From Bacillota bacterium (lineage in GTDB: Bacteria; Bacillota; Sulfobacillia; JAJZIM01), in assembly GCA_021810565.1 (NCBI GenBank), contig JAJZIM010000013.1:1-60785 (forward strand): a stretch of 60,785 bases of DNA, in the 5' to 3' direction. The notes beneath the pieces are model-generated. The model did not search any database, had not been told where the DNA came from, and saw only the letters and a program-made list of their open reading frames with translations. Position numbers and translations under genes: made by a program. Positions 1 to 60,785 of this stretch are shown here, in pieces; positions within the stretch are counted from its first letter, which is position 1, and every line of letters starts with the position of its first letter.

Positions 1-1955
1 GTGATCACCGGGGTTTGGCTCGGTTGAACGTCCACGGAGCCGGCCCCGTCGCTCTCGTAGAACCGCCCCAGGATGGTGCTGGTGGTGACGGGCTGGATGG
101 GCGTGACCCAGCCCACGGTGGCGGTGTCGGAGGCAAGCCGCACCCCCCCGGCCGAGGCCGTGGCCCACACGGTGTCCGTGCCGTCTTGGGTGCCGGTGTA
201 GGAGAAGGCCGCCACCCCCGCCGCGTCCGTAACGGCGCTGCCGCTTTGCGCGTTGGGGCCGCTCACGGTGAAGGTGACCGACAGATCCGGGATGGGGTCA
301 CCGTTCTGGTCCGTGGCCGTCGCCCGCAGGGTCTGGGCAGTGCCGGTGACGTCGGGCCCCGCCGCGGTGGGTGCAAGGGTCAACTGGGCACCTTGGTAGG
401 CCGCGGTGACCACCGTGGTGTAGCTGCTGGACACCGGCCCGTACGCGTTGGCGTTGGCGTCCTGCCAGACGACCTGCGCGGTGTCCGTGAGGTTGCCGGC
501 AGGCAGGCCGGCCGGGATGTCATAAACGGCCTGCGCGGTGGTGGACGCCCCGGGCAAAAGCTGCGTCGGCACGCCGGACACCGTGCCCGCGGGGCGGTTC
601 GCCACCAGGTCCGTGACGGCCAGGTCCCAGGCGGCGGCGCTGCCGCCGTTGGCCAGCTGCAGGCGGTAGGCAGCGGCGCTCCCGGCAGCGCTGGTGGCCG
701 GGCCGGACTTGGTCACGGTCACTATGGGCAGCTGCTGGGTGGCACTGGCCGAGGCCACGGGGCTCACGACGCCGCCCCCATCCGCCGTGGCCTGGGCCGT
801 GGCGGTCAGAAGGGACCCGTCGGCGGCGTGCAGCCGCGCCAGATACGCGGCGTCGGATTCGCCTGCTCCCTTGGGGGCCAGGGGCGGTACCTTCCAGGCC
901 GTGGTGACCGCCGCGGCGGCTCCCGGCGCGAGATCCGCCAGGGCCGGCGTGGTGGCGGCATCGAACCGCGCCGCGGATCCGTCGGGCAGGGTCAGGTTCA
1001 CTTCCACGTCGGTGGCGTCCGGCGAAGGCGCCCTCGTCCGTTGTCGTTTCCACCCCATGCCCATGGGCCAGGAGCCGCCTCCCCGCAGCAGCGCGGTGAA
1101 GTCGGCGGCGTAGGTGAAGGGCTGGGCGGCGGCGGGATTGCGGGGCAGCACCTCCAAGTGCACCACGTTGCGCACCGCGGCAACCTGGGCCGGGTCCAGG
1201 ATAAACCGGGTCTGGGCCGGGGTGAGGTCCGCCGTCGCCTGGTAATCCCAAACGGCCTTGGCCAGGGGGGCTATCCGGGTCCCCAGGATCGGATCGCCCC
1301 GCGGGGGATAGGCCACCCCGGGGACCGGGACGGGCGTGGCGGAAAGGTTGAGCCCCGTGGTCAGGGGCGCCGGACCCACCGGGGTGTATCCGGGCAGGGA
1401 GGCGGCCGTGCCGGCCAGGGGAATCCACTGGCCGCCCCCGCCGTCGCCCTGCTCGTGGTAGGAAGGCTCCCCACCGGCGTTGGCGGGGAGATACTCCACC
1501 ACGTCGTAATAGGCGTAGACCGTGGCGGCCACGTCGGCGTCGGCGCGGGCCTGGATGTTCCCGGAAAGTTGCAAGGCGGAGCCGACGTTGGTCGTGGTCG
1601 CCGTGTAGTCCAGGGTGTCGCCGGGTATGGCGGCGCTCTTGTACACGGCCAGGCTGACGTCCAGGCGGGGGGTGAGGTACACCGCCGTCACGGTCTTGGT
1701 CAGATGGACCGAGGCGTTGCCGGCGCACCGGCCTTCCCCCGGACCCATGCATCCCGGGGGGGCGACGTTGTCCATGGCGGTGGCGTATGGGGCCTGGGGA
1801 GAAAAGGTCACCGCCACCGTCGGCCAGGGCGACCCGGATGCGGCGGTTCCTACCTCCGCCAGTTCACCTTGGCCTAAGGTCAGGCTGACCAACACCGCCA
1901 AGAAAGCCCTGGCCAGTACCGTCCATCGCCTCACTGATCGCCCCACGTCCTCCAT
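1..1955 (-). CDS. Large exported repeat protein, 3' end beyond window
   Basis: The frame stays open from about 1955 to the window edge (about 650 residues visible), so the gene is cut at its C-terminus. The N-terminus has a basic start and a hydrophobic stretch (RAFLAVLVSLTL), read as a signal peptide. The body is rich in Thr, Ala, Val and Pro and resembles bacterial surface proteins built of DUF11-like and Ig-like (Big_1/invasin) beta domains; an Ig-like stretch with a GTQDGTDTVWA motif lies near the edge. The start is ambiguous: ATG at 1955 abuts its GA-rich site, and GTG at 1934 may be the true start. No catalytic domain is seen. The role, envelope structure or adhesion, is inferred only. 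Confidence 0.6.
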   Translation of the reverse strand, partial: MEDVGRSVRRWTVLARAFLAVLVSLTLGQGELAEVGTAASGSPWPTVAVTFSPQAPYATAMDNVAPPGCMGPGEGRCAGNASVHLTKTVTAVYLTPRLDVSLAVYKSAAIPGDTLDYTATTTNVGSALQLSGNIQARADADVAATVYAYYDVVEYLPANAGGEPSYHEQGDGGGGQWIPLAGTAASLPGYTPVGPAPLTTGLNLSATPVPVPGVAYPPRGDPILGTRIAPLAKAVWDYQATADLTPAQTRFILDPAQVAAVRNVVHLEVLPRNPAAAQPFTYAADFTALLRGGGSWPMGMGWKRQRTRAPSPDATDVEVNLTLPDGSAARFDAATTPALADLAPGAAAAVTTAWKVPPLAPKGAGESDAAYLARLHAADGSLLTATAQATADGGGVVSPVASASATQQLPIVTVTKSGPATSAAGSAAAYRLQLANGGSAAAWDLAVTDLVANRPAGTVSGVPTQLLPGASTTAQAVYDIPAGLPAGNLTDTAQVVWQDANANAYGPVSSSYTTVVTAAYQGAQLTLAPTAAGPDVTGTAQTLRATATDQNGDPIPDLSVTFTVSGPNAQSGSAVTDAAGVAAFSYTGTQDGTDTVWATASAGGVRLASDTATVGWVTPIQPVTTSTILGRFYESDGAGSVDVQPSQTPVI

Positions 1956-2168
1956 CCCTCGACATTAATTTTTAATGATGGGTAGTACGTTCCACCCGGC
2001 TGCTCTAAAATCCTGCCAACCTTAAATAAAATTCTTCGACAAGATTCGACAAGCCGCCGCAAAAAGAAAAGCCAACCCTGGAGTGGAGTTGGTATAAAAT
2101 TTCCCGGTAAGGAAGGAGCAGTTCCCCTTGATCCCGAGGGCCTTCCGCGAGACGGCCGCCAGCCTCGG

Positions 2169-3287
2169 CTAACCGGAAGCGCCCAAGGCCTCCAGCCTGC
2201 ACGCCACCGCCTCGGGATCGCCCGCGGACCCCTGGGGCCGCGGCGCCGCTCCCGCGCCGAGACAGGCTCCGATCTGCGCCGCCAGCCGCGGCGCGGACAG
2301 CTGCTCCCGGAAGATCACCCGGGCCCAGCCCTGGGCCGCCGCCTTGAGGGCGTTGGCCTCCTCCTCCCAGTGGCGGCCCACCGGGCAGAGCACCGCCCAG
2401 GCCCGCGAGCGCGTGCGCAGCTCCGCCAGGGTGGCGAGGCCCGCCATGCCCACCACCACCGCGGCCCGAGCCAGGTCCGCCACCAGGTTCGGCCGAAAGC
2501 CCGCCACCTCGACTCCCTCCCCGGCGGTAGGGAGCGAGGCCGGATCCAAGGAGGGTCCCGCCACCACCAGGAGCCTGGCCTGCGGAAACGCCCGGCGCAC
2601 CGCGGGGAAGGCCTCCAGGGCGGCGCGCAGCAGGAAGCCCCCCGCCGCGCTGCCCCCCGCCGTGGCGATGACCAGTCCCGGCTCGGGATGCGGTGCGGGA
2701 CCGGGGCGCACCGGCGTTCCGGCGCAAAGCACCCGGTGGCGGCGCACCCATCCGACCAGGTCCCGCGGCACCGCCGCCGCATCGTCCAGCAGCACCCCCA
2801 GGTCGGCCAGGGCCAGCGGGCGGCGCAGGTAGGCGTCCAGCCAAGGCCGCAGCAGCCGGAAAAGCCGGTAGTGCGGCGTGCGCCGCCGCGCCGGGCGCAG
2901 GGTGACGAAGTCCGTGAGATAGGCGGTGCGCGTTCCCTGCCGCCGCGCCTCCCCCAAGACGCTCGGCAGCTCGTCGGACACCACCAGGCGCGGGCGCAAC
3001 CGGCGCAGCAGCTCCCGGCTCAAGGTGCGATTGGCCCGCTCCTGGCGGCGCCACTCCCGCGCGAAAGCCCCGAGGTCCAGCCAACCGTCGGCGACGGGCA
3101 AGGACATCTCGGCCAGCTCGCCGGCCAGGACCAACCCTTCCCGGCGGAGCAGCTGCGGCACCGCGCCTCCCGCGGCGAAGACGATCTCCCAGCCGGTGCG
3201 CCGGGCCAAGCGCTGGGCGATCAGCACGTCCCGATAGACGTGCCCCGCCCCCACGCTGCTCACGGCCCACAGCACCCTCGTTCCCAA
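2169..3287 (-). CDS. MurG-like glycosyltransferase (GT28-type fold)
   Basis: A protein of 372 aa. The N-terminal Rossmann half begins with an SSVGAGHV loop resembling the nucleotide-sugar transferase G-loop. The C-terminal half has a Gly-rich ATAGGSAAGGF segment and a later VGMAGLATLAEL stretch, as in MurG and MGDG-synthase-like GT-B enzymes that use UDP-sugars. A TTG start at 3287 is chosen because a GAGGTGG site lies five bases upstream; the open frame runs 40 codons further with no better site. It probably acts at the inner membrane face on a glycolipid or cell-wall precursor; acceptor and donor cannot be told from sequence. It stands alone, transcribed away from the dedA promoter. Confidence 0.65.
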   Translation of the reverse strand: MGTRVLWAVSSVGAGHVYRDVLIAQRLARRTGWEIVFAAGGAVPQLLRREGLVLAGELAEMSLPVADGWLDLGAFAREWRRQERANRTLSRELLRRLRPRLVVSDELPSVLGEARRQGTRTAYLTDFVTLRPARRRTPHYRLFRLLRPWLDAYLRRPLALADLGVLLDDAAAVPRDLVGWVRRHRVLCAGTPVRPGPAPHPEPGLVIATAGGSAAGGFLLRAALEAFPAVRRAFPQARLLVVAGPSLDPASLPTAGEGVEVAGFRPNLVADLARAAVVVGMAGLATLAELRTRSRAWAVLCPVGRHWEEEANALKAAAQGWARVIFREQLSAPRLAAQIGACLGAGAAPRPQGSAGDPEAVACRLEALGASG

Positions 3288-3496
3288 GATCGCCACCTCG
3301 CGCTCCAGCTTAGCACGCCTTCGTCCAGGAAAAAAGATGCCGACACTCGCGTGCCGGCCAGAGAAGTGAGGTATGGGGCGGAAAGCCGATTCGGATATGA
3401 TGCGCATATCCGAATGTCCTAACGTCCTTGATTATACCGGAACGCCGGAGCGCGGCAACTACCCGATGGGATTATCTCGCCCGGCGCCCCCGGGCG

Positions 3497-3525
3497 TTGA
3501 CGCCCCCCGCCCTTTCTGCGATACT
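3497..3525 (+). promoter_or_regulatory. Promoter of the DedA gene
   Basis: TTGACG at 3497-3502, a 17-base spacer and GATACT at 3520-3525. Transcription would begin near 3532, leaving only about eight leader bases before the GTG at 3540, so the mRNA would be almost leaderless. Confidence 0.55.
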
Positions 3526-3539
3526 GTCTTTGCCAGGAG

Positions 3540-4154
3540 GTGGAGGGACTGCATCTGCTGCTGAGCTTTCTCGCCCAGCACGGCTACTGGAGCGTCGGGC
3601 TGGGCATGGCCGCCGAGAGCGCCGCGATTCCCCTTCCCAGCGAGGTGATCCTGCCATTCGGCGGGTTTCTGGCGGCCACCGGCCGGCTCTCTTTCTGGTG
3701 GGTGGTGGCCGCCGCCGTGGTGGGCCAGGTGGCCGGCTCCGTCGCCCTGTACCTCTTGGGCAGCCTGGGCGGCCGGCCGCTCGTCTTGCGCTACGGGCAA
3801 TACCTGCTGATCACCCCCGGGAAGCTGGCCCGGGTGGACCGCTTCTTCCAACGCTACGGCGGCATCAGTGTGCTCCTGGCCCGCATGCTGCCCGTGCTGC
3901 GCACCTACGTATCCCTGCCGGCTGGCGTGGCCCGTATGGACTTCGAGGAGTTTCTTGCTTTCACCGTCGCCGGCTCCGTCCCCTGGACCGCGGGGCTGGT
4001 GTACGCTGGCTTCCTCCTGGGTCGCCGCTGGACGGCGATCCTGCCGTGGTTCCACCGCGGCCAGAACTACATCCTGGCCGCCCTGATCATCGCCCTCGCG
4101 GTGTATGTGCTGCAGTTGCGACGCCGCTTGCCGGCCTCGGAAGACGAGCCGTGA
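3540..4154 (+). CDS. DedA/SNARE-associated family membrane protein
   Basis: 204 aa with four to five hydrophobic segments. It carries the DedA hallmark ESAAIPLPSEVILPFGG near residues 26-42 and the second conserved region around RYGGISVLLARMLPVLRT with its essential arginines, followed by a Pro-containing helix (GSVPWTAGL). DedA proteins are inner-membrane transporters; members recycle undecaprenyl phosphate or phosphatidylethanolamine by flipping them. The GTG at 3540 overlaps the only AGGAGG-like site, so the exact start is uncertain, but the N-terminal HGYW region is needed by the family. It is convergent with the next gene and separated from it by a perfect hairpin. Confidence 0.85.
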   Translation: MEGLHLLLSFLAQHGYWSVGLGMAAESAAIPLPSEVILPFGGFLAATGRLSFWWVVAAAVVGQVAGSVALYLLGSLGGRPLVLRYGQYLLITPGKLARVDRFFQRYGGISVLLARMLPVLRTYVSLPAGVARMDFEEFLAFTVAGSVPWTAGLVYAGFLLGRRWTAILPWFHRGQNYILAALIIALAVYVLQLRRRLPASEDEP

Positions 4155-4161
4155 AGACACC

Positions 4162-4186
4162 GCGGGACCGGCCAAGCCGGTCCCGC
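4162..4186. terminator. Perfect hairpin between convergent genes
   Basis: An 11-base perfect inverted repeat (4162-4172 with 4176-4186) and a 3-base loop lie just past the DedA stop. No T-run follows on either strand, so it may be a bidirectional RNA-end hairpin and not a classical terminator. Confidence 0.45.
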
Positions 4187-4208
4187 ATGGTACCTCGCCC
4201 CGTATCGC

Positions 4209-4418
4209 TCAGGTCGCCGGCTGGGGGATGGGCGCTCCCCGGCGCTCCGGGGGCTCGACGCAGGATTTGGCCTTGCCCTCCAATGCCTCCGAGAACTCTC
4301 TGGCACAGGTCACGCACATGGCCTCCGAGTAACCGGAGTTGAGGCGCACCCTAAGCATGGCATCCTTGCCGCAGGCACAACGCAGCCGATCCTGATGCCA
4401 CAGGCATTCTACTCGCAT
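4209..4418 (-). CDS. Small cysteine-rich (zinc-ribbon-like) protein
   Basis: 69 aa with a CAC pair (in RLRCACGKD) and a CVTC pair, spaced like a short zinc ribbon; a further Cys lies near each end. The ATG at 4418 is preferred over the one two codons upstream because it sits seven bases from a TAGGAGG site. No named family is recognised. It could bind zinc and either nucleic acid or a protein partner; this is inference from the Cys pattern alone. Confidence 0.6.
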   Translation of the reverse strand: MRVECLWHQDRLRCACGKDAMLRVRLNSGYSEAMCVTCAREFSEALEGKAKSCVEPPERRGAPIPQPAT

Positions 4419-4573
4419 CGTCATCCCTCCTACCGGAAGTCGTCCTCCGTGTGCAATATATTTCGAAAAGCCCTGTTATTTTACTGGGCATCGTCTGCGT
4501 CCACCTGGGGCCATCTGGCGCCGTAGCGGAACGTCTCACGGCTTGGTCGGGCCGGATGGGCTGGTTTCGTCCC

Positions 4574-5002
4574 TCAATGGACCAGGTTCTCCCCGGGCAG
4601 CGTTTCCTCCGCCACCCCGGCGGTCTCCATCACCGCCTCCGCGGCGTAGATGGGCGCTCCCATCCGTAGAGCCAGCGCTATAGCGTCGCTGGGCCGGGAG
4701 TCGATGCTGACCATCCCGCTTCCCAACTCCAATTCTATCATCCCATAAAAAGTATCTTCGTGCAAGTCCACGATGGCCACCTTGGAGACCCGAGCCCCCA
4801 GCTCCAGCAGGATGTTCTTCATCAGGTCGTAGGTGAGCGGCCGGGGAAACTCCACCCCCTGCAACGCGGTGGCGATGGCATGCCCCTCCCACACGCCCAC
4901 CACGATGGGCAAGAGCCGGGTGCCGCGCTCCTCCTTCAGCAGAACCATGGCATGGCCCTGCTCCGAGTCCACCACGATCTGCGCCGCCTTCACTTCCACC
5001 AT
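4574..5002 (-). CDS. Bifunctional nuclease domain (BFN/DUF151) protein
   Basis: 142 aa, about the length of a single BFN domain. Typical blocks are the start MVEVKAAQIVVD, LPIVVGVWEGHAIA, a TYDLMKNILLELGA stretch, DTFYGMIEL and the SRPSDAIALALRMGAPIYA signature. Members of this family include plant and bacterial proteins reported with RNase/DNase activity; many bacterial members are uncharacterised. ATG 5002 is chosen because a GGGGAGGTGAGG site precedes it; the frame extends 47 codons upstream without a site. It is divergent from the PsiE-like gene. Confidence 0.85.
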   Translation of the reverse strand: MVEVKAAQIVVDSEQGHAMVLLKEERGTRLLPIVVGVWEGHAIATALQGVEFPRPLTYDLMKNILLELGARVSKVAIVDLHEDTFYGMIELELGSGMVSIDSRPSDAIALALRMGAPIYAAEAVMETAGVAEETLPGENLVH

Positions 5003-5137
5003 GCCCTCACCTCCCCGGCAAAGCTTCCGGATGCGGTCCTGTTGGAATTCTACGTCCGCGGATTTTATCCTCCTGCCCGAGGCGAATCGCGCCTCCCAAA
5101 TCCTGTAATTCGGATCCCGCGAGAGGAGTGTCCAACC

Positions 5138-5602
5138 GTGCAAAAGCCACCCGGCCCGTCCAAGCTCCCCTTTCCCACCCTAGCCCGCTGGATCTTTCGG
5201 CTCAACGACCTGATCCATGCCCTGGTGGCCATCTTCCTCCTCCTCGCCGCCATACTTATGCTGGGCTACACTGCGGCGAGCCTGCAGCGGATCTCGGCCT
5301 CCTCCCTGATCGACGTGATCAACAACGTGCTGTTCGTGATCATCATCCTCGAGCTGTTGTGGACCATGCTGTCCTACCTGCAGCGCAAACACTTCCCCAT
5401 CGGCTCCTTCGTCTTCATCGGGATCATCTCCAGCATCCGCCGCATCCTGTTGGTGGAGGCCCAGGTCTCCATGAGCTCCCCGGCCCAGGTCGCCTTGGGG
5501 CTGCGCTCGGAGCTTCTGGAACTCGGGACCTACAGCGGCGTGATCCTGGTCCTGGTGGTCAGCTACTTCCTGTTGAGCAAGACGCCGCCCACGGAAGGCT
5601 GA
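5138..5602 (+). CDS. PsiE-like membrane protein
   Basis: 154 aa, four predicted transmembrane helices. A basic N-terminus is followed by hydrophobic helices (HALVAIFLLLAAILMLGY, then a VLFVIIILELLWTML block) and the charged loop with IISSIRRILLVEA typical of the phosphate-starvation-inducible PsiE family. The function of that family is not established. A GTG start at 5138 follows GAGAGGAG at good spacing. A strong hairpin with a T-rich tail follows the stop. Confidence 0.7.
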   Translation: MQKPPGPSKLPFPTLARWIFRLNDLIHALVAIFLLLAAILMLGYTAASLQRISASSLIDVINNVLFVIIILELLWTMLSYLQRKHFPIGSFVFIGIISSIRRILLVEAQVSMSSPAQVALGLRSELLELGTYSGVILVLVVSYFLLSKTPPTEG

Positions 5603-5621
5603 GCTCTCCCCCAGATAATCC

Positions 5622-5671
5622 CCGGACGGCCCGAAAGATTTGTCGAGGGTCGTCCGGATTTTCATTTTCTT
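5622..5671 (+). terminator. Rho-independent terminator after the PsiE-like gene
   Basis: An 11-base stem (5622-5632 with 5647-5657, one G-T pair) followed by the T-rich tract ATTTTCATTTTCTT. It isolates the PsiE-like gene from the S-layer gene. Confidence 0.75.
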
Positions 5672-5811
5672 GTCAACATCGGCGTCCGAGAAGAAATGAA
5701 CGCTTATATCCCTATACGTCGACCAGCTGAAAATTTCTCGGTTTTTCCTGCGGATTGCAGCAGGGAAATCGGGGGGGCTGTCGAAAAGACAAGCATTATA
5801 GGGGGTGTTAT

Positions 5812-8739
5812 GTGTTGCACCGAATGGCCCGCTTCTTGCCGCTTTTCCTTTTGTTGCTTCTCGCTTGGCCCCCGCCCATTCGGGCGGCCGCGCCAGCTTT
5901 TTCCGATGTTCCTGCCTCCTTCTGGGCGTCTAAGGCCATCTATGCCCTGGCGAGGCAGGGTGTCGTGCAGGGTTTCCCCGGCGGTACCTTTCAGCCCAAC
6001 AGCTCGGTAACCCGCGCCCAGTTCGCCGCCATGGTGGACGCGGCCTTGGGCCTCTCCCCCTACGACCCCGCCCAACCTACCTTCTCCGACGTCCCCCCCA
6101 GCTACTGGGGCTACGTGCCCATCGAGACCGCCGCCCGGGCGGGGATCGTGCATGGCGTCGGTGGGGGGCGCTTCGATCCCGGCGCCCTGATCAGCCGCCA
6201 AGACATGACCATCATGCTGGTCAACGCCATGCACCTGGCCAGCGTGGCCCAGGATCTGGCCACGAGCCCGCTGCCGTTTCGCGATGCCTCCGCCGTGGCC
6301 CCCTGGGCCGCCGGGGCGGTGGCGACCGCATCCAGCCTGCACTTGGTGAACGGCCTGCCGGGCGGTGACTTCCAGCCCTTGGGCGATGCCACCCGGGCCC
6401 AGGCGGCTCAGGTGGTGTACAACCTGTTGCAGCTTCCCTCTTCCTCCGTGACCGCCCTGGCGGCCTCCGTCGCTCGCAGCATCGTCATCGAAACCCCCAC
6501 GCCCGCCTTGGCCGTGGGGCAAACGGAGCAGGTGACGGCCACGGTCTACGACGGCCAGGGCCAGCCGCTGCCGGTGCAACCCGCCTGGTCCGCCACCGGC
6601 GGCTCCATCTCATCCCGCGGCGTCTTCACCGGCACGCAGCCGGGTCCCGCCGTGCTGGTGGCCAGCATCTCCGGCCCCAACCGCCAGGTGCGCGCCCAAG
6701 CCGTGGTGCGGGTGGTGGGACCGCCCGCCGCCCTGGCCTTCCCGACGTCGCAACTGCCTCCCGCCACGGCGGGTACCCAGGTGACGGTGGCCGTGGACGT
6801 GTACGATCAGGGGGGCGACCTGGTGACCGGCGACGCCGGTCGCAGCATCAACCTGGAGGTAACCGATCCCCAGGGCAACAGCACCCTCTTGACCGCCACG
6901 GACCAAGGCGGGGTGGCCGCCTTCTCGCTGCGGGAGACCAAAGCCGGCATCTACACCCTGGACGCCTCCACCCCGGGCCTCCAGGCTCCCGCCGCCGCCA
7001 TCCAGCTCACGGTCCAGCCCGGTCCTCCCGCCAAACTGCAGCTTGGCGCCAGCTCCACCAGCCTCAGCGCCGCCGGCCAGACCGCCCAGGTATCGGCTAC
7101 CTTGACCGACGCCTACGGGAATCCCCTGAGCACCTCCTTCCCGGTGGCGGTGTCCGCCTCCGCCACCACCTACGGCACCCTCACCCTGCCGTCCACGGAC
7201 CAGGGTCCCGGCAACGTGGCCACCTTCACCGCCGGCTCGCAGCCCGGCAGCACCACTCTGACGGTCACCGACTCCCAGGGAAACATCCCCGCCGCCACCG
7301 TCACCGTCGAGAACCAGGCCCAAGCCACGCCCCAGGCCCCCAGCCCCGCCGCCTTGGCCTTTAGCCAAACCTCCTTCGGCAGCACGGCGGCCGGCGGGAC
7401 CCTGAACATCACCGTGCAGGTGGTGAGTGGCTCCGGCACCGTGATGACCTCTGACAGCGGGCGCCAGATCTCCCTCACCGTGACCACCCCGGACTACCAC
7501 GACCACACCTTCACCACCACGGACCAAAATGGCATGGCCACCTTCACCGTGGGCGGACAGTTGGCCGGAAGCTACCGAGTGCGGGTCGCCTCCTCCGGCC
7601 TCACCTCCCCGACCCCGGCCAGTTTCCAGGTGGTGCCCGGCCCTCCGGTGGGACTGCAGCTGTTCTCCGAGCCCAGCGTCCTGGTGGTGCCGGGCCAGGA
7701 GACGCAGCTGGCGGCGGCGGTGGTGGACGCCTACGGCAACCCCACCTCCCTCAGCACCCCCGTCCAGCTCGCCGCCGGCACCAAGGCCTACGGCACCTTC
7801 ACCCAAAGCGCCCAGAGCATCCAAGGCGGCACCACCGTCCTGGGCACCTTTAAGGCCAACGGCCAAAGCGGCAGCACCACCTTCACCCTCACCGCCCCCG
7901 GCACCCCCTACGGTCCGGTCTCCCTGACCATCCAGACCTACTCCTCCTCCGCCCAGTTGGTGTCCGGCAAGGGCATGTGGCTGATGTATCAAGACTGGCA
8001 GAACATCACGGACTCGCAGATCCTGGCCACCGCCCAGGCCGACCACATCACCCACCTCTACCTGGAGGTGGCCACCTCCGCCGACGGCTTCTACGGTCAG
8101 GCGGCCCTCAGCGATCTTCTGCCCAAGGCCCACGCCGATCACATCGCCCTCATCGCCTGGATCTACGCCACCCTGGACAACCCCGCGGCCGATGCCCAAC
8201 TGGCCACCCAGGTCGCAAATTACACCGCTCCCAGCGGCGACAAGGTCGACGGCCTGGCCATCGACATGGAGCAAACCCTTAGCCCCTCCGCCATCACCGC
8301 CTTCGCCCAGCAGGTGCGCGGCAGTGTGGGGAACAACTACCTCTTGGCGGCGGTGGTGTACCCGCCCCAGTCCGATCCCGGTCAGACCTACGCTTCAATG
8401 TATGCCGCCTGCGCCCAGAGCTTCAGCGTCATCGCCCCCATGGACTACTGGCACAACACCCCCACCAGCTTCACCGCCCAGCAGGCCGCCGACTACGTCA
8501 CCCAGTCTCTGACCATGTTGCGACAGCTTTCGGGGAACCCTAACGTACCGATAAGCGTCATCGGCCAGGCCTACGACATGTTCGCCTCCGGGGGCACCGG
8601 GGAGTACAATCCCACCGGTGCCGAGGAGCAGGCGGCCATGCAGGCGGCCCGCTCCGGCGGCGCCATCGGCTACTCCATGTACCGCTGGGGCACCGCCAAC
8701 CAGGCCGAGTGGCAGGTTTTCCAGGACTTCAACTGGTGA
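5812..8739 (+). CDS. SLH-domain surface protein with C-terminal TIM-barrel-like domain
   Basis: 975 aa. After a signal peptide (FLPLFLLLLLAW) come three S-layer homology repeats (about residues 30-205: FSDVPASFWASKAI, FSDVPPSYWGYVPI, and a third around FRDASAVAPWAAGAV), which anchor proteins to secondary cell-wall polymer. Residues about 215-720 are Ig-like/Big-type beta repeats, several ending in GPPA..LQL. The last 250 residues (from GKGMWLMYQDW) resemble a glycoside-hydrolase-like TIM barrel: acidic IDMEQ and APMDYWH strand ends, then IGYSMYRWG. Catalytic identity is not proven. A GTG start at 5812 follows AGGGGG; an internal ATG ten bases on is the alternative. It is probably secreted and cell-wall bound, and is followed closely by a small membrane-anchored gene. 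Confidence 0.85.
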   Translation: MLHRMARFLPLFLLLLLAWPPPIRAAAPAFSDVPASFWASKAIYALARQGVVQGFPGGTFQPNSSVTRAQFAAMVDAALGLSPYDPAQPTFSDVPPSYWGYVPIETAARAGIVHGVGGGRFDPGALISRQDMTIMLVNAMHLASVAQDLATSPLPFRDASAVAPWAAGAVATASSLHLVNGLPGGDFQPLGDATRAQAAQVVYNLLQLPSSSVTALAASVARSIVIETPTPALAVGQTEQVTATVYDGQGQPLPVQPAWSATGGSISSRGVFTGTQPGPAVLVASISGPNRQVRAQAVVRVVGPPAALAFPTSQLPPATAGTQVTVAVDVYDQGGDLVTGDAGRSINLEVTDPQGNSTLLTATDQGGVAAFSLRETKAGIYTLDASTPGLQAPAAAIQLTVQPGPPAKLQLGASSTSLSAAGQTAQVSATLTDAYGNPLSTSFPVAVSASATTYGTLTLPSTDQGPGNVATFTAGSQPGSTTLTVTDSQGNIPAATVTVENQAQATPQAPSPAALAFSQTSFGSTAAGGTLNITVQVVSGSGTVMTSDSGRQISLTVTTPDYHDHTFTTTDQNGMATFTVGGQLAGSYRVRVASSGLTSPTPASFQVVPGPPVGLQLFSEPSVLVVPGQETQLAAAVVDAYGNPTSLSTPVQLAAGTKAYGTFTQSAQSIQGGTTVLGTFKANGQSGSTTFTLTAPGTPYGPVSLTIQTYSSSAQLVSGKGMWLMYQDWQNITDSQILATAQADHITHLYLEVATSADGFYGQAALSDLLPKAHADHIALIAWIYATLDNPAADAQLATQVANYTAPSGDKVDGLAIDMEQTLSPSAITAFAQQVRGSVGNNYLLAAVVYPPQSDPGQTYASMYAACAQSFSVIAPMDYWHNTPTSFTAQQAADYVTQSLTMLRQLSGNPNVPISVIGQAYDMFASGGTGEYNPTGAEEQAAMQAARSGGAIGYSMYRWGTANQAEWQVFQDFNW

Positions 8740-8752
8740 GGGGGATTTGAGG

Positions 8753-9298
8753 ATGCCTCGCTCCGTCTGGTTCGCGATCCTGGCCGTGGCGATCCTCGGG
8801 GGAGGCGCCGCCGTCCTGCTTTGGCCGCGGCCGGTGGCCGCGCCGCCGCATGCCAAGACCCCTGCCAGCACAACCTCCCCCTCGTCGCCCGCCGCGCCGT
8901 CCTTCCAGAAGCACGGCCACTCCCGGCTGCCGCAAAACGGCAAGATCCGCGATCCCTTCGACCTGGTGCGCGCCTACTTCACCGCCGTCGCCGCCGGGGA
9001 CTATCGCCAGGCCTACGCCTACTTCAGTCCCAACCTGCAGAAGAGCGAGAGCTATGCCAGCTTCAAGGCCAACTTCGCGGGGGTCACCGCCGTCAGCTAC
9101 CACGCCGCCTCCGTCGAGCGCAACGTGGTCGGCGGGGGGAACTTCACCTTCATCTTCCAGGTACCCTACACCGTGACCCGCGCTTCCGGCTCCGCCGCCT
9201 ACACCGCCCGCCTGCGCTGCGTCGACCTGTCCGGCGGCGTGGGCACGCCCCAGTGGCGCATCGAGTCCCTCACGCTAACGCCCACCGGCACGTCCTAG
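8753..9298 (+). CDS. Membrane-anchored protein, NTF2/DUF4878-like exported domain
   Basis: 181 aa: one N-terminal transmembrane helix (WFAILAVAILGGGAAVLLW), a Pro/Ser/Thr linker, then a compact domain from about residue 66 (DLVRAYFTAVAAGDYRQAYAYFSPN) that reads like the cystatin/NTF2-like DUF4878 fold used by many secreted helper proteins. The gene begins 13 bases after the SLH gene, with a GAGGGGG site inside the gap, so the two are probably co-translated and co-localised. The function is unknown. Confidence 0.7.
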   Translation: MPRSVWFAILAVAILGGGAAVLLWPRPVAAPPHAKTPASTTSPSSPAAPSFQKHGHSRLPQNGKIRDPFDLVRAYFTAVAAGDYRQAYAYFSPNLQKSESYASFKANFAGVTAVSYHAASVERNVVGGGNFTFIFQVPYTVTRASGSAAYTARLRCVDLSGGVGTPQWRIESLTLTPTGTS

Positions 9299-9379
9299 CG
9301 GGAGCCCATCCGAACGTTCCGGGCCGGTATTCCAGCCCCCCCAGCCCCTATTATCCCTTGAGAAAGCCGGGAGGTACTT

Positions 9380-10309
9380 TTGCGCATCCTGATCTCCGGC
9401 GGAGCCGGGTTCATCGGCTCCCACGTGGCCGACGCGTGCCTGGAGGCAGGACACCGCGTAGCCGTGGTCGACTCCCTGCGAACCGGTCGGCGGGAGAACA
9501 TTCCCGCGGCCGCTGCTTTCCATTCCCTCGACTTGTTCTCCCCCGAGTTGGCGGAAGTGTTCCGCACCTTTCGGCCCGAGGTCGTCTGCCACCATGCAGC
9601 CCAAGTCCAGGTAGGCTATTCCCTGGAGCATCCCGAGGAGGACGCCACCCAGAACCTCTTGAGCTCGGTGCGCCTCTTGGAGCATTGCCGCGCCGCGGGA
9701 GTGCGCAAAGTCCTCTACGCCTCGACCGTCGGCGTGTACGGTGAGCCGCAGACCCTGCCGGTGGCCGAGGACCACCCCGTGGATCCGCTCTCCCCCTACG
9801 CCGCCAGCAAGCACGCCGTGGAGCACTACCTGCGCCTGTACCGGGTCAACTGGGGCCTGGACTACACGGTGCTGCGCTACGCCAACGTGTACGGGCCGCG
9901 GCAGGATCCCCACGGGGAGGCGGGGGTGGTGGCCATTTTCACCCGCAGGCTCCTTGCCGGCGAGAGCGCCGTGATCCACGGCGCGGGAGAGCAGACCCGC
10001 GACTTCGTCCATGTGGAGGACGTGGCCAGGGCCAACCTCCTGTCCCTGGAGCGAGGCTCGGCGGCGGTGCTGAACGTGGGCACCGGAGTGGAGACTTCCG
10101 TAACCCGGCTCTACGCCTTGCTGGCCGAGCTGACCGGCAGCGCGGCCGCGGCGCTTCACGGGCCGGCCAAGGCCGGGGAGATCTTCCGAATCCGCCTGGA
10201 CTGCCGCCACGCCGAAAAGTCCCTGGGCTGGCGCGCCACCGTCCCCCTGGCGGAGGGGCTGCGGCGCACCGTCGAATTCTTCCGCCGGCAGGCCGACGGC
10301 CCGGGATAG
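9380..10309 (+). CDS. NAD-dependent sugar-nucleotide epimerase (UDP-glucose 4-epimerase type)
   Basis: 309 aa extended SDR enzyme. It has the GGAGFIGSH dinucleotide loop at residues 7-15, ASTVGVYG, the catalytic YAASK tetrad portion, and RYANVYGPRQ. These match GalE/RfbB-like epimerases and dehydratases acting on UDP- or dTDP-sugars. A TTG start at 9380 follows GGGAGG. Together with manC, galU and the glycosylphosphotransferase elsewhere in the window it probably feeds surface polysaccharide synthesis. The exact substrate cannot be assigned. Confidence 0.85.
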   Translation: MRILISGGAGFIGSHVADACLEAGHRVAVVDSLRTGRRENIPAAAAFHSLDLFSPELAEVFRTFRPEVVCHHAAQVQVGYSLEHPEEDATQNLLSSVRLLEHCRAAGVRKVLYASTVGVYGEPQTLPVAEDHPVDPLSPYAASKHAVEHYLRLYRVNWGLDYTVLRYANVYGPRQDPHGEAGVVAIFTRRLLAGESAVIHGAGEQTRDFVHVEDVARANLLSLERGSAAVLNVGTGVETSVTRLYALLAELTGSAAAALHGPAKAGEIFRIRLDCRHAEKSLGWRATVPLAEGLRRTVEFFRRQADGPG

Positions 10310-10337
10310 CTCCCGGGCCGCATTCCCCCCCGGTGTT

Positions 10338-11414
10338 CTACAGATGCGCCTGCAGGTTGTTGCGGCTAAGTTCGCTCAAGAGCCGCTTGATCTCTTGCGC
10401 CTTGTCCTTGGAGGAGACCATGACCACGTCCTCCGTGTCCACGATGATCAGGTCTTCCACCCCCAGGGCGGCCACCAGCCGGCCCGAGCTCTCCAGGATG
10501 CAGTTCCTGGTGTCCATGGCCACCCCCCGGCCGGAGATCAGGTTGCCGTTCTCGTCGTGCTCGTGCAGCCGCTCCACCGCCGTCCAGGTGCCCACGTCGT
10601 CCCAGCCGAAATCTCCCGGCACCACCAGCACCTGGGCCGCATGCTCCAACAGACCGTAGTCGATGGACACCCGCGGCAGGGCACAGAAGATCTCCCGCAC
10701 CACCGCGTCCTGCCGCGGCGTGTCCAGGGCGGCGTCGATGGCCTCCAGGCCCCGGTACAGCTCCGGCAGGTGCCGCTCCAGCATCGCCAGCAACAGCTCG
10801 GTGCGCCACAGAAACATGCCGCTGTTCCACAGGAAGCGTCCGGTGGCCAGATACTCCGCCGCCGTGGCTCGATCCGGCTTCTCCCGGAAGGAACCCACGG
10901 CGAACACGCTCAGGCCCTCGAGCTCCTCCACCGGTTCCCCCCGCTCGATGTAGCCGTAGCCGGTCTCGGGTCCGGTGGGCTCGATGCCGATGGTCACCAG
11001 GTGGTCGCCCCGGGCCGCCCACTGGGCGGCCAACCGCAGCACCCTCAGAAAGCCGGCCACGTCGGTGATGTGGTGGTCGGCGGGCAGCACGACCGTCACC
11101 GCCTCCGGCAGACACCGGCGGATGATCAGGGAGGCGTAACCGACGCAGGCGGCCGTGTCCCGCCCCTCGGGCTCCAGGATCAGGTTCTCCGGTTTCAGCC
11201 AAGGCAGTTGCTCCTCGACCAACTCGCGATATTCCTCGCTGGTGGAGATGAACACCCGCTCCCGCGGCACCATGGACGAGATGCGGTGCACCGTCTCCTG
11301 CAGCATGGTCCGCTTGCCTACGATAGGCAGAAATTGCTTCGGTCGGCTGCGGCGGCTTTTGGGCCAAAAACGCTCCCCCTTGCCGCCGGCCATGATCAGC
11401 GCTACCAGATCCAA
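10338..11414 (-). CDS. manC: Mannose-1-phosphate guanylyltransferase
   Basis: 358 aa nucleotidyltransferase making GDP-mannose from mannose-1-phosphate and GTP. It has the signature LIMAGGKGERFWPKSR at the N-terminus, the FLPIVGKRTMLQ pocket, VLPADHHI, and the SFREKP plus WNSGMFLW blocks of the ManC/CpsB class. Length fits the monofunctional form without a C-terminal isomerase domain. A TTG start (11414) lies seven bases from GGAGG; a GTG two codons upstream is too close to it. It is convergent with the epimerase. Confidence 0.92.
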   Translation of the reverse strand: MDLVALIMAGGKGERFWPKSRRSRPKQFLPIVGKRTMLQETVHRISSMVPRERVFISTSEEYRELVEEQLPWLKPENLILEPEGRDTAACVGYASLIIRRCLPEAVTVVLPADHHITDVAGFLRVLRLAAQWAARGDHLVTIGIEPTGPETGYGYIERGEPVEELEGLSVFAVGSFREKPDRATAAEYLATGRFLWNSGMFLWRTELLLAMLERHLPELYRGLEAIDAALDTPRQDAVVREIFCALPRVSIDYGLLEHAAQVLVVPGDFGWDDVGTWTAVERLHEHDENGNLISGRGVAMDTRNCILESSGRLVAALGVEDLIIVDTEDVVMVSSKDKAQEIKRLLSELSRNNLQAHL

Positions 11415-11505
11415 GCACACCCCTCCCCGGCAGTCGTCGACTGCTGCTCCAAATGCTATACCCTATGCCGCAACTGGGGCGACGGACCCCCGGACCTCCG
11501 AGGGA

Positions 11506-12072
11506 TCAGCTGCAGTTGCCGTCCACCACCACCAGCGGCAGGCGCAGCTTGCGCCAGGTGAAACTGGCCGCCAGGTAGAGCAGGAGCAGCACCACCGCGT
11601 CCCCCGCCAGGGGGCTTCTCTGCGCCAGCCCGAAGAGGAAAACCAGCACCGTCACGGCATAGCCCCAGGGCAGCATGCGGCCCTGCCAGATGTTGAAGCA
11701 GAAGTCTTCCTTCTTCGCGATCCCCGAGGCGCCGACGGCCGCCACTCCCGCCCCCAGGGGCACCAGCACCGCCGCGTCCCCGGCCAGCGCCGCCAGTTGC
11801 AGCAGCACCCCCACCACCGCGGCGCCTAGGATCACCTGCTTGACCCGCTGATCCCAAACCATGAGCATGTAGGCCGCACCCAAAAGCCCCAGGTCCCACA
11901 AAGCCACCCCGCCCAGGCGCCAGACCGGCGCCCCCCCCAGCTGCCCCACGGCAACCAGCAGGATTCCCACGGGCATCAATAGCAGGAACACCCGGTAGAT
12001 CCGGTCGTGCGCCGCAGTATAGGCGCCCACCTGCACTCCCGGCGGCGGCGTGAAATGCTTCTCGTAGGCCAC
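11506..12072 (-). CDS. DUF2301-like integral membrane protein
   Basis: 188 aa with about six hydrophobic segments and a conserved-looking soluble stretch GIAKKEDFCFN before the last helices, which resembles the uncharacterised DUF2301 membrane family known best from cyanobacteria. It starts with GTG at 12072, seven bases after the stop of the upstream sensor kinase-like gene, so it is probably translated from the same mRNA. No function is known. Confidence 0.6.
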   Translation of the reverse strand: MAYEKHFTPPPGVQVGAYTAAHDRIYRVFLLLMPVGILLVAVGQLGGAPVWRLGGVALWDLGLLGAAYMLMVWDQRVKQVILGAAVVGVLLQLAALAGDAAVLVPLGAGVAAVGASGIAKKEDFCFNIWQGRMLPWGYAVTVLVFLFGLAQRSPLAGDAVVLLLLYLAASFTWRKLRLPLVVVDGNCS

Positions 12073-12078
12073 GCACCA

Positions 12079-15015
12079 TCACCTCGATCTCGGGGATTCG
12101 CCGTCGGAGGCTTCGTTTCCTGCCGGGTCGATTTCTCCGCGCGCCGCACAGCCCTCCAGGGCCGCCACCACCGCGGGATGGAACTGACCGAGCGCTCCGG
12201 CGCGGATGCGCGAGAGGGCCTCGGCCAGATCGACGGCCCGGTGGTAGGTGCGCTCGCTGGTCAGGGCGTCCAGGGCGTCCGCCACGTTGATCACCGCCGC
12301 CCCCACGGGGATCTCCTCCCCCGCCAAGCCGTCCGGATAGCCCTGACCGTCCCAGCGCTCGTGGTGGTGGCGCACCAGGGGCAGTTCCTCCCGCAGGAAG
12401 GACAATCGCTGCAGCAGGCGGCAGCCCATCTCGGGATGCAGCCGGATCTGCGCCTCCTCCTCCGGCGTCAGCGGCGCCTCCTTGCGCAGGATCACGTCGC
12501 TGATCCCGATCTTTCCTACGTCGTGCAGGAGGGCCGCCAGCCGGATCCAGCCCAGCTCGCGGCCGTGGATGCCCATGGCCCGGGCGATGTGCCGGGCGTA
12601 GCGGCTGACCCGGCGGGCGTGCCCCTGGGTGTAGGGATCGCGCGCCTCCGCCGCCGCCACCAGGGCCTCCAGCGAGGCCATGTAGGTGCGCTCCAGCTCC
12701 GAGCGCAAGAGCCGGCGCGTCTGGCGGCGCGGCCCGCTCTCCTGGGCGCTGCGCACCTGGCCGCCGCCCCGCTCCTTGGCGAAGTCCAGCGCCTGGCCCG
12801 CCGCGCGCAAGAGCTCCTGGCGGTCGCGCCCATCCTGCGGACAAAAAGCCAGCCCGGCGCTGGCCGTCAGGAGGATGTCCCCGCCGCGCAGGGGGGCCTC
12901 CCCCATTTGGCGCACCATGCCCTCCAGCACCGAGCGCCCCTCCTCCGGCGTGGCGCCGGGCAGCACCACGGTTAAGGTGTCCCCCCCGTAGCGGGCCGCC
13001 CAGGCCCCGGGCGGCAGGGCCTGCCGGACGACCCCGGCCGCCTCCCGCAGCACCTCGTCGCCCGCCTGCGGCCCCCAGGCCTCGTTCACGGCCGCGAAGC
13101 GGTCCAGGTCGAACATGGCCACCGCCAGGGCCTCCCCCCGGCCCAGCTCCCGCTCCAGGCGCTCCTGCAGTTCGCGGTGGTTCCACAGGCCGGTCAGGGG
13201 ATCCCTACGGGCCTCCTCCAGGGCCTGGACGTGGCGGCGGGCATTCTCCATCTGCAAGGACGCCTGTACCGCGAAGGCCTGCAGCACCTGCAGGGCATGC
13301 TCGGTCAGGCACTCCCCCGTGGAGCACATGAGCAGCAGCGCCCCCAGGTTCCCCCGGCTGCCGTTCAGGGGCACCGCCACGCCGGCTCGTTCGGGGAAGT
13401 CCGGCATCGCCGCTGCGGCCAGGGGCTGCCCGGCCTGGATCAGCTCCTCCCAGCTCCACGGCAGCGCCAACTTGGCTGGCAGCTGTTCCGACCCGCTTTG
13501 GGCCTCCACCTCCCCGCCCCGCGCCAGCACCACCGCCACCTTGGCTCCCAGGAGGGCGCGGATCTCGTCGCAGATCAGGGGTCCCAGGCGCTGCGGCAAC
13601 AGTTCCCCCGCCAGCCGCCTACCGCTCTCCTGCAACCGGCGGGCCTCCGACAGGTCCGCGCGCACCTGCTCCAGAAGCCGGGCGTTGTCCAGCGCGGCCC
13701 CCGCCTGCCGGGCGAACACCTCCAGCAGTTCGCGGGGCGCCTCGGTGTCGCCCGGAAACTCCAGCGCTCCCAGGGGGCCCTCCCGCCCCGGCAGTCCCAC
13801 CCGGCCGGACACGACCCCCTCCGGAGCCTCCTCCGGCACGACCCGGCAGGGCCCGCCCGCCACCGCCGCGGCCGCGCGGGCGATCCGGTCCGCCACCTCC
13901 CCCTGGGTCCCGACGCCCCCCTCGGATAGGGATGCGGTGGCCCGGCCCAGCGCGTGCAGGTGCGCCACCTCGGCGTCCAGCTGGACCACCTTTTCCCGCA
14001 GGGCGCCCGCCATGTCCGCCAGATCCCGGCTGAGCTCGCCCAGCTCGTCCCGCCGGCGCAGGGGACGGATCTCCCCGCCGGAGAGCACCGTCCTGGCCTG
14101 GGCGGCCAGGGCCGCCAGAGGGCCCCCCACCCGGCGCGCCAACAGCCAGGCCAACCCGCCGGCTAAGAGCAGGAGCAGGAGACCCTCCTCCAGGGAGGAG
14201 CGCAACGCCGCCTGCCGCGCCGCGGCCAGCTGCGGCAGCGGCAGGGCCACCCCGACGGCCCCCAGCACCTTGCCGCCGAGGCCCCGCAGAGGAGCGGTGT
14301 AGGTCAGGACGGCCACCCGATCCACCTGGACCTGGAAGAAGCCGCTGCGACCCTGCTGCTCCACCGCCCGGTATTGCCCCGCCGCCAGCCGGGTGCCCAC
14401 CCCGAAGCCCGGGTGGACCCCGGGCCCGCCCGTCAGCACTCGGCGCCGCCCCAGGATCAGGCCCGCCGGTAGCCCGGTGTAGGCGGTGGCCGCCGCCAGG
14501 AAGTGCGGCCCCAGGATCCGGCCGGCGGCCAGGAAGCCCCCGGCCTTCAGCGGCACCACCGCCAGAACGGCCAAGCCCCGGGACGTGCGGGTCAAGCCTC
14601 GGGCGGGAGCCCGCAGGCCATGGAGGAACGACGACGAAGGCAACCGCAGCGGGGTGCCGCTTTGCGCCGCCACGCCACCCTGCGGCCCCAGCACGGCCAG
14701 GTAGCTCAGCCCCGAGTGGCGGCGTGCCTCGGGCAAGTAGACGTCCAGGTACACCCGTCCGGCCGCCGCCCCCGAACGCAGGAAGGGCTTGCGGGCCAGA
14801 TCGGTCGCGGCGGCGGCCACCGCCGCCTCCCGATCCGCCAGCCGCTCCCGCAGCAGGCCCCCGGCCGCCGTCAGGCGCTGGCGGGCCATGGCCTGGATGG
14901 AGGCGTCGGCGGTGCGCAAGCCGAAGAGAGCGCTGGCCCCCACCGTGACCAGGGCCACGGCGAACACCAGCCCGGCCAAGCGATACTGCAATCCTCCCAG
15001 GCGCCGTCTGCGCAT
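12079..15015 (-). CDS. Membrane sensor with HAMP, two GAF, degenerate GGDEF and HD-GYP
   Basis: 978 aa. TM helix about residues 12-31, extracytoplasmic sensor region to about 270, second TM 278-294, HAMP to about 345, GAF-like regions about 360-450 and 470-590, GGDEF-like domain about 603-755 and HD-GYP domain about 780-955. The HD-GYP domain is intact (HDVGKIGI at 831, HHH at 883-885, GYP at 892-894), predicting c-di-GMP phosphodiesterase activity. The GGDEF domain keeps the metal-binding FDLD but reads GGDTL at 677-681 in place of GGDEF, so cyclase activity is doubtful. It may instead bind GTP and regulate the HD-GYP half. It is divergent from arsR; the downstream membrane gene is likely co-transcribed. 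Confidence 0.88.
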   Translation of the reverse strand: MRRRRLGGLQYRLAGLVFAVALVTVGASALFGLRTADASIQAMARQRLTAAGGLLRERLADREAAVAAAATDLARKPFLRSGAAAGRVYLDVYLPEARRHSGLSYLAVLGPQGGVAAQSGTPLRLPSSSFLHGLRAPARGLTRTSRGLAVLAVVPLKAGGFLAAGRILGPHFLAAATAYTGLPAGLILGRRRVLTGGPGVHPGFGVGTRLAAGQYRAVEQQGRSGFFQVQVDRVAVLTYTAPLRGLGGKVLGAVGVALPLPQLAAARQAALRSSLEEGLLLLLLAGGLAWLLARRVGGPLAALAAQARTVLSGGEIRPLRRRDELGELSRDLADMAGALREKVVQLDAEVAHLHALGRATASLSEGGVGTQGEVADRIARAAAAVAGGPCRVVPEEAPEGVVSGRVGLPGREGPLGALEFPGDTEAPRELLEVFARQAGAALDNARLLEQVRADLSEARRLQESGRRLAGELLPQRLGPLICDEIRALLGAKVAVVLARGGEVEAQSGSEQLPAKLALPWSWEELIQAGQPLAAAAMPDFPERAGVAVPLNGSRGNLGALLLMCSTGECLTEHALQVLQAFAVQASLQMENARRHVQALEEARRDPLTGLWNHRELQERLERELGRGEALAVAMFDLDRFAAVNEAWGPQAGDEVLREAAGVVRQALPPGAWAARYGGDTLTVVLPGATPEEGRSVLEGMVRQMGEAPLRGGDILLTASAGLAFCPQDGRDRQELLRAAGQALDFAKERGGGQVRSAQESGPRRQTRRLLRSELERTYMASLEALVAAAEARDPYTQGHARRVSRYARHIARAMGIHGRELGWIRLAALLHDVGKIGISDVILRKEAPLTPEEEAQIRLHPEMGCRLLQRLSFLREELPLVRHHHERWDGQGYPDGLAGEEIPVGAAVINVADALDALTSERTYHRAVDLAEALSRIRAGALGQFHPAVVAALEGCAARGEIDPAGNEASDGESPRSR

Positions 15016-15150
15016 CCGCCCACCTCACGGCCGACCGTTTTCGTTCCGTCAAACTATTCTGCGCCCCCGGCCGTATTCCCTTCCCGCAAAGAGCACCCGC
15101 CATCCCGCAGGGCGGGCGATGTCCGTGAGGGAAAACCGATGCCGCCGGCA

Positions 15151-15207
15151 GCACCGTCGGTGAGCCGGCCCTTTGGGCGCCGTCGGGCTTGACCTGGCCG
15201 ACGGTGC
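15151..15207. repeat. Inverted repeat flanking the arsR promoter
   Basis: A perfect 10-base inverted repeat (15151-15160 with 15198-15207) spans the candidate arsR -35 box in the divergent gap between the sensor gene and arsR. It may be a regulator site or RNA hairpin. Confidence 0.4.
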
Positions 15208-15240
15208 GTGGTAAGCTCGCCATATAATAAGATTGCTATA
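15189..15240 (+). promoter_or_regulatory. arsR promoter/operator region
   Basis: TTGACC at 15189-15194 with TAAGCT 17 bases on (15212-15217), or alternatively the stronger TATAAT at 15223-15228 with a poor -35. The AT-rich imperfect dyad at 15223-15240 is a plausible ArsR operator because it sits between promoter and start codon in otherwise GC-rich DNA. Confidence 0.45.
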
Positions 15241-15252
15241 AGGTGATGAGCT

Positions 15253-15630
15253 ATGGAGACGTTAGTCGGGCTGTCCGCCGTGTGCCGCGCCCTGGGGGAC
15301 CCCACCCGGCTGGAGATGCTGGGGCTGCTGCGCCGCCGGGACATCTGCGTGTGCGAGTTCGTGGCCCTCTTCGGGCTCAGCCAGCCGGCGGTGAGCCAGC
15401 ACCTGCATCGGCTGAAGGAGGCCGGGCTGGTGCGGGACCGCAGGCAGGGCATGTGGGTGTTCTACCACCTGGTTGAGGACCTGCCGCCGCCGGCGGCGGC
15501 GGCCCTGACGGCCCTGCCCCGGCCGCTGCCCCGGGAGGAGCGGCTCGCGGCGCTGGCCCGGGACGAGTGCGCCGCCCCGGCGCGCACTTCCGGGAGAAGG
15601 GAGCGACGCCCGGGCAATTCGCTGGCCTGA
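15253..15630 (+). CDS. arsR: ArsR-family arsenite-responsive repressor
   Basis: 125 aa winged-helix repressor. It has the ALGDPTRLEMLGLL dimerisation/helix region, the metalloid site ICVCEF (CVC pair in the alpha-3 position as in classical ArsR), the recognition helix SQPAVSQHLHRLKEAGLV and the wing DRRQGMWVFY. Arsenite binding to the Cys pair releases the operator. It is the first gene of a five-gene arsenic operon; an AAGGTG site precedes the ATG. The tail after residue 90 is Arg/Pro rich and less conserved. Confidence 0.92.
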   Translation: METLVGLSAVCRALGDPTRLEMLGLLRRRDICVCEFVALFGLSQPAVSQHLHRLKEAGLVRDRRQGMWVFYHLVEDLPPPAAAALTALPRPLPREERLAALARDECAAPARTSGRRERRPGNSLA

Positions 15631-15673
15631 TGCCCCCACGGTCCCGGCCGAGCAATTGCGGGAGGCGATGGCG

Positions 15674-15976
15674 ATGCAGGTGTGGATCTTCGACCCCGAG
15701 CTGTGCTGCTCCAGCGGCGTGTGCGGACCCGCCCCCGACCCGTCCCTGCTGACGGTGCTGGCCGCCGTGGAGCGGCTGCGCTCCGAGGGAGCCGCGGTGG
15801 CGCGGTTTCAACTCAGCCGCCAGCCCGACGCCTTCCTGGCCCACCCCGAGGTGCAGCGGCTGATCCGGGAGCGGGGAGTGGCCGCCCTGCCCATCGTGGT
15901 GGTGAACGGCCGGGTGGTGGCCACGGGCGCCTACCCCACCTACGATCAGATCCGCTCCGCCGGGGCGGGCGCCTGA
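15674..15976 (+). CDS. arsD: ArsD arsenite metallochaperone
   Basis: 100 aa. The N-terminal strand FDPELCCSSGVCG holds the CC...C triad (E. coli ArsD Cys12, 13, 18) that binds As(III) and hands it to ArsA. The thioredoxin-like fold ends with ALPIVVVNGRVVATGAYPT. ATG 15674 is preferred to two in-frame upstream ATGs because it is eight bases from GGGAGG. The extra C-terminal vicinal Cys pairs of some ArsD proteins are absent. The stop is one base before the arsA1 GTG. Confidence 0.92.
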   Translation: MQVWIFDPELCCSSGVCGPAPDPSLLTVLAAVERLRSEGAAVARFQLSRQPDAFLAHPEVQRLIRERGVAALPIVVVNGRVVATGAYPTYDQIRSAGAGA

Positions 15977-15977
15977 G

Positions 15978-16865
15978 GTGGCCGGCCCCCGGCACCTGCT
16001 CTTCTCAGGCAAGGGCGGCGTGGGCAAGACCACCCTGGCTTCGGCCGCCGCCTTGCGCCTGGCCCGGCAGGGGAAACGCACCCTCTTGGTGACCACCGAC
16101 CCGGCCTCCAACCTGGCCGACGTCTTTCAGCAGGACATCGGGCCATCCCCGGTCACCATCAAGGGAGTGCCCCGCCTGGCGGCCCTGGAGATCGACGCCG
16201 TCGCCGCCGCCCGCGCCTATCGGGAGCGGGCCCTGGCGCCGCTGCGGGAGCTTTTTCCACCACAGATCCTGCGCGGCGTGGAGGAGCAGATGAGCGGCCC
16301 GTGCACCGAGGAGATCGCCGGCTTCGACCGGTTCATAGACTGCCTGGACCGCGCGGATTACGAGCGGGTGGTGTTCGACACGGCCCCCACGGGGCACACC
16401 CTGCGCCTCTTGGAGCTGCCGTCGGCCTGGACCGAACACTTGGACGCCAGCGCCACCGGGGGCGGCCAGACCTGCCTGGGCCCGGTCCAGGCCCTGGCCG
16501 CCTCCCGGGAGCAATACCGGCGGGCCATGGCCATCCTGCGTTCCCCCGCCGAGTGCGCCCTGGTGCTGGTGGCTCAGGGCGAACGCACGGCGGTGGAGGA
16601 GACGCTACGCTCTTGGTCGGAACTCACGCGGTTGGAGATCGTGCCCCAGGCCCTGGTGGTCAACGGCCTCATCCCGCCGGCGGCCGCCGACAACCCCTTC
16701 TTCCGTGCGCGGTGCGCCATGCAGGAGCGCCAATTGGCGGAGCTGGCCCGGCAGGTGACCGCGCCGGTGTGGCGGGTGCCTTTGTGCGACTTCGAGATCC
16801 AGGGCCTCGACTCCTTGGAAAAGGTGGGTGAGTTGCTTGCCGGACTTCCCTTCGTCGCCGCCTGA
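15978..16865 (+). CDS. arsA: ArsA ATPase, first half-size subunit
   Basis: 295 aa, about half the length of the fused E. coli ArsA. It has a P-loop GKGGVGKTT at residues 11-19, the switch VVFDTAPTGHTLRLLELP (DTAPTGHT signature), and metalloid-site cysteines in SGPCTEEIAGFDRF and in GGQTCLGP, matching Cys113 and Cys172 of the A1 half. It powers ArsB-mediated arsenite export from the cytosol. The GTG start follows the arsD stop immediately, so translation is coupled. The pair arsA1/arsA2 replaces the single fused protein. Confidence 0.92.
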   Translation: MAGPRHLLFSGKGGVGKTTLASAAALRLARQGKRTLLVTTDPASNLADVFQQDIGPSPVTIKGVPRLAALEIDAVAAARAYRERALAPLRELFPPQILRGVEEQMSGPCTEEIAGFDRFIDCLDRADYERVVFDTAPTGHTLRLLELPSAWTEHLDASATGGGQTCLGPVQALAASREQYRRAMAILRSPAECALVLVAQGERTAVEETLRSWSELTRLEIVPQALVVNGLIPPAAADNPFFRARCAMQERQLAELARQVTAPVWRVPLCDFEIQGLDSLEKVGELLAGLPFVAA

Positions 16866-17769
16866 GGCAGCGCCCCCCGCAGGGATCCTGCCCCTACCGG
16901 GCCGCCGGCGGCGCATCCTGTTGGCGGGCAAGGGCGGCGTGGGTAAGACCACCCTGGCCGCCGCCCTGGCGGTCTGGGCGGCCGATGCCGGCTGGGACAC
17001 CCTCCTGGTGACCACCGACCCGGCGGCCCACCTGGGCGCGGTGCTGGAGGTGCCGGTGGATGATGCGCCGCATCCGGTGGCCGGGGTGGGCGGTCTGGCG
17101 GCCGTGCGCGTGGACGCCGCCGCGGCGACTGCGGCCTACCGCAGAGGAGTGCTCGCGGATGCCGCCCGGCACTTTCCTCCGGCCGCCTTGGAGCGCCTGG
17201 CCGAGGAGCTGGAATCCCCCTGCACCCAGGAGGTGGCCGTGTTCCACCGCTTCCTGGACCACCTGCTGCAACCGGCCGGCCGGGTGGTGGTCTTCGACAC
17301 CGCGCCCACCGGGCACACCCTGCGCCTGTTGGAGCTGCCCCGGGAATACGCCGCCCAGTTGGCGGCCCAGGCGCACCCGCCCGCCCTGCCTGCAGGGCAG
17401 GAGGCCGCAGCGGCCGGCCGCATCCGCCGGTCCCTGGAGGTGCTGCGCGACCCTGATCGCACCTCCCTGGCCTTCGTGCTGTACCCGGAGGCCACCCCCG
17501 TCGCGGAGGCCCAGCGCGCCGCCGTGCAACTGGCCGGCTCCGGCATCGCCACGGCCCTGGTGGTGGCGAATCAGGTGCTGCCCGCGGCCATGTGCACCGG
17601 TCCCTTCTTCGCCCGGCGCCGGCGGCTGCAGGAGGAGCATCTGCGCCGCTTGCCGGCCCTCTTCCCGCTCGTCCCCCTGCGCCGGGTCGCGCTGCGCGCC
17701 GCGGACGTGCGCGGACTCACCGATTTGCGGGAGGTGGCCCGGGAGCTTTTCGGTTCCGCCGCGTCGTAA
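16828..17769 (+). CDS. arsA: ArsA ATPase, second half-size subunit
   Basis: 313 aa paralogue of the preceding gene, overlapping it by 38 bases in another frame. It has a P-loop GKGGVGKTT near residue 34, DTAPTGHTLRLLELP, and one metalloid-site Cys in ESPCTQEVAVFHRF (E. coli Cys422 equivalent). It lacks the second Cys seen in arsA1, as does the A2 half of E. coli ArsA. The likely product is a heterodimer with ArsA1. A GTG start at 16828 has an AAAAGGTG site just upstream. Confidence 0.9.
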   Translation: MSCLPDFPSSPPEAAPPAGILPLPGRRRRILLAGKGGVGKTTLAAALAVWAADAGWDTLLVTTDPAAHLGAVLEVPVDDAPHPVAGVGGLAAVRVDAAAATAAYRRGVLADAARHFPPAALERLAEELESPCTQEVAVFHRFLDHLLQPAGRVVVFDTAPTGHTLRLLELPREYAAQLAAQAHPPALPAGQEAAAAGRIRRSLEVLRDPDRTSLAFVLYPEATPVAEAQRAAVQLAGSGIATALVVANQVLPAAMCTGPFFARRRRLQEEHLRRLPALFPLVPLRRVALRAADVRGLTDLREVARELFGSAAS

Positions 17770-17788
17770 AGGAGGGCTCTCCCGCCTC

Positions 17789-19084
17789 ATGTCTACCGCC
17801 TTGGCCGTGATCCTCTTCCTGGTGGTGCTGGTGCTGGTGATCTGGCAGCCCCGGGGCTTGTCCATCGGCTGGTCCGCCGCCTCCGGGGCCATCCTGGCCC
17901 TGGCCCTGGGGGTGGTCACCCTCCGAGACGTGGTGGAGGTGCTCCGGATCGTCTGGGATCCCACCCTCACCTTCGTGGCCCTGATCCTCATCTCCCTGGT
18001 GATGGACGAGTTGGGGTTCTTCGAGTGGGCCGCCCTGCACATGGCCCGCTTCTCCAAAGGCAAGGGACGGCGCCTTTTCCTCTACAGCGTCCTGCTGGGG
18101 GCGGCGGTGGCCGCCTTCTTCGCCAACGACGGTGCCGCCTTGATCCTCACGCCCATCGTCTACGGAGAGGTCAAGGCCTTGGGCCTGAACCCGCGCGCGG
18201 TGCTGGCCTTCGTGATGGCCGGCGGCTTCATCGCCGACACCACCTCATTGCCGCTCATGATCTCCAACCTGGTGAACATCCTCTCGGCCGACTACTTCCA
18301 CCTGGGTTTCGTGGAGTATGCCCGACACATGGCGGCCGTGGACCTGGTGGCCGCCGGCGCCAGCCTTTTGGCCCTGTTCCTCTTCTTTCGCCGGGATCTG
18401 CCGGGGCGGGTGGAGCTGGCCCGGCTGCGCCCGCCCGCCGCGGCCGTGCGGGACATCCGTCTTTTCCGCCGGGTGTGGTGGGCCTTGGCGGTGCTGCTCC
18501 TCGGCTATTTCCTGAGCCAGTTCCTGCAGGTGCCCGTCTCGGTGGTGGCCGGCAGCGTGGCCGCGGCGCTGCTTTGGGCGGCGCGACGCAGCTCCGCCGT
18601 CCACGTGGGGCGCATCCTGCGCCAAGCCCCGTGGAAGATAGTGGTGTTCTCCGTGGGCATGTACGTGGTGGTCTTCGGGCTGCGCAACGCGGGCCTCACC
18701 AATCTCTTGAGCCACGCCGTCCGGGCGGTGGCCCAGGCCGGACCGGGACCCGCCATCCTGTTCACCGGCTTTTTGGCCGCCTTCCTCTCCTCGGTGATGA
18801 ACAACATGCCCACGGTGATGATCGACGCCCTGGCCATCCACGGCACGGCCCTGCCCGTGGCCACCCAGCACTACCTGGCCTACGCCAACGTCATCGGCTG
18901 CGATCTGGGGCCCAAGATCACCCCCATCGGCTCCTTGGCCACGCTGCTGTGGCTGCACGTCCTGGAGCGGCGGCAGGTGCGGATCACCTGGGGCTACTAC
19001 TTCCGGATCGGCTTCACCCTGACCGTTCCGGTGCTGTTGGTGACCCTCCTGGGGCTTTGGGGCTGGTGGAGCCTCGTCGGCTGA
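17789..19084 (+). CDS. arsB: ArsB-type arsenite permease
   Basis: 431 aa, about 11-12 transmembrane helices, the usual ArsB length (E. coli 429). Conserved stretches: AFFANDGAALILTPIVYGE, GGFIADTTSLPLMISNLVN, SVMNNMPTVMIDALA and CDLGPKITPIGSLATLLW, typical of the ArsB/NhaD ion-transporter superfamily. It exports As(OH)3, alone using proton motive force or with ArsA. The ATG lies 13 bases from an AAAGGAGGG site; no alternative start exists. Last gene of the ars operon; it is convergent with the flagellar-type gene. Confidence 0.92.
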   Translation: MSTALAVILFLVVLVLVIWQPRGLSIGWSAASGAILALALGVVTLRDVVEVLRIVWDPTLTFVALILISLVMDELGFFEWAALHMARFSKGKGRRLFLYSVLLGAAVAAFFANDGAALILTPIVYGEVKALGLNPRAVLAFVMAGGFIADTTSLPLMISNLVNILSADYFHLGFVEYARHMAAVDLVAAGASLLALFLFFRRDLPGRVELARLRPPAAAVRDIRLFRRVWWALAVLLLGYFLSQFLQVPVSVVAGSVAAALLWAARRSSAVHVGRILRQAPWKIVVFSVGMYVVVFGLRNAGLTNLLSHAVRAVAQAGPGPAILFTGFLAAFLSSVMNNMPTVMIDALAIHGTALPVATQHYLAYANVIGCDLGPKITPIGSLATLLWLHVLERRQVRITWGYYFRIGFTLTVPVLLVTLLGLWGWWSLVG

Positions 19085-19106
19085 AAGATCCCTCCGACCG
19101 CCCCAA

Positions 19107-19406
19107 TCAGCGCCGGCCCCGCCCCTGACCCGCCCGCTCCCGGTCCGCCTGGTAGACGAAGGCCAGCACCTGCGCCACCACGGCGTAAAGTTCAGGGGGG
19201 ATCACCTCGTTCAGGTCCAACCGACTGAGCAACTCGGCCAGCTCCGGATCCTCGTGCAGCGGCACCCCCGCGTCCCGGGCGGCGGCGATGATCCGCTCGG
19301 CAATCCGCCCCTGGCCGCTGGCCACCACCCGGGGAGCCTCGTCCCGCCGGGGACGGTAGGACAGAGCCACCGCGCGCCGCACCCGGCGGGCCCGCCTGCC
19401 GCTCAT
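19107..19406 (-). CDS. FlhB C-terminal-domain homologue (YlqH/FhlB type)
   Basis: 99 aa, equal to the cytoplasmic switch domain of FlhB without its membrane part. AVALSYRPRRDEAPRVVASGQG aligns with the region after the FlhB cleavage site, and VPLHEDPELAELLSRLDLNEVIPPELY is the typical FlhB_C core. The NPTH autocleavage motif is replaced. Such free-standing copies (B. subtilis YlqH) often lie beside a FliK-like gene, as here: its start overlaps the FliK-like stop by 4 bases. The role is uncertain. Confidence 0.8.
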   Translation of the reverse strand: MSGRRARRVRRAVALSYRPRRDEAPRVVASGQGRIAERIIAAARDAGVPLHEDPELAELLSRLDLNEVIPPELYAVVAQVLAFVYQADRERAGQGRGRR

Positions 19407-20776
19407 ACCTCCAGATCCAACGGCCGGGGCGGCGCCGGCACCCGAAAGGTCTCGGGCTCCACCCTCCCGGCGGCGAAACGCAACTCGCGTACCTGGAGAG
19501 AGACGGCCTGGAGGTTTTGCCGCAAGGCCTCGCCCCGCTGCGCCAGGAAGTCGCGCACCCGCTCGTCCGCGGCGCGCACCGTGCAGCTGACCGCGCCGCG
19601 GCTGATGGCCAGGTGGATGGCCAACAGCCCCAGGTGTTTCGTCTCCAGCACGAAGGCGATGGAGACCTCCCGCAGATCAAGTGCCCGCCGCCGGCCGCGC
19701 CGACGGATGGTGATCTCCACATTCCCCGGGCCGCTCCCCCACCACACCGGCAGCACCCAGGCCAGCACCTGGCCTTGGGCCAGCAGCCGGCTGGCGGCCA
19801 AGGCGGTGAAGGCCGGGATGACTCCCGCCGCGGCCGCCGCCGGTCCCCCGGCGTGGGACGTTGAGGCCACCGGGCCGTACAGTTGGTCCATCACCGAGCG
19901 CAGTTGGGCCACGGCCGCCGGCGGCGGCTGGCCGGGATGAAAGGCGTAGGTGGCCGCCGGCAGCTCGGGAAAGGCCCGGGCCAGGGCAGCTTGCAGCGCG
20001 GGCACGGGTTGGGGGGCCTCCAGGACGCCCGCCAGCACCGCCACGCCGCCGCGGGTGGCCGGCAACCCCTGGGACAGGAGCAGCACCGCCGCGGCCCGCG
20101 CACTCACCGGGGCCCCCGGGGGCAGCGCGTCCGCCACTGAGCGCATGGCGGCCGGGGTCAGGTTCAAGCCGGCGGCACGCAGGCGCACCGCCAGATCCTG
20201 CAGGGCGGGCTCCGGCGTCAGGCCCGCCTGCCGCACCACGGCTGCGGCCGCCGCCGGCTGGGCCGCGGACTCGATGGCTACTTCCCAGACCCGTCCCCCT
20301 CCACCTCCGGCACGGCTCATGGTCAGCACCATGCTCGGGGGGAAGGGCAAGGCCTGCCCCACAGCGATGCGCTGCCCCGCCGCCTCCAGGATCGTCTCGC
20401 CCGGCGTGGCGCTCACCACCCGGGCCGCCACCGGCTGCCCCAGGGACAGCTGGGTGCGCACCGGCTCCGGCAACCCCGCCGCGCTCAGCCGCACCCAGAT
20501 CGGCGTCGGCTCCGTGCCCGCCCCGGCCGCCGCCGGGGGCGTGGGCAGCACCGACAGCACCACCCGCCCCGGGCCGATCTCCCGCACCGCCAGGCGCAAC
20601 AGCTCGCCCGGCTGCAGGGGCAGGGTGCTCCATGCCTGCACCCGCTGCCCCGCCAGCTCTAGGGTGACCTGCCGCCCCAAGGCCGCCAGGACCTTGGCCT
20701 CGAAGACCCTTCCCTGCTGCAGGATCACGCCTATGGCGGCTCGTCCCGCCGCCAAGGAGGACAGCTGCAGGCTCAT
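19403..20776 (-). CDS. FliK-like hook-length-control domain protein
   Basis: 457 aa, Ala/Gly/Pro rich. The C-terminal part (LDLREVSIAFVLETKHLGLLAIHLAIS... followed by RVRDFLAQRGEALRQNLQ) has the pattern of the flagellar hook-length control C-terminal domain. The N-terminal 150 residues form repeated beta segments (FEAKVLAALGRQVTLELAGQRV). The ATG at 20776 is used because GGAGG lies 12 bases upstream. No other flagellar genes occur in the window. The pair with the FlhB-C homologue matches the ylqG-ylqH arrangement of Bacilli. Confidence 0.65.
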   Translation of the reverse strand: MSLQLSSLAAGRAAIGVILQQGRVFEAKVLAALGRQVTLELAGQRVQAWSTLPLQPGELLRLAVREIGPGRVVLSVLPTPPAAAGAGTEPTPIWVRLSAAGLPEPVRTQLSLGQPVAARVVSATPGETILEAAGQRIAVGQALPFPPSMVLTMSRAGGGGGRVWEVAIESAAQPAAAAAVVRQAGLTPEPALQDLAVRLRAAGLNLTPAAMRSVADALPPGAPVSARAAAVLLLSQGLPATRGGVAVLAGVLEAPQPVPALQAALARAFPELPAATYAFHPGQPPPAAVAQLRSVMDQLYGPVASTSHAGGPAAAAAGVIPAFTALAASRLLAQGQVLAWVLPVWWGSGPGNVEITIRRRGRRRALDLREVSIAFVLETKHLGLLAIHLAISRGAVSCTVRAADERVRDFLAQRGEALRQNLQAVSLQVRELRFAAGRVEPETFRVPAPPRPLDLEV

Positions 20777-20848
20777 TCGGTGGATCACCTCCACGCAGAG
20801 GAGTTCGCCGTTCCCGGATAGAAGAGAGGGGGAAGAGGTGATGGGCCG

Positions 20849-21490
20849 ATGTCGGTAACCCTGAAGGGAAGCCGGGAGGGGATCCGGGTGCTCCTGGATC
20901 CCCAGGCGGACCTTCCCCCGCTATTGGAGCGCCTGGACCAGGTCCTCTCCGAGCACCGCCGCTTCCTGGCCGGTGCACAGCTGATCGTGGACACCGCAGG
21001 TCGACCGCTGAGCGTCCCGCTGGCTGCGGCGGTGCTGGAGGCGGCCGCTCGCCACGGCGTGACGGTCAAGGCCCTTTTGTCCCACCCGCTGCGCGAGGCG
21101 GCGGGCCAAGGCGGCGGTGGTCACCGCATCGTCTACGGAACGGTGCGCAACGGTCAGGAGTGCCGTTGCGAGGGCGATCTGGTGGTGATGGGCGACGTGA
21201 ACGCCGGAGCCAAGGTGGTGGCCACGGGAGACGTGCTGGTCCTGGGGGCACTGCGGGGCACGGTCCACGCCGGGTTCCCCGGCGATCACCGGCGTCTGGT
21301 CTACGCCCAGGATTTCGCGCCGCCCCAGGTGCGCATAGGCAAACTCATGGCCGCCAACCCATCCCCCGGCCCGGGGGATGGCCCTGAGCTGGCCCGCGTC
21401 GAGGACGACGCCATCGTGGTGGAACCCTGGCGGCCCGCCGCCGGACGCAGCGCCGGCCGGCCGCGCCGTTTTGGGTCCCCCTCCCCTTAG
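20849..21490 (+). CDS. minC: Septum-site determining protein MinC
   Basis: 213 aa. The C-terminal beta-helix domain is clear: RNGQECRCEGDLVVMGDVNAGAKVVATGDVLVLGALRGTVHAG, the signature used for dimerisation and MinD binding. The N-terminal 85 residues form the FtsZ-inhibiting domain with weaker conservation. MinC blocks Z-ring formation away from mid-cell. minD is not adjacent, which is unusual because minC and minD normally form one operon. The stop overlaps the convergent slipin stop by four bases. Confidence 0.9.
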   Translation: MSVTLKGSREGIRVLLDPQADLPPLLERLDQVLSEHRRFLAGAQLIVDTAGRPLSVPLAAAVLEAAARHGVTVKALLSHPLREAAGQGGGGHRIVYGTVRNGQECRCEGDLVVMGDVNAGAKVVATGDVLVLGALRGTVHAGFPGDHRRLVYAQDFAPPQVRIGKLMAANPSPGPGDGPELARVEDDAIVVEPWRPAAGRSAGRPRRFGSPSP

Positions 21491-22437
21491 GCCTCCGGCT
21501 CCTTTTCCGCCGGGACCTGCTCGGAGCCCGCCAGGGGAGCCCTCAGCTTTCCCAAGGACACCAGCCCGCCCAGGGCGCCGAGGCCCATGCTCTCCACCGC
21601 GGTGCTGGGAACCACGATCATGGCTCCCTTCTCCTTGAGTCCCTCGTAGAGCATGTTCATGGCCCGAAGGTGCAGCGCGGCCGGATGTCCCTCGTAGGTC
21701 TCGGCGGCCTGCACGAAGCGGGCGGCGATCTCCGCCTCCGCCGTTCCCAGAATGATCCGGGCGCGCCGCTCCCGCTCCGCCTGCGCCTCCATGGACATGG
21801 CGTCCTGCAATCCGCCGGGGATCTTGACGTCCCGGATCTCCACCGCCTGCACCGTGATCCCCCACGGCTCCGTGCGCTTGTCGATGGTTTTCTGCAGCTC
21901 GGCGTTGATCCGCTCGCGCTCCGCGAGCAGCTCCGCCAGCATGGACCGGCCGATGATGTCCCGCAGGGCGGTCTGCGCCGCCCAGAACACCGCCTCCCGG
22001 TAGTTGGCCACGTGCAGGGCCGCCCGCTCGGGCTCGGAGACCAGCCAGTAGAAGACGGCGTCCACGTCCACCGGCACGGTGTCGTGGGTCAGGGTCTGCT
22101 CGGTGTAGAAGGAGGTGGTCCGCACCCTAAGGTCCAGGTAGGCGTACACCCCCTCCACCACCGGCCAGATCACGAACATGCCCGGCCCGGTCATGCGCAC
22201 GAAGCGACCCAGCCGCAGCACCACCGCCCGTTCCCATTGGTTGGCCATGCGCAGGGAGGAGGGCAGGATCAGGGCCAAGATGACCAGGATCACGGCTCCC
22301 GCCAGGGACGCGCGGACCAGCCCCGCCCAGAGGGCCGCCGCCAACAGGACCAGAAAGAGCAGTCCCGCCAAGGGGTTGGGGCTGCGCATCCCGCCTCCCC
22401 CCGGGCTGCTTGGTTGACCCGCCGCCTGCATACTCAT
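21487..22437 (-). CDS. Slipin/stomatin-like SPFH (band 7) membrane protein
   Basis: 316 aa. Two hydrophobic stretches at residues 20-62, then an SPFH domain: QWERAVVLRLGRFVRMTGPGMFVIWPVVEGV, DTVPVDVDAVFYWLV, ALRDIIGRSMLAELLAERERIN, GITVQAVEIRDVKIPGGLQDAM. The C-terminus has the coiled segment rich in Glu/Ala/Arg. Slipins organise membrane microdomains and are often beside an NfeD-like protease gene, which is absent here. The start at 22437 has GGAAGGAG eight bases upstream; the nearby NAD-binding gene is divergent with no room for more than overlapping promoters. Confidence 0.88.
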   Translation of the reverse strand: MSMQAAGQPSSPGGGGMRSPNPLAGLLFLVLLAAALWAGLVRASLAGAVILVILALILPSSLRMANQWERAVVLRLGRFVRMTGPGMFVIWPVVEGVYAYLDLRVRTTSFYTEQTLTHDTVPVDVDAVFYWLVSEPERAALHVANYREAVFWAAQTALRDIIGRSMLAELLAERERINAELQKTIDKRTEPWGITVQAVEIRDVKIPGGLQDAMSMEAQAERERRARIILGTAEAEIAARFVQAAETYEGHPAALHLRAMNMLYEGLKEKGAMIVVPSTAVESMGLGALGGLVSLGKLRAPLAGSEQVPAEKEPEA

Positions 22438-22499
22438 CCGCTCCACTCCTTCCCGCATCCAGCTTCGCGCTCCGACCCCAGCCGAAGGAGGTGTCCCCG

Positions 22500-23405
22500 T
22501 TGGTTCAGGAGCACAGGGTGGGCGTCGTGGGCGCCACCGGCTTCATCGGCCGCAACCTCTTGGCGGCCCTCGCCGCCGCCGGCATCCCCACCCGCGCCAT
22601 CGTCCGTCGCCCCGGAACGGTCCGCGCCCTGCCCTCCGAGGTGGAGGTGGTCCCGGGGGATCTCACCGCTCCCGGATTGCTGCCCCAGGCCCTGGCGGGC
22701 TGCACTGCGGTGGTGAACCTGGTGGGAATCATCCGGGGCAACGTCCAGGACTTCGAAACGGTGCATCGGGAGGGTACCCGGAACCTGGCGGACGCCGCCC
22801 GCGCCGCCGGGGTCGGACGGCTGGTGTACGTCAGCGCCCAGGGCGCGGACCCCGCCTCCGCCAATCCCTACTTCCGCACCAAGGCCGAGGCCGAGGCGGC
22901 GGTGGTGGCCAGCGGCCTGCCCCATCTGATCCTGCGGCCGTGCCTGGTGCTGGGGCCGGGCGACGGGTTCAGCACCCAGCTGGCCGCCCTGCTGCGGCGG
23001 GCGCCGGTGGTGCCCGTCATCGGTACCGGCCGCTACCCGCTACGCCCGGTGGCGGTGGACGACGTGGTGGCCGCCTTGGTGCAGGGCGCCCTGGGCCGGG
23101 TGGAGGGCTGCTACGTGCTGGCCGGACCCGAGGAGGTCTCCTACGAGACCCTGCTGCGCCGAGCCATGCAGGCGATGGGCATACGCAAATCCTTGGTGCA
23201 CCTGCCCTTGGGCGTGGCCCAGCCCACGGTGCGGGCCATGGAGCTCTGCTCCGACCACCCCCCCTTGACCAGCCTGCAGCTCTCCATGCTGCTCGAGGGC
23301 AACATCGGTGACCCCGACCCCGCGGTGGCGGCCTTCGGCCTGCGGCTGACCCCCTTGGACACCGCCCTGCGCCGCGCCATGGGTAAAAAGGAGACCCCTA
23401 CTTAG
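22500..23405 (+). CDS. NAD(P)-binding atypical SDR (NDUFA9/NmrA-like)
   Basis: 301 aa. Rossmann motif VGVVGATGFIGRNL at residues 6-19, GDLTAPGLL, AVVNLVGII, and VYVSAQGADPASANPYFRTKAEAE in place of the classical YxxxK. The pattern fits the atypical SDR group that includes complex I NDUFA9 and quinone/nucleotide-binding house-keeping proteins. The TTG start follows AAGGAGG at seven bases. The stop overlaps the convergent tatA stop. The substrate is unknown; it is probably a redox sensor or a lipid/quinone-linked reductase. Confidence 0.75.
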   Translation: MVQEHRVGVVGATGFIGRNLLAALAAAGIPTRAIVRRPGTVRALPSEVEVVPGDLTAPGLLPQALAGCTAVVNLVGIIRGNVQDFETVHREGTRNLADAARAAGVGRLVYVSAQGADPASANPYFRTKAEAEAAVVASGLPHLILRPCLVLGPGDGFSTQLAALLRRAPVVPVIGTGRYPLRPVAVDDVVAALVQGALGRVEGCYVLAGPEEVSYETLLRRAMQAMGIRKSLVHLPLGVAQPTVRAMELCSDHPPLTSLQLSMLLEGNIGDPDPAVAAFGLRLTPLDTALRRAMGKKETPT

Positions 23406-23619
23406 GGGTCTCGCTGTTCCGGCCGGCCTCGTTCGCCGGAGGCTCGTCCACCTGGTGCGGGAGCACCTCGCCTTGGATGCTGCTCATGGCCCGCCTGAAC
23501 TCCTGGATGCCCTTGCCGATCCCTGAGCCGATCTCCGGCAGCTTGCGGGGACCGAACACCAAGAGGGCGATGGCCAACAGGACGATCAGGTGAAAAGGCG
23601 TGAAAAGATCACCGAACAA
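23398..23619 (-). CDS. tatA: TatA twin-arginine translocase subunit
   Basis: 73 aa. A single N-terminal helix (HLIVLLAIALLVFGPRKLPEIG) with the FGPRKLPE hinge, then the amphipathic helix GIGKGIQEFRRAMS, then an acidic tail. TatA forms the pore for folded proteins carrying RR signal peptides. A TTG start at 23619 follows GGGAGG at spacing ten; the frame is open further upstream but lacks a site. No tatC is in the window. Confidence 0.88.
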   Translation of the reverse strand: MFGDLFTPFHLIVLLAIALLVFGPRKLPEIGSGIGKGIQEFRRAMSSIQGEVLPHQVDEPPANEAGRNSETPK

Positions 23620-23861
23620 CCGCTTCGCCTCCTCCCACGGAAACCCGCCATGAATACGGAAAACGGACGGGAGCCTGTCAGCCTTGAGTATACCCCCGGG
23701 GAACCGTTTTGGCAACCACGACTGCGTCGTCTGAAAAGGCGCGCGCCCGCGGGCTTGCCAGGCGGCGCGGCGCAGGCCCCCGACCAAACCACGGTATTGT
23801 CAAGCCGGAGCGCAAGCGGTAGAATCGGAGCGCAAACACGCGCGGGAGTGAGGGAGGTGCG

Positions 23862-25226
23862 GTGCGGAGGATGGCTGACCGGACGGCTGCTCGGCGCCGC
23901 TATCTGCTGCCGGTCTGGTTCTTGCTGCTGGTGGCGCTGGCCGACGCCGCGATCTTCAACCTGTGCTATGTGGCGGCCTTCTACCTGCGGTTCCTGGGAC
24001 CACCCCCCGGCTACAATTTCGTCGCCTACCTGCTGGTGGCCCCGTGGATCACCATGGGCCTTTGGTTTTTGTTCCAGACCTACGGCCTATATTCTCCCCA
24101 GCACCGCGCCCGCCAGGAGGTGCTGCCGGCGGTGCTGTCGGCGCTCCTCCTGGACGGCCTGCTCGCCGTGGCCCTCTCCTTCGCCCTGGGGGGCTTCAGC
24201 TTTCCCCGTAGCGTTTTCCTGATCGTCGGTCTCTTGCAGTTGCCCGCCCTGGGCGCCTGGCACCGCCTGGTGTGGCAATGGAGCCAGGGGATGCTGGGGC
24301 AGCGGCGCATCGTGGTGGTGGGCTCCGCCGCCGAGGGCGCCGAACTGGCCGCCAAATTGAGCGAGCACTCCGCCGCCCTGGTGCCCGTGGCCACCGCCGA
24401 TGCCCCCCCGGCTCCCGATGCGCCGGAGGATGCGTGGAGCGGGTGGTTGGCCGCCCATCCGGGCGACGCCTACCTCTTGGCCCCCTCCCTCCCGGGCGAA
24501 ACCAAGGTGGCCCTGGCCACCCGGTGCAGCCTGCGAGAGGTGCCGGTCCTCCTGGTCCCGGATCTCTACGACATTCTGCTCTTCGGTGCCCACCTGAACC
24601 AGGTGGACGATCTGCCGGTGTTGGAGGTGAGGACCGGCCTGCCCGACGGCGCCCGTTTCCTGAAGCGGTCCATCGACCTGGTCTTCGCGGCGGTGGGGCT
24701 CGTGGTGACCGCGCCGCTCCTCGCGCTGGTGGCCTTGGGGGTGAAGCTCTCCTCCCCCGGACCGGTGCTCTACCGCCAGGAGCGGGTGGGAGAGCAGGGG
24801 CGCCGTTTCGTCCTGTACAAATTCCGCACCATGCGCGCCGACGCGGAGCAGCTCAGCGGCCCCACCCTGGCCGTGTCGGGCGACCCGCGGATCACCCCCC
24901 TGGGGCGGGTGCTGCGCCTCTCCCACCTGGACGAGCTCCCGCAGCTGTACAACATCCTGGTGGGAGAGATGAGCCTGGTGGGTCCCCGACCGGAGCGTCC
25001 CTTCTTCGTGGAGCAGTTCGCCCGCTCCGTGCCCAACTATGCCGAGCGCCTCAAGTTGCGGGCCGGCCTGACGGGGCTGGCCCAGGTGTCGGGCAAATAC
25101 ACCACCGATCCCAAGGACAAACTGCGCTACGACCTGCTATATGCCAGGGCCTACTCGCCGCTGCAGGACCTGCGCATCCTCCTGCACACCGTGCGCAGTC
25201 TCTTCCAGCGGGGGCGCGCCCTGTAG
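23862..25226 (+). CDS. Polyprenyl glycosylphosphotransferase (exopolysaccharide priming)
   Basis: 454 aa of the WbaP/WcaJ class. Four N-terminal TM helices (residues about 14-130), a soluble Rossmann-like domain, a fifth TM (DLVFAAVGLVVTAPLLALVAL) and the catalytic bacterial sugar transferase domain: GPVLYRQERVGEQGRRFVLYKFRTM, LSHLDELPQLYNILVGEMSLVGPRPE, LRAGLTGLAQVSG. It loads the first sugar-1-phosphate from a UDP-sugar on undecaprenyl phosphate. The GTG at 23862 has GGGAGG four bases upstream; ATG 23871 is the alternative. It ends nine bases before galU, which faces it. Confidence 0.9.
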   Translation: MRRMADRTAARRRYLLPVWFLLLVALADAAIFNLCYVAAFYLRFLGPPPGYNFVAYLLVAPWITMGLWFLFQTYGLYSPQHRARQEVLPAVLSALLLDGLLAVALSFALGGFSFPRSVFLIVGLLQLPALGAWHRLVWQWSQGMLGQRRIVVVGSAAEGAELAAKLSEHSAALVPVATADAPPAPDAPEDAWSGWLAAHPGDAYLLAPSLPGETKVALATRCSLREVPVLLVPDLYDILLFGAHLNQVDDLPVLEVRTGLPDGARFLKRSIDLVFAAVGLVVTAPLLALVALGVKLSSPGPVLYRQERVGEQGRRFVLYKFRTMRADAEQLSGPTLAVSGDPRITPLGRVLRLSHLDELPQLYNILVGEMSLVGPRPERPFFVEQFARSVPNYAERLKLRAGLTGLAQVSGKYTTDPKDKLRYDLLYARAYSPLQDLRILLHTVRSLFQRGRAL

Positions 25227-25235
25227 CTCCCGCCG

Positions 25236-26156
25236 CTAGCCCCGGCCCCTGCCGGTGCCTGAACGCCGGGAAGGCGCGCCCTCCGCCGCCAGCCGTTCGG
25301 TCACCTCCAAGAGGAAGCGGCGGAACTCACGATGCAGATCGGGGCGCTCCAGAGCCGCCAGGACCGTCGCCTTCAGGTATCCCAGCCGGTCTCCCACGTC
25401 GTGGCGCAGGCCGTGGAACTCGTAGGCATACATCCCCGTGGCCTGGTTCTGCAGCGCCAAGGCGTCGGTGAGCTGGATCTCCCCGCCGCGTCCCGGTCCC
25501 AGGTTCTCCAGGTAGCCGAAGATGTCCGGGGTGAGCACGTACCGTCCGGCGATGGCCAGGTTGGAGGGCGCCTCCTCCGGCGCGGGTTTCTCCACCAGGT
25601 CTTCCACCCGGTGCAGCCGCTCCCCCTCCCGGCTCCCCTGGATGATGCCGTAGCGGGATACCTCCCGGCGCTCCACGCGCATGGCCGCCAGCACCGAGGT
25701 GCCCGTCTGGGCATGGCAGTCGACGAGCTGGCCGATGCAGGGTTGCCTCGCGTCGTAGAACTCATCGCCGAGCAGCACGGCGAAGGGCTCATCTCCCACG
25801 TGCTGCCGGGCGCTGAGCAGCGCGTGCCCCAAGCCCCGCGGCTCCTTCTGGCGGATGAAATGCAGGTCCGCCAGTTCCGAGACGTGGCGCACCTCCCGCA
25901 ACAGTTCCGGTTTGCCGGCCCGCTCCAAGAACAGCTCCAGCTCCACCGAGCGGTCGAAATGATCCTCTATGGCCCGCTTGCCGCGACCGGTGATGAGCAG
26001 GATGTCCTCGATCCCGGCCTGCACCGCTTCCTCGATCACCAGCTGCACCACCGGCACGTCGATGATGGGCAGCATCTCCTTGGGCTGGGCCTTGGTCGCC
26101 GGCAAAAACCGGGTACCCAGGCCCGCCACCGGTATCACCGCTTTACGAATCGGCAT
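25236..26156 (-). CDS. galU: UTP-glucose-1-phosphate uridylyltransferase
   Basis: 306 aa, standard GalU length. Signature VIPVAGLGTRFLPATKAQPKEMLPI at the N-terminus, VIEEAVQAGIEDILLITGRGK, QKEPRGLGHAL, and LVEKPAPEEAPSNLAIAGRYVL. It makes UDP-glucose from UTP and glucose-1-phosphate for glycolipids, teichoic acids and exopolysaccharide. ATG 26156 has a GGGGAG site nearby and overlaps sppA by 14 bases, so it is the last gene of a coupled operon. Confidence 0.95.
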   Translation of the reverse strand: MPIRKAVIPVAGLGTRFLPATKAQPKEMLPIIDVPVVQLVIEEAVQAGIEDILLITGRGKRAIEDHFDRSVELELFLERAGKPELLREVRHVSELADLHFIRQKEPRGLGHALLSARQHVGDEPFAVLLGDEFYDARQPCIGQLVDCHAQTGTSVLAAMRVERREVSRYGIIQGSREGERLHRVEDLVEKPAPEEAPSNLAIAGRYVLTPDIFGYLENLGPGRGGEIQLTDALALQNQATGMYAYEFHGLRHDVGDRLGYLKATVLAALERPDLHREFRRFLLEVTERLAAEGAPSRRSGTGRGRG

Positions 26157-26973
26157 CACGACTCCCCCTCTCTCCTCGGGCCTGCCGGGACGCGGCGGCA
26201 ACCATACCCCAGCCCGCCAGGTTCGCCAGCTCCCCCCAGGCGGCCTCCCCCGCCGCCCGCATGGCGCGGTTGCCCAAGGAACTCCACCAGCCCTGCCGGG
26301 GCCGCAAGACCAGCACGCGCCGCGGCGCGCGGGCCAACTCGGCCGCCAGATCCAGCGCCCGATCCAGATCCCCGATCTCGTCGACCATGCCCGTCTGGAC
26401 GCCCCGCCGGGCGGTGAACAGCTCCCCGGTGGCCCATCTCTCGGCCACCGTCCGCTCCACCCGCCGCCCCCGGGCGACCAGGTCCAAGAAATCCTGCAGG
26501 TAGTCGTCCACCAACTGCCGCTGTTTCTCCCGCTCCGCGGCGGTGGGCTGGCGATAGAAGGCGCCCATGTCCTTCATCTCGGCACTCTTGGCCACCTCCA
26601 CGGCCACGCCCAGCCGCGCCAGCAGCTCGCCCGCCACCGGGTGCCAGGATATCACCCCGATGGAGCCCACCAAAGAGCCGGGCCCGGCCACCACCCGGTG
26701 CGCGGCGCAAGCCAGCATGTAGCCGCCGGAGAGGGCCGCCTCCCGGACGAAGGCCACCACCGGCTTGCGCTCGGCCACCTTCTCCAGCAGGAAAGCCAGG
26801 TGCTCGGAGGCCGCCGCGGACCCGCCGGGCGAGGAGATGTCGAGCACCAGGGCCGCCAAGCGCGGGTTCTTGGCCGCCCGCGCCAAGAGCGGCCCGTAGT
26901 CCACCGTGCGCACCCGCGCCCCGATGACCCCGTGCAACCGCAAGAGGGCGATGCGCCGCCGCAACAGCAACAT
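26143..26973 (-). CDS. sppA: SppA-like signal peptide peptidase (S49 protease)
   Basis: 276 aa, the short Gram-positive/archaeal-like form. SSPGGSAAASEHLA, AALSGGYMLACAA with the nucleophilic Ser of the S49 family, GSIGVISWHP, and the Lys of KSAEMKDMGAF. It degrades membrane-embedded signal peptides after secretion. It lacks an obvious N-terminal TM helix, so its membrane link may be by association. The ATG at 26973 is just past the stop of the upstream SpoIIM-like gene, and the end overlaps galU. Confidence 0.82.
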   Translation of the reverse strand: MLLLRRRIALLRLHGVIGARVRTVDYGPLLARAAKNPRLAALVLDISSPGGSAAASEHLAFLLEKVAERKPVVAFVREAALSGGYMLACAAHRVVAGPGSLVGSIGVISWHPVAGELLARLGVAVEVAKSAEMKDMGAFYRQPTAAEREKQRQLVDDYLQDFLDLVARGRRVERTVAERWATGELFTARRGVQTGMVDEIGDLDRALDLAAELARAPRRVLVLRPRQGWWSSLGNRAMRAAGEAAWGELANLAGWGMVAAASRQARGERGSRDADS

Positions 26974-26974
26974 C

Positions 26975-27637
26975 TCAGCCACCCCCCAAGAAATGTCGCG
27001 GCAGGGGCAGGACCAAGGACAATAGGAGCGGCGTGATGAAGGTCTCCGTGACGGCCGCCAGCGCCAACACCCCGAAGGCTCGGAGCGGCCACGGCCCCGC
27101 GTCCCGCCATACCCGGGGCAGCGAGTCCAAAAGGCCGCCGCCGGCCCCCCACAAAGCGCCCAGGTAGGGCAGGGCCGCCAGGGGCACCGCCAAGGCAAAG
27201 ATCTCCAGGACGCCGTGGGGCAACACCCCGGCGGCGTAGATGGCCCACCACGCCACGTGGTGGGCTTGCGACTGGGCCGCCAAGACCATGCCTCCCAGCA
27301 CCGTGTTGGTCACGAAAAGGAGCACCGCGGCCGCGGCGAACAGCACCAGGGACAAGAGCTGCGCCACGGCCCGGCGCAGGTGGGTGGCCAGGTAGAGCAG
27401 GACGGTGAGGACCCCCAGCCAGGTGACGTTGCGCAGGTAGATCCCCACCATCACCTCCAGGGGATTCCCAGAGGTCAAAAGGCCGCTCTCCGGCCCGGCC
27501 AGGATATCCCGCCGCAGCTGCGCCACCGGCAGGTACGGTGCGTGCCGATAGGCGACGGTGAAAAGGGCCACCAGCAGGAAGAAACCCGCCTCCACCCCCA
27601 ACACGTAGGCCAGATAGCCGGAAGATCTTCTGCTCAG
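26975..27637 (-). CDS. SpoIIM/DUF95-like membrane protein
   Basis: About 220 aa with five to six TM helices (GVEAGFFLLVALFTVAY, a VLTVLLYLATHL block, LSLVLFAAAAVLLFVTNTVLG, then two more). The AGGVLPHGVLEIFALAVP segment is the mark of the SpoIIM/DUF95 superfamily of integral proteins. The start is not a normal codon in the best position: a CTG at 27637 overlaps the TGA of the preceding gene and lies ten bases from AGGAGG; later in-frame GTG/TTG codons would cut the first helix. It is coupled in the malic-enzyme operon. Whether it acts in sporulation is unknown. Confidence 0.65.
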   Translation of the reverse strand: MSRRSSGYLAYVLGVEAGFFLLVALFTVAYRHAPYLPVAQLRRDILAGPESGLLTSGNPLEVMVGIYLRNVTWLGVLTVLLYLATHLRRAVAQLLSLVLFAAAAVLLFVTNTVLGGMVLAAQSQAHHVAWWAIYAAGVLPHGVLEIFALAVPLAALPYLGALWGAGGGLLDSLPRVWRDAGPWPLRAFGVLALAAVTETFITPLLLSLVLPLPRHFLGGG

Positions 27638-28188
27638 GCGAACCTTTCCTCCTTCCACGGGTCGGCCGCGTGGTGATAGCCGCGGCTCTCCCAAAAACCC
27701 GGCCTGTCCGCGGCGGACAGCTCCAGGGAGCGCACCCACTTGGCGCTCTTGTAGGCGTAGCGGCCGGGAACCACCAGCCGCACCGGAGCGCCGTGGGCCG
27801 GCGGCAACGGTCGACCGTCCAGGGTGTCGGCCAGCAAGGACGCCTCCCCCCGCAGCGCCTCCAGGGGCAGGTTGGTGGTGTAGCCGCCGTGACAATGCAC
27901 CAGGAGGAAGCGGGCATCCGCCCGCAGTCCCACCAGCTCCCACAGGGTGTCCAACAGCACGCCCTCCCAAAGGTTGTCCAGGCGGCTCCAGCCGGTCACA
28001 CAGTGGAAGTCGGCCACCAGCGCCCGGCGGGGCAGGGCCCGCCACTCGCTCCAGGACAGCTCCCGCGGCCGCTCCACCAGCCCCTCCAAGGCCAGCCGCC
28101 AGGACTGGGCGCTCACCACCGGGGGCTGGCCCCAGGTGAACACCTGCAGCCGGGGAACGACCGCCTGGCCCGGCGGCACCCGGCTCAC
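27634..28188 (-). CDS. Sulfite-oxidase-like molybdopterin protein (MsrP/YuiH type)
   Basis: 184 aa, corresponding to the molybdopterin (SUOX) domain only. VADFHCVTGWSRLDNLWEG holds the Cys that binds molybdenum. HCHGGYTTNLPLEAL, GAPVRLVVPGRYAYKSAKWVRSLEL and EDRP-like GFWESRGYH follow the SUOX pattern. Members oxidise or reduce sulfur compounds, for example methionine sulfoxide reduction by MsrP. There is no Tat signal, unlike MsrP, so it is probably cytosolic. The GTG start is inside the malic enzyme stop (GTGA overlap). Confidence 0.8.
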   Translation of the reverse strand: MSRVPPGQAVVPRLQVFTWGQPPVVSAQSWRLALEGLVERPRELSWSEWRALPRRALVADFHCVTGWSRLDNLWEGVLLDTLWELVGLRADARFLLVHCHGGYTTNLPLEALRGEASLLADTLDGRPLPPAHGAPVRLVVPGRYAYKSAKWVRSLELSAADRPGFWESRGYHHAADPWKEERFA

Positions 28189-29591
28189 GGCTCGACCTTC
28201 CGGGCCACGCCGGTGTGCCGCGCCGCCTCCTCCACCGCCCGGGCCACGGCGCCGGCCACCCGCCGGTTGAAGACGCTTGGCACGATGTACTCCTCGTGCA
28301 ACTCGTCCTCCCCCACCTCCCCGGCGATGGCCAAGGCCGCCGCCAGCTTCATCTCCTCGTTGATCTCCCGGGCGTGGCAATCCAGGGCGCCGCGGAAGAT
28401 ACCCGGGAAGGCCAGCACGTTGTTGATCTGGTTGGGGTAGTCGGAGCGTCCCGTGGCGAAAACCCGCACCGCGGCGGCCTCCTCGGGCCGCACCTCCGGC
28501 AGGGGGTTGGCCATGGCGAAGACGATGGGATCCTTGGCCATCACCGCCAGGTCCCGCGCCCGCAGAAGCCCCCCCGTGGACAGGCCCAGAAACACGTCCG
28601 CCCCCGCCAGCACCTCCCGCAGGGAACCCCGCTTGCCCTCAGGGTTGGTGTGCGCCGCGTACCATTCCTTCACCGGGTTCATGTCCTCGACCCGCCCCCG
28701 GTAGACGGCTCCCCCGCGATCGCACCCCACGATGTCGCGCACCCCCGCCGCCAGGAGCATGCGGGTGCAGGCCACGCCCGCCGCCCCCACGCCCGCCACC
28801 ACCACCGAGAGATCCGGCAACCGCTTGCCCACCACCTTGGTGGCGTTGATCAGGGCCGCCAGTACCGCCACTGCGGTGCCGTGCTGGTCGTCGTGCATCA
28901 CCGGAATGTCCAGCCGCCGCTTCAACTCCTCCTCCACGGTGAAGCAGCGCGGCGCCGCGATGTCCTCCAGGTTGATCCCCCCGAATACCGGGGCCAGGTG
29001 GCAAACGGTATCCACGATGGCCTGGGGATCTCGCACGTCCAGGCAGAGGGGAAAGGCGCTGAGTCCGGCAAACTCCCGGAACAAAAGCGCCTTGCCCTCC
29101 ATGACCGGCAGCGCCGCCGCCGGTCCCACGTCTCCCAGGCCCAAAACGGCGCTCCCGTCGGTCACCACCGCCACCGTGCTGCGCTTCATGGTCAGCTGGA
29201 AGGCCAGGGAGGGATCGTCCCGGATGGCCAGGGCCACCCGGGCCACCCCGGGACTATATACGTGGGAGAGGTCGTCGCGGGTCTTCACCGGCACCCGGCC
29301 CACCACTTCGATCTTGCCGCCCTGATGCATGCGGAAGGTGCGGTCGGACACCTGGATCAGCCGAACCCCTTCTACCGCCCGCACCGCCGCCAGGAGGCGC
29401 TCCTTTTGCTCTTCGTCCGCGACGGAGACGGCCACCTCCCGGACCATCTTGCGGCTGGTGGCCCGCACGAGGTCGATGGCACCCAGGCTGCCGCCCGCCG
29501 CTGCGATGGTCGCCGCCAAACGGGCGAAGGTGCCCGCCCGGTTCTCCAACTCCACCCGCAGGGTCAGATTCGTTCCCAGCTGAAAGGCCAT
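28185..29591 (-). CDS. NAD(P)-dependent malic enzyme with N-terminal ACT domain
   Basis: 468 aa. Residues 1-75 form an ACT regulatory domain (TLRVELENRAGTFARLAATIAAAGGSLGAIDL), and the rest is the malic enzyme core: YSPGVARV, TVVTDGSAVLGLGDVGP-like block, FGGINLEDIAAPRCF, DIPVMHDDQHGTAVAVLAALINA, the NAD site VAGVGAAGVAC, ANPLPEVRPEEA and GRSDYPNQINNVLAFPG. It decarboxylates malate to pyruvate. The ACT domain suggests allosteric control by a small ligand. It is the first gene of the five-gene coupled operon down to galU; ATG 29591 is divergent from a small membrane gene. Confidence 0.93.
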   Translation of the reverse strand: MAFQLGTNLTLRVELENRAGTFARLAATIAAAGGSLGAIDLVRATSRKMVREVAVSVADEEQKERLLAAVRAVEGVRLIQVSDRTFRMHQGGKIEVVGRVPVKTRDDLSHVYSPGVARVALAIRDDPSLAFQLTMKRSTVAVVTDGSAVLGLGDVGPAAALPVMEGKALLFREFAGLSAFPLCLDVRDPQAIVDTVCHLAPVFGGINLEDIAAPRCFTVEEELKRRLDIPVMHDDQHGTAVAVLAALINATKVVGKRLPDLSVVVAGVGAAGVACTRMLLAAGVRDIVGCDRGGAVYRGRVEDMNPVKEWYAAHTNPEGKRGSLREVLAGADVFLGLSTGGLLRARDLAVMAKDPIVFAMANPLPEVRPEEAAAVRVFATGRSDYPNQINNVLAFPGIFRGALDCHAREINEEMKLAAALAIAGEVGEDELHEEYIVPSVFNRRVAGAVARAVEEAARHTGVARKVEP

Positions 29592-29662
29592 ATCTTGTGC
29601 CCCCTTGCACCCGAGCGGTCACCGCCGCATACACTGGGCCACCACCGGTCCCCGCAAGGAAG

Positions 29663-29962
29663 GTGTCGCCCACGTTTCGACTCCTGCGTCCCCGCGCCCC
29701 CCTGCCCGGCCGCACCGTCATCGCCCTGAGCGCCCTGGGCATCCTCTTGGGACTGCACCTGGTGGCCATGCTGTTCAGTCTGTTCCAGAACGTCTACCTG
29801 AACTCCTTCTTCTACGTTCCGGGCTTTGCCGTCCGCCAGGTGTATTGGAACTCCTTTCGGTTCGCCCTGGGAGCCTCCCTCACCCTGCTCCTTTTCATCG
29901 CGGTGCTGGCGACGCTGATCCTTTGGCACCTGAGCGGGGCCGACCGCCGCTCCCGGTGGTAG
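29663..29962 (+). CDS. Small two-helix membrane protein
   Basis: About 99 aa with two hydrophobic segments (VIALSALGILLGLHLVAMLFSLF and ALGASLTLLLFIAVLATLILWHL) separated by an aromatic, Asn-rich loop (NVYLNSFFYVPGF), unlike a chance open frame. The start is unsure: GTG 29663 is two bases from AAGGA; GTG 29597 would overlap the malic enzyme promoter area. Its end overlaps the convergent neighbour by 68 bases. No family is recognised. Confidence 0.5.
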   Translation: MSPTFRLLRPRAPLPGRTVIALSALGILLGLHLVAMLFSLFQNVYLNSFFYVPGFAVRQVYWNSFRFALGASLTLLLFIAVLATLILWHLSGADRRSRW

Positions 29963-30476
29963 GCTGGGGACGGCGCGCCCCCGGCGGCGGCGTCACCGTC
30001 GGCGGTGCCGGGTACTGCCCCTCCAGGGCGGGGGTGGTCTGGAGCACCAGCCGCCGTTCGCGCCCGTGGACGCGAAACAGCAGGGCCTGGGGCGGGTCGC
30101 CCGCAGGCAGCAGGAAGACCAGCCACCCCACCAGGGAGCGCCCGGGGAACAGCACCTGGCGGGGCAGCGGCGTCACCGTGTGGGCCGCCTTGCCGTGCTC
30201 CAGCATCCGAAAACGCCCGCCGGCATCGTCCAGCAACACAAACCGCCGCGGCCCCATCACCAGGCTGCGCCGACCGTTGTTGTCGACGCGCAAGCCGATG
30301 GACACGGTGTAGGCGCCGTGGCGCACCTTGCCCAGGTGGCCGAAGGCCGTGACCCGGATGGTCGCCTCCCTGCCCCCCGCCCCGACCGGCGGCCGGCCGG
30401 CCCAGGCCGCGCCCGCCAGGGCCACCACCAACGCCAGGGTGACCCACAGCGGCCAGCGCCTTCCCAGGCGACTCAT
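29895..30476 (-). CDS. Exported/membrane-anchored protein (DUF4352-like)
   Basis: 193 aa: N-terminal signal anchor (PLWVTLALVVALAGAAWAG), a beta domain TIRVTAFGHLGKVRHGAYTVSIGLRVDNNGRRSLVMGP-type that resembles DUF4352-like immunoglobulin-type domains (VDNNG..., FPGRSLVGWLVFLLPAG), and a Pro/Gly/Arg tail. ATG 30476 follows GGAAGGTG. It lies next to a tRNA gene on the same strand. The function is unknown; it is probably outside the membrane. Confidence 0.65.
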   Translation of the reverse strand: MSRLGRRWPLWVTLALVVALAGAAWAGRPPVGAGGREATIRVTAFGHLGKVRHGAYTVSIGLRVDNNGRRSLVMGPRRFVLLDDAGGRFRMLEHGKAAHTVTPLPRQVLFPGRSLVGWLVFLLPAGDPPQALLFRVHGRERRLVLQTTPALEGQYPAPPTVTPPPGARRPQPTTGSGGRPRSGAKGSASPAPR

Positions 30477-30576
30477 CCGCCACCACCTTCCCGCCGCCCC
30501 TTCGCGGCACCGCTCCCTGCGGCCGCCGCCCCGCGAAGCATTCCGCGGCGGTCGGGAGGCGCGCATCAAATGGGGA

Positions 30577-30661
30577 TGGTGCCGGAGGTGGGGGTCGAAC
30601 CCACACGGGCTAGCCCAGCGGATTTTAAGTCCGCCGCGTCTGCCGATTCCGCCACTCCGGC
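30577..30661 (-). tRNA. tRNA-Leu (anticodon TAA)
   Basis: 85 bases including an encoded CCA. The acceptor GCCGGAG pairs with CTCCGGC. The anticodon loop reads ACTTAAAAT with anticodon TAA (UUA codon). It has a long class II variable arm as expected for Leu, and a GGTTCGACC T-arm. Confidence 0.95.
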
Positions 30662-30672
30662 CCTCGGTCCAG

Positions 30673-30701
30673 ATTCTAGCGGCCAGGTGACCTGCTGTCA
30701 A
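30673..30701 (-). promoter_or_regulatory. tRNA-Leu promoter
   Basis: TTGACA (30696-30701), a 17-base spacer and TAGAAT (30673-30678), placed twelve bases upstream of the tRNA. Confidence 0.8.
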
Positions 30702-30706
30702 ATGCC

Positions 30707-30735
30707 TTGTCGCGGCGGCCATCCTTTGCTAGAAT
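30707..30735 (+). promoter_or_regulatory. Promoter of the HD-GYP gene
   Basis: TTGTCG (30707-30712), 17 bases, TAGAAT (30730-30735). Its -35 box is only five bases from the -35 of the divergent tRNA-Leu promoter, so the two polymerases would compete. Confidence 0.65.
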
Positions 30736-30770
30736 TATCGCAACCGGATACGCGAGGGGAGGACGGGCCC

Positions 30771-32432
30771 TTGGGGCAGCTCTGGCTTTTGGCGCCGGTC
30801 TTGCTGGCCCTGTTGCTCTGGATCGTCCACCTGTACCGGCAACTGGCCTTCCGGGAACGAGTGCAGGCGGCCCTGGAGCGCATCCTCGTCCCGGACGACC
30901 CCGCGGCCCAGGCGCCGGCGGTCTTGGAGCGGCTCCTCGGCGCCTTCGCTCCCCTGTGGGGCGCGGCCACTCCCTGCACCGCCTACCTGTACGCCGCCTC
31001 CCAGAACGCCTTCCTGCCGGTGGGCGACCGCGGCGGCCCTCGGCCCCCGCTGGCCGAGGGCGAGCTACCCGACCGGCCCCGGGTGACGCATACGCCCCAG
31101 GGCAACTACCTGCGCCTGCCGCTTTTGGGAACGCGCCATCGGGCTCTCCTGGAAGCCGGGCCGGCCGCGTCCAACTTCGGCGCGCTGTTGCGGGCCGCTC
31201 CCCCGCTCTTGGGGGCCGCCCTGCGGGTGCTCGAGGCGGTGCCACCCCCCGCCGACCCCGCGCCGACCTCTCTGGAGGAGACCTTCCTGCGATTGGAGAT
31301 GGCCATCGTGGGGGCCCAAGGGGGACTGCTACTGGCCCCGGGATCCCCCGGCACGGGCGGGGCCACCTTGCGGTTCCACACGGGGCTTCCCGCCGCCCTG
31401 GTTCGGCTGATCCGGGAGGACCCGGAGACCGCCGGCGATCTGCTTTCCCTGGCCGAAGAGGGACCCTGCCTGCGCCCCGCCGACGATCCCCGGCTGGGCA
31501 GGCTTCCCCCCGTGCTGCAGGACCTGATGGGCGGCGGCCTCGCCGCCGTACCCCTGGCCGACGGCGGGGCCCTGCTGGGTTTCTCCCGCCGCCCCCTCGG
31601 CTCTCACGCCCTGGCGGCCTTGGAGATGGCGGCCGCCCGGCTGGTAGTCCAAGGCCAGGATCAGGACACCTACCGGAAGCTCTTGCAGACCCTGGTGGAG
31701 TCCCTGGATGCCCGCGAGCCCTTCTACCACGGGCGTTCCCGGCGAATCTCCCACTGGAGCCGGATGGTGGCCGTGGAGCTCGGCCTGGACTCCCCCGCCG
31801 CCGACGCGGTGGCCCTGGCGGCGCTTTTGCACGACGTGGGCATGGCGGGCCTGCCGCCCGCCATCCTGCTGAAGCAGGGTCAACTCACCCCGGAAGAGTA
31901 CGCGACCACGCGGCGCCACCCGGAGATCGGAGCCCAGCTGGTCCAACCCCTGGGTCGCGACGACCTAGCCCCCATGGTGCGCCACCACCACGAGCATTTC
32001 GACGGCACCGGCTATCCCCTGCGCCTGGCGGGCGAGCAGATCCCGCTGGGCGCCAGGATCATCGCCGTGGCCGACCGGTTCGAAGCCAAGGTCACCCACC
32101 GCAACTATCGATCCGCCCTGCCCTTCGCGGAAGCCCTGGCGCAGTTGCGGCAAGCAGCCGGCAGCCAACTGGATCCCGCCGCCGTGGAGGCCTTCCACTC
32201 CGCCTACCGCAAGGGGCGGATCTTCGCCGAGCGGGCCACCCTGCCCTGGGAGGACTGCCGGGTCATGGTCCAGTGCAGCGAGGAACTGCAGGGGCGGTGT
32301 CCCGCCGCCGGTGCCGCCGGACCCTGTTGGGAAGTGCCGGGGACCGTCTGCGCCGAGCATGGCCAAAGTTGCGACACCTGCTTCGTGCGCTCGGAGTTTC
32401 TTTTCCACACGGCCGAGGCCGCCGCAGGTTAA
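30771..32432 (+). CDS. HD-GYP signalling protein with C-terminal Cys-rich (two-CW-like) tail
   Basis: 553 aa. An N-terminal TM helix (about residues 4-20), a GAF-like middle (about 30-295), an HD-GYP domain 300-480 (HD at 354-355, HHH at 405-407, GYP at 414-416), then a tail with seven Cys at 496, 502, 510, 519, 527, 534 and 537. The tail pattern (C..C....CPA....PCW...GT.C......C..C) is like the two-CW motif found at the end of some bacterial signalling proteins and could bind metal or a cofactor. The HD-region Lys is replaced (HDVGM versus HDxGK), so c-di-GMP phosphodiesterase activity may be altered. A TTG start follows GGGGAGG. Confidence 0.8.
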   Translation: MGQLWLLAPVLLALLLWIVHLYRQLAFRERVQAALERILVPDDPAAQAPAVLERLLGAFAPLWGAATPCTAYLYAASQNAFLPVGDRGGPRPPLAEGELPDRPRVTHTPQGNYLRLPLLGTRHRALLEAGPAASNFGALLRAAPPLLGAALRVLEAVPPPADPAPTSLEETFLRLEMAIVGAQGGLLLAPGSPGTGGATLRFHTGLPAALVRLIREDPETAGDLLSLAEEGPCLRPADDPRLGRLPPVLQDLMGGGLAAVPLADGGALLGFSRRPLGSHALAALEMAAARLVVQGQDQDTYRKLLQTLVESLDAREPFYHGRSRRISHWSRMVAVELGLDSPAADAVALAALLHDVGMAGLPPAILLKQGQLTPEEYATTRRHPEIGAQLVQPLGRDDLAPMVRHHHEHFDGTGYPLRLAGEQIPLGARIIAVADRFEAKVTHRNYRSALPFAEALAQLRQAAGSQLDPAAVEAFHSAYRKGRIFAERATLPWEDCRVMVQCSEELQGRCPAAGAAGPCWEVPGTVCAEHGQSCDTCFVRSEFLFHTAEAAAG

Positions 32433-33499
32433 CTGGCGCGCAGATACTGCAGGATGTCGCGCACGGTCAGCAATAGCACCAGGCCGAAGACCAGCAGGAT
32501 GCCCAGGGTGTTGATGATGCCCAGGCGACGCTGGTCCAAGGGCGCTCCCCGCAGCGCCTCCGCCCCCAGGAACAAGAGCTGTCCCCCGTCCAGCCCCGGG
32601 ATGGGCAAGAGGTTCATGATGCCCAGGTTGAGGCTGATCAGGGCCACCACGTAGAGGAAGAACTGCCAGCCCGTCCGCACCGCGGAGGCGGTGACCCCCA
32701 CCACCTGCACCGGCCCGCCGATCTGGCGGAATTGGGAGTGGCCGGAGACCATCTTGCCGATGTAGCCCAGCACCGCGCCGGCGAACCGATAGGACTGGGT
32801 GAGCGCCGCCCCGACCGAACCCACCAGCCCGCCGCGGTGCTGGAAGACGGTGTGGATGCCCAGGAGCACCCCGATCTTGGGTCCGGACCCCAGCCCGGCG
32901 TCGTTCCAATCATAGCCGCGCAGCACCGAGACCTCGCGGCTGCGACCACCTTTCTCCACCACCAGCCGCACCGGGTTCTGCCGACTGCGGTCGATCAGGT
33001 TGTGCACCAAGGTCAGGATCTGCTGCGGATCCCCGCTCAGGGCCACCTTGCGACCGTCGATCACCGTGATGCGGTCGCCCGGGAGCAGCCCCGCCGCCGC
33101 TGCAGGGGAGTTCTTCACCACCCCGGTGATCATCGGCTGGTAGAAGGGGGTACCCAAGAAGCTCAGCAATCCGATGGCCAACAGGAAGTTGGCCCCCACC
33201 CCCGCGAAGAGCACCACCGCCCGCTCCCGCACGGGGCGGCGGGGGAAGAAGCGCTCCGGATCGCGGTTGCCCTCGCCATCCTGCTCCTCCTGGGGATCGG
33301 CGAAATTGACGAAGCCGCCGATGGGCAAGAGGTTCAGGCTGTAGCGGATGCCGCCCCGGGTGATCTGGGCCAGCCGCGGCGGGATCCCGATGCCGAACTC
33401 GGTGATATGGATGCGGTAGGCCCGCGCCGCCAGAAAATGCCCCAGTTCGTGCGCTACCACCAGCGCCATCAGCGCCAGGATGGCCAAAAGGATGCTCAC
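32429..33499 (-). CDS. rseP: Site-2 protease RseP family
   Basis: 356 aa. The active-site HELGH in the first TM helix (residues 18-22), a PDZ domain around residues 115-200 (VVKNSPAAAAGLLPGDRITVIDG), and the third catalytic element NLLPIPGLDGGQL. It cuts transmembrane segments of anti-sigma factors and signal-peptide remnants. ATG 33499 lies 48 bases from the lon stop in the same direction, so lon and rseP are probably co-transcribed. The stop overlaps the convergent HD-GYP stop by four bases. Confidence 0.93.
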   Translation of the reverse strand: MSILLAILALMALVVAHELGHFLAARAYRIHITEFGIGIPPRLAQITRGGIRYSLNLLPIGGFVNFADPQEEQDGEGNRDPERFFPRRPVRERAVVLFAGVGANFLLAIGLLSFLGTPFYQPMITGVVKNSPAAAAGLLPGDRITVIDGRKVALSGDPQQILTLVHNLIDRSRQNPVRLVVEKGGRSREVSVLRGYDWNDAGLGSGPKIGVLLGIHTVFQHRGGLVGSVGAALTQSYRFAGAVLGYIGKMVSGHSQFRQIGGPVQVVGVTASAVRTGWQFFLYVVALISLNLGIMNLLPIPGLDGGQLLFLGAEALRGAPLDQRRLGIINTLGILLVFGLVLLLTVRDILQYLRAS

Positions 33500-33547
33500 T
33501 GATATTGCTCCCTCTCAGGGGCCGGAGCCGTGCCCCGGCGTGCCCTG

Positions 33548-35932
33548 CTAATCGCGTCCCGCCCGCCGGCCCGGCTCCGGAACCAGCGCCGCCTCGAGGG
33601 CCTCGTCCACGTTCTCCACGGGAGTGAAATGCAGCTTCTCCCTGGCCTCGGGGGTCAGCTCCTCCAGATCCACCTCGTTGGGCCGCGGCAGGATCACCGT
33701 GTCGATCCCCGCCCGCAGGGCGCCCAGCACCTTGTCCCGCACCCCGCCCACGGGCAACACCTTGCCGCGCAAGGTGACCTCGCCGGTCATGGCCACGTCG
33801 TGGCGCACCGGTCGCCCCGTTAGGATGGAGGCCAGGGCCACGGCGATGGTCACCCCGGCCGAGGGGCCGTCCTTGGGCACCGCGCCGGCCGGGACATGGA
33901 TATGCACGTCGTGCTTCTCATAGAAATTGGGGTCGATGCGCAACTCCTCCGCCCGGGAGCGCACGTAGCTTAAGGCCGCCTCCGCCGACTCCCGCATCAC
34001 GTCGCCCATCTGCCCGGTGAGCTTCAGGGACTTGCTGCCCGGCATCAGGGCCGCCTCCACGAAGATTATGTCCCCCCCGGCAGGGGTCCATACCAGGCCG
34101 GTGGCCACGCCGGGTCGGTCCACCCGCTCCGCCACCTCGGCAAAGAAGCGGGGCTTGCCCAGGAGGGAGCGCACCCTGTCCGGGGTGACCTGAACCTCGA
34201 TCTCCTGCCCCTCGGCCTTCTGCCGCGCCAGCCTCCGGCAGATGGTGGCGGTCTCCCGCTCCAGGTTGCGCACCCCGGCCTCCCGGGTGTACTCGGCGAT
34301 GATCAGGTGGAAGGCCTCGTCGGAGAACTCCGCCTCCCCCGGACGCAGGCCGTTGGCTCCCAGTTGCCGGGGCAGGAGGTACTGCCGCGCAATCTGGACC
34401 TTCTCCTCCTCCGTGTAGCCGGGCAGCTCCAGCACCTCCATGCGGTCCCGCAAGGCGGGGGGCACCGTCTCCAGGGTGTTGGCGGTGGTGATGAAGAGCA
34501 CCTGGGACAGGTCGAAGGGCACGTCCAGGTAGTGATCCCGAAAATCCCGGTTCTGCTCCGGATCAAGCACCTCCAACAGGGCCGAGGAGGGATCGCCCCG
34601 CCAGTCCATGCCGATCTTGTCCACCTCGTCCAGCATGAAAACGGGATCGCGGGTCTGGGCGCGCCGGATCCCCTGGATGATGCGCCCCGGCAGCGCCCCC
34701 ACGTAGGTGCGCCGGTGGCCGCGGATCTCCGCCTCGTCCCGCATGCCGCCCAGGGACATGCGCACAAACTTGCGCCCCATGGCCCGGGCGATGGATTGCC
34801 CGAGCGAGGTCTTGCCGACTCCCGGCGGTCCGACGAAACAGAGGATGGGGCCGTGGGGCGGAGCCCCGAACTCCTCCGCCCGCTCCTCCTGGAGCTTGCG
34901 CACCGCCAGGTATTCCAGGATGCGCTCCTTGGGCTTCGTCAAATCGTAGTGGTCCTGATCCAGGATCTCCCGGGCCCGTAGGATGTCGATGGGTTCCGCC
35001 GAGAGGGTGTTCCAGGGCAGGTTCAGGAGCCAGTCCAGATAGGTGCGGATCACGGAGTGCTCCGGCGAGGCGCTGGGGATTCGCTCCAGCCGCTGCAGTT
35101 CCCGCTGCGCCTCCGCCTTGGCCTCGGGCGCCATGGCCACTTGCTCCAACTGCTCCCGCAGATTGTTGATCTCCGCCGCCTCGGCGTCCTCCTCCCCCAA
35201 CTCGCGGCGGATGGCCTTCAGCTCCTCGCGGAGGAAGTACTCCCGCTGCACCTTGCCCATCTGCGCCTCGGCCTCGCTTTGGATCTTGCGTCCCAGTTCC
35301 AGCACCTTGATCTCCTTGTTCAGGAGGTTGGTGATGGTCTCCAGTTTGACCTGGAGGGAATCTCCCTCCAGGATCTTTTGGCGCTCCTCCTGCTCCATGC
35401 GCATGTTGGTGGCGATGAAGTAGGTCAACTGCCGAGTGTCGTCCATGTTCATGGCCGCCATGATCAGATCCTCGGTCAGGTACGGCGCCAAGGCCACCAA
35501 GCGCTCGAAGAGGGCGGCGGCGTTGCGCCCCAAGGCCTCCACCACCACCGATTCCTCCACGGTCTCCGGCAGCGTCTGCACCCGGGCGGTGAGGAAGGGC
35601 TCCTCCTGCAGGTACTCCACGATCCGGATGCGCTCCAGCCCCTGCACCATCAACTGGATGCTGCCCCCGGGCATGCGCAGGGCGTGATGGATGCGGCAGG
35701 CCGTGCCCACCCCGTAGACGTCCTTGGGATAGGCCCGCTGCTCCTGGCTATGCTGACCCACCACTCCGATGATGCGATCGTTGGACATGCTGGCCTCCAC
35801 CAGCTTGAGGGAAGATTCCTGCCCCACCGCCAGGGGAACGAAGGTCGCCGGATACACCACGGTGTTCTTCAACGGCAGGATGGGCAGCACTTCCGGGATG
35901 CGGTTCTCCTCCGCCTTGGCTTGTTCCTCCAC
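33548..35932 (-). CDS. lon: ATP-dependent Lon protease
   Basis: 794 aa, full LonA layout: N-terminal substrate domain ([19 protein letters not shown]), long coiled-coil, AAA+ module (Walker [22 protein letters not shown]), and protease domain with the Ser-Lys dyad at S691 (KDGPSAG) and K734, separated by 43 residues as in E. coli. It degrades damaged and regulatory proteins in the cytosol. A GTG start is used because an AAGGGGGT site sits eight bases upstream. It follows the AAR-like gene by 25 bases. Confidence 0.97.
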
Positions 35933-35957
35933 GCATTAGAACCCCCTTACGCTCCGG

Positions 35958-37064
35958 CTAACGTACCACGGCCTCGCCCAGCCGCACCTCGAGTTTGCCG
36001 CGGGCCGCCCGCTCCCGGATCCGGGCCACCTCCTCGACACTGATGGCCCGCTCGAAGCGCCGCAGCCCGGCGAGGGCGAAGCCGTGCTTTCGTCCCAAGG
36101 CATGGATCTCTTGCACCCGCTCCACGCTGATGTCCGGACCCAGGGTGAAGGACTCGTAGCGGCCCTCCAGGGCCAGCATGATGGTCTCGGCCATGCAGGC
36201 CTCCACCATGCCGGGCGGGAAGCCGAAATCGAAGCCGAAATCCGGATTGCCCGGCACCCGGATAACCCCGCCGTCGATCACCAGCACGTCGTCCCGCCGG
36301 GCATGCACCTGGGCGGAGATGTTGCGCGGCCGGGCCACATCGCACACCACCGACCCGCGCTTAAGGTCCTGCGGTTCCACCAACGCATCGGTGGCGCTGG
36401 AGACCGCCAACACCAAGTCCGCCGCCCGGACCGCCCGGTGGGTGTCGGTGTCGATGGCCACCTCCGGGCAGCCCGCAGCCCGCAACCGCCCAGCTAAAAG
36501 CTCTAAGCGCTCCCGGTTTCGGGCGGTCAGGACCATGGCCGACACCTTTCCCGCCAACAACTGGGAACAGGCGCTGCCGATGGAACCCGTGGCTCCCAGC
36601 ACGGCCACCCGCACCTGCCGCGGGTCGTGTCCCATCAGCTTCGCCGCGTGCAGCAGGCCCTCCACCGCCGTGGCGGCGGTGTAGCTGTTGCCGGTGGTCA
36701 CCGGTATGGACAGGTTGCGGGCCACGCTTATCCCCCGGTCCCCGGCGATCTTGGTGAAAGCCCCCAGCCCCAGGATCTTGGCTCCCAGGCGCTCGGCCAG
36801 GTGCCCCGACTGCAAAAGGCGGCGCAGGACGAAGGACCAGTCGGACTCCAGCAGTTGACGCGGCGTCAGGGGCAATGCCAACAGCCATCCCTCCGCCTGA
36901 GCCCCGGTGGCGGAGCGGATACCCCGCACGTGGGAGATCTTCAGCGGCGGTATCTGCTTGAAGATGCCCTCCACCACCCGCGGCGGCAGGCGGCGGGTGA
37001 ACGGGTACTTGCGCGCGAAGTCGTCCGGGCGCAGGGGATGCATCAAAAACGCAAAAGTCTCCAC
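35958..37064 (-). CDS. Acyl-ACP reductase-like (AAR) oxidoreductase
   Basis: 368 aa. The whole length follows cyanobacterial fatty acyl-ACP reductase: GAFTKIAGDRG and TTGNSYTAA blocks, the dinucleotide loop VLGATGSIGSAC (155-166), ARNRERLELL, GGVIRVPGNPDFGFDFGFPPGMVEACMAETIMLALEG with Cys290 at the place of the AAR nucleophile Cys, and a KHGF end. AAR makes fatty aldehydes from acyl-ACP using NADPH. No aldehyde-deformylating oxygenase gene is in the window, so the product may go to alcohols or wax-like lipids. Databases often label such genes shikimate dehydrogenase-like. A GTG start has AGGAGGTG upstream. It is first in a likely operon with lon and rseP. Confidence 0.78.
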   Translation of the reverse strand: METFAFLMHPLRPDDFARKYPFTRRLPPRVVEGIFKQIPPLKISHVRGIRSATGAQAEGWLLALPLTPRQLLESDWSFVLRRLLQSGHLAERLGAKILGLGAFTKIAGDRGISVARNLSIPVTTGNSYTAATAVEGLLHAAKLMGHDPRQVRVAVLGATGSIGSACSQLLAGKVSAMVLTARNRERLELLAGRLRAAGCPEVAIDTDTHRAVRAADLVLAVSSATDALVEPQDLKRGSVVCDVARPRNISAQVHARRDDVLVIDGGVIRVPGNPDFGFDFGFPPGMVEACMAETIMLALEGRYESFTLGPDISVERVQEIHALGRKHGFALAGLRRFERAISVEEVARIRERAARGKLEVRLGEAVVR

Positions 37065-37141
37065 CGCCCCACCTCCTCCTTCATTCTACCATCAGTTCCC
37101 GGGCGGCGCAACGAGCTTCCCGCCACGGCGGTACACAGGGG

Positions 37142-37165
37142 AAGGGGGCGGAGATCCGCCCCCTT
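37142..37165 (-). terminator. Hairpin after the S1-domain gene
   Basis: An 11-base perfect palindromic stem with a 2-base loop directly at the S1-gene stop codon. The tract after the stem on the minus strand is C/T mixed, so termination strength is uncertain. Confidence 0.5.
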
Positions 37166-37572
37166 CATTGTGTCTCCTTGGCCGCCGCTCGACCGGTGCC
37201 GCGCCCCCCTCGTTTGGAGTCCGTTTTCTTGCGCAGCTCCTGCATGCGCTCGTCGCTCTCCTTCATGAACCGGGCCAGTTTGTCTTCGAAGGAGGGCCGG
37301 CCCCCCGGGCGGCGACCGGGAAAGGCCCGCGGGGCTACGGGCCGGGCGCCGGGTTGCGCTTGGCGGATGGACAGGCCGATCTTGCCCTTCCCGTCGAAGG
37401 ACAGGATCTTGACCTTCACCTTGTCGTTCTCCTTGAGGTGCTCCTTGATGTCGCGGACATAGCTGTCCGCCACCTCGGAGATATGGACGAGTCCCGTCTT
37501 ACCGTTGGGCAGCAAAACAAAGGCCCCGAAGTTGGCGATGCCCGTCACGGTGCCTTCGACGATTGCTCCCAC
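37165..37572 (-). CDS. yabR: S1 RNA-binding domain protein (YabR family)
   Basis: 135 aa. Residues 1-75 are a full S1 domain (GAIVEGTVTGIANFGAFVLLPNGKTGLVHISEVADSYV... with KVKVKILSFDGKGKIGLSIRQ). The rest is a basic Gly/Arg tail. This is the gene that follows divIC in B. subtilis (yabR), a ribosome/RNA-associated protein. It has its own near-perfect promoter in the gap after divIC. The next gene in B. subtilis, spoIIE, is not present here; the AAR-like gene follows. Confidence 0.85.
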   Translation of the reverse strand: MGAIVEGTVTGIANFGAFVLLPNGKTGLVHISEVADSYVRDIKEHLKENDKVKVKILSFDGKGKIGLSIRQAQPGARPVAPRAFPGRRPGGRPSFEDKLARFMKESDERMQELRKKTDSKRGGRGTGRAAAKETQ

Positions 37573-37628
37573 CTCTATGGATGATTCCGTCGATCCCGTC
37601 CCGCTTCCCCCCCTAAAATGGTGCTTTG

Positions 37629-37657
37629 ATTATAGGGCGGGGCGCGTTTTTTGTCAA
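37629..37657 (-). promoter_or_regulatory. Consensus housekeeping promoter of yabR
   Basis: TTGACA (37652-37657), a 17-base spacer and TATAAT (37629-37634): an exact match to the SigA consensus, about 57 bases before the yabR start. Confidence 0.85.
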
Positions 37658-37692
37658 TATGCACTATGCAAAGCCGCAGGCGGGGCCGCCCC

Positions 37693-37971
37693 TCAGTGCC
37701 GCACGATGTAGGGCACCTCCCCCGGCTTGACCAATCCCAGGCGCTCCTCGGCCAGCCGCGCCACGTAGGCGTCCTGCTGCAGCCGCGCGATGCGGTGGTG
37801 CAGCGAGCGGTTCGCCGCCTCCAGACGGGTCACCTGGACCCGAGCCGTCTGGATGTCCCGCCCCAGGCCCCACATCACCAGGCGTGCGTGAATGAACAAG
37901 CCGCCCAGGTACAAGAAGAGCACCAGGAGGAAGAGCCGGCCAAAGCGCACTCCCCGCACCCGCCCGGTCAT
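37693..37971 (-). CDS. divIC: Cell-division protein DivIC/FtsB family
   Basis: 92 aa. A short cytoplasmic start, one TM helix (FLLVLFLYLGGLFIHARLVM), a coiled coil (TRLEAANRSLHHRIARLQQD) and the conserved end RLAEERLGLVKPGEVPYIVR typical of septum formation initiators. It works with FtsL and DivIB at the septum. ATG 37971 overlaps the upstream HTH gene by four bases (ATGA), so it is translationally coupled. Confidence 0.9.
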   Translation of the reverse strand: MTGRVRGVRFGRLFLLVLFLYLGGLFIHARLVMWGLGRDIQTARVQVTRLEAANRSLHHRIARLQQDAYVARLAEERLGLVKPGEVPYIVRH

Positions 37972-38192
37972 GCCTCGTCCTCCGGGAGGCCCAGCCCCAG
38001 CACATCCCCCCCCAGGACCACCACCACCTGGTATCCTTTGCCGCGGGCGCGATGAAACAGCGTGGCCACGGTGCTGGGGCTGAGCCCCAGGCGGCGGGCC
38101 ACCTCTTCGTTGCCCAGGCCGCTTTCCTTGAGCACCACCACTTGCCGTTCCCGAAAGCTCAGGTTCTCCACCCCCCGGATCTCGACCTGCAT
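37968..38192 (-). CDS. Small helix-turn-helix regulator in the yab operon
   Basis: 74 aa. LSFRERQVVVLKESGLGNEEVARRLGLSPSTVATLFHRARGKGY is a LuxR/sigma-70 region 4-type helix-turn-helix; the remainder is a short hydrophobic-acidic tail. ATG 38192 has AGGAG eight bases upstream. It lies between yabQ and divIC, a place with no such gene in B. subtilis, and overlaps divIC by four bases. A perfect dyad lies just before it and may be its own operator. No specific family is recognised. Confidence 0.72.
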   Translation of the reverse strand: MQVEIRGVENLSFRERQVVVLKESGLGNEEVARRLGLSPSTVATLFHRARGKGYQVVVVLGGDVLGLGLPEDEA

Positions 38193-38204
38193 CCGCCTCA
38201 CTCC

Positions 38205-38234
38205 TGTCCACAGGATATCTACAATCTGTGGACA
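38205..38234. promoter_or_regulatory. Perfect dyad upstream of the small HTH gene
   Basis: TGTCCACAG (38205-38213) and CTGTGGACA (38226-38234), exact inverted copies 12 bases apart. The nearer arm abuts the ribosome site of the HTH gene. It may be a regulator operator or an RNA hairpin that controls HTH-divIC expression. The plus strand has a short T-run beyond it, so a terminator against opposing transcripts is also possible. Confidence 0.6.
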
Positions 38235-38247
38235 TTTTCTCTACATT

Positions 38248-38640
38248 CTACGCCCGAGGCGGGAATCCTTCCCGCGGAGAGGTTTTTCTTCGGCGGCCCA
38301 TCCGGCGCCTACAAGCTCGGAGGGTGCGCCAGGCGGACTCCAGTCCCGGGCCAAGCACCGGATGGGCCAACCAGTGGTAACCGCCTCCCCCCAGGGCGAT
38401 CCCCAGCAGGGTGTAGCCGCGCAGGCCGCCGTCGAGGAGCACCACGGCTCCCACGGCCACCGCCGTCGCCGCCAACCACACCGCCAGGTCGGCCGTCGCC
38501 GCATTCAGGGGCCGCGGCTTTCCTTGCGTGCGCCAGGCCCGGTGGGCGTCGAACAAAAGGCCCAGCAACGTACCGGCCAAGGTCAGCCCCCCCACAGTCC
38601 GCAACTCGTCCCCCGGGGTCAACGGAAAAAGCGCCGCCAA
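38248..38640 (-). CDS. yabQ: Spore cortex protein YabQ
   Basis: 130 aa. Several hydrophobic helices: GLTLAGTLLGLLFDAHRAW, ADLAVWLAATAVAVGAVVLLDGGLRGYTLLGIALGGGGYH, and a basic end. This pattern and the place between yabP and divIC match YabQ, a membrane protein needed for cortex formation in B. subtilis. The TTG at 38640 gives a 22-base overlap with yabP; a TTG six codons later is an alternative. Confidence 0.8.
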   Translation of the reverse strand: MAALFPLTPGDELRTVGGLTLAGTLLGLLFDAHRAWRTQGKPRPLNAATADLAVWLAATAVAVGAVVLLDGGLRGYTLLGIALGGGGYHWLAHPVLGPGLESAWRTLRACRRRMGRRRKTSPREGFPPRA

Positions 38641-38903
38641 CCCCCCCCTCGGGCGCGGCGCCCTCGCCCCTCCGTGTAGCTCAGGGAGGACAGCGTCCCC
38701 TCCACGGCGAAGCTCCCGTCCTCCAGGTTCAGTTGCTGGATGCGCAGCTCCCGGCCCCTGATGGTCAGGTTGCCCAAGTCGGTGGCCAACACCACCTCCT
38801 CCTCGTCAAAGCTCGCCACCTGCTCCACGCCGGAGACGGTCAGCTTTTGCCGGTCGACCAGGCTCACCAGATGTTCCCGCTGCCGAAAAGTCCCCTCGGC
38901 CAT
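38619..38903 (-). CDS. yabP: Sporulation protein YabP
   Basis: 94 aa. HLVSLVDRQKLTVSGVEQVASFDEEEVVLATDLGNLTIRGRELRIQQLNLEDG is the YabP/YqfC domain, a protein required for spore cortex. It sits in the standard order rqcP-yabP-yabQ. It overlaps yabQ. Confidence 0.92.
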   Translation of the reverse strand: MAEGTFRQREHLVSLVDRQKLTVSGVEQVASFDEEEVVLATDLGNLTIRGRELRIQQLNLEDGSFAVEGTLSSLSYTEGRGRRARGGGWRRFFR

Positions 38904-38962
38904 GGTGATGCCCCCTCAGCGCATGGCTATGCGGCGAGGGGGCACGGCATACCCGGCTTCCT

Positions 38963-39220
38963 TCACTCCTCCCGGGATTCCTCCAGCACCCGGTACAGCT
39001 CGGGGGCCTTAGCCTGGGGCACCGCCTCGCGCACCTCCACCACCTCCACCACCAGGCGGCGCCCTCCGAAGCGCAACGACAGGCAATCCCCCGGTGCCAC
39101 CTCGCTGCCCGCCTTGGCCACCCGGCCGTTCAGCTCGATCCGCCCGCTGGTGCAGGCCTCCTTGGCCAGGGTGCGCCGCTTGATCAGGCGGCTCACCTTC
39201 AAAAACTTGTCCAGGCGCAC
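38963..39220 (-). CDS. rqcP: S4-domain RNA-binding protein RqcP (YabO)
   Basis: 85 aa: start MRLDKFLKVSRLIKRRTLAKEACTSGRIELNGRVAK, the S4 alpha-L RNA-binding fold. RqcP works with RqcH in ribosome-associated quality control, binding the stalled 50S. The GTG start (39220) is chosen from GGAGGTG just upstream. The gene order around it follows that of B. subtilis yabO. Confidence 0.92.
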   Translation of the reverse strand: MRLDKFLKVSRLIKRRTLAKEACTSGRIELNGRVAKAGSEVAPGDCLSLRFGGRRLVVEVVEVREAVPQAKAPELYRVLEESREE

Positions 39221-39273
39221 CAGCGCACCTCCCAAAAAATCAGGGCCGGCTCTAGCCCGGCCCCGCTTCCACC

Positions 39274-39549
39274 CTAGCGCGCCACCGAGTCCTTGAGTCC
39301 CTTACCGGCCTTGAAGGCCGGCACCCGACTGGCGGCAATCTTGATCTGGGCTTTGGTCTGGGGATTGCGACCGACGCGTGCGGAACGCTGCCGCACCTCG
39401 AAGGTCCCGAACCCGATCAGGGATACCTTGTCTCCGCGGCGAAGCGCCTCCTCCACGCACTCCAGGAATGCGTTCACCGCTCGCTCCGCGTCCTTCTTGG
39501 GCATGCCCACCTTCTCCGCCACCGAGGCCACCAACTCCGGCTTGTTCAA
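39274..39549 (-). CDS. hup: HU-family DNA-binding protein
   Basis: 91 aa, exactly HU size. [65 protein letters not shown] with the GFGTFEV and RxGRNP motifs. It is a dimeric nucleoid protein. The TTG at 39549 follows GAGGAGG at eight bases. It lies between mazG and rqcP, an arrangement common in Clostridia. Confidence 0.96.
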
Positions 39550-39584
39550 AACAGATCCCTCCTCGCCAAAAGTCCTGTTCCACC

Positions 39585-41078
39585 TTAGGGAACACAACTT
39601 CTATTCGCCGAATTGCCTTCCGTTCCTCTATTTCCCTCGATTTTTTTTGCGCCGCGCCAAAGCTCGTCCCACTGTGCGCCGCTCAGCCGACGCGGATCGC
39701 CGCCGGCCGCCGCCAACTGCCGCTCCATGCTCTCGAAGCGGCGCACGAACTTGTCCGTGGCGGACCCCAGCGCCACCTCGGCGTCCAGGGACAAAAGCCG
39801 CGCCGCGTTGACCACCGCGAAGAGCAGGTCCCCCAACTCCTCCTCGGCGCGTTCAGGCTCCCGGGACACCGCCGCCTCCAACTCCGCCAGCTCCTCATGC
39901 ACCTTCTCCAGCGCTCCCCGGTGGTCCGGCCAGTCGAAGCCCAGCCGGGCGGCTTTGGCTTGCAGCTTCTGCGAGCGCAGCAGGGCCGGGAACTGGCGGG
40001 GCACCCCCGATAGGGCCGAGGCTGCCCGCTCGCCCTCGCCCTCCTTGATCCGATGCCAGTTTTCCATCACCTGGCCGCTGGCTCGCACCTGCCGGGGTTC
40101 CCACGGCAGGTCCGGATGCGCTCCCCCGAATACATGGGGATGGCGGCGCACCAGCTTTTCCACCACCTCCCGCACCACTTCGTTCACGGTGAACTCCCCG
40201 GCCTCGGCGGCCAGGCGCGCGTGGAACACCACCTGCAGGAGCAGATCCCCCAGCTCCTCCCGTAGCTTGGCCGGATCGGCCGCGTCGATGGCCTCCACCA
40301 CCTCGTAAGCCTCCTCCACGACATACGGACGCAGGCTGCGATGAGTCTGCTCCCGGTCCCACGGGCAGCCTTCCGGCCCGCGCAGCCGCGCCATGACCTC
40401 CACCAAGGGGTCCAAGGGATAGGCGGACGCGGCCCCGCCCGGCAGGCGGGGCACGAAGAGCAGCGTCCCCCCGTCCAGACAGACCAGACGCTCCACCTCC
40501 TGAACCGCCGTGCGGCGGCGGCGGCCGCCCCGCAGCACCACCACCGGGTGCCGCGGCGGATACCACCGGGACAAGGCCCGGCCGGCCTGCCTGGCCGCCG
40601 AACGGTGGTGGACCTGGGTCACCAGCAGGTCCGTCTCCCCCGGGGCCGGCGCCCGGTCCAAGGTGAAGGCGTCGCGGACCGCCACGCCCCTCGTCGGGTC
40701 CACCAACCCGGCCGCCGCCGCCGACTCCACCGGGCCCGAAGCGGCAAAAAGCTCCAACGGTATGCGCTCCCGCCGCGCGCGTCGGCGCAGCAGCGCCACC
40801 GCCTCGTCCCCCACCCAGGGACTTCCGGGCACCGCGTAGACCACCTCGCCCCCCCGCCGCGCCCGTTCCAGCAGGATGTCCGTCAGTCGGCGGTAGACCT
40901 CACCGGTCGGCGCGCCCCGAAAGAGCCCGTCGAAGCCGTCGCCCCGCGGCGCTCCCGCCGCCAGCCGGGTGGTCCGAAGATACAGCTCGCCTCCCGCCGC
41001 CAAGCGCTCCCGCACCTTGGCCGGCAATGCTCCTTCCCCGTCCGGTCCCAACCCCACCACGGCGATCCCCAAATCCAT
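39585..41078 (-). CDS. mazG: MazG/YabN-type pyrophosphohydrolase with tetrapyrrole-methylase-like domain
   Basis: 497 aa fusion. The N-terminal part (about 1-220) is a tetrapyrrole methylase-like domain ([13 protein letters not shown]..., [15 protein letters not shown]). Residues about 230-480 contain two MazG modules: [34 protein letters not shown], then [17 protein letters not shown] and [35 protein letters not shown]. It hydrolyses NTPs to NMP and PPi. This is the YabN architecture. ATG 41078 is used; 36 bases separate its stop from the HU start. Confidence 0.93.
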
Positions 41079-41140
41079 CCCCCGCTTATCATCCCGTCTG
41101 CCCCGATTATAGCACGGAGCGGCACGGGCGGGAGGCCAAC

Positions 41141-41704
41141 TCACTGCTCCATCTGCTTGGCCAGGAAACCAGCCGCGGTTTCGGCCAGCTTCACCTCCAA
41201 GTCGCCCATCTTGGCATCGGGTTCCCGGGCGCCCAGAATCACCGCTCCGATAGGGTCGCCCCCGGAGATGATGGGCGAGATGACCATGGCGCTGAACTTG
41301 CCGTCATTCTCCTCCTCGTCCCCCACCACCGCTCCCTTGGACCGCTCCGCTCCCGCTTTGAGTTGGGCATAGGTCTTGCGCTCCTCCATGACCCGCTCGG
41401 TGAGGTTGCCCACCGCCTTGTTCATGAACTCCTTCTTGGGAGCCCCCGAGACGGCGATCACCACGTCCCGGTCAGCGATCAACGCCACGTGCCCCACCGC
41501 CTCGTAGAGGGAGTCCGCGTACTCCTTGGCGAACTCGCCCAGCTCCCCGATGGGGGAATATTTCTTCAGGATCACCTCCCCGTCCCGGTCCACGAAGATC
41601 TCCAAGGGATCCCCCTCCCGGATCCGCAGGGTCCTGCGGATCTCCTTGGGTATCACCACCCGGCCCAGGTCGTCAATGCGCCGTACGATGCCCGTCGCCT
41701 TCAA
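41141..41704 (-). CDS. spoVT: Stage V sporulation regulator SpoVT (AbrB family)
   Basis: 187 aa. N-terminal AbrB swapped-hairpin domain (KATGIVRRIDDLGRVVIPKEIRRTLRIREGDPLEIFVD), then a GAF-like domain. In B. subtilis SpoVT acts late in the forespore and is made under sigma G. The TTG start (41704) has GGGGGAGGGG at seven bases. A sigma-G-like promoter is seen upstream. It is first in the block that runs toward yabR. Confidence 0.95.
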   Translation of the reverse strand: MKATGIVRRIDDLGRVVIPKEIRRTLRIREGDPLEIFVDRDGEVILKKYSPIGELGEFAKEYADSLYEAVGHVALIADRDVVIAVSGAPKKEFMNKAVGNLTERVMEERKTYAQLKAGAERSKGAVVGDEEENDGKFSAMVISPIISGGDPIGAVILGAREPDAKMGDLEVKLAETAAGFLAKQMEQ

Positions 41705-41749
41705 GACAACACCCCTCCCCCTTCTTGCGGTCCTACCTAATCCCCGCGT

Positions 41750-41780
41750 TATTATACGGGGTTCGCCCCACATTTATTCA
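41750..41780 (-). promoter_or_regulatory. spoVT promoter, sigma-G-like
   Basis: TGAATA (41775-41780), an 18-base spacer and TATAATA (41750-41756). TGAATA is the consensus sigma G -35, and TATAATA agrees with CATACTA at five of seven positions. A sigma A reading (TTGAAT, 19 bases, TATAAT) overlaps it, so vegetative use is also possible. Confidence 0.55.
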
Positions 41781-41873
41781 ATTTTTCCATCTCGTCGCCG
41801 GGCCTCCCTGCTCCCGCTTTCGTGCTGTAGCTTGGCCAGAAGCCATCCCATCCATGCAAGTCCGCCGCGGCAC

Positions 41874-41900
41874 AAAAAAACCGCCCCCTCGAGGGAGCGG
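41874..41900 (-). terminator. Terminator after the BcrC-like gene
   Basis: A nine-base stem with one mismatch followed by seven T on the minus strand; it lies just past the PAP2 gene stop. Confidence 0.85.
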
Positions 41901-41919
41901 CACGCCGTCGGCTTCCCGC

Positions 41920-42480
41920 TTAGCGCCGCGGCAAGATGCGGACCACCCGGCGCACCAGGGGTTCCAGCTCCCGCCGTTCGGCCAGCACCACCCTGGCGGC
42001 CAGAAAACCCACCACGGCGCCGCCCGCCACATCCGACGGCCAGTGAACTCCGACATAGACCCGGGCGAAGGCCACCACCACCGCCGTCACCAGAAAGGCC
42101 CACCCCCAAAAACGTCCCGCCAGGAACATGACGGTGGCGAAAGCGAAGCTGCCCGCCGCATGGTCGCTGGGGAAGGAGTGGTAGGGTGCGTGGGCCACCA
42201 ACTGATGCACGTGGTGCAGCACCGCGAAAGGGCGCAGCCGGTTCCACAGGTGGGAGATGATGAAGTTCAGCGCCAGGGCCAAGACCCCGGAGAGCACCGC
42301 CAGCACCACCGCCCGCCGCACCGCAGCCTGCCGCGCGGCAAAGAACCACAGCAGGATGAACACGGCGCCGAAGAGGAAGGGGGCTCCCACCGCCATGAAC
42401 CTAAAAAAGGCGCTGAGCGGCGCGGGCAGGACCAGGGTCAGGTTGTTGATCAGGCGAAACAGCGCGACATCCGGATGCAT
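41920..42480 (-). CDS. PAP2 phosphatase, BcrC-like undecaprenyl diphosphatase
   Basis: 186 aa, about five TM helices. Phosphatase motifs: NRLRPF, SFPSDHAAGSFAFA and ARVYVGVHWPSDVAGG. The first motif lacks the usual Lys, as does B. subtilis BcrC. The probable reaction is undecaprenyl diphosphate to phosphate, recycling the wall carrier lipid. Its own promoter overlaps the end of yycI, so it may be read alone; it is followed by a clear terminator. Confidence 0.85.
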   Translation of the reverse strand: MHPDVALFRLINNLTLVLPAPLSAFFRFMAVGAPFLFGAVFILLWFFAARQAAVRRAVVLAVLSGVLALALNFIISHLWNRLRPFAVLHHVHQLVAHAPYHSFPSDHAAGSFAFATVMFLAGRFWGWAFLVTAVVVAFARVYVGVHWPSDVAGGAVVGFLAARVVLAERRELEPLVRRVVRILPRR

Positions 42481-42511
42481 ACCACAACCCCTTCCGCTGA
42501 AATGCTCCCCC

Positions 42512-42541
42512 AGTATAGCTCGCCGGCGCGGGGAGCGTCAA
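42512..42541 (-). promoter_or_regulatory. Promoter of the PAP2 gene
   Basis: TTGACG (42536-42541), an 18-base spacer and TATACT (42512-42517), directly after the yycI stop. Confidence 0.75.
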
Positions 42542-42544
42542 ACC

Positions 42545-43375
42545 TCACGGTTCCAGCCGGCCGGTGCGGGCATCCAAGTAGTACACCGATCCGTCGGCGG
42601 TGCGCACCTGCCAACTGGGCTGAGCCGTGCCCCCGCCGTTCATCCCCGCGTAGAAACCCAAGCGCACCTGGGTGACCACCGTGGGCGCCTGCTGCCCCGG
42701 CAGGACCGCCGCCAGGTCCAAGAGGGCCCGGGCGGCCGACAGCACGGGCCGCTTCGCGGCGGCGCCGTCCACCCGCGGCCACCAGATCCGCAGGGTCCGC
42801 ACCCCCGCCGGGAAGACCTCCGCCGCCACCTGGGCTCCGTAGATGGGATAGCCCCGGTAGTCCGTCCCAAAGACGACCTCGTAGCCGGCGGTGCCGGCCA
42901 AGGACAAAAGCCGCTGCCGCCTGGCCCCCGCCGGGAAAAGACCCCGCTGCCGCAGGAAGGCCTCCGCCTCCCGCCAAGCCGCCGTGGTGCTGAGCCGCCG
43001 ACCCCCGGTGTCCACCGACCGGTCCTCGTAGCGCAGAATGCCCCCCGGCCCCAGGGAGACCTCCCGCGTCCCCTGGTAGAAATGGGTGGTGGCGCCCTGA
43101 GACTTTTGTTGCACGCCGCTCCGGCCCAGGAGCGAGCGCACCGTCCGCGCCCCCGCGCTCGGGCCCAGCCGCAGGTCGGGCAGCGCCGGTGCCGCCGGCA
43201 GAGTGGAGTGGACCTCGATCCCCAGCTCCGCCAACTCGGCCCGCGCCTCCCCGGCGGCCGTCGGAGGCTGCCCGGTCGTGGCTATGCGCCCGGTCTGCCA
43301 CACCTCGTAGCCCAAAAAGAGGTCCACCGCGAGGAAGACCACGATCAGAAAATTGCGCGCCTGCGCCCAGTCCAA
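42545..43375 (-). CDS. yycI: WalK-regulating membrane protein YycI
   Basis: 276 aa. One N-terminal TM (NFLIVVFLAVDLFLGYEVWQTG), the standard YycI beginning MDWAQARN, then an extracytoplasmic domain with a C-terminal YycI-type fold (GYEVVFGTDYRGYPIYGAQV..., TAQPSWQVRTADGSVYYLDARTG). YycI and YycH sense outside signals and restrain WalK. It begins two bases after the yycH stop. Confidence 0.87.
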   Translation of the reverse strand: MDWAQARNFLIVVFLAVDLFLGYEVWQTGRIATTGQPPTAAGEARAELAELGIEVHSTLPAAPALPDLRLGPSAGARTVRSLLGRSGVQQKSQGATTHFYQGTREVSLGPGGILRYEDRSVDTGGRRLSTTAAWREAEAFLRQRGLFPAGARRQRLLSLAGTAGYEVVFGTDYRGYPIYGAQVAAEVFPAGVRTLRIWWPRVDGAAAKRPVLSAARALLDLAAVLPGQQAPTVVTQVRLGFYAGMNGGGTAQPSWQVRTADGSVYYLDARTGRLEP

Positions 43376-43377
43376 GC

Positions 43378-44646
43378 TCAGCCCTCCCCCCGACCGAGGA
43401 GCTTGCCGTCGAAAGCGTCCACCACCAGCTGCTCCCCCGCCATCTGGGCAATCCAGGCCGGATGAAGCTCGCCGCCCTGGGCCCAGTAGCCTTGGTACAG
43501 CCCCTCCAACACCCCGCCAGGATTGTCAGCCGCCAATAGCTGCAGGACCCGGTGCGCCGACAGCGTCGGCCGAGGGGCACCCAAGGCGCCCCCCGGCTGC
43601 CCCAGGAAGAAGGTGAAGCGCACCGCGTACCCGCCGCGCACCTGGACGCGACGGGTGACCTCCCCCCCGGTGACCGGCAGCCCGTTGAAGCGGTAGCGGA
43701 AGGTCACCTCGCCCCCGCCCGGTCCGCTACGATTCAGCCCGGCCAGGGCTGCGGCGGGCGGCCAAAGGTCGTGCCGGGAAAGGAAGCTCTCCGCCGCAGC
43801 CAGCACGCCGCCGGGAGGCCGACCCTGATCCGGAGCGCTGTACTCCACCACTCCGGAAGGCAGCACCCGCAGGGCTTTGAAGCCGTCGGTGTAGACCACT
43901 CCCCCGCCCTGGCGCTCCTGGATCTCCCGCACCGTGGCCGGGTCGGAAAAGAAGCGGGGCAAAAGCTCCAAAGAAGCCTGCTTCCCGGCGCGCACGGACA
44001 CGGGATTCAGCGGCACGGGATGCTCCGGTGCAAAGGCGCCGGCGGAAGCCAGCTCAAGTCCATACCCCCGGGTCAACAGATGCGCCGACGGTAGTCCCAC
44101 GGCCGGTAGCCCGCGGGCCAGGTCCAAAAGTTTCTGGCGGCCCCCCGGCGGCAATTCCCGCATTCGAAAGGACTCGGCCGATCCCAGGACGTACACCGTG
44201 GCGTGGGGCGAGAACACCAGGTCGATCCGGTCACTCACCCGCTTCCCGCCGCCTCGATAGTCCGCCGACCAAGCCCCGAGGGGCAGGGGAGACAACCACT
44301 CGAAGCTGTAGCCGTAGCCGGAGCGCTCCCGCGTCGCCACCGTGCCGCCGGCCACCCGGGGGGTGTTCCCCATGCCGCTCCCGGTGGCGGCCGCCAGGAT
44401 GGGGCCGGCCATTCGCCACACGTCGGCGTAAAGCGGGGTCCCGGGATACAGGAGGTAGCTCGTCCCGCCGGCATGCAGGACGATGCGGTCCGGGGCCAAC
44501 GCCCCGGGAGGCAGTGCGGCCGGGGCACCCGCCGCGGCGGCGGGCTGCGGCAGGAAAGTGCCGGGCAGGCGGCTGCAAAGCAGGGTGGTCAGCAGGATGC
44601 TGACCGCCACCAACACCATCAACAGCGGCGTCTTCACCCGCTCCAC
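43378..44646 (-). CDS. yycH: WalK-regulating membrane protein YycH
   Basis: 422 aa. One N-terminal TM helix (LMVLVAVSILLTTLLCSRL), then a large extracytoplasmic domain. The overall length and place between walK and yycI identify it as YycH; sequence conservation is low, as is usual for this family. GTG 44646 follows GGAGGAGG and overlaps walK by 13 bases. Confidence 0.82.
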   Translation of the reverse strand: MERVKTPLLMVLVAVSILLTTLLCSRLPGTFLPQPAAAAGAPAALPPGALAPDRIVLHAGGTSYLLYPGTPLYADVWRMAGPILAAATGSGMGNTPRVAGGTVATRERSGYGYSFEWLSPLPLGAWSADYRGGGKRVSDRIDLVFSPHATVYVLGSAESFRMRELPPGGRQKLLDLARGLPAVGLPSAHLLTRGYGLELASAGAFAPEHPVPLNPVSVRAGKQASLELLPRFFSDPATVREIQERQGGGVVYTDGFKALRVLPSGVVEYSAPDQGRPPGGVLAAAESFLSRHDLWPPAAALAGLNRSGPGGGEVTFRYRFNGLPVTGGEVTRRVQVRGGYAVRFTFFLGQPGGALGAPRPTLSAHRVLQLLAADNPGGVLEGLYQGYWAQGGELHPAWIAQMAGEQLVVDAFDGKLLGRGEG

Positions 44647-46421
44647 GACCGTTCCTCCTCCCCGGGGTCGATCTTCGGGCGGGGCAGGGAGAAGGTCACA
44701 CAGGTTCCCTGTCCCACCTGGCTCTCCGCCCACACCGCGCCGCCGTGGCTCTCCACGATCTGCCGCACGATGGAGAGCCCCAACCCGGTGCCGCCGTGCT
44801 GCCGGCTGCGTCCCTTCTCCACCCGATAGAAACGCTCGAAGATCCGCGGCAGATCCTCCGGGGGGATGCCCATGCCGGTGTCGCACACCTTCACGTACAC
44901 CGCCTGCTCCTGGGCCACGACCTCCACCGTCACGCGCCCGCCCCGGGGCGTGAACTTGACGGCGTTTTCCAATAGATTGTTCAGGACCTGCTTCAGCTGC
45001 TCCGGGTCGCCGCTCACGCCGGGCAGCGTGGAGGGCAGGCCCAGCCGCAGGGCCAGCCCCCGGCGCTCCAGCCCCAGGGCCATGCCGCCGGTCACCTCCC
45101 GCAGCAGCGCCGCCAAGTCTACCGACCGGCGCTCCCCGGGTCCCTGCTGATAGTCCAGGCGGGACAACTGCAAGAGATCGTTCACCATCCGCACCATGCG
45201 GTCGGTCTCGCGCTGCAGTACCAGCAGGAAGCGTCGGGTCAAGCGCCGATCCTGCTGCACCGCGCCGCCCAACAACGTCTCCAGGTAGCTTTTCAAGATC
45301 GTCAGGGGGGTGCGCAGTTCATGGGACACGTTGGCCACGAAGTCGCGTCGCAGCTCGTCCAGCTTGCGCTCCTCGGTGACATCCCGCAAGAGGACCACCG
45401 TCCCGCCGTCCCGGCCCAGAGAGGCGAACTGGGCCCGCACCGTCCGACCGGACGGCAGGTGCACCTCCCGCACCCCGGGCAGGGCCCCGCCCTCGGGCAG
45501 TTCCACCTCCGCCGCACTCCAAAGCTCCCGCAGCGGCCTGCCCGTCACCGCGGCGTCATCGCAGCCCAAAAGGTCGCAGGCCACCCGGTTGGCCAAGATC
45601 ACCGCCCCCGTCGCATCCACGGCCACCACCCCGTCCGCCAGGTTGGCGAGCACCGTGGCCAGCTTGTCCTTCTCCCCCACCATCTCGGCCATGGTCACCC
45701 GCAGGCGCGCCGTGAGGTGGTTGAACATCTCCCCGAGGCGCCCCACCTCGTCGTTGGAGCGCACCTGGATCTCCTGCTCGAAGTCACCCGCCGCCATGGC
45801 GGCCGCCCGGGCCGTGAGCGCCCGGATGGGGCGGGTGATGGCGCGGGCCATGACCACCCCCAAAACCCCGCTGGTGGCCAGGGCCAGGAGGGTGGCCATG
45901 AGCAGCATCAGTTGCAGCCGGCTCAACACTTGGTAGATCGGGGCCAGGGATCCCTGCAGGTAGAGCGCTCCCGCCACCCGGCCCCCTTCGCGGATGGGGA
46001 TGGCCACGGCCAACCGCGGGTCCTTGGTCCTGGCCTGGCGCCGCAGCCACTGGGAGTGGTGCCCTCCCAGGGCCCTCAGGATCTGTGGCTGCAGCAGCCG
46101 GTGGCCCACCGCCTGCGAGCCGGGGCGGGAATCGCCCAGCACCACGCCGTAGCGGCCCACCACCATGATCTCCTCGCCGTTCCCCCCGCCGAAACCTTGC
46201 AGCATCCGATCCAGCCCGGCGGCGCCGCCGGGCTGCCCCCCCCGCAGGTAGCCCCCCAGCAGTCCGGCCATCATCTCCCCCTGGGAGTTCAGGCTGCTGG
46301 CGTAGGTGGAAAGGTAGTAGCGCTCCAGGGACTGATACAGGTACACCCCCACCACCTCCATGGCCAGGAGGATCAAGGAGAAGAAGATCAGGATCATCTT
46401 CAGGGTGATGGTCCGCGGCAT
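44634..46421 (-). CDS. walK: Sensor histidine kinase WalK
   Basis: 595 aa. TM1 (KMILIFFSLILLAMEVVGVYLY), an outside loop, TM2 (about residues 170-190), HAMP 191-245, PAS about 250-350, HisKA with phospho-His367 (FVANVSHELRTPL) and HATPase with NLLENAVKFT, DTGMGIP and GTGLGLSIV. It controls cell-wall remodelling with WalR. ATG 46421 overlaps the walR stop (TGATG), so the two are coupled. Confidence 0.95.
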   Translation of the reverse strand: MPRTITLKMILIFFSLILLAMEVVGVYLYQSLERYYLSTYASSLNSQGEMMAGLLGGYLRGGQPGGAAGLDRMLQGFGGGNGEEIMVVGRYGVVLGDSRPGSQAVGHRLLQPQILRALGGHHSQWLRRQARTKDPRLAVAIPIREGGRVAGALYLQGSLAPIYQVLSRLQLMLLMATLLALATSGVLGVVMARAITRPIRALTARAAAMAAGDFEQEIQVRSNDEVGRLGEMFNHLTARLRVTMAEMVGEKDKLATVLANLADGVVAVDATGAVILANRVACDLLGCDDAAVTGRPLRELWSAAEVELPEGGALPGVREVHLPSGRTVRAQFASLGRDGGTVVLLRDVTEERKLDELRRDFVANVSHELRTPLTILKSYLETLLGGAVQQDRRLTRRFLLVLQRETDRMVRMVNDLLQLSRLDYQQGPGERRSVDLAALLREVTGGMALGLERRGLALRLGLPSTLPGVSGDPEQLKQVLNNLLENAVKFTPRGGRVTVEVVAQEQAVYVKVCDTGMGIPPEDLPRIFERFYRVEKGRSRQHGGTGLGLSIVRQIVESHGGAVWAESQVGQGTCVTFSLPRPKIDPGEEERSWSG

Positions 46422-47104
46422 CAGTTTCGTCCCAGGTAGTAGCCGACTCCGCGCCGGGTACGGACATAGCGGGGAGAAGCGGGATCGTCCTCCACCTTCT
46501 CCCGCAGCCGCCGCACCGTGACGTCCACGGTGCGCAGATCCCCGCTGTAGCTGTAGCCCCACACCTGCTCCAACAAGGTCTCTCTGGAGAAGACCTGCCC
46601 CGGGCTGCTCATCAGGTGCCGCAGCAGCTCGAACTCCCGGGGCGTCAGCTCAAGCCGGCGCTCCCCCTTGGAGGCCTCATAGGTGTCCAGGTCCAGGATC
46701 AGCTCGCCGCAGCGCATCCGCGTCGGCGCTCCCTCGGCCGCATGCACCCGCCGCAGCACCGCCTTCACCCGGGCCATGAGCTCGCGAACGCTGAAGGGCT
46801 TGGTCACATAATCGTCGGCCCCCAACTCCAGGCCTACCACCTTGTCCACCTCGTCGTCCTTTGCGGTGAGCATCAGGATGGGAACCGCACTCTCGCGGCG
46901 CAACTCCCGGCACACGGCCAAGCCGTCCATGCGTGGCAGCATTATGTCCAGGATGACCAGTTGCGGCTGCTCCTGCGCCGCCTTGCGCACGGCCTCCTCA
47001 CCATCCTCGGCGGTCACCACCTGAAAGCCCTCCCGCTCCAGGTTGAAGCGCAGGATCTCCAGGAGCGGACGCTCGTCATCCACCACCAGGATTTTCTCCG
47101 CCAC
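46421..47104 (-). CDS. walR: Response regulator WalR
   Basis: 227 aa OmpR-family regulator. Receiver domain with phospho-acceptor D53 (LVILDIMLPRMDG), KPFSVREL, then a winged helix with LTPREFELLRHLMSSPGQVFSRETLLEQVWGY and RTRRGVGYYL. It binds WalR boxes in wall-hydrolase promoters. It is first in the operon walR-walK-yycH-yycI. Confidence 0.96.
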   Translation of the reverse strand: MAEKILVVDDERPLLEILRFNLEREGFQVVTAEDGEEAVRKAAQEQPQLVILDIMLPRMDGLAVCRELRRESAVPILMLTAKDDEVDKVVGLELGADDYVTKPFSVRELMARVKAVLRRVHAAEGAPTRMRCGELILDLDTYEASKGERRLELTPREFELLRHLMSSPGQVFSRETLLEQVWGYSYSGDLRTVDVTVRRLREKVEDDPASPRYVRTRRGVGYYLGRN

Positions 47105-47172
47105 CGTTCTCCCCCCCCCCGCTGCCTATTTTCCGCACGGTCCGGAAGAATCCTGCCGGGTCCTCGGGCGAA

Positions 47173-47203
47173 GAAAAGGGGGTGGCACCAGTCCGTGCCA
47201 CCC
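47173..47203 (-). terminator. Terminator after scfB
   Basis: A nine-base perfect stem (47180-47188 with 47195-47203), 6-base loop, and a CCTTTTCTT tract on the minus strand. It ends the scfB transcript before walR. Confidence 0.8.
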
Positions 47204-47273
47204 AACGCAAAGAGGGGGTGGAAAGCTGTAAGCTTCCCAAATCCCATTTTAGCAGGATATTGTTTCGAAATTA

Positions 47274-48566
47274 TTACGATGCTGTTTCGGATTGGTTAAA
47301 TGTGTGGGCTTTCAGATACAAGGCGCATTCCAGCCGCTTTCGTTGCAGGGCGCAGGCCACCGGGTCGGGGCGGGTAAGCTCCCCCGCGTCCACCGCCGTC
47401 GCGTGGCAGCCGCCGCCGCACAAAAAGCGCGCCCAGCAGCCGCGACAATCCGCCTTGGCCAAGGCGTGCGCACCGCTAAGGGACGCGGCCACCGCTGGCC
47501 GTTCGATCCCCCGCCGCACGTCCCCCAGGCGATAGGCCTCCCGCCCCACGAATTGATGGCATGGATACAGCGCTCCGTCGGGAGCCACCGCCAGGTACTG
47601 CTGGCCGGCACCGCAACCCCGCACCCGCTTGGCCAGGCAGGGGCCCTCTCCCGGATCCAGCTCGAAGTGGAAGAAGGAGAAGGGCCGCCCCTGAGCCCGC
47701 CGTTCCAGCCACAACTCGGCCAGGCGCTCGTACTCCGCCTCCGCCGCGGCGAGGTCGCCTTCCGCCAGGGACAGTCCCGTCGCCCGGTCGCCCACCGCCG
47801 GTTCCACGGAGATCCGGTCGAAGCCCAGATCGGCCAGGTGCCTGACGTCGGCGGCAAAGTCCAGGTTGTGGCGGGTGTAGGTGCCGCGCACATGATAATC
47901 TGGCCCGAGGCGCACCGCCTCCTGCAGTCGGGGGACGACCCGGTCGTAGCTGCCGCGGCCGCGCATCCGGTCGTTGACCTCCGGGCGCCCGTCCAGGCTC
48001 AGCACCAGGCTCACGCCCTCCCGCCGCAGAAAGTCCGCGGTATCCCGGTCCAGGAGCGTGCCGTTGGTGGTCAGGGTGAACCGGAACTCCTTGCCCGCCT
48101 CCTCCCCGCGCCGCCGGGCGTAGGCCAGCACTTCCCGCACCACCGGCAGGTTCAGGAGGGGCTCGCCCCCGAAAAAGTCGATCTCCAGGTGGCGCACCGC
48201 ACCGCACGAAGCCAGGAGGAAATCCACCGCCGCCCGACCCACCGCCGTCGGCATCAGTTCCCGGTGCCCGCCGAAGGATCCGCCGGCAGCGAAGCAGTAG
48301 CGGCAGTGCAGGTTGCAGTCGTGGGCCACGTTAAGGCACAGGGCCTTGACCCCGGGGGGCAGCTGGGCGAACTCCTCCGGCACCGGTGCGAAAAGGATCC
48401 CCGCCGCGGAGAGCTGCCGCAGCTCCTCGCCGGCCTCCGCCACCGCCGGGTCCGATCCCTCCCCTGGCTCTCCCAGCGCGGCCCAGGCCGCCGCATCCAA
48501 CAGATGCAGACTGCCGCTGCCCACGTCGTAGGCGAGCAGGGTGTCCTTCACCCGAAACCGGTGCAC
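47274..48566 (-). CDS. scfB: SCIFF peptide maturase (radical SAM, SPASM-type)
   Basis: 430 aa. The N-terminal VHRFRVKDTLLAYDVGSGSLHLLD domain is the SCIFF-maturase leader-binding part. The radical SAM site is C84-x3-C88-x2-C91 (AHDCNLHCRYCFA), followed by DFFGGEPLLN. The C-terminal twitch/SPASM region has many Cys (CHQF, CRGCWARFLCGGGCH, CALQ). It forms thioether links from Cys to non-alpha carbons in its precursor. GTG 48566 fits the family start (MxHKF) and has AGGAA eight bases before. An in-frame ATG at 48596 overlaps the tnpB stop. It lies 2.3 kb from scfA because of the IS607 element. Confidence 0.92.
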   Translation of the reverse strand: MHRFRVKDTLLAYDVGSGSLHLLDAAAWAALGEPGEGSDPAVAEAGEELRQLSAAGILFAPVPEEFAQLPPGVKALCLNVAHDCNLHCRYCFAAGGSFGGHRELMPTAVGRAAVDFLLASCGAVRHLEIDFFGGEPLLNLPVVREVLAYARRRGEEAGKEFRFTLTTNGTLLDRDTADFLRREGVSLVLSLDGRPEVNDRMRGRGSYDRVVPRLQEAVRLGPDYHVRGTYTRHNLDFAADVRHLADLGFDRISVEPAVGDRATGLSLAEGDLAAAEAEYERLAELWLERRAQGRPFSFFHFELDPGEGPCLAKRVRGCGAGQQYLAVAPDGALYPCHQFVGREAYRLGDVRRGIERPAVAASLSGAHALAKADCRGCWARFLCGGGCHATAVDAGELTRPDPVACALQRKRLECALYLKAHTFNQSETAS

Positions 48567-48592
48567 CTGACCGTTCCTGAAACCATGGCCAT

Positions 48593-50197
48593 TCATACCA
48601 CGCAGGCCGGGCGAACAGTTTTCCCGACCGTTTGTGCCGGGGAGTCGCGCCCCGGTGCCGCAGCAAAACCATCCCAAGGCGGGCCTTCGCCAGAGCCCGA
48701 GCCTCTGACGGGTGCCGCCGAGGATAGGGGTATCCCCCTGCCGCGGCCTCCCTCGGAGGGACACCGACCACGGGCCCTTTCGGCCCGCCGCCTCTGGGCC
48801 ACACGCCTCCAGTCGCTCCAGACGTGCTTCCCGCGATTCCTTGCAGGTAGCGGAAAGGCGGATCTGGACCGAAGACGCTCCCCAAACCTTAAACCCCGGC
48901 GGGCTATCGCCACCGCCGCCGCGCCGTGCGACGACAGCCCGTAACCCGAGGCAAACTTGACCTCGCCGATCACGCTGGTGAAGGCCGGGTTCACCTCAAT
49001 GACCTCCACGCCGTACCGGGCCGCCCGGGAGAACAGCAACTGGAAGAACTTCCGATAGGCGAAGGCCGACAGCATCCGGGCGTAGCGGGGCGATCTCTCC
49101 CGCAGGGCGGCCTTCTTCTTCCGGAAGTCCAGCTCCTCCACCACCAGGGGCTTGCCGGAAAGCCGGGCCCAGTCCACGATGTCCGCCGCGGCTTCCGCGA
49201 GGATGGCCGTCGCCCTGCCTTCGGTCTTCTTGGCCAGGTCCAGGGGAAAGGACCACTCCCCCGCGGGATTCCCGAAACGGTCGATCCCGCCCACCTCCAC
49301 GTGGGCCGGGTTGAAGTCCACCCCCAGGGCTCCCAGGCGCCGATCCGTGGTTATCTTGGCGGCCGGGCGCTCCACCGAGGCGTGCACGTACCAGGCCTCC
49401 TGGTCGTCACGCCGCAGAAAACGGTAGGTCACCGCCTCCCCGCGGCGCAAGGCGGCGTCGATCTCCGCCTGGCCGTAGGTGAACTTGACGTCCTTGACCA
49501 GGACGTGCTTTCCGAAGGCCGCCTCCAGCCCAGGCGGCACCCGCAAACGGAGCGCACCGTCCGGCATTCGGGTGCAGGTCTGGTTGCCCGCCGACTCGTC
49601 CTTGGACCCCAGACACAAAAACTGGGAGGAGCGCCGTTTGCGCCACGCCGCTTGCCAGGCGGCCAGGTCCGCGAAGCCGTTGGCGTCCCGGTGGAATTGG
49701 GCATGGAAAAGCTTCTTCCCGCCGAAGCAGAGGCGCACCCGCCCCGCCTCGTGGTCCGCCCGGGCGGCGGCAAGGCGTCGTTCCAACGTGTGCAGGCGCC
49801 GCCGCTTCTGGTGCAGGGTGAAGCGCAGCCGGTGCTGCATGGACGCCGCCTGCGCACCGCGGGCCTTCTTCTTCCGGAGCTTGGCCAGGTCCCGCTCGGC
49901 TTTCTTCACCGCTTTTTTCGCGGCGGCGATGGTGTCCTGCAGGTGGGCGATGCGGTTCTTTTGGCCCTCCCGCGCCGCCTCCACCTTGCCGTCCAGGCTG
50001 GCCCTAAGGGCGTTGAACTGCCGTGCGGTCAGACCGCAATTCCGGATGGACTCCCGCTTGCATTCCGAAAGCGCGCGGCCCCGCACGTGGTGGTCCACGA
50101 AGAGGGCGCGCTCCGCCCGACCGTACAGGGCGGCCATGGCGTCCAGGAGCGGGTAGATGCCTTTATCGGGAATTTTCGCCTGATACGTCGCCTGCAT
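48593..50197 (-). CDS. tnpB: TnpB-like RuvC nuclease of the IS607 element
   Basis: 534 aa, longer than typical TnpB (about 400). A basic coiled-coil N-terminal region (about 70-150), then a RuvC fold with Asp294 in GVDFN and Glu354/355 in VVEELDF. At the third site, where ISDra2-type TnpB has DxNAA, it reads SSHGAAAVAIARRG (Gly425). No CxxC zinc ribbon is present. It belongs to the TnpB-related group with the H.AAA..I.RR ending. TnpB proteins are RNA-guided DNA endonucleases; activity of this variant is uncertain. ATG 50197 overlaps tnpA by 35 bases. The last 70 residues are low-complexity and probably overlap the element's guide RNA. Confidence 0.82.
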   Translation of the reverse strand: MQATYQAKIPDKGIYPLLDAMAALYGRAERALFVDHHVRGRALSECKRESIRNCGLTARQFNALRASLDGKVEAAREGQKNRIAHLQDTIAAAKKAVKKAERDLAKLRKKKARGAQAASMQHRLRFTLHQKRRRLHTLERRLAAARADHEAGRVRLCFGGKKLFHAQFHRDANGFADLAAWQAAWRKRRSSQFLCLGSKDESAGNQTCTRMPDGALRLRVPPGLEAAFGKHVLVKDVKFTYGQAEIDAALRRGEAVTYRFLRRDDQEAWYVHASVERPAAKITTDRRLGALGVDFNPAHVEVGGIDRFGNPAGEWSFPLDLAKKTEGRATAILAEAAADIVDWARLSGKPLVVEELDFRKKKAALRERSPRYARMLSAFAYRKFFQLLFSRAARYGVEVIEVNPAFTSVIGEVKFASGYGLSSHGAAAVAIARRGLRFGERLRSRSAFPLPARNRGKHVWSDWRRVAQRRRAERARGRCPSEGGRGRGIPLSSAAPVRGSGSGEGPPWDGFAAAPGRDSPAQTVGKTVRPACVV

Positions 50198-50768
50198 CGC
50201 CCAAAGCCCCCTCCGCCGCGACGGCAACCGCCCGTTTGGCCCGGTTCCTGGCCGACCCGCGACCGTAAAGCCTGGCGTAGAAACTGGTCAGCACGTCGAT
50301 CATGTCCTGCACCAGGTCGTCCTTCATCTCCTCGGGATCCACCACCAGAAGCTTTCTCCCCTGGGCGGCCAGTGCCGCCTCCACGTATTCCGCGCCGAAG
50401 CGCATGAGACGGTCCCGATGTTCCACGGCCACCATGGATAGCTTGGGATCAGCCAGAAGGCGCAGCAGCTTCGGCCGGTGTCCGTTCAGACCGGACCCCA
50501 CTTCCCGCACCGTCCGGATCACGGCAATCCCCTGCGCATTGAGGTGCTCCGCCACCCGCGCGACCTGCCGGTCCAGATCCCCCGCCTGATCGGTCGAAGA
50601 CACCCGGGCGTATATGGCGGCGGTGTTCGCCGCGGGCCTGGCCTCCTTCACCAGGATGGTCCCGGTGGGCAACTGCTCGGCGGCCACCGGCAGCTTGCCG
50701 TCCCGGAACCACCGCCAGGCCGTGCGATAACTCACTCCCTGCTCTTTGGCCCACTGACTCAGCTTCAT
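50163..50768 (-). CDS. tnpA: IS607-family serine recombinase TnpA
   Basis: 201 aa. A MerR-like HTH N-terminus (MKLSQWAKEQGVSYRTAWRWFRDGKLP), then a serine-recombinase catalytic domain with the nucleophile in YARVSSTDQ (Ser57/58), REVGSGLNGHRPKL and VAVEHRDRLMRFG. It cuts and joins the circular element at GG-containing targets. The start lies within a dyad that overlaps its promoter, leaving almost no leader. Confidence 0.93.
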   Translation of the reverse strand: MKLSQWAKEQGVSYRTAWRWFRDGKLPVAAEQLPTGTILVKEARPAANTAAIYARVSSTDQAGDLDRQVARVAEHLNAQGIAVIRTVREVGSGLNGHRPKLLRLLADPKLSMVAVEHRDRLMRFGAEYVEAALAAQGRKLLVVDPEEMKDDLVQDMIDVLTSFYARLYGRGSARNRAKRAVAVAAEGALGDAGDVSGENSR

Positions 50769-50803
50769 GGTATTATTTTAATATACCATGTACAGTTTGT
50801 CAA
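50767..50803 (-). promoter_or_regulatory. tnpA promoter with overlapping dyad
   Basis: TTGACA (50798-50803), 17 bases, TAAAAT (50775-50780). An inverted repeat ATGGTAT (50767-50773) / ATACCAT (50783-50789) covers the -10 box and the start codon. It is a good candidate for self-repression by the TnpA HTH and for end recognition. Confidence 0.7.
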
Positions 50804-50861
50804 TAAAGTCGTGAGCAGTTGCCAACCCTCGGCCAAGGGCTCCCCCTCCGGTCTAGAAATG

Positions 50862-50884
50862 AAAAAGGCCCCCGACCGGGCCCC
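50862..50884 (-). terminator. Terminator after scfA
   Basis: A five-base GGCCC stem with a GC-rich loop and five T on the minus strand, 20 bases past the scfA stop. It cuts off scfA from the element downstream. Confidence 0.65.
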
Positions 50885-50903
50885 CCGTCTTACCGACCGC
50901 GCG

Positions 50904-51056
50904 CTAGCGCAACGGGGCGGGACGCTCGCAGACCTGGTTGCTCACCGTGCAGGACGTCTTGCAGGCCGACTGGCAGGAGGTCTTGCATTCCCCGCAGCCT
51001 TGGCCGGCAGTCACCGGACGACCCCGGAGCACCGTGCGAACGTGCTTTCCCTGCAT
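50904..51056 (-). CDS. scfA: SCIFF ranthipeptide precursor
   Basis: 50 aa: a leader rich in Arg/Val followed by a core with six cysteines (CGECKTSCQSACKTSC, then a TVSNQVC segment) exactly as in the SCIFF family (six cysteines in forty-five residues), the substrate of ScfB. Mature SCIFF has thioether bridges from Cys to non-alpha carbons of other residues. Its function in cells is not known, though it is nearly universal in Clostridia. ATG 51056 has AAAGGGTGG just upstream. It begins 25 bases after tRNA-Thr and has no room for its own promoter, so it is probably read with the tRNA pair. Confidence 0.93.
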   Translation of the reverse strand: MQGKHVRTVLRGRPVTAGQGCGECKTSCQSACKTSCTVSNQVCERPAPLR

Positions 51057-51081
51057 CCCTACCACCCTTTCTAGTCAACGG

Positions 51082-51157
51082 TGGAGCTGGCGCGGGGACT
51101 CGAACCCCGGACCTGCGGCTTACGAGGTCGCTGCTCTACCTGCTGAGCTACGCCAGC
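51082..51157 (-). tRNA. tRNA-Thr (anticodon CGT)
   Basis: 76 bases with encoded CCA. The acceptor GCTGGCG pairs with CGCCAGC; anticodon loop CTCGTAA; GGGGTTCGAGTCCCC T-arm. The anticodon stem has one A-C mismatch. Confidence 0.92.
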
Positions 51158-51166
51158 TGAAAAGTT

Positions 51167-51241
51167 TGGAGCGGGAGACGGGATTCGAACCCGCGACACT
51201 CGGCTTGGGAAGCCGATGCTCTACCACTGAACTACTCCCGC
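51167..51241 (-). tRNA. tRNA-Gly (anticodon CCC)
   Basis: 75 bases with encoded CCA. The acceptor GCGGGAG pairs with CTCCCGC; anticodon loop TTCCCAA; T-arm CGGGTTCGAATCCCG. It is first in a tRNA-Gly, tRNA-Thr, scfA unit. Confidence 0.95.
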
Positions 51242-51255
51242 CCGCTGCGGGGTGT

Positions 51256-51284
51256 ATTGTACCACATGCCGCCGCCGCCCGCAA
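51256..51284 (-). promoter_or_regulatory. Promoter of tRNA-Gly, tRNA-Thr and probably scfA
   Basis: TTGCGG (51279-51284), a 17-base spacer and TACAAT (51256-51261), 15 bases before tRNA-Gly. Confidence 0.7.
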
Positions 51285-51286
51285 GT

Positions 51287-51853
51287 TCACCGCGGCCCCG
51301 GTTCTGGTCCCGCCAATAACTCCAGGGCCTGCCGCCAGGCGGACGCCGCTTCTCGGGACGGGTCCGTCCCGGGGTCGCCCAAGGCGTGGAAATAGGCCGC
51401 AAACTGCTCCGCCAACTGCCGCGCCCGGCGCGTGCGCTCCTCCAGCAGCCGCTCCCGGCGTGCTCCGGATAGCAGGGCGAAGAGCCGATCGAAATGCTCC
51501 CGGCAAAGCGGCAACTCCGCAGGTGGCTCTCCCTCCGCCAGCCGATCCAGGCGGTAGGCAGCCCCCCGTCGCTCCTCCCGGCAGGCCGGGCACTCCGCGC
51601 GCGCCGGCTCCCGGCTCCGCCGGTCGCCCCGCAAGGCCTCCAGGCGCGCCAGCTCACTGGTCACCAGGAACTCGCAGGGGGCGTTCAGCAGCTCTCCCCC
51701 ACGCCGGCCCAGCTCCCAGGCGTGTTCCCGACAGAATCCTCCCGCCGCCAGCTCCTCCAGGGTGGCCGCCGAGGCGCGATATTCCTTCAAGAACCAACGG
51801 TAATAGGCTTCCAGCGCCTCCCGGCCCGCCCGGCACGCCATACACGAGTCCAT
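51287..51853 (-). CDS. Cys/His-rich protein (DUF6062-like)
   Basis: 188 aa, with MDSCMACRAG at the start, CREH twice and CPAC in the middle, so four Cys pairs suitable for two zinc sites, and long helices. It resembles the uncharacterised DUF6062-type zinc proteins. ATG 51853 is used. The upstream gene is divergent. No function is known. Confidence 0.6.
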   Translation of the reverse strand: MDSCMACRAGREALEAYYRWFLKEYRASAATLEELAAGGFCREHAWELGRRGGELLNAPCEFLVTSELARLEALRGDRRSREPARAECPACREERRGAAYRLDRLAEGEPPAELPLCREHFDRLFALLSGARRERLLEERTRRARQLAEQFAAYFHALGDPGTDPSREAASAWRQALELLAGPEPGPR

Positions 51854-52017
51854 CGATGATCACCTCCCAGCCGTTCCAGGAGCCATCAGCCTCCCGAGAG
51901 GCGGTTCGGCCTGGCGGCCAGGCGGTCTCCATCGCCCACCCTGATTATAGCACCGCCGGACCGGACCCGACAGGAGATTCCCCGCCGACCGCGAACTTTG
52001 CCGCGGAGGTTGATCGC

Positions 52018-52740
52018 ATGCGTCTGGCCGTCGTCTCGGACATCCACGGAAACTTGCCCGCCCTCCAGGCGGTATGGGAGGACCTTCGGCATCAAGGCAT
52101 CGATGAGGTCGTCTGCGCTGGGGATCTGGTCAACTACGGCGCCTTCCCCGATCAGGTGGTGGAGTGGGTGCGACAGCGGAAAGTGCCGTGCGTGGTCGGC
52201 AACCACGACTTGGCCGTGGGGACCGACCAGGATCTGGCCGATTACACCTTCGCCCCTGGCCGCGACCCCGAGGTGGAGCGGGAGTCCTTCCGCTGGAGCC
52301 GGGAGCACACCTCCCTCGCGGCCAAGGCCTTCCTACGCTCCCTGCCGCAAAGCCTGACCCTCGAGCGGGCGAGCCGCACCCTGCTGGTGTTCCACGGCAG
52401 TCCCCGCTCCCCCCGAGAGTACCTGCATGCAGACCTGGGCGCCGCCCAACTGGAGCAGGCCCTGGACGGCGCCACAGCGGACTTCCTGCTGTGCGGCCAC
52501 ACCCACCGCTTCCAGCGGCGTCCCACCGACCACGGAGTGTTGGTCAACGCCGGCAGCGTGGGGCGCCCCAAGGACGGCGATCCCCGGGCCGGGTACGCCT
52601 GCATCGACCTGAACACGGGCACGGTCACGGAGCGGCGGGTAGCCTACGACCTGGCCGCCGCGACGGCTGCCCTGCTCCACCGGGGCCTACCCGCCGCCCT
52701 GGCCGTCGCCCTGAAAGCCGGTGAAGAGATCACGGGCTGA
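52018..52740 (+). CDS. Calcineurin-like metallophosphoesterase (YfcE/MJ0936 type)
   Basis: 240 aa. Metal motifs: VVSDIHGNLPAL at the start, CAGDLVNYGAFP, VVGNHDLAV, VFHGSPRSP and LLCGHTHRF, the complete five-motif set of the two-metal family. It probably cleaves a phosphodiester or phosphoprotein; the substrate is unknown. ATG 52018 is seven bases from GGAGGT. Confidence 0.9.
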   Translation: MRLAVVSDIHGNLPALQAVWEDLRHQGIDEVVCAGDLVNYGAFPDQVVEWVRQRKVPCVVGNHDLAVGTDQDLADYTFAPGRDPEVERESFRWSREHTSLAAKAFLRSLPQSLTLERASRTLLVFHGSPRSPREYLHADLGAAQLEQALDGATADFLLCGHTHRFQRRPTDHGVLVNAGSVGRPKDGDPRAGYACIDLNTGTVTERRVAYDLAAATAALLHRGLPAALAVALKAGEEITG

Positions 52741-53292
52741 TTTCGCCTCGACCCAGATGCGCCCAGGCGTCCGCCGGTCGCGGCACACCCCCAACCCGCC
52801 CCGTCCGTGGGTGTACCTCCACGCCGCCGCCCGATACCACCACGGCGGAGTCCGTTCTCGCAAGCCAGCCAACCGCACCCGCCTGCGGTCCTCGTCGGAC
52901 CGGGCCCGGCCGAAGGTCAGCACCGTCAGGCGGGAGGTGGGGCGCCTCGGCCGGAAGATGACCTGGGCCACCTCCCGCATGCGTCCACCCCACGGAGGAG
53001 CCGAAGGCCCGCGGTGCCTGGTCTCCCAGCTGAAAACCGCCCTCCCCCCTCCCATGGGCCTGTCGCCAGCGCCCCAACACCTCGCCAGCGTGGAGCACGA
53101 GGGCGGTGCGGCCGCGCCGACCCTCCCACCTCCCAAGCGGTCGCCACCCATATCCGCCCATCCCGGCACGAAGCCTTTTCATGAAAGGGAGGAGGCCTCC
53201 GGCACCGGCCGGGTCCTCCTCCCTTCCCGCCCCGGGAGCGAACTGCACCGGCCGCGCCTCTCCCGGGGCGGACGGGGACGGCGCCAAGCGCG
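52741..53292. other. Stretch between metallophosphoesterase and recR, coding status unresolved
   Basis: About 550 bases with open frames on both strands but none convincing. On the minus strand a frame from about 52978 down to 52687 (starting MREVAQVIFRPRR, with aromatic-rich TPPWWYRAAAWRY) looks somewhat protein-like and would overlap the metallophosphoesterase end by 54 bases. Another frame covers 53185-52985. A frameshifted remnant is possible. The recR-side hairpin is listed separately. Confidence 0.3.
53185..53225 (-). terminator. Hairpin downstream of recR
   Basis: Perfect 11-base arms (53185-53195 and 53215-53225) and a 19-base GC-rich loop, about 68 bases past the recR stop. Only a short T-run follows on the minus strand. 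Confidence 0.5.
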
Positions 53293-53895
53293 TCAAACCT
53301 CCCGCCGTCCCTCCAAGGCCCGCGCCAGGGTAACCTGATCGGCGTAGTCCAAGTCTCCCCCCACCGGCAGACCCCGGGCGATGCGGGTCACCGACACCTG
53401 GAACGGTTTGAGCACCCGGGCCAGATACATCGCGGTGGTCTCGCCCTCCACATCGGTGTTGGTGGCCAGGATCACCTCCCGCACCCCGCCGCCTTGCACC
53501 CTGGACAGCAGCTCCCGGATGCGCAATTCTTCCGGCCCCACGCCGTCCATGGGCGAGATGGCCCCCTGCAGCACATGGTAGCGCCCCCGGTATTCCCCCG
53601 TCCGCTCCATGGCCGCCAAATCACGGGGCTCCTCCACCACGCAGATCACCGATCCGTCCCGCGCAGAATCGCGACAGATGGCACAGGGATCGGTATCTGT
53701 CAGGTTCTGGCACACCGAGCAGGTGCCGATCTGCTCCGTGGCGTCCAGGATGGCTTGGGCCAGTGACCGGGCATCCTCCGGTCGGCGGTGCAGGAGGTGA
53801 AAAGCCAGCCGCTGACCCGTCTTGGGACCAACGCCCGGCAGCTTGCACAGCTCGTCGATCAACCGGGCGATGGGCAGAGCGTACGGGGATGACAT
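53293..53895 (-). CDS. recR: Recombination mediator RecR
   Basis: 200 aa, the normal size. HhH motif KLPGVGPKTGQRLAFHLL, a Cys4 zinc finger (CSVCQNLTDTDPCAIC), a Toprim domain (VICVVEEPRDLAAMERTGEYRGRYHVLQGAI) and the C-terminal ARGLPVGGDLDYADQVTLARALEGR. It loads RecA with RecF/RecO. ATG 53895 is two bases from the ybaB stop. Confidence 0.97.
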   Translation of the reverse strand: MSSPYALPIARLIDELCKLPGVGPKTGQRLAFHLLHRRPEDARSLAQAILDATEQIGTCSVCQNLTDTDPCAICRDSARDGSVICVVEEPRDLAAMERTGEYRGRYHVLQGAISPMDGVGPEELRIRELLSRVQGGGVREVILATNTDVEGETTAMYLARVLKPFQVSVTRIARGLPVGGDLDYADQVTLARALEGRREV

Positions 53896-53897
53896 GG

Positions 53898-54230
53898 CTA
53901 GAACAGGCCTGGCAGCTTCGGCAACGGCAGGTTCTGGGTGATCCGGCGCATCTCCTCGCTGCTCAGCGCCTGGGCCATCCGCAACGCTTCGTTCACCGCA
54001 GCCACGATGAGGTCCTGCAACATCTCCAGCTCCTGGGGATCCACCGCCTCCGGCTGGATCTCCACCTGCACCACTTGGCCCTTCCCGGTGGCCACCACCT
54101 TCACTGCCCCGCCTCCGGCGGTGGCCTCCACCGTCTTGTGGGCCAACTCCTCCTCCATGCGCCCCATCTCTTCCTGCATCTTCTGAATGTTTTTCATCAT
54201 CTTGCCCATGTTGCCCATTCCGCCCATCAT
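53898..54230 (-). CDS. ybaB: YbaB/EbfC nucleoid-associated protein
   Basis: 110 aa. Met-rich N-terminus, helix MKNIQKMQEEMGRMEEELA, then VKVVATGKGQVVQVEIQPEAVDPQELEMLQDLIVAAVNEAL. The place between dnaX and recR is the standard bacterial arrangement. It is a dimeric DNA-binding protein. It overlaps dnaX by four bases. Confidence 0.95.
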   Translation of the reverse strand: MMGGMGNMGKMMKNIQKMQEEMGRMEEELAHKTVEATAGGGAVKVVATGKGQVVQVEIQPEAVDPQELEMLQDLIVAAVNEALRMAQALSSEEMRRITQNLPLPKLPGLF

Positions 54231-55753
54231 TGTGCCGCGCCACCTTCCTTCCCCTTGATCTCCTCCACCACGACCCCCGGGAATTCCCGGGCCAGCTCAC
54301 GGGCGCTGGACAAAAGATCCTCCGCCGGCACCCGGGGCAAGAGCTCCAAGGAAACGGGGTGTCCGAAGACGCTCTCGGCCGCCTCGCCCAGCAGGCGCCT
54401 TTCCTCAGGACGCCCCAGGCGCGCCTCCCCCAGCGGACTGTCCGGACGCAACAGCAACCGCCCCTCCTGCATGCCGCAGTACTCGGTTTTCTCCAAGAAT
54501 GCCTTAAGGCTGGGGCGCTGTCGGCCCACCTGCTCCATCACCCGCCGCCAAGCAGTCGCCGGCCCGTCGGGGGGCGCCGTCGCGGGAGGCAAAGGTGCCG
54601 GCGGGTCCGAGGACGCCACGGCCTGGGGTGTCCCCTCCAAGCGCCGCTCCAGGCGGTCCAAGCGGGTCGCCAGGTCCCCGCCGTCCGCAGCGCCCAGCAA
54701 GCCGGCCGCGCGCAGGAGCGCCAGCTCCAAGACCAGCCGAGGGCTGGCGCTGCCGCGCATCCTGGCCTCGGCTCCGGCCAGGAACTCCAACGCCGCCAAC
54801 AGGCGCTCCTGAGGGAAGCGCGCGGCTTGGGCCGCGATCCGCTCCCCCTCCACCAGGCCTGGGTCCACCCTGGCCAGCAGCAGATCCCGGAAGTGCATGG
54901 TCAAGTCCCGCACCACTTGCCGCAGGTCCTTGCCTTCAAATAGTATGCGCTCCAGCCAGCCCAAGACCGCCGCCCCGTCCCCGGCCGAGGCCGCCTCTCC
55001 CAGAACAAACAGGTCCTCCTCGGAGAGGGAACCCACCACCGCCACCACCGCTTCCCGGTCCAGATCCCCCTCGGCATAGGCCAGGCACTGGTCCAGGATG
55101 GACAAGGCGTCCCGCAGCGCCCCGTCGGCACGACGGGCCAGGTAGCGCAGGGCCTCCTCGTCCGCTTCCCGCCCCTCCCGCCGGCAGACCTCCCGGAGCC
55201 GCCCCGTGATCTCCTCCAGCCCCAGGCGACGCAGGTCGAAGCGCTGGCAGCGGGACAGGACGGTGGCGGGGAGCTTGTCCGGCTCGGTGGTCGCCAGGAG
55301 AAACAGCACATGTTCCGGAGGCTCCTCCAAGGTCTTCAAAAGGGCGTTGAAGGCCTCCGCCGTGAGCATGTGCACCTCGTCGATGATGTACACCCTGCGG
55401 ACTCCCTTGACCGGGGCATAGCGCACCTTCTCCCGCAGCTCCCGCATCTCCTCGATGCCCCGGTTGGAGGCCGCATCGATCTCCAGGACGTCCAGACAGC
55501 TCCCGGCGGTAATGTCCAAACAAAGGGCGCACTCGTTGCAGGGCTCGCCGTCCCGGGGCGCGGCGCAGTTCACCGCCTTGGCCAAGACCTTGGCGATGCT
55601 GGTCTTGCCGGTACCCCGGGGTCCCGCGAAGAGGTAAGCGTGGGCCAGCCGCCCGGTGCGCAGGGCGTTGCGCAACGTCCGGGTGACATGCTCTTGCCCC
55701 ACCACCTGGCGGAAGTCCTGCGGCCGCCACTCCCGGTACAGGGCGGTGTACAA
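54227..55753 (-). CDS. dnaX: DNA polymerase III subunit gamma/tau
   Basis: 508 aa. REWRPQDFRQVVGQEHVTRTLRNAL, P-loop GPRGTGKTSIAKVLAKAVNC, zinc Cys cluster (CAAPRDGEPCNECALC), sensor 1 LLATTEPDKLP, and the standard domain III. The C-terminal part is shorter than long tau proteins, as is common in Firmicutes. It is the clamp-loader ATPase. The TTG start has AAGGAGG at eight bases. Confidence 0.96.
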   Translation of the reverse strand: MYTALYREWRPQDFRQVVGQEHVTRTLRNALRTGRLAHAYLFAGPRGTGKTSIAKVLAKAVNCAAPRDGEPCNECALCLDITAGSCLDVLEIDAASNRGIEEMRELREKVRYAPVKGVRRVYIIDEVHMLTAEAFNALLKTLEEPPEHVLFLLATTEPDKLPATVLSRCQRFDLRRLGLEEITGRLREVCRREGREADEEALRYLARRADGALRDALSILDQCLAYAEGDLDREAVVAVVGSLSEEDLFVLGEAASAGDGAAVLGWLERILFEGKDLRQVVRDLTMHFRDLLLARVDPGLVEGERIAAQAARFPQERLLAALEFLAGAEARMRGSASPRLVLELALLRAAGLLGAADGGDLATRLDRLERRLEGTPQAVASSDPPAPLPPATAPPDGPATAWRRVMEQVGRQRPSLKAFLEKTEYCGMQEGRLLLRPDSPLGEARLGRPEERRLLGEAAESVFGHPVSLELLPRVPAEDLLSSARELAREFPGVVVEEIKGKEGGAAQ

Positions 55754-55833
55754 ACCGTCCGCCTCCTTTCGGGGTTAGTTCGCCCTCCCCGCGAGCTTTT
55801 CCTCTAGCCCACCGGAGCGCGGACCGCCCTTCC

Positions 55834-55863
55834 TTGTCTTCCCTGGACCCCTCCTGCTATAAT
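55834..55863 (+). promoter_or_regulatory. Promoter of the PII gene
   Basis: TTGTCT (55834-55839), 18 bases, TATAAT (55858-55863), about 33 bases before the ATG. Confidence 0.75.
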
Positions 55864-55896
55864 CTACCCATCCGTCGCAGCGAAAGGAGCATCGGC

Positions 55897-56235
55897 ATGC
55901 GCAAGGTGGAGGCCGTCATCCGTCCGAGCCGGTTCGAGGATGTGAAAAAGGCCCTGGAGGACATCAACATCCAGGGCATGACCGTCACCGAGGTTTCCGG
56001 TTGCGGCAAGCAGAAAGGTCGCACCATGGTCTACCGCGGCACGCCTACCGAGATCAGCCTGTTGCCCAAGATCAAGCTGGAACTGGTGGTGCCCGACGAC
56101 TGGCTGGAGCAGGTGGTGCAGGTGATCCGGGAGAGCGCCCTCACCGGCCAGATTGGGGACGGCAAGATCTTCATCTGCGCCGTGGAGGACGCCGTGCGCA
56201 TCCGCACCGGAGAGCGCGGCAACGGCGCCATCTGA
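55897..56235 (+). CDS. PII nitrogen-regulatory protein (GlnB/GlnK family)
   Basis: 112 aa, exactly PII size. MRKVEAVIRPSRFEDVKKAL start, T-loop region KQKGRTMVYRGTPTEISLLPK, and the B/C-loop GQIGDGKIFICAVEDAVRIRTGERG. PII proteins bind ATP/ADP and 2-oxoglutarate and block AmtB. At the place of the uridylylated Tyr51 it has Thr (RGTPT), so classical uridylylation is not expected. It is convergent with the ammonium transporter gene. ATG 55897 has AAAGGAG upstream. Confidence 0.93.
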   Translation: MRKVEAVIRPSRFEDVKKALEDINIQGMTVTEVSGCGKQKGRTMVYRGTPTEISLLPKIKLELVVPDDWLEQVVQVIRESALTGQIGDGKIFICAVEDAVRIRTGERGNGAI

Positions 56236-56242
56236 AGGGAAC

Positions 56243-56262
56243 GGGGCGGCAGCTGCCGCCCC
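56243..56262. terminator. Perfect 20-base palindrome between PII and amt genes
   Basis: A perfect 10+10 palindrome (GGGGCGGCAG and its complement) between two convergent stops. No T-run follows, so it may be a bidirectional end hairpin. Confidence 0.5.
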
Positions 56263-56266
56263 GGCC

Positions 56267-57571
56267 TCATTCCATCCCCGGCGTGGGCAGCGCTTCGCCC
56301 GGATGCTCATGCAAGGGGTTGGGCAAGAAGGCGGGCGAGGTGGCGCCGTGGGAGTAGGCCGGCACGCCGTGCTCCCCCACGTCCAACCCCTCCATCTCCT
56401 CGTGGGCGCTCACCCGGATGCCCACGGTGCGCTTCAGGAGAGCAAACAGGCCGTAGCTGGCGGAGAAGGCCCACACGGACACCGCCAGGGTACCCAGGAT
56501 CTGCACCCCCAACAGGTGCAGCCCGCCGCCGTAGAAGAGCCCTCCCTTCAGAGCGAAAAGCCCCACCGCCATCGCTCCGAAAGTGCCGCCCAGCCCATGC
56601 ACGGCCAAGGCCCCCACCGGGTCGTCCAACCGCAGCCGGTCGAAGAAGGCCACCCCCCAGACCACCAGCCATCCGGCCACCGCCCCGATGGCCACGGCCC
56701 CCGCGGCACTCACGTAGGCACACCCGGCGGTGATGGCGACCAGCCCCGCCAGCACGCCATTGATGGTCATACTGGGATCCGCCTTGCCGTACCTGCGCAT
56801 GGTGTACAGGGTGGAGACCACCCCACCGGCCGCCGCCGCCATCTCGGTGTTCATGGCGATGGTGGCGATGTTGAGGTTGAGCCCCGACAGAGTGCTGCCC
56901 GGGTTGAACCCGAACCACCCGAACCAGAGGATGAAGGCGCCCATCGCCGCCAGCGGCAGGTTGTTGGCCGGCAGCACGTTGGGCGTGCCGTCCCGATTGT
57001 ACTTCCCGATGCGCGGGCCCAGAAGCATCACCGCCGCCAGGGCCGCCCAGCCGCCGGCGGCATGCACCACCGCCGAGCCGGCGAAGTCGCGCATGCCCAA
57101 CTGGTTCAGCCAGCCGCCGGCGTCCCACACCCAGTGGCCAGACACCGCGTAGATCAGGGCCGTCCCCACGAAAGCGAAGATGATGTAGGCGGAGAACTTC
57201 ATCCGCTCCGCCACCGCCCCCGAGACGATGGAGATGGCCGCCACAGCGAAAGCCGCCTGGAAGAACCAGAAGGCCGCAGGGGGCACGGGAAGCCCCAAAT
57301 GCTTCAGCTGACTGGAGAGGAAGAAGCCATTGATGCCAATAATTCCTAACCGGTCCAGGCCGAACATCAGGCCGAAGCCGATCGCCCAGTACCCAATGAC
57401 GCCGACGGTGCAATCCATGAACACCTTCATCATGATGTTGATGGTGTTCTTCTGCCGCACCAGCCCCGCCTCCAGGGCCGCGAAACCGCCCTCCATGAAG
57501 AAGACCAGGGCCCCGGCCACCAGCACCCACACCGTGTTGATGCCGGCCGCCAAATGAGCGGGACTCGCCAC
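56267..57571 (-). CDS. amt: Ammonium transporter Amt
   Basis: 434 aa, eleven TM helices. Twin-His signature regions: DFAGSAVVHAAGGWAALAAV and DDPVGALAVHGLGGTFGAMAVG, and FMEGGFAALEAG near the start with the FFQAAFAVAA block. It moves ammonium/ammonia and is normally controlled by PII. A GTG (57571) follows AAAGGGG. The promoter is clear upstream. It faces the PII gene. Confidence 0.95.
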   Translation of the reverse strand: MASPAHLAAGINTVWVLVAGALVFFMEGGFAALEAGLVRQKNTINIMMKVFMDCTVGVIGYWAIGFGLMFGLDRLGIIGINGFFLSSQLKHLGLPVPPAAFWFFQAAFAVAAISIVSGAVAERMKFSAYIIFAFVGTALIYAVSGHWVWDAGGWLNQLGMRDFAGSAVVHAAGGWAALAAVMLLGPRIGKYNRDGTPNVLPANNLPLAAMGAFILWFGWFGFNPGSTLSGLNLNIATIAMNTEMAAAAGGVVSTLYTMRRYGKADPSMTINGVLAGLVAITAGCAYVSAAGAVAIGAVAGWLVVWGVAFFDRLRLDDPVGALAVHGLGGTFGAMAVGLFALKGGLFYGGGLHLLGVQILGTLAVSVWAFSASYGLFALLKRTVGIRVSAHEEMEGLDVGEHGVPAYSHGATSPAFLPNPLHEHPGEALPTPGME

Positions 57572-57608
57572 CTGGCACCTACCCCTTTCCCTGCGAACTG
57601 TCGGGGCA

Positions 57609-57637
57609 AGCATAGCACGGCCCGTTGGCTTCGTCAA
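57609..57637 (-). promoter_or_regulatory. amt promoter
   Basis: TTGACG (57632-57637), 17-base spacer, TATGCT (57609-57614). Confidence 0.7.
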
Positions 57638-57689
57638 GTATGTGTCAGCTATACATGGCTCTTTGTGAGCTTGTTCCCCTGGGCATGAC

Positions 57690-57713
57690 AAAAGCCGGGG
57701 GTTATCCCCGGCT
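57690..57713 (-). terminator. SRP RNA terminator
   Basis: GCCGGGG stem, ATAA loop, CCCCGGC, then TTTT on the minus strand, directly past the SRP RNA. Confidence 0.85.
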
Positions 57714-57721
57714 GGCTTTTG

Positions 57722-57990
57722 CGGCCGTGCACCCGCCCTCGACCTGACCTTCCGGCCGATGCCGCCGCAGCAGGCTCCGGCCAGGCATCCCCGCGGCACA
57801 TGGATCCTCCCGCTTACCGCTGCTCCCTTCCGGGCCTGACGGGGTTCACGGGCTTCCATTGCGCGGGACCCGGCCCTCCTGGCCCCAGGCGACGGTCGCA
57901 TCCACAAGGCGCGACCTTAGGCGGGGGTTCCGCCCCGCTATAGCGGATTGCGGGTACAGGGCACCGCTACCTCCCCGCCTAGCACGGCCA
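57722..57990 (-). ncRNA. ffs: Signal recognition particle RNA (large Firmicute type)
   Basis: About 269 bases. The 5' GCCGTGC and 3' GCACGGC ends pair. The Alu part (GGCGGGGAGGTAGCGGTGCC, with TATAGCGGGG) and helix 8 with its conserved loop (GTCAGGCCCGGAAGGGAGCAG) are clear. It works with Ffh to target membrane proteins. It begins 22 bases after tRNA-Ser(GGA) with no obvious promoter of its own, so it may share the tRNA transcript. The exact ends are estimated. Confidence 0.92.
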
Positions 57991-58012
57991 AACTCCTGCA
58001 AACTTTTTAAGA

Positions 58013-58105
58013 TGGCGGAGAGGGTGGGATTTGAACCCACGAGGCAGGTTTGGCCCGCCTACGCGCTCTCCAGGCGCGCCCCTTCAGCCGCTCGGGCACC
58101 TCTCC
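58013..58105 (-). tRNA. tRNA-Ser (anticodon GGA)
   Basis: 93 bases with encoded CCA. The acceptor GGAGAGG pairs with CCTCTCC; anticodon loop CTGGAGA; long class II variable arm. Confidence 0.95.
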
Positions 58106-58122
58106 GAATATCGGACCGTGTA

Positions 58123-58216
58123 TGGCGGAGGGAGTGGGATTTGAACCCACGAGACGGGTTTTTGCCCGCCTACCCGATTTCGAGTCGGGCACGTTCAACC
58201 GCTCCGTCATCCCTCC
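58123..58216 (-). tRNA. tRNA-Ser (anticodon CGA)
   Basis: 94 bases with encoded CCA. Anticodon loop CTCGAAA; class II variable arm. The first ten bases overlap the tadA stop region. Confidence 0.95.
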
Positions 58217-58665
58217 ACGCCGGAACGTTCCCGGAAGAACCGCCGCAGCAACGCGGCGCACTCCTGCTCGCGGACCCCCTCGATCACCTCGGCCCGATGA
58301 TTTAGGCGCCGCTCCTGCAGCAGGTTGTACAGGGAGCCTCCCGCACCCCACTTGGGATCGCGCGCCCCGTATACCACCAAGGGCACCCGTGCCAGGACAA
58401 GGGCTCCCGCGCACATAGGACAGGGCTCCACCGTCACGTACAGCACCGTTCCCTCGAGGCGCCAGTCCCCCAACAGCCGCCCCGCCCGGCGCAGGACCAG
58501 CACCTCGGCGTGGGCCGTGGGGTCGCGCTCCTGCTCCGTGCGGTTGTGGTCGCGGGCCAACACCCGCCCCTGGCGCACCAGCACGGCCCCGATGGGCACC
58601 TCGCCCTCCCGAAAGGCCAGCTCGGCCTCCGCCAGGGCCTCACCCATGAAGGCGGCGTGATCCAC
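58207..58665 (-). CDS. tadA: tRNA adenosine(34) deaminase TadA
   Basis: 152 aa. Catalytic motifs HAEVLVLRRA (zinc His and Glu) and PCPMCAGAL (two zinc Cys), preceded by EGEVPIGAVLV. It makes inosine at the wobble position of tRNA-Arg(ACG). GTG 58665 has GGGAGGG at seven bases. The order tadA, SRP RNA, dnaX follows B. subtilis. Confidence 0.95.
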   Translation of the reverse strand: MDHAAFMGEALAEAELAFREGEVPIGAVLVRQGRVLARDHNRTEQERDPTAHAEVLVLRRAGRLLGDWRLEGTVLYVTVEPCPMCAGALVLARVPLVVYGARDPKWGAGGSLYNLLQERRLNHRAEVIEGVREQECAALLRRFFRERSGVEG

Positions 58666-58690
58666 CGGCCAACCCTCCCGGAGCACAAAA

Positions 58691-58769
58691 TGGTGCCCCT
58701 GGGAGGACTCGAACCCCCGGCAGACAGGGTTTAGGAAACCCCCGCTCTATCCTCCTGAGCTACAGGGGC
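58691..58769 (-). tRNA. tRNA-Arg (anticodon CCT)
   Basis: 79 bases with encoded CCA. The acceptor GCCCCTG pairs with CAGGGGC; anticodon loop TTCCTAA; GGTTCGAGT T-loop. Confidence 0.92.
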
Positions 58770-58807
58770 ACACGCTCGACCGTCGGCACTCCTCCGATCG
58801 TGGATTG

Positions 58808-58836
58808 AGTTTAGCACCGCGGCGGCGCTTTGTCAA
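58808..58836 (-). promoter_or_regulatory. Promoter of tRNA-Arg and the tadA/tRNA-Ser unit
   Basis: TTGACA (58831-58836), 17 bases, TAAACT (58808-58813), upstream of tRNA-Arg. Confidence 0.75.
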
Positions 58837-58973
58837 CGCGCCCTGCAGGGCCGCAGGGCCCGCAGGAACCGCCGGGGCCGCGGCTCCCACGCCAGCTCAA
58901 GAACAGCGAGGGGGAAAATGGCAACGCATTGGGCCGCGACACTTTGAGATAATAAAGTCTTGAAAGGGGAGAC

Positions 58974-59216
58974 ATGAGAGTGCAAGAGAAGGAAGCCCTT
59001 CGGATCACCCACGTCCGCAGGGATGCCGACGGTGACATCGCACAAGTCAGGCTGCACGACGGCACAGTTGTCGACCTGGACCAAGCGATATCTTTGGCCG
59101 ATGCGCACAAAATAGCCGGCGTGATGGTAGGCGCTGCAAGAAACGGGCGTCAGACCCTCAAGGGCATTGCGGACGGCGACCCGGAAAACAACCTGCAAAA
59201 CCTTCCGGAGTTCTAG
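58974..59216 (+). CDS. DUF3892 protein
   Basis: 80 aa. ALRITHVRRDADGDIAQVRLHDGTVVDLDQAISLADAHKIAGVMVG... is the DUF3892 pattern (THxRxDxxGDI), a small family common in Firmicutes of unknown function. ATG 58974 has GAAAGGGGAG just upstream. Confidence 0.78.
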   Translation: MRVQEKEALRITHVRRDADGDIAQVRLHDGTVVDLDQAISLADAHKIAGVMVGAARNGRQTLKGIADGDPENNLQNLPEF

Positions 59217-59252
59217 CAGGGTTCAACCGCCGTTGTTTTCCTTCCGGCCGTT

Positions 59253-59396
59253 CTAAGGCTCCACGGCTTCGCCCGCCATCTCCCGCCGCTCCCGCATTTT
59301 CCGGCGCCGCATCCGACGGTCCCGCATGATGCGCTCGGGCGGCGCATTCAGCCGCAGGCCCTTGCGGGCGCATTTCGCCTTCTGGTGCCGGTTCAT
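59253..59396 (-). CDS. Small very basic protein
   Basis: 47 aa with 17 Arg/Lys and one Cys (MNRHQKAKCARKGLRLNAPP..., then arginine- and methionine-rich). A GGCGAGGGG site is seven bases from the ATG. It lies 45 bases after the SDR stop in the same direction. Too small to be sure; it may bind nucleic acid. Confidence 0.4.
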   Translation of the reverse strand: MNRHQKAKCARKGLRLNAPPERIMRDRRMRRRKMRERREMAGEAVEP

Positions 59397-59441
59397 CAAA
59401 CGCCCCTCGCCTCGTCCGGCGGCCATGGGCGGCCAGCCATC

Positions 59442-60170
59442 TCAGCGCCCCAGTAGGGCGCCGCCGTTCACCTGAAGCACCTGCCCCGTTACGAAGGCAG
59501 CCTCGGGCGAAGCCAAGTAGACCACCGCGGCAGCCACGGCCTCGGACCTTCCCGCCCTGCCGACAAGGGTTTGGGCCACGAGCCGCCGATGCCGTTCGTC
59601 GGTCATCGCGCCGGCGAAGAACTCGGTGCCGACCACATATCCCGGAACCACCACGTTCACCGTGACGCCGTCCGGCCCCAGTTCCGCGGCCAGACCGTAG
59701 GACCAACCCAAGAGGGCGGCCTTGGCCGCCGCGTAGGAGTCGCCACCGCCGCGCAATGCGGCGATGGAACCCATCGTCACCACCCGCCCCCCGGGGCGGC
59801 GCAACCTAGGGGTCAGGGCTGCGGTGAGCAGCACGACCGAGAGGACATTGGCCTCCCAGTCGGCGCGCCACGCCGCGGCCGCCTGGGCCAGGCTGTCCCG
59901 CTTCATCCCCCTGGAGGCCAAACCGCCGGCGTTGTTCACCACCACGTCGATCACCCGGGGCAATTTCTCCGCCATAGCCTCAACCTCCTGGGGCTCGGTA
60001 AGGTCCCCGGCGTGCCAGGTCACCGGACCCGCTCCGCCAGCATTCAGTTCGGCGGCAGCCGCTTCTAGCACCCTGCCCCGTCTTCCCAGGATCACCACCT
60101 GTTCGCCGGCTCGCGCAAAGGCGGCAGCCGTCGCCCTGCCAATCCCTGTCCCCCCACCGGACACGATCAC
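59442..60170 (-). CDS. Short-chain dehydrogenase/reductase (classical SDR)
   Basis: 242 aa. Cofactor loop GGGTGIGRA, NNAGG, catalytic Ser in GSIAAL, YAAAK tetrad, and a VNGGALLGR end. The R after the second strand (LGRRG) suggests NADP(H). The substrate cannot be told; the fold suits 3-ketoacyl-ACP or alcohol substrates. The GTG at 60170 overlaps a TGA of an upstream frame (GTGA), suggesting translation coupling; a CTG four codons upstream is the alternative. Confidence 0.87.
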   Translation of the reverse strand: MIVSGGGTGIGRATAAAFARAGEQVVILGRRGRVLEAAAAELNAGGAGPVTWHAGDLTEPQEVEAMAEKLPRVIDVVVNNAGGLASRGMKRDSLAQAAAAWRADWEANVLSVVLLTAALTPRLRRPGGRVVTMGSIAALRGGGDSYAAAKAALLGWSYGLAAELGPDGVTVNVVVPGYVVGTEFFAGAMTDERHRRLVAQTLVGRAGRSEAVAAAVVYLASPEAAFVTGQVLQVNGGALLGR

Positions 60171-60352
60171 CAGTCTGGCCAGGGTGATCTTTCCTCCTTT
60201 CCGCTACCTGCCTGAGCAACCGATGCCGGCAGGATCTCCTCCCGGCGGACCAGAAAACAAAGGAGTCTTGTGGCCCCTTGCTCTTTGCACTCCCAACTCC
60301 ACGTGGTCTGCCGCTTATCGGAAAGCCCGTGGTGCTCCCCAGCAGCTTTCAC
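60167..60352 (-). CDS. Possible small ORF coupled to the SDR gene
   Basis: 61 aa from GTG 60352 (VKAAGEHHGLSDKRQTTW...). The frame reads on upstream to about 60430 without a usual start, and its stop overlaps the SDR start. No family is recognised. It may be a truncated piece of a longer gene. Confidence 0.3.
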   Translation of the reverse strand: MKAAGEHHGLSDKRQTTWSWECKEQGATRLLCFLVRREEILPASVAQAGSGKEERSPWPDW

Positions 60353-60540
60353 GGCAAAGCCGATGGCCTGGTCCGGTGATATCTGCCCCGAAATTTGCCC
60401 TCCAACCGATTTGAATGCGTTGTACGTCGTAGATCACCATCTTCTTCCGCAAAATCTCGGGAACTTCAATGACCCTTTCTCCTCCTAACCTCTATAACCT
60501 ACTTTCCGCACATCTCGGGAAAATATATCCCGAATTGTAT
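60353..60540. other. AT-richer stretch between SDR unit and DUF4338 gene
   Basis: About 190 bases with no supported gene. A short minus-strand frame (VIYDVQRIQIGWRANFG) near 60390-60450 may be a fragment of the frame listed at 60167, read in a shifted phase. No terminator is clear. Confidence 0.3.
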
Positions 60541-60785
60541 CTATTCGGTGAAGCCGTCAGGGTCTCCTGCCAGGACTTCCCGGAAGTTGGTCGCCAGCGG
60601 ATAGAGGAAGATCTCCTTGATCGGCTTGTCGTACCGCTTGTAGCGGTCGAGCTTGCCCCGGCCCTGGGTCTGGCCCACGTGGATCCAGTTGGCCGCCTGG
60701 TAGCAGGTACCCCGGAACCGGTCCCGCTCCACAAAGGTCTCCAGCAGTACCGGGCGGTAGGCGTAGCGGCGCTCCCAATCGTCCG
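60541..60785 (-). CDS. C-terminal end of a DUF4338 (DruA-type) protein, cut by the window
   Basis: 81 residues visible: RYAYRPVLLETFVERDRFRG, then CYQAANWIHVGQTQGRGKLDR and KEIFLYPL, the C-terminal hallmark of DUF4338 proteins. This family is found in DruA of the Druantia anti-phage system and in a type of transposase. The 5' part is outside, so it is not possible to tell if it is complete, defensive or mobile. Confidence 0.6.
   Translation of the reverse strand, partial: DDWERRYAYRPVLLETFVERDRFRGTCYQAANWIHVGQTQGRGKLDRYKRYDKPIKEIFLYPLATNFREVLAGDPDGFTE

Follow-up and report, generated by a model that had tools for sequence, protein, structure and literature searches.

An IS607-family insertion at codon 4 of the SCIFF maturase gene scfB, with the gene very likely left readable from an element-supplied start

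The window, by which we mean the whole stretch of 60,785 nucleotides analysed here, contains a SCIFF precursor gene (scfA) and its radical SAM maturase gene (scfB), held apart by an IS607-family element. We consider it very likely that this element inserted at scfB codon 4 and that scfB can still be read from a start that the element provides. The insertion into scfB is a clean and fairly ordinary event of a known kind in a known system, and a search of open-licence papers found no report of insertions into SCIFF loci.

The SCIFF locus and its arrangement in relatives

The locus and its immediate neighbourhood comprise the following features.

50904-51056, minus strand: scfA, SCIFF precursor of 50 aa with six Cys (TIGR03973 and PF13165 profile matches)
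47274-48569, minus strand: scfB from its native codon 5 onward (TIGR03974), with candidate new starts at ATG 48596 and GTG 48566
50863-50886, minus strand: terminator-like hairpin 3' of scfA (hairpin prediction and comparison with relatives)
51256-51284, minus strand: putative promoter TTGCGG-17-TACAAT for a tRNA-Gly - tRNA-Thr - scfA transcript (read by eye)

The first-pass annotation had placed a SCIFF precursor at 50904-51056 and a radical SAM maturase at 47274 to about 48566, and profile searches bore out both assignments. The precursor scored 57.1 bits against TIGR03973 (cut-off 50) and 64.2 bits against PF13165 (cut-off 27), and its six Cys fall within about 45 residues, identifying it as a SCIFF precursor. 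ScfB scored 470.3 bits against TIGR03974 (cut-off 425) and retained the conserved rSAM/SPASM positions, as a SCIFF maturase does; its nearest solved structure was PDB 5wgg (E 1.7e-120), which we take to be CteB of Clostridium thermocellum. Aligned with 41 relatives, ScfB keeps the shared residue in all 63 columns on which 40 or more of them agree; of 26 additional near-invariant columns (90% agreement among relatives), it deviates at one. Moreover, the scfB frame was free of stops and frameshifts across 430 codons, and the gene bears no sign of decay. Genome-wide profile searches returned a single SCIFF match, the scfA of the window, and no second scfA or scfB; two other rSAM matches were considered as a second scfB and rejected as distant (32-33%). 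In one genome of the comparison, G045, a second SCIFF-like match (C2:117223-117300, minus strand) was seen on a contig other than the one carrying its scfA–scfB pair.

Comparison with relatives upheld the view that the two genes are normally adjacent where the element is missing. Within a panel of 61 genomes, scfB lies beside the SCIFF gene on the same contig in all 28 other SCIFF-positive genomes. Over the 73 relative loci in which both genes could be placed (two of which duplicate others), the scfA stop and the xHxF motif of the ScfB N-terminus were separated by a median of 100 nt and by at most 545 nt; the separation exceeded 300 nt in four loci, one of them spanning an assembly gap. These loci include that of G001, the closest relative compared and the only genome of the same order in the panel, in which scfA, a terminator, a ribosome-binding site and the N-terminal sequence MDLQIHKF lie within about 65 nt. 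On this comparison, adjacency of scfA and scfB is the ancestral state; it is the customary context of these genes and not a requirement of the protein family. In the window, scfB does not directly follow scfA, and adjacency is regained when the flanks of the element are joined. The locus resembles the described SCIFF system (scfA TIGR03973 and scfB TIGR03974; CteA/CteB, 5wgg) in strand, in gene order and in an intergenic terminator like that of relatives, whereas it differs in carrying a 2.26-kb element at scfB codon 4, in the loss of the native start and in the position of scfA just behind two tRNA genes.

A terminator 3' of scfA had also been reported, and the hairpin is indeed present (50886-50863, minus strand). 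Among the 51 spacers of relatives that are 40 nt or longer, 39 contained a terminator-like hairpin, compared with about 3.6 expected from shuffles. Judged against these spacers, the hairpin belongs to the native spacer and was not brought by the insertion, and scfB is normally read past such a hairpin or from signals of its own. The further proposal that the terminator uncouples scfB from the scfA promoter therefore falls, because the hairpin is native and most relatives carry one, and the terminator was rejected as a cause of uncoupling.

Upstream of scfA, genes for tRNA-Gly and tRNA-Thr (51082-51241, minus strand) end 25 nt ahead of the scfA start on the same strand, and scfA may lie at the end of a transcript that begins with these tRNAs. 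The putative promoter of this transcript was not picked up by a consensus promoter scan, and a tRNA within 1.5 kb of scfA was found at none of 76 relative SCIFF loci. Further upstream, a fluoride riboswitch at 51870-51945 (minus strand; RF01734, 36.6 bits against a cut-off of 34) is directly followed by an ORF encoding a Cys-containing product of 188 aa (51287-51853, minus strand), which gave no Pfam match.

Insertion point and native start of scfB

48571-50825, minus strand: IS607-type element of about 2.26 kb (ends common to about 10 copies in the genome)
50834-50849, minus strand: stranded native scfB start, consisting of the ribosome-binding site GGAGGGGG and TTG (50836-50834) (anti-SD duplex; in frame after the join)

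The 2.3-kb split of scfA from scfB by an IS607-type tnpA–tnpB element was confirmed by matches to NF033518 and TIGR01766 and by ends taken from sibling copies. These ends were set by aligning about 10 copies or remnants within the same draft genome, among which similarity breaks off sharply at GGGTTGGCAACTGCTC on the left and after ..AGGAACGGT on the right, with unrelated flanks beyond. Elsewhere in the class, other genomes carry related elements that close with the same right end, AGGAACG[GA]T. The ends are ambiguous inside a shared GGT, at 50828/50825 and 48570/48571, so that the outermost limits are 48570-50828.

When the window flanks were joined at the shared GGT, the sequence read GGAGGGGGAGCCC TTG GCC GAG GGT CAG GTG CAC CGG TTT, which translates as MAEGQVHRF and matches the MDLQIHKF of G001; the joined frame runs into ScfB, giving 435 codons without a stop. 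The same join rule was tested on the sibling copy L003 and restored a complete 293-aa frame, with an ATG start four codons ahead of the junction. The element does separate scfA from scfB, as first annotated, but because the flank join at GGT gives MAEGQVHRF in frame, its right junction falls behind codon 4 of the scfB coding sequence rather than in the scfA–scfB spacer. Consistently with this join, GTG 48566, which had been taken as the original scfB start, is not the ancestral one; the ancestral start was TTG 50836, now beyond the element. The native ribosome-binding site forms a duplex of -10.9 kcal/mol with the anti-SD sequence, and the native start now lies 2.3 kb from the remainder of scfB. 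Loss of this ribosome-binding site and start codon is the real consequence of the insertion, and it had been missed.

The junctions show a GG site, no target duplication and no terminal inverted repeats, which is the pattern of an IS607 insertion. Elements of this family insert at a shared GG, with (G)GG preferred, and leave no target duplication (PMC6188088), and they have also been described as having a fixed base beyond the right end (PMC10711439).

The element and its sibling copies

50163-50768, minus strand: tnpA, IS607 serine transposase of 201 aa (NF033518 and PF00239)
48593-50197, minus strand: tnpB-type gene, with an open frame that reaches 50227 (TIGR01766 and NF040570)
50775-50803, minus strand: predicted element promoter TTGACA-17-TAAAAT, directed at tnpA, tnpB and scfB (11/12 consensus match)
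48571-48687, minus strand: right-end RNA (omega/reRNA) region, ending ..AGGAACGGT (conserved across the class)

The tnpA product scored 188.6 bits against NF033518 (cut-off 110) and also matched PF00239, identifying an IS607 transposase. The element shares this TnpA, the tnpA–tnpB order, GG(T) junctions without target duplication and a conserved right end with the IS607 family. In contrast to the family, a zinc ribbon, Cys pairs and the third RuvC Asp were not seen in its TnpB sequence by inspection, and His occupies the usual position of that Asp. The TNB profile gave a partial, sub-threshold match (PF07282, 20.2 vs 26.3), and no solved TnpB homologue was found by sequence search. Since there is no recognisable zinc ribbon and His stands at the third RuvC Asp position, nuclease activity of this TnpB appears doubtful. 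In all copies of the same genome that reach the region, the zinc ribbon is likewise unrecognisable and SSH[GC]AAA replaces the RuvC-III Asp motif. By analogy with known IS607 TnpB biology (PMC10711439), the right-end RNA would carry, as its predicted guide, the codons with which the displaced scfB begins. The promoter is conserved in sibling copies, and tnpA, tnpB and scfB overlap one after another, the tnpB stop overlapping ATG 48596 as ATGA.

In the draft genome the element is present about 10 times, as remnants or as more or less complete copies, and the window copy differs from its near-complete siblings by about 8-11%. The tnpB gene is frameshifted near residue 282 in L002, L003 and L005 and near residue 445 in L004 and L006, and it carries an internal deletion in L107; among the copies compared, only that of the window has both tnpA and tnpB uninterrupted. 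Selection would explain this condition, and so would recent movement of a young copy. In addition, L004 and L005 combine a different tnpA (56-67% identical) with nearly the same tnpB and right end, which suggests that transposase modules were exchanged.

In the genome, 4 of about 10 right ends, that of the window (48570) included, point at the start of a gene that runs the same way. The right end of L003 lies after codon 4 of the downstream gene, that of L006 one base ahead of the ATG of an HTH-like gene, and that of L004 close to the N-terminal end of a protein in which HCTSC looks like a heavy-metal motif. From these few cases we hypothesize that IS607 elements may prefer the G-rich ribosome-binding sites at gene starts. 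Landing in the coding direction would then follow from the asymmetry of the GG target together with the G-richness of the coding strand at ribosome-binding sites.

Probable expression of scfB after the insertion

In the most likely reading, a chance insertion left scfB usable. The IS607-family element entered a GGGT target at scfB codon 4 in an ordinary scfA–terminator–scfB locus, so that the maturase gene lost contact with its ribosome-binding site and its four opening codons. The right end of the element, open in the scfB frame, offers two candidate new starts: ATG 48596, coupled to the tnpB stop through ATGA, or GTG 48566, behind an element-derived AGGA. The former lies inside the element, in the scfB frame, with a poor SD (-1.7 kcal/mol), and the latter has the terminal AGGA of the element eight bases upstream (-5.8 kcal/mol); both are weaker than the native site (-10.9 kcal/mol). 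Transcripts of scfB would now start at the tnpA promoter or reach the gene by reading through the scfA terminator. The N-terminus of ScfB would be changed, either by loss of about five residues or by exchange of four residues for about ten that the element encodes. ScfB is thus probably still made, in an altered form, and its level is perhaps lowered; expression, start choice and a residual function of ScfB are all inferred. The intact scfB frame may mean no more than that the insertion is young. Like insertion sequences that provide a neighbour gene with signals for transcription or translation, the element has a predicted promoter and candidate starts facing scfB.

It is possible, though rather unlikely, that the insertion instead knocked out scfB, which would then be a recent pseudogene without effective translation and scfA an orphan SCIFF precursor. 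The separation of scfB from its native ribosome-binding site and start and the weaker signals of the best new starts agree with such a loss, and TnpB mRNA self-processing could cut a read-through transcript near the new scfB start; TnpB is reported to process its own mRNA into omega RNA (PMC10278001). Processing is, however, uncertain for this tnpB, in whose product no zinc ribbon can be recognised and the usual aspartate at the third RuvC position is missing. Furthermore, in-frame starts are on hand, and the 430 scfB codons without a frameshift or stop, with no conserved residue lost, argue against a knock-out.

We regard it as improbable that the element was co-opted as an expression module for scfB, in which the tnpA promoter and ATGA coupling of tnpB to scfB would drive the maturase and the need of the host for it would preserve this copy. 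The overlap of ATG 48596 with the tnpB stop, the near-consensus promoter and the uninterrupted tnpA and tnpB, seen in no other copy compared, are in line with co-option, but this is a single case and a recently moved copy would be intact too. Misjoining of contigs through the repeated element is very improbable: the element does recur in the genome and forms the end of several draft contigs, but the flanks are two halves of one scfA–scfB locus that rejoin in frame, and the window copy is about 8-11% different from its near-complete siblings.

Read as an insertion at scfB codon 4 that left the gene readable, the locus is a natural insertion resolved in good detail, and the system it interrupts is otherwise kept in Clostridia-like bacteria as two tightly linked genes. 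The strain could reveal whether ScfB can function with a new N-terminus and whether the SCIFF system depends on the adjacency of scfA and scfB.
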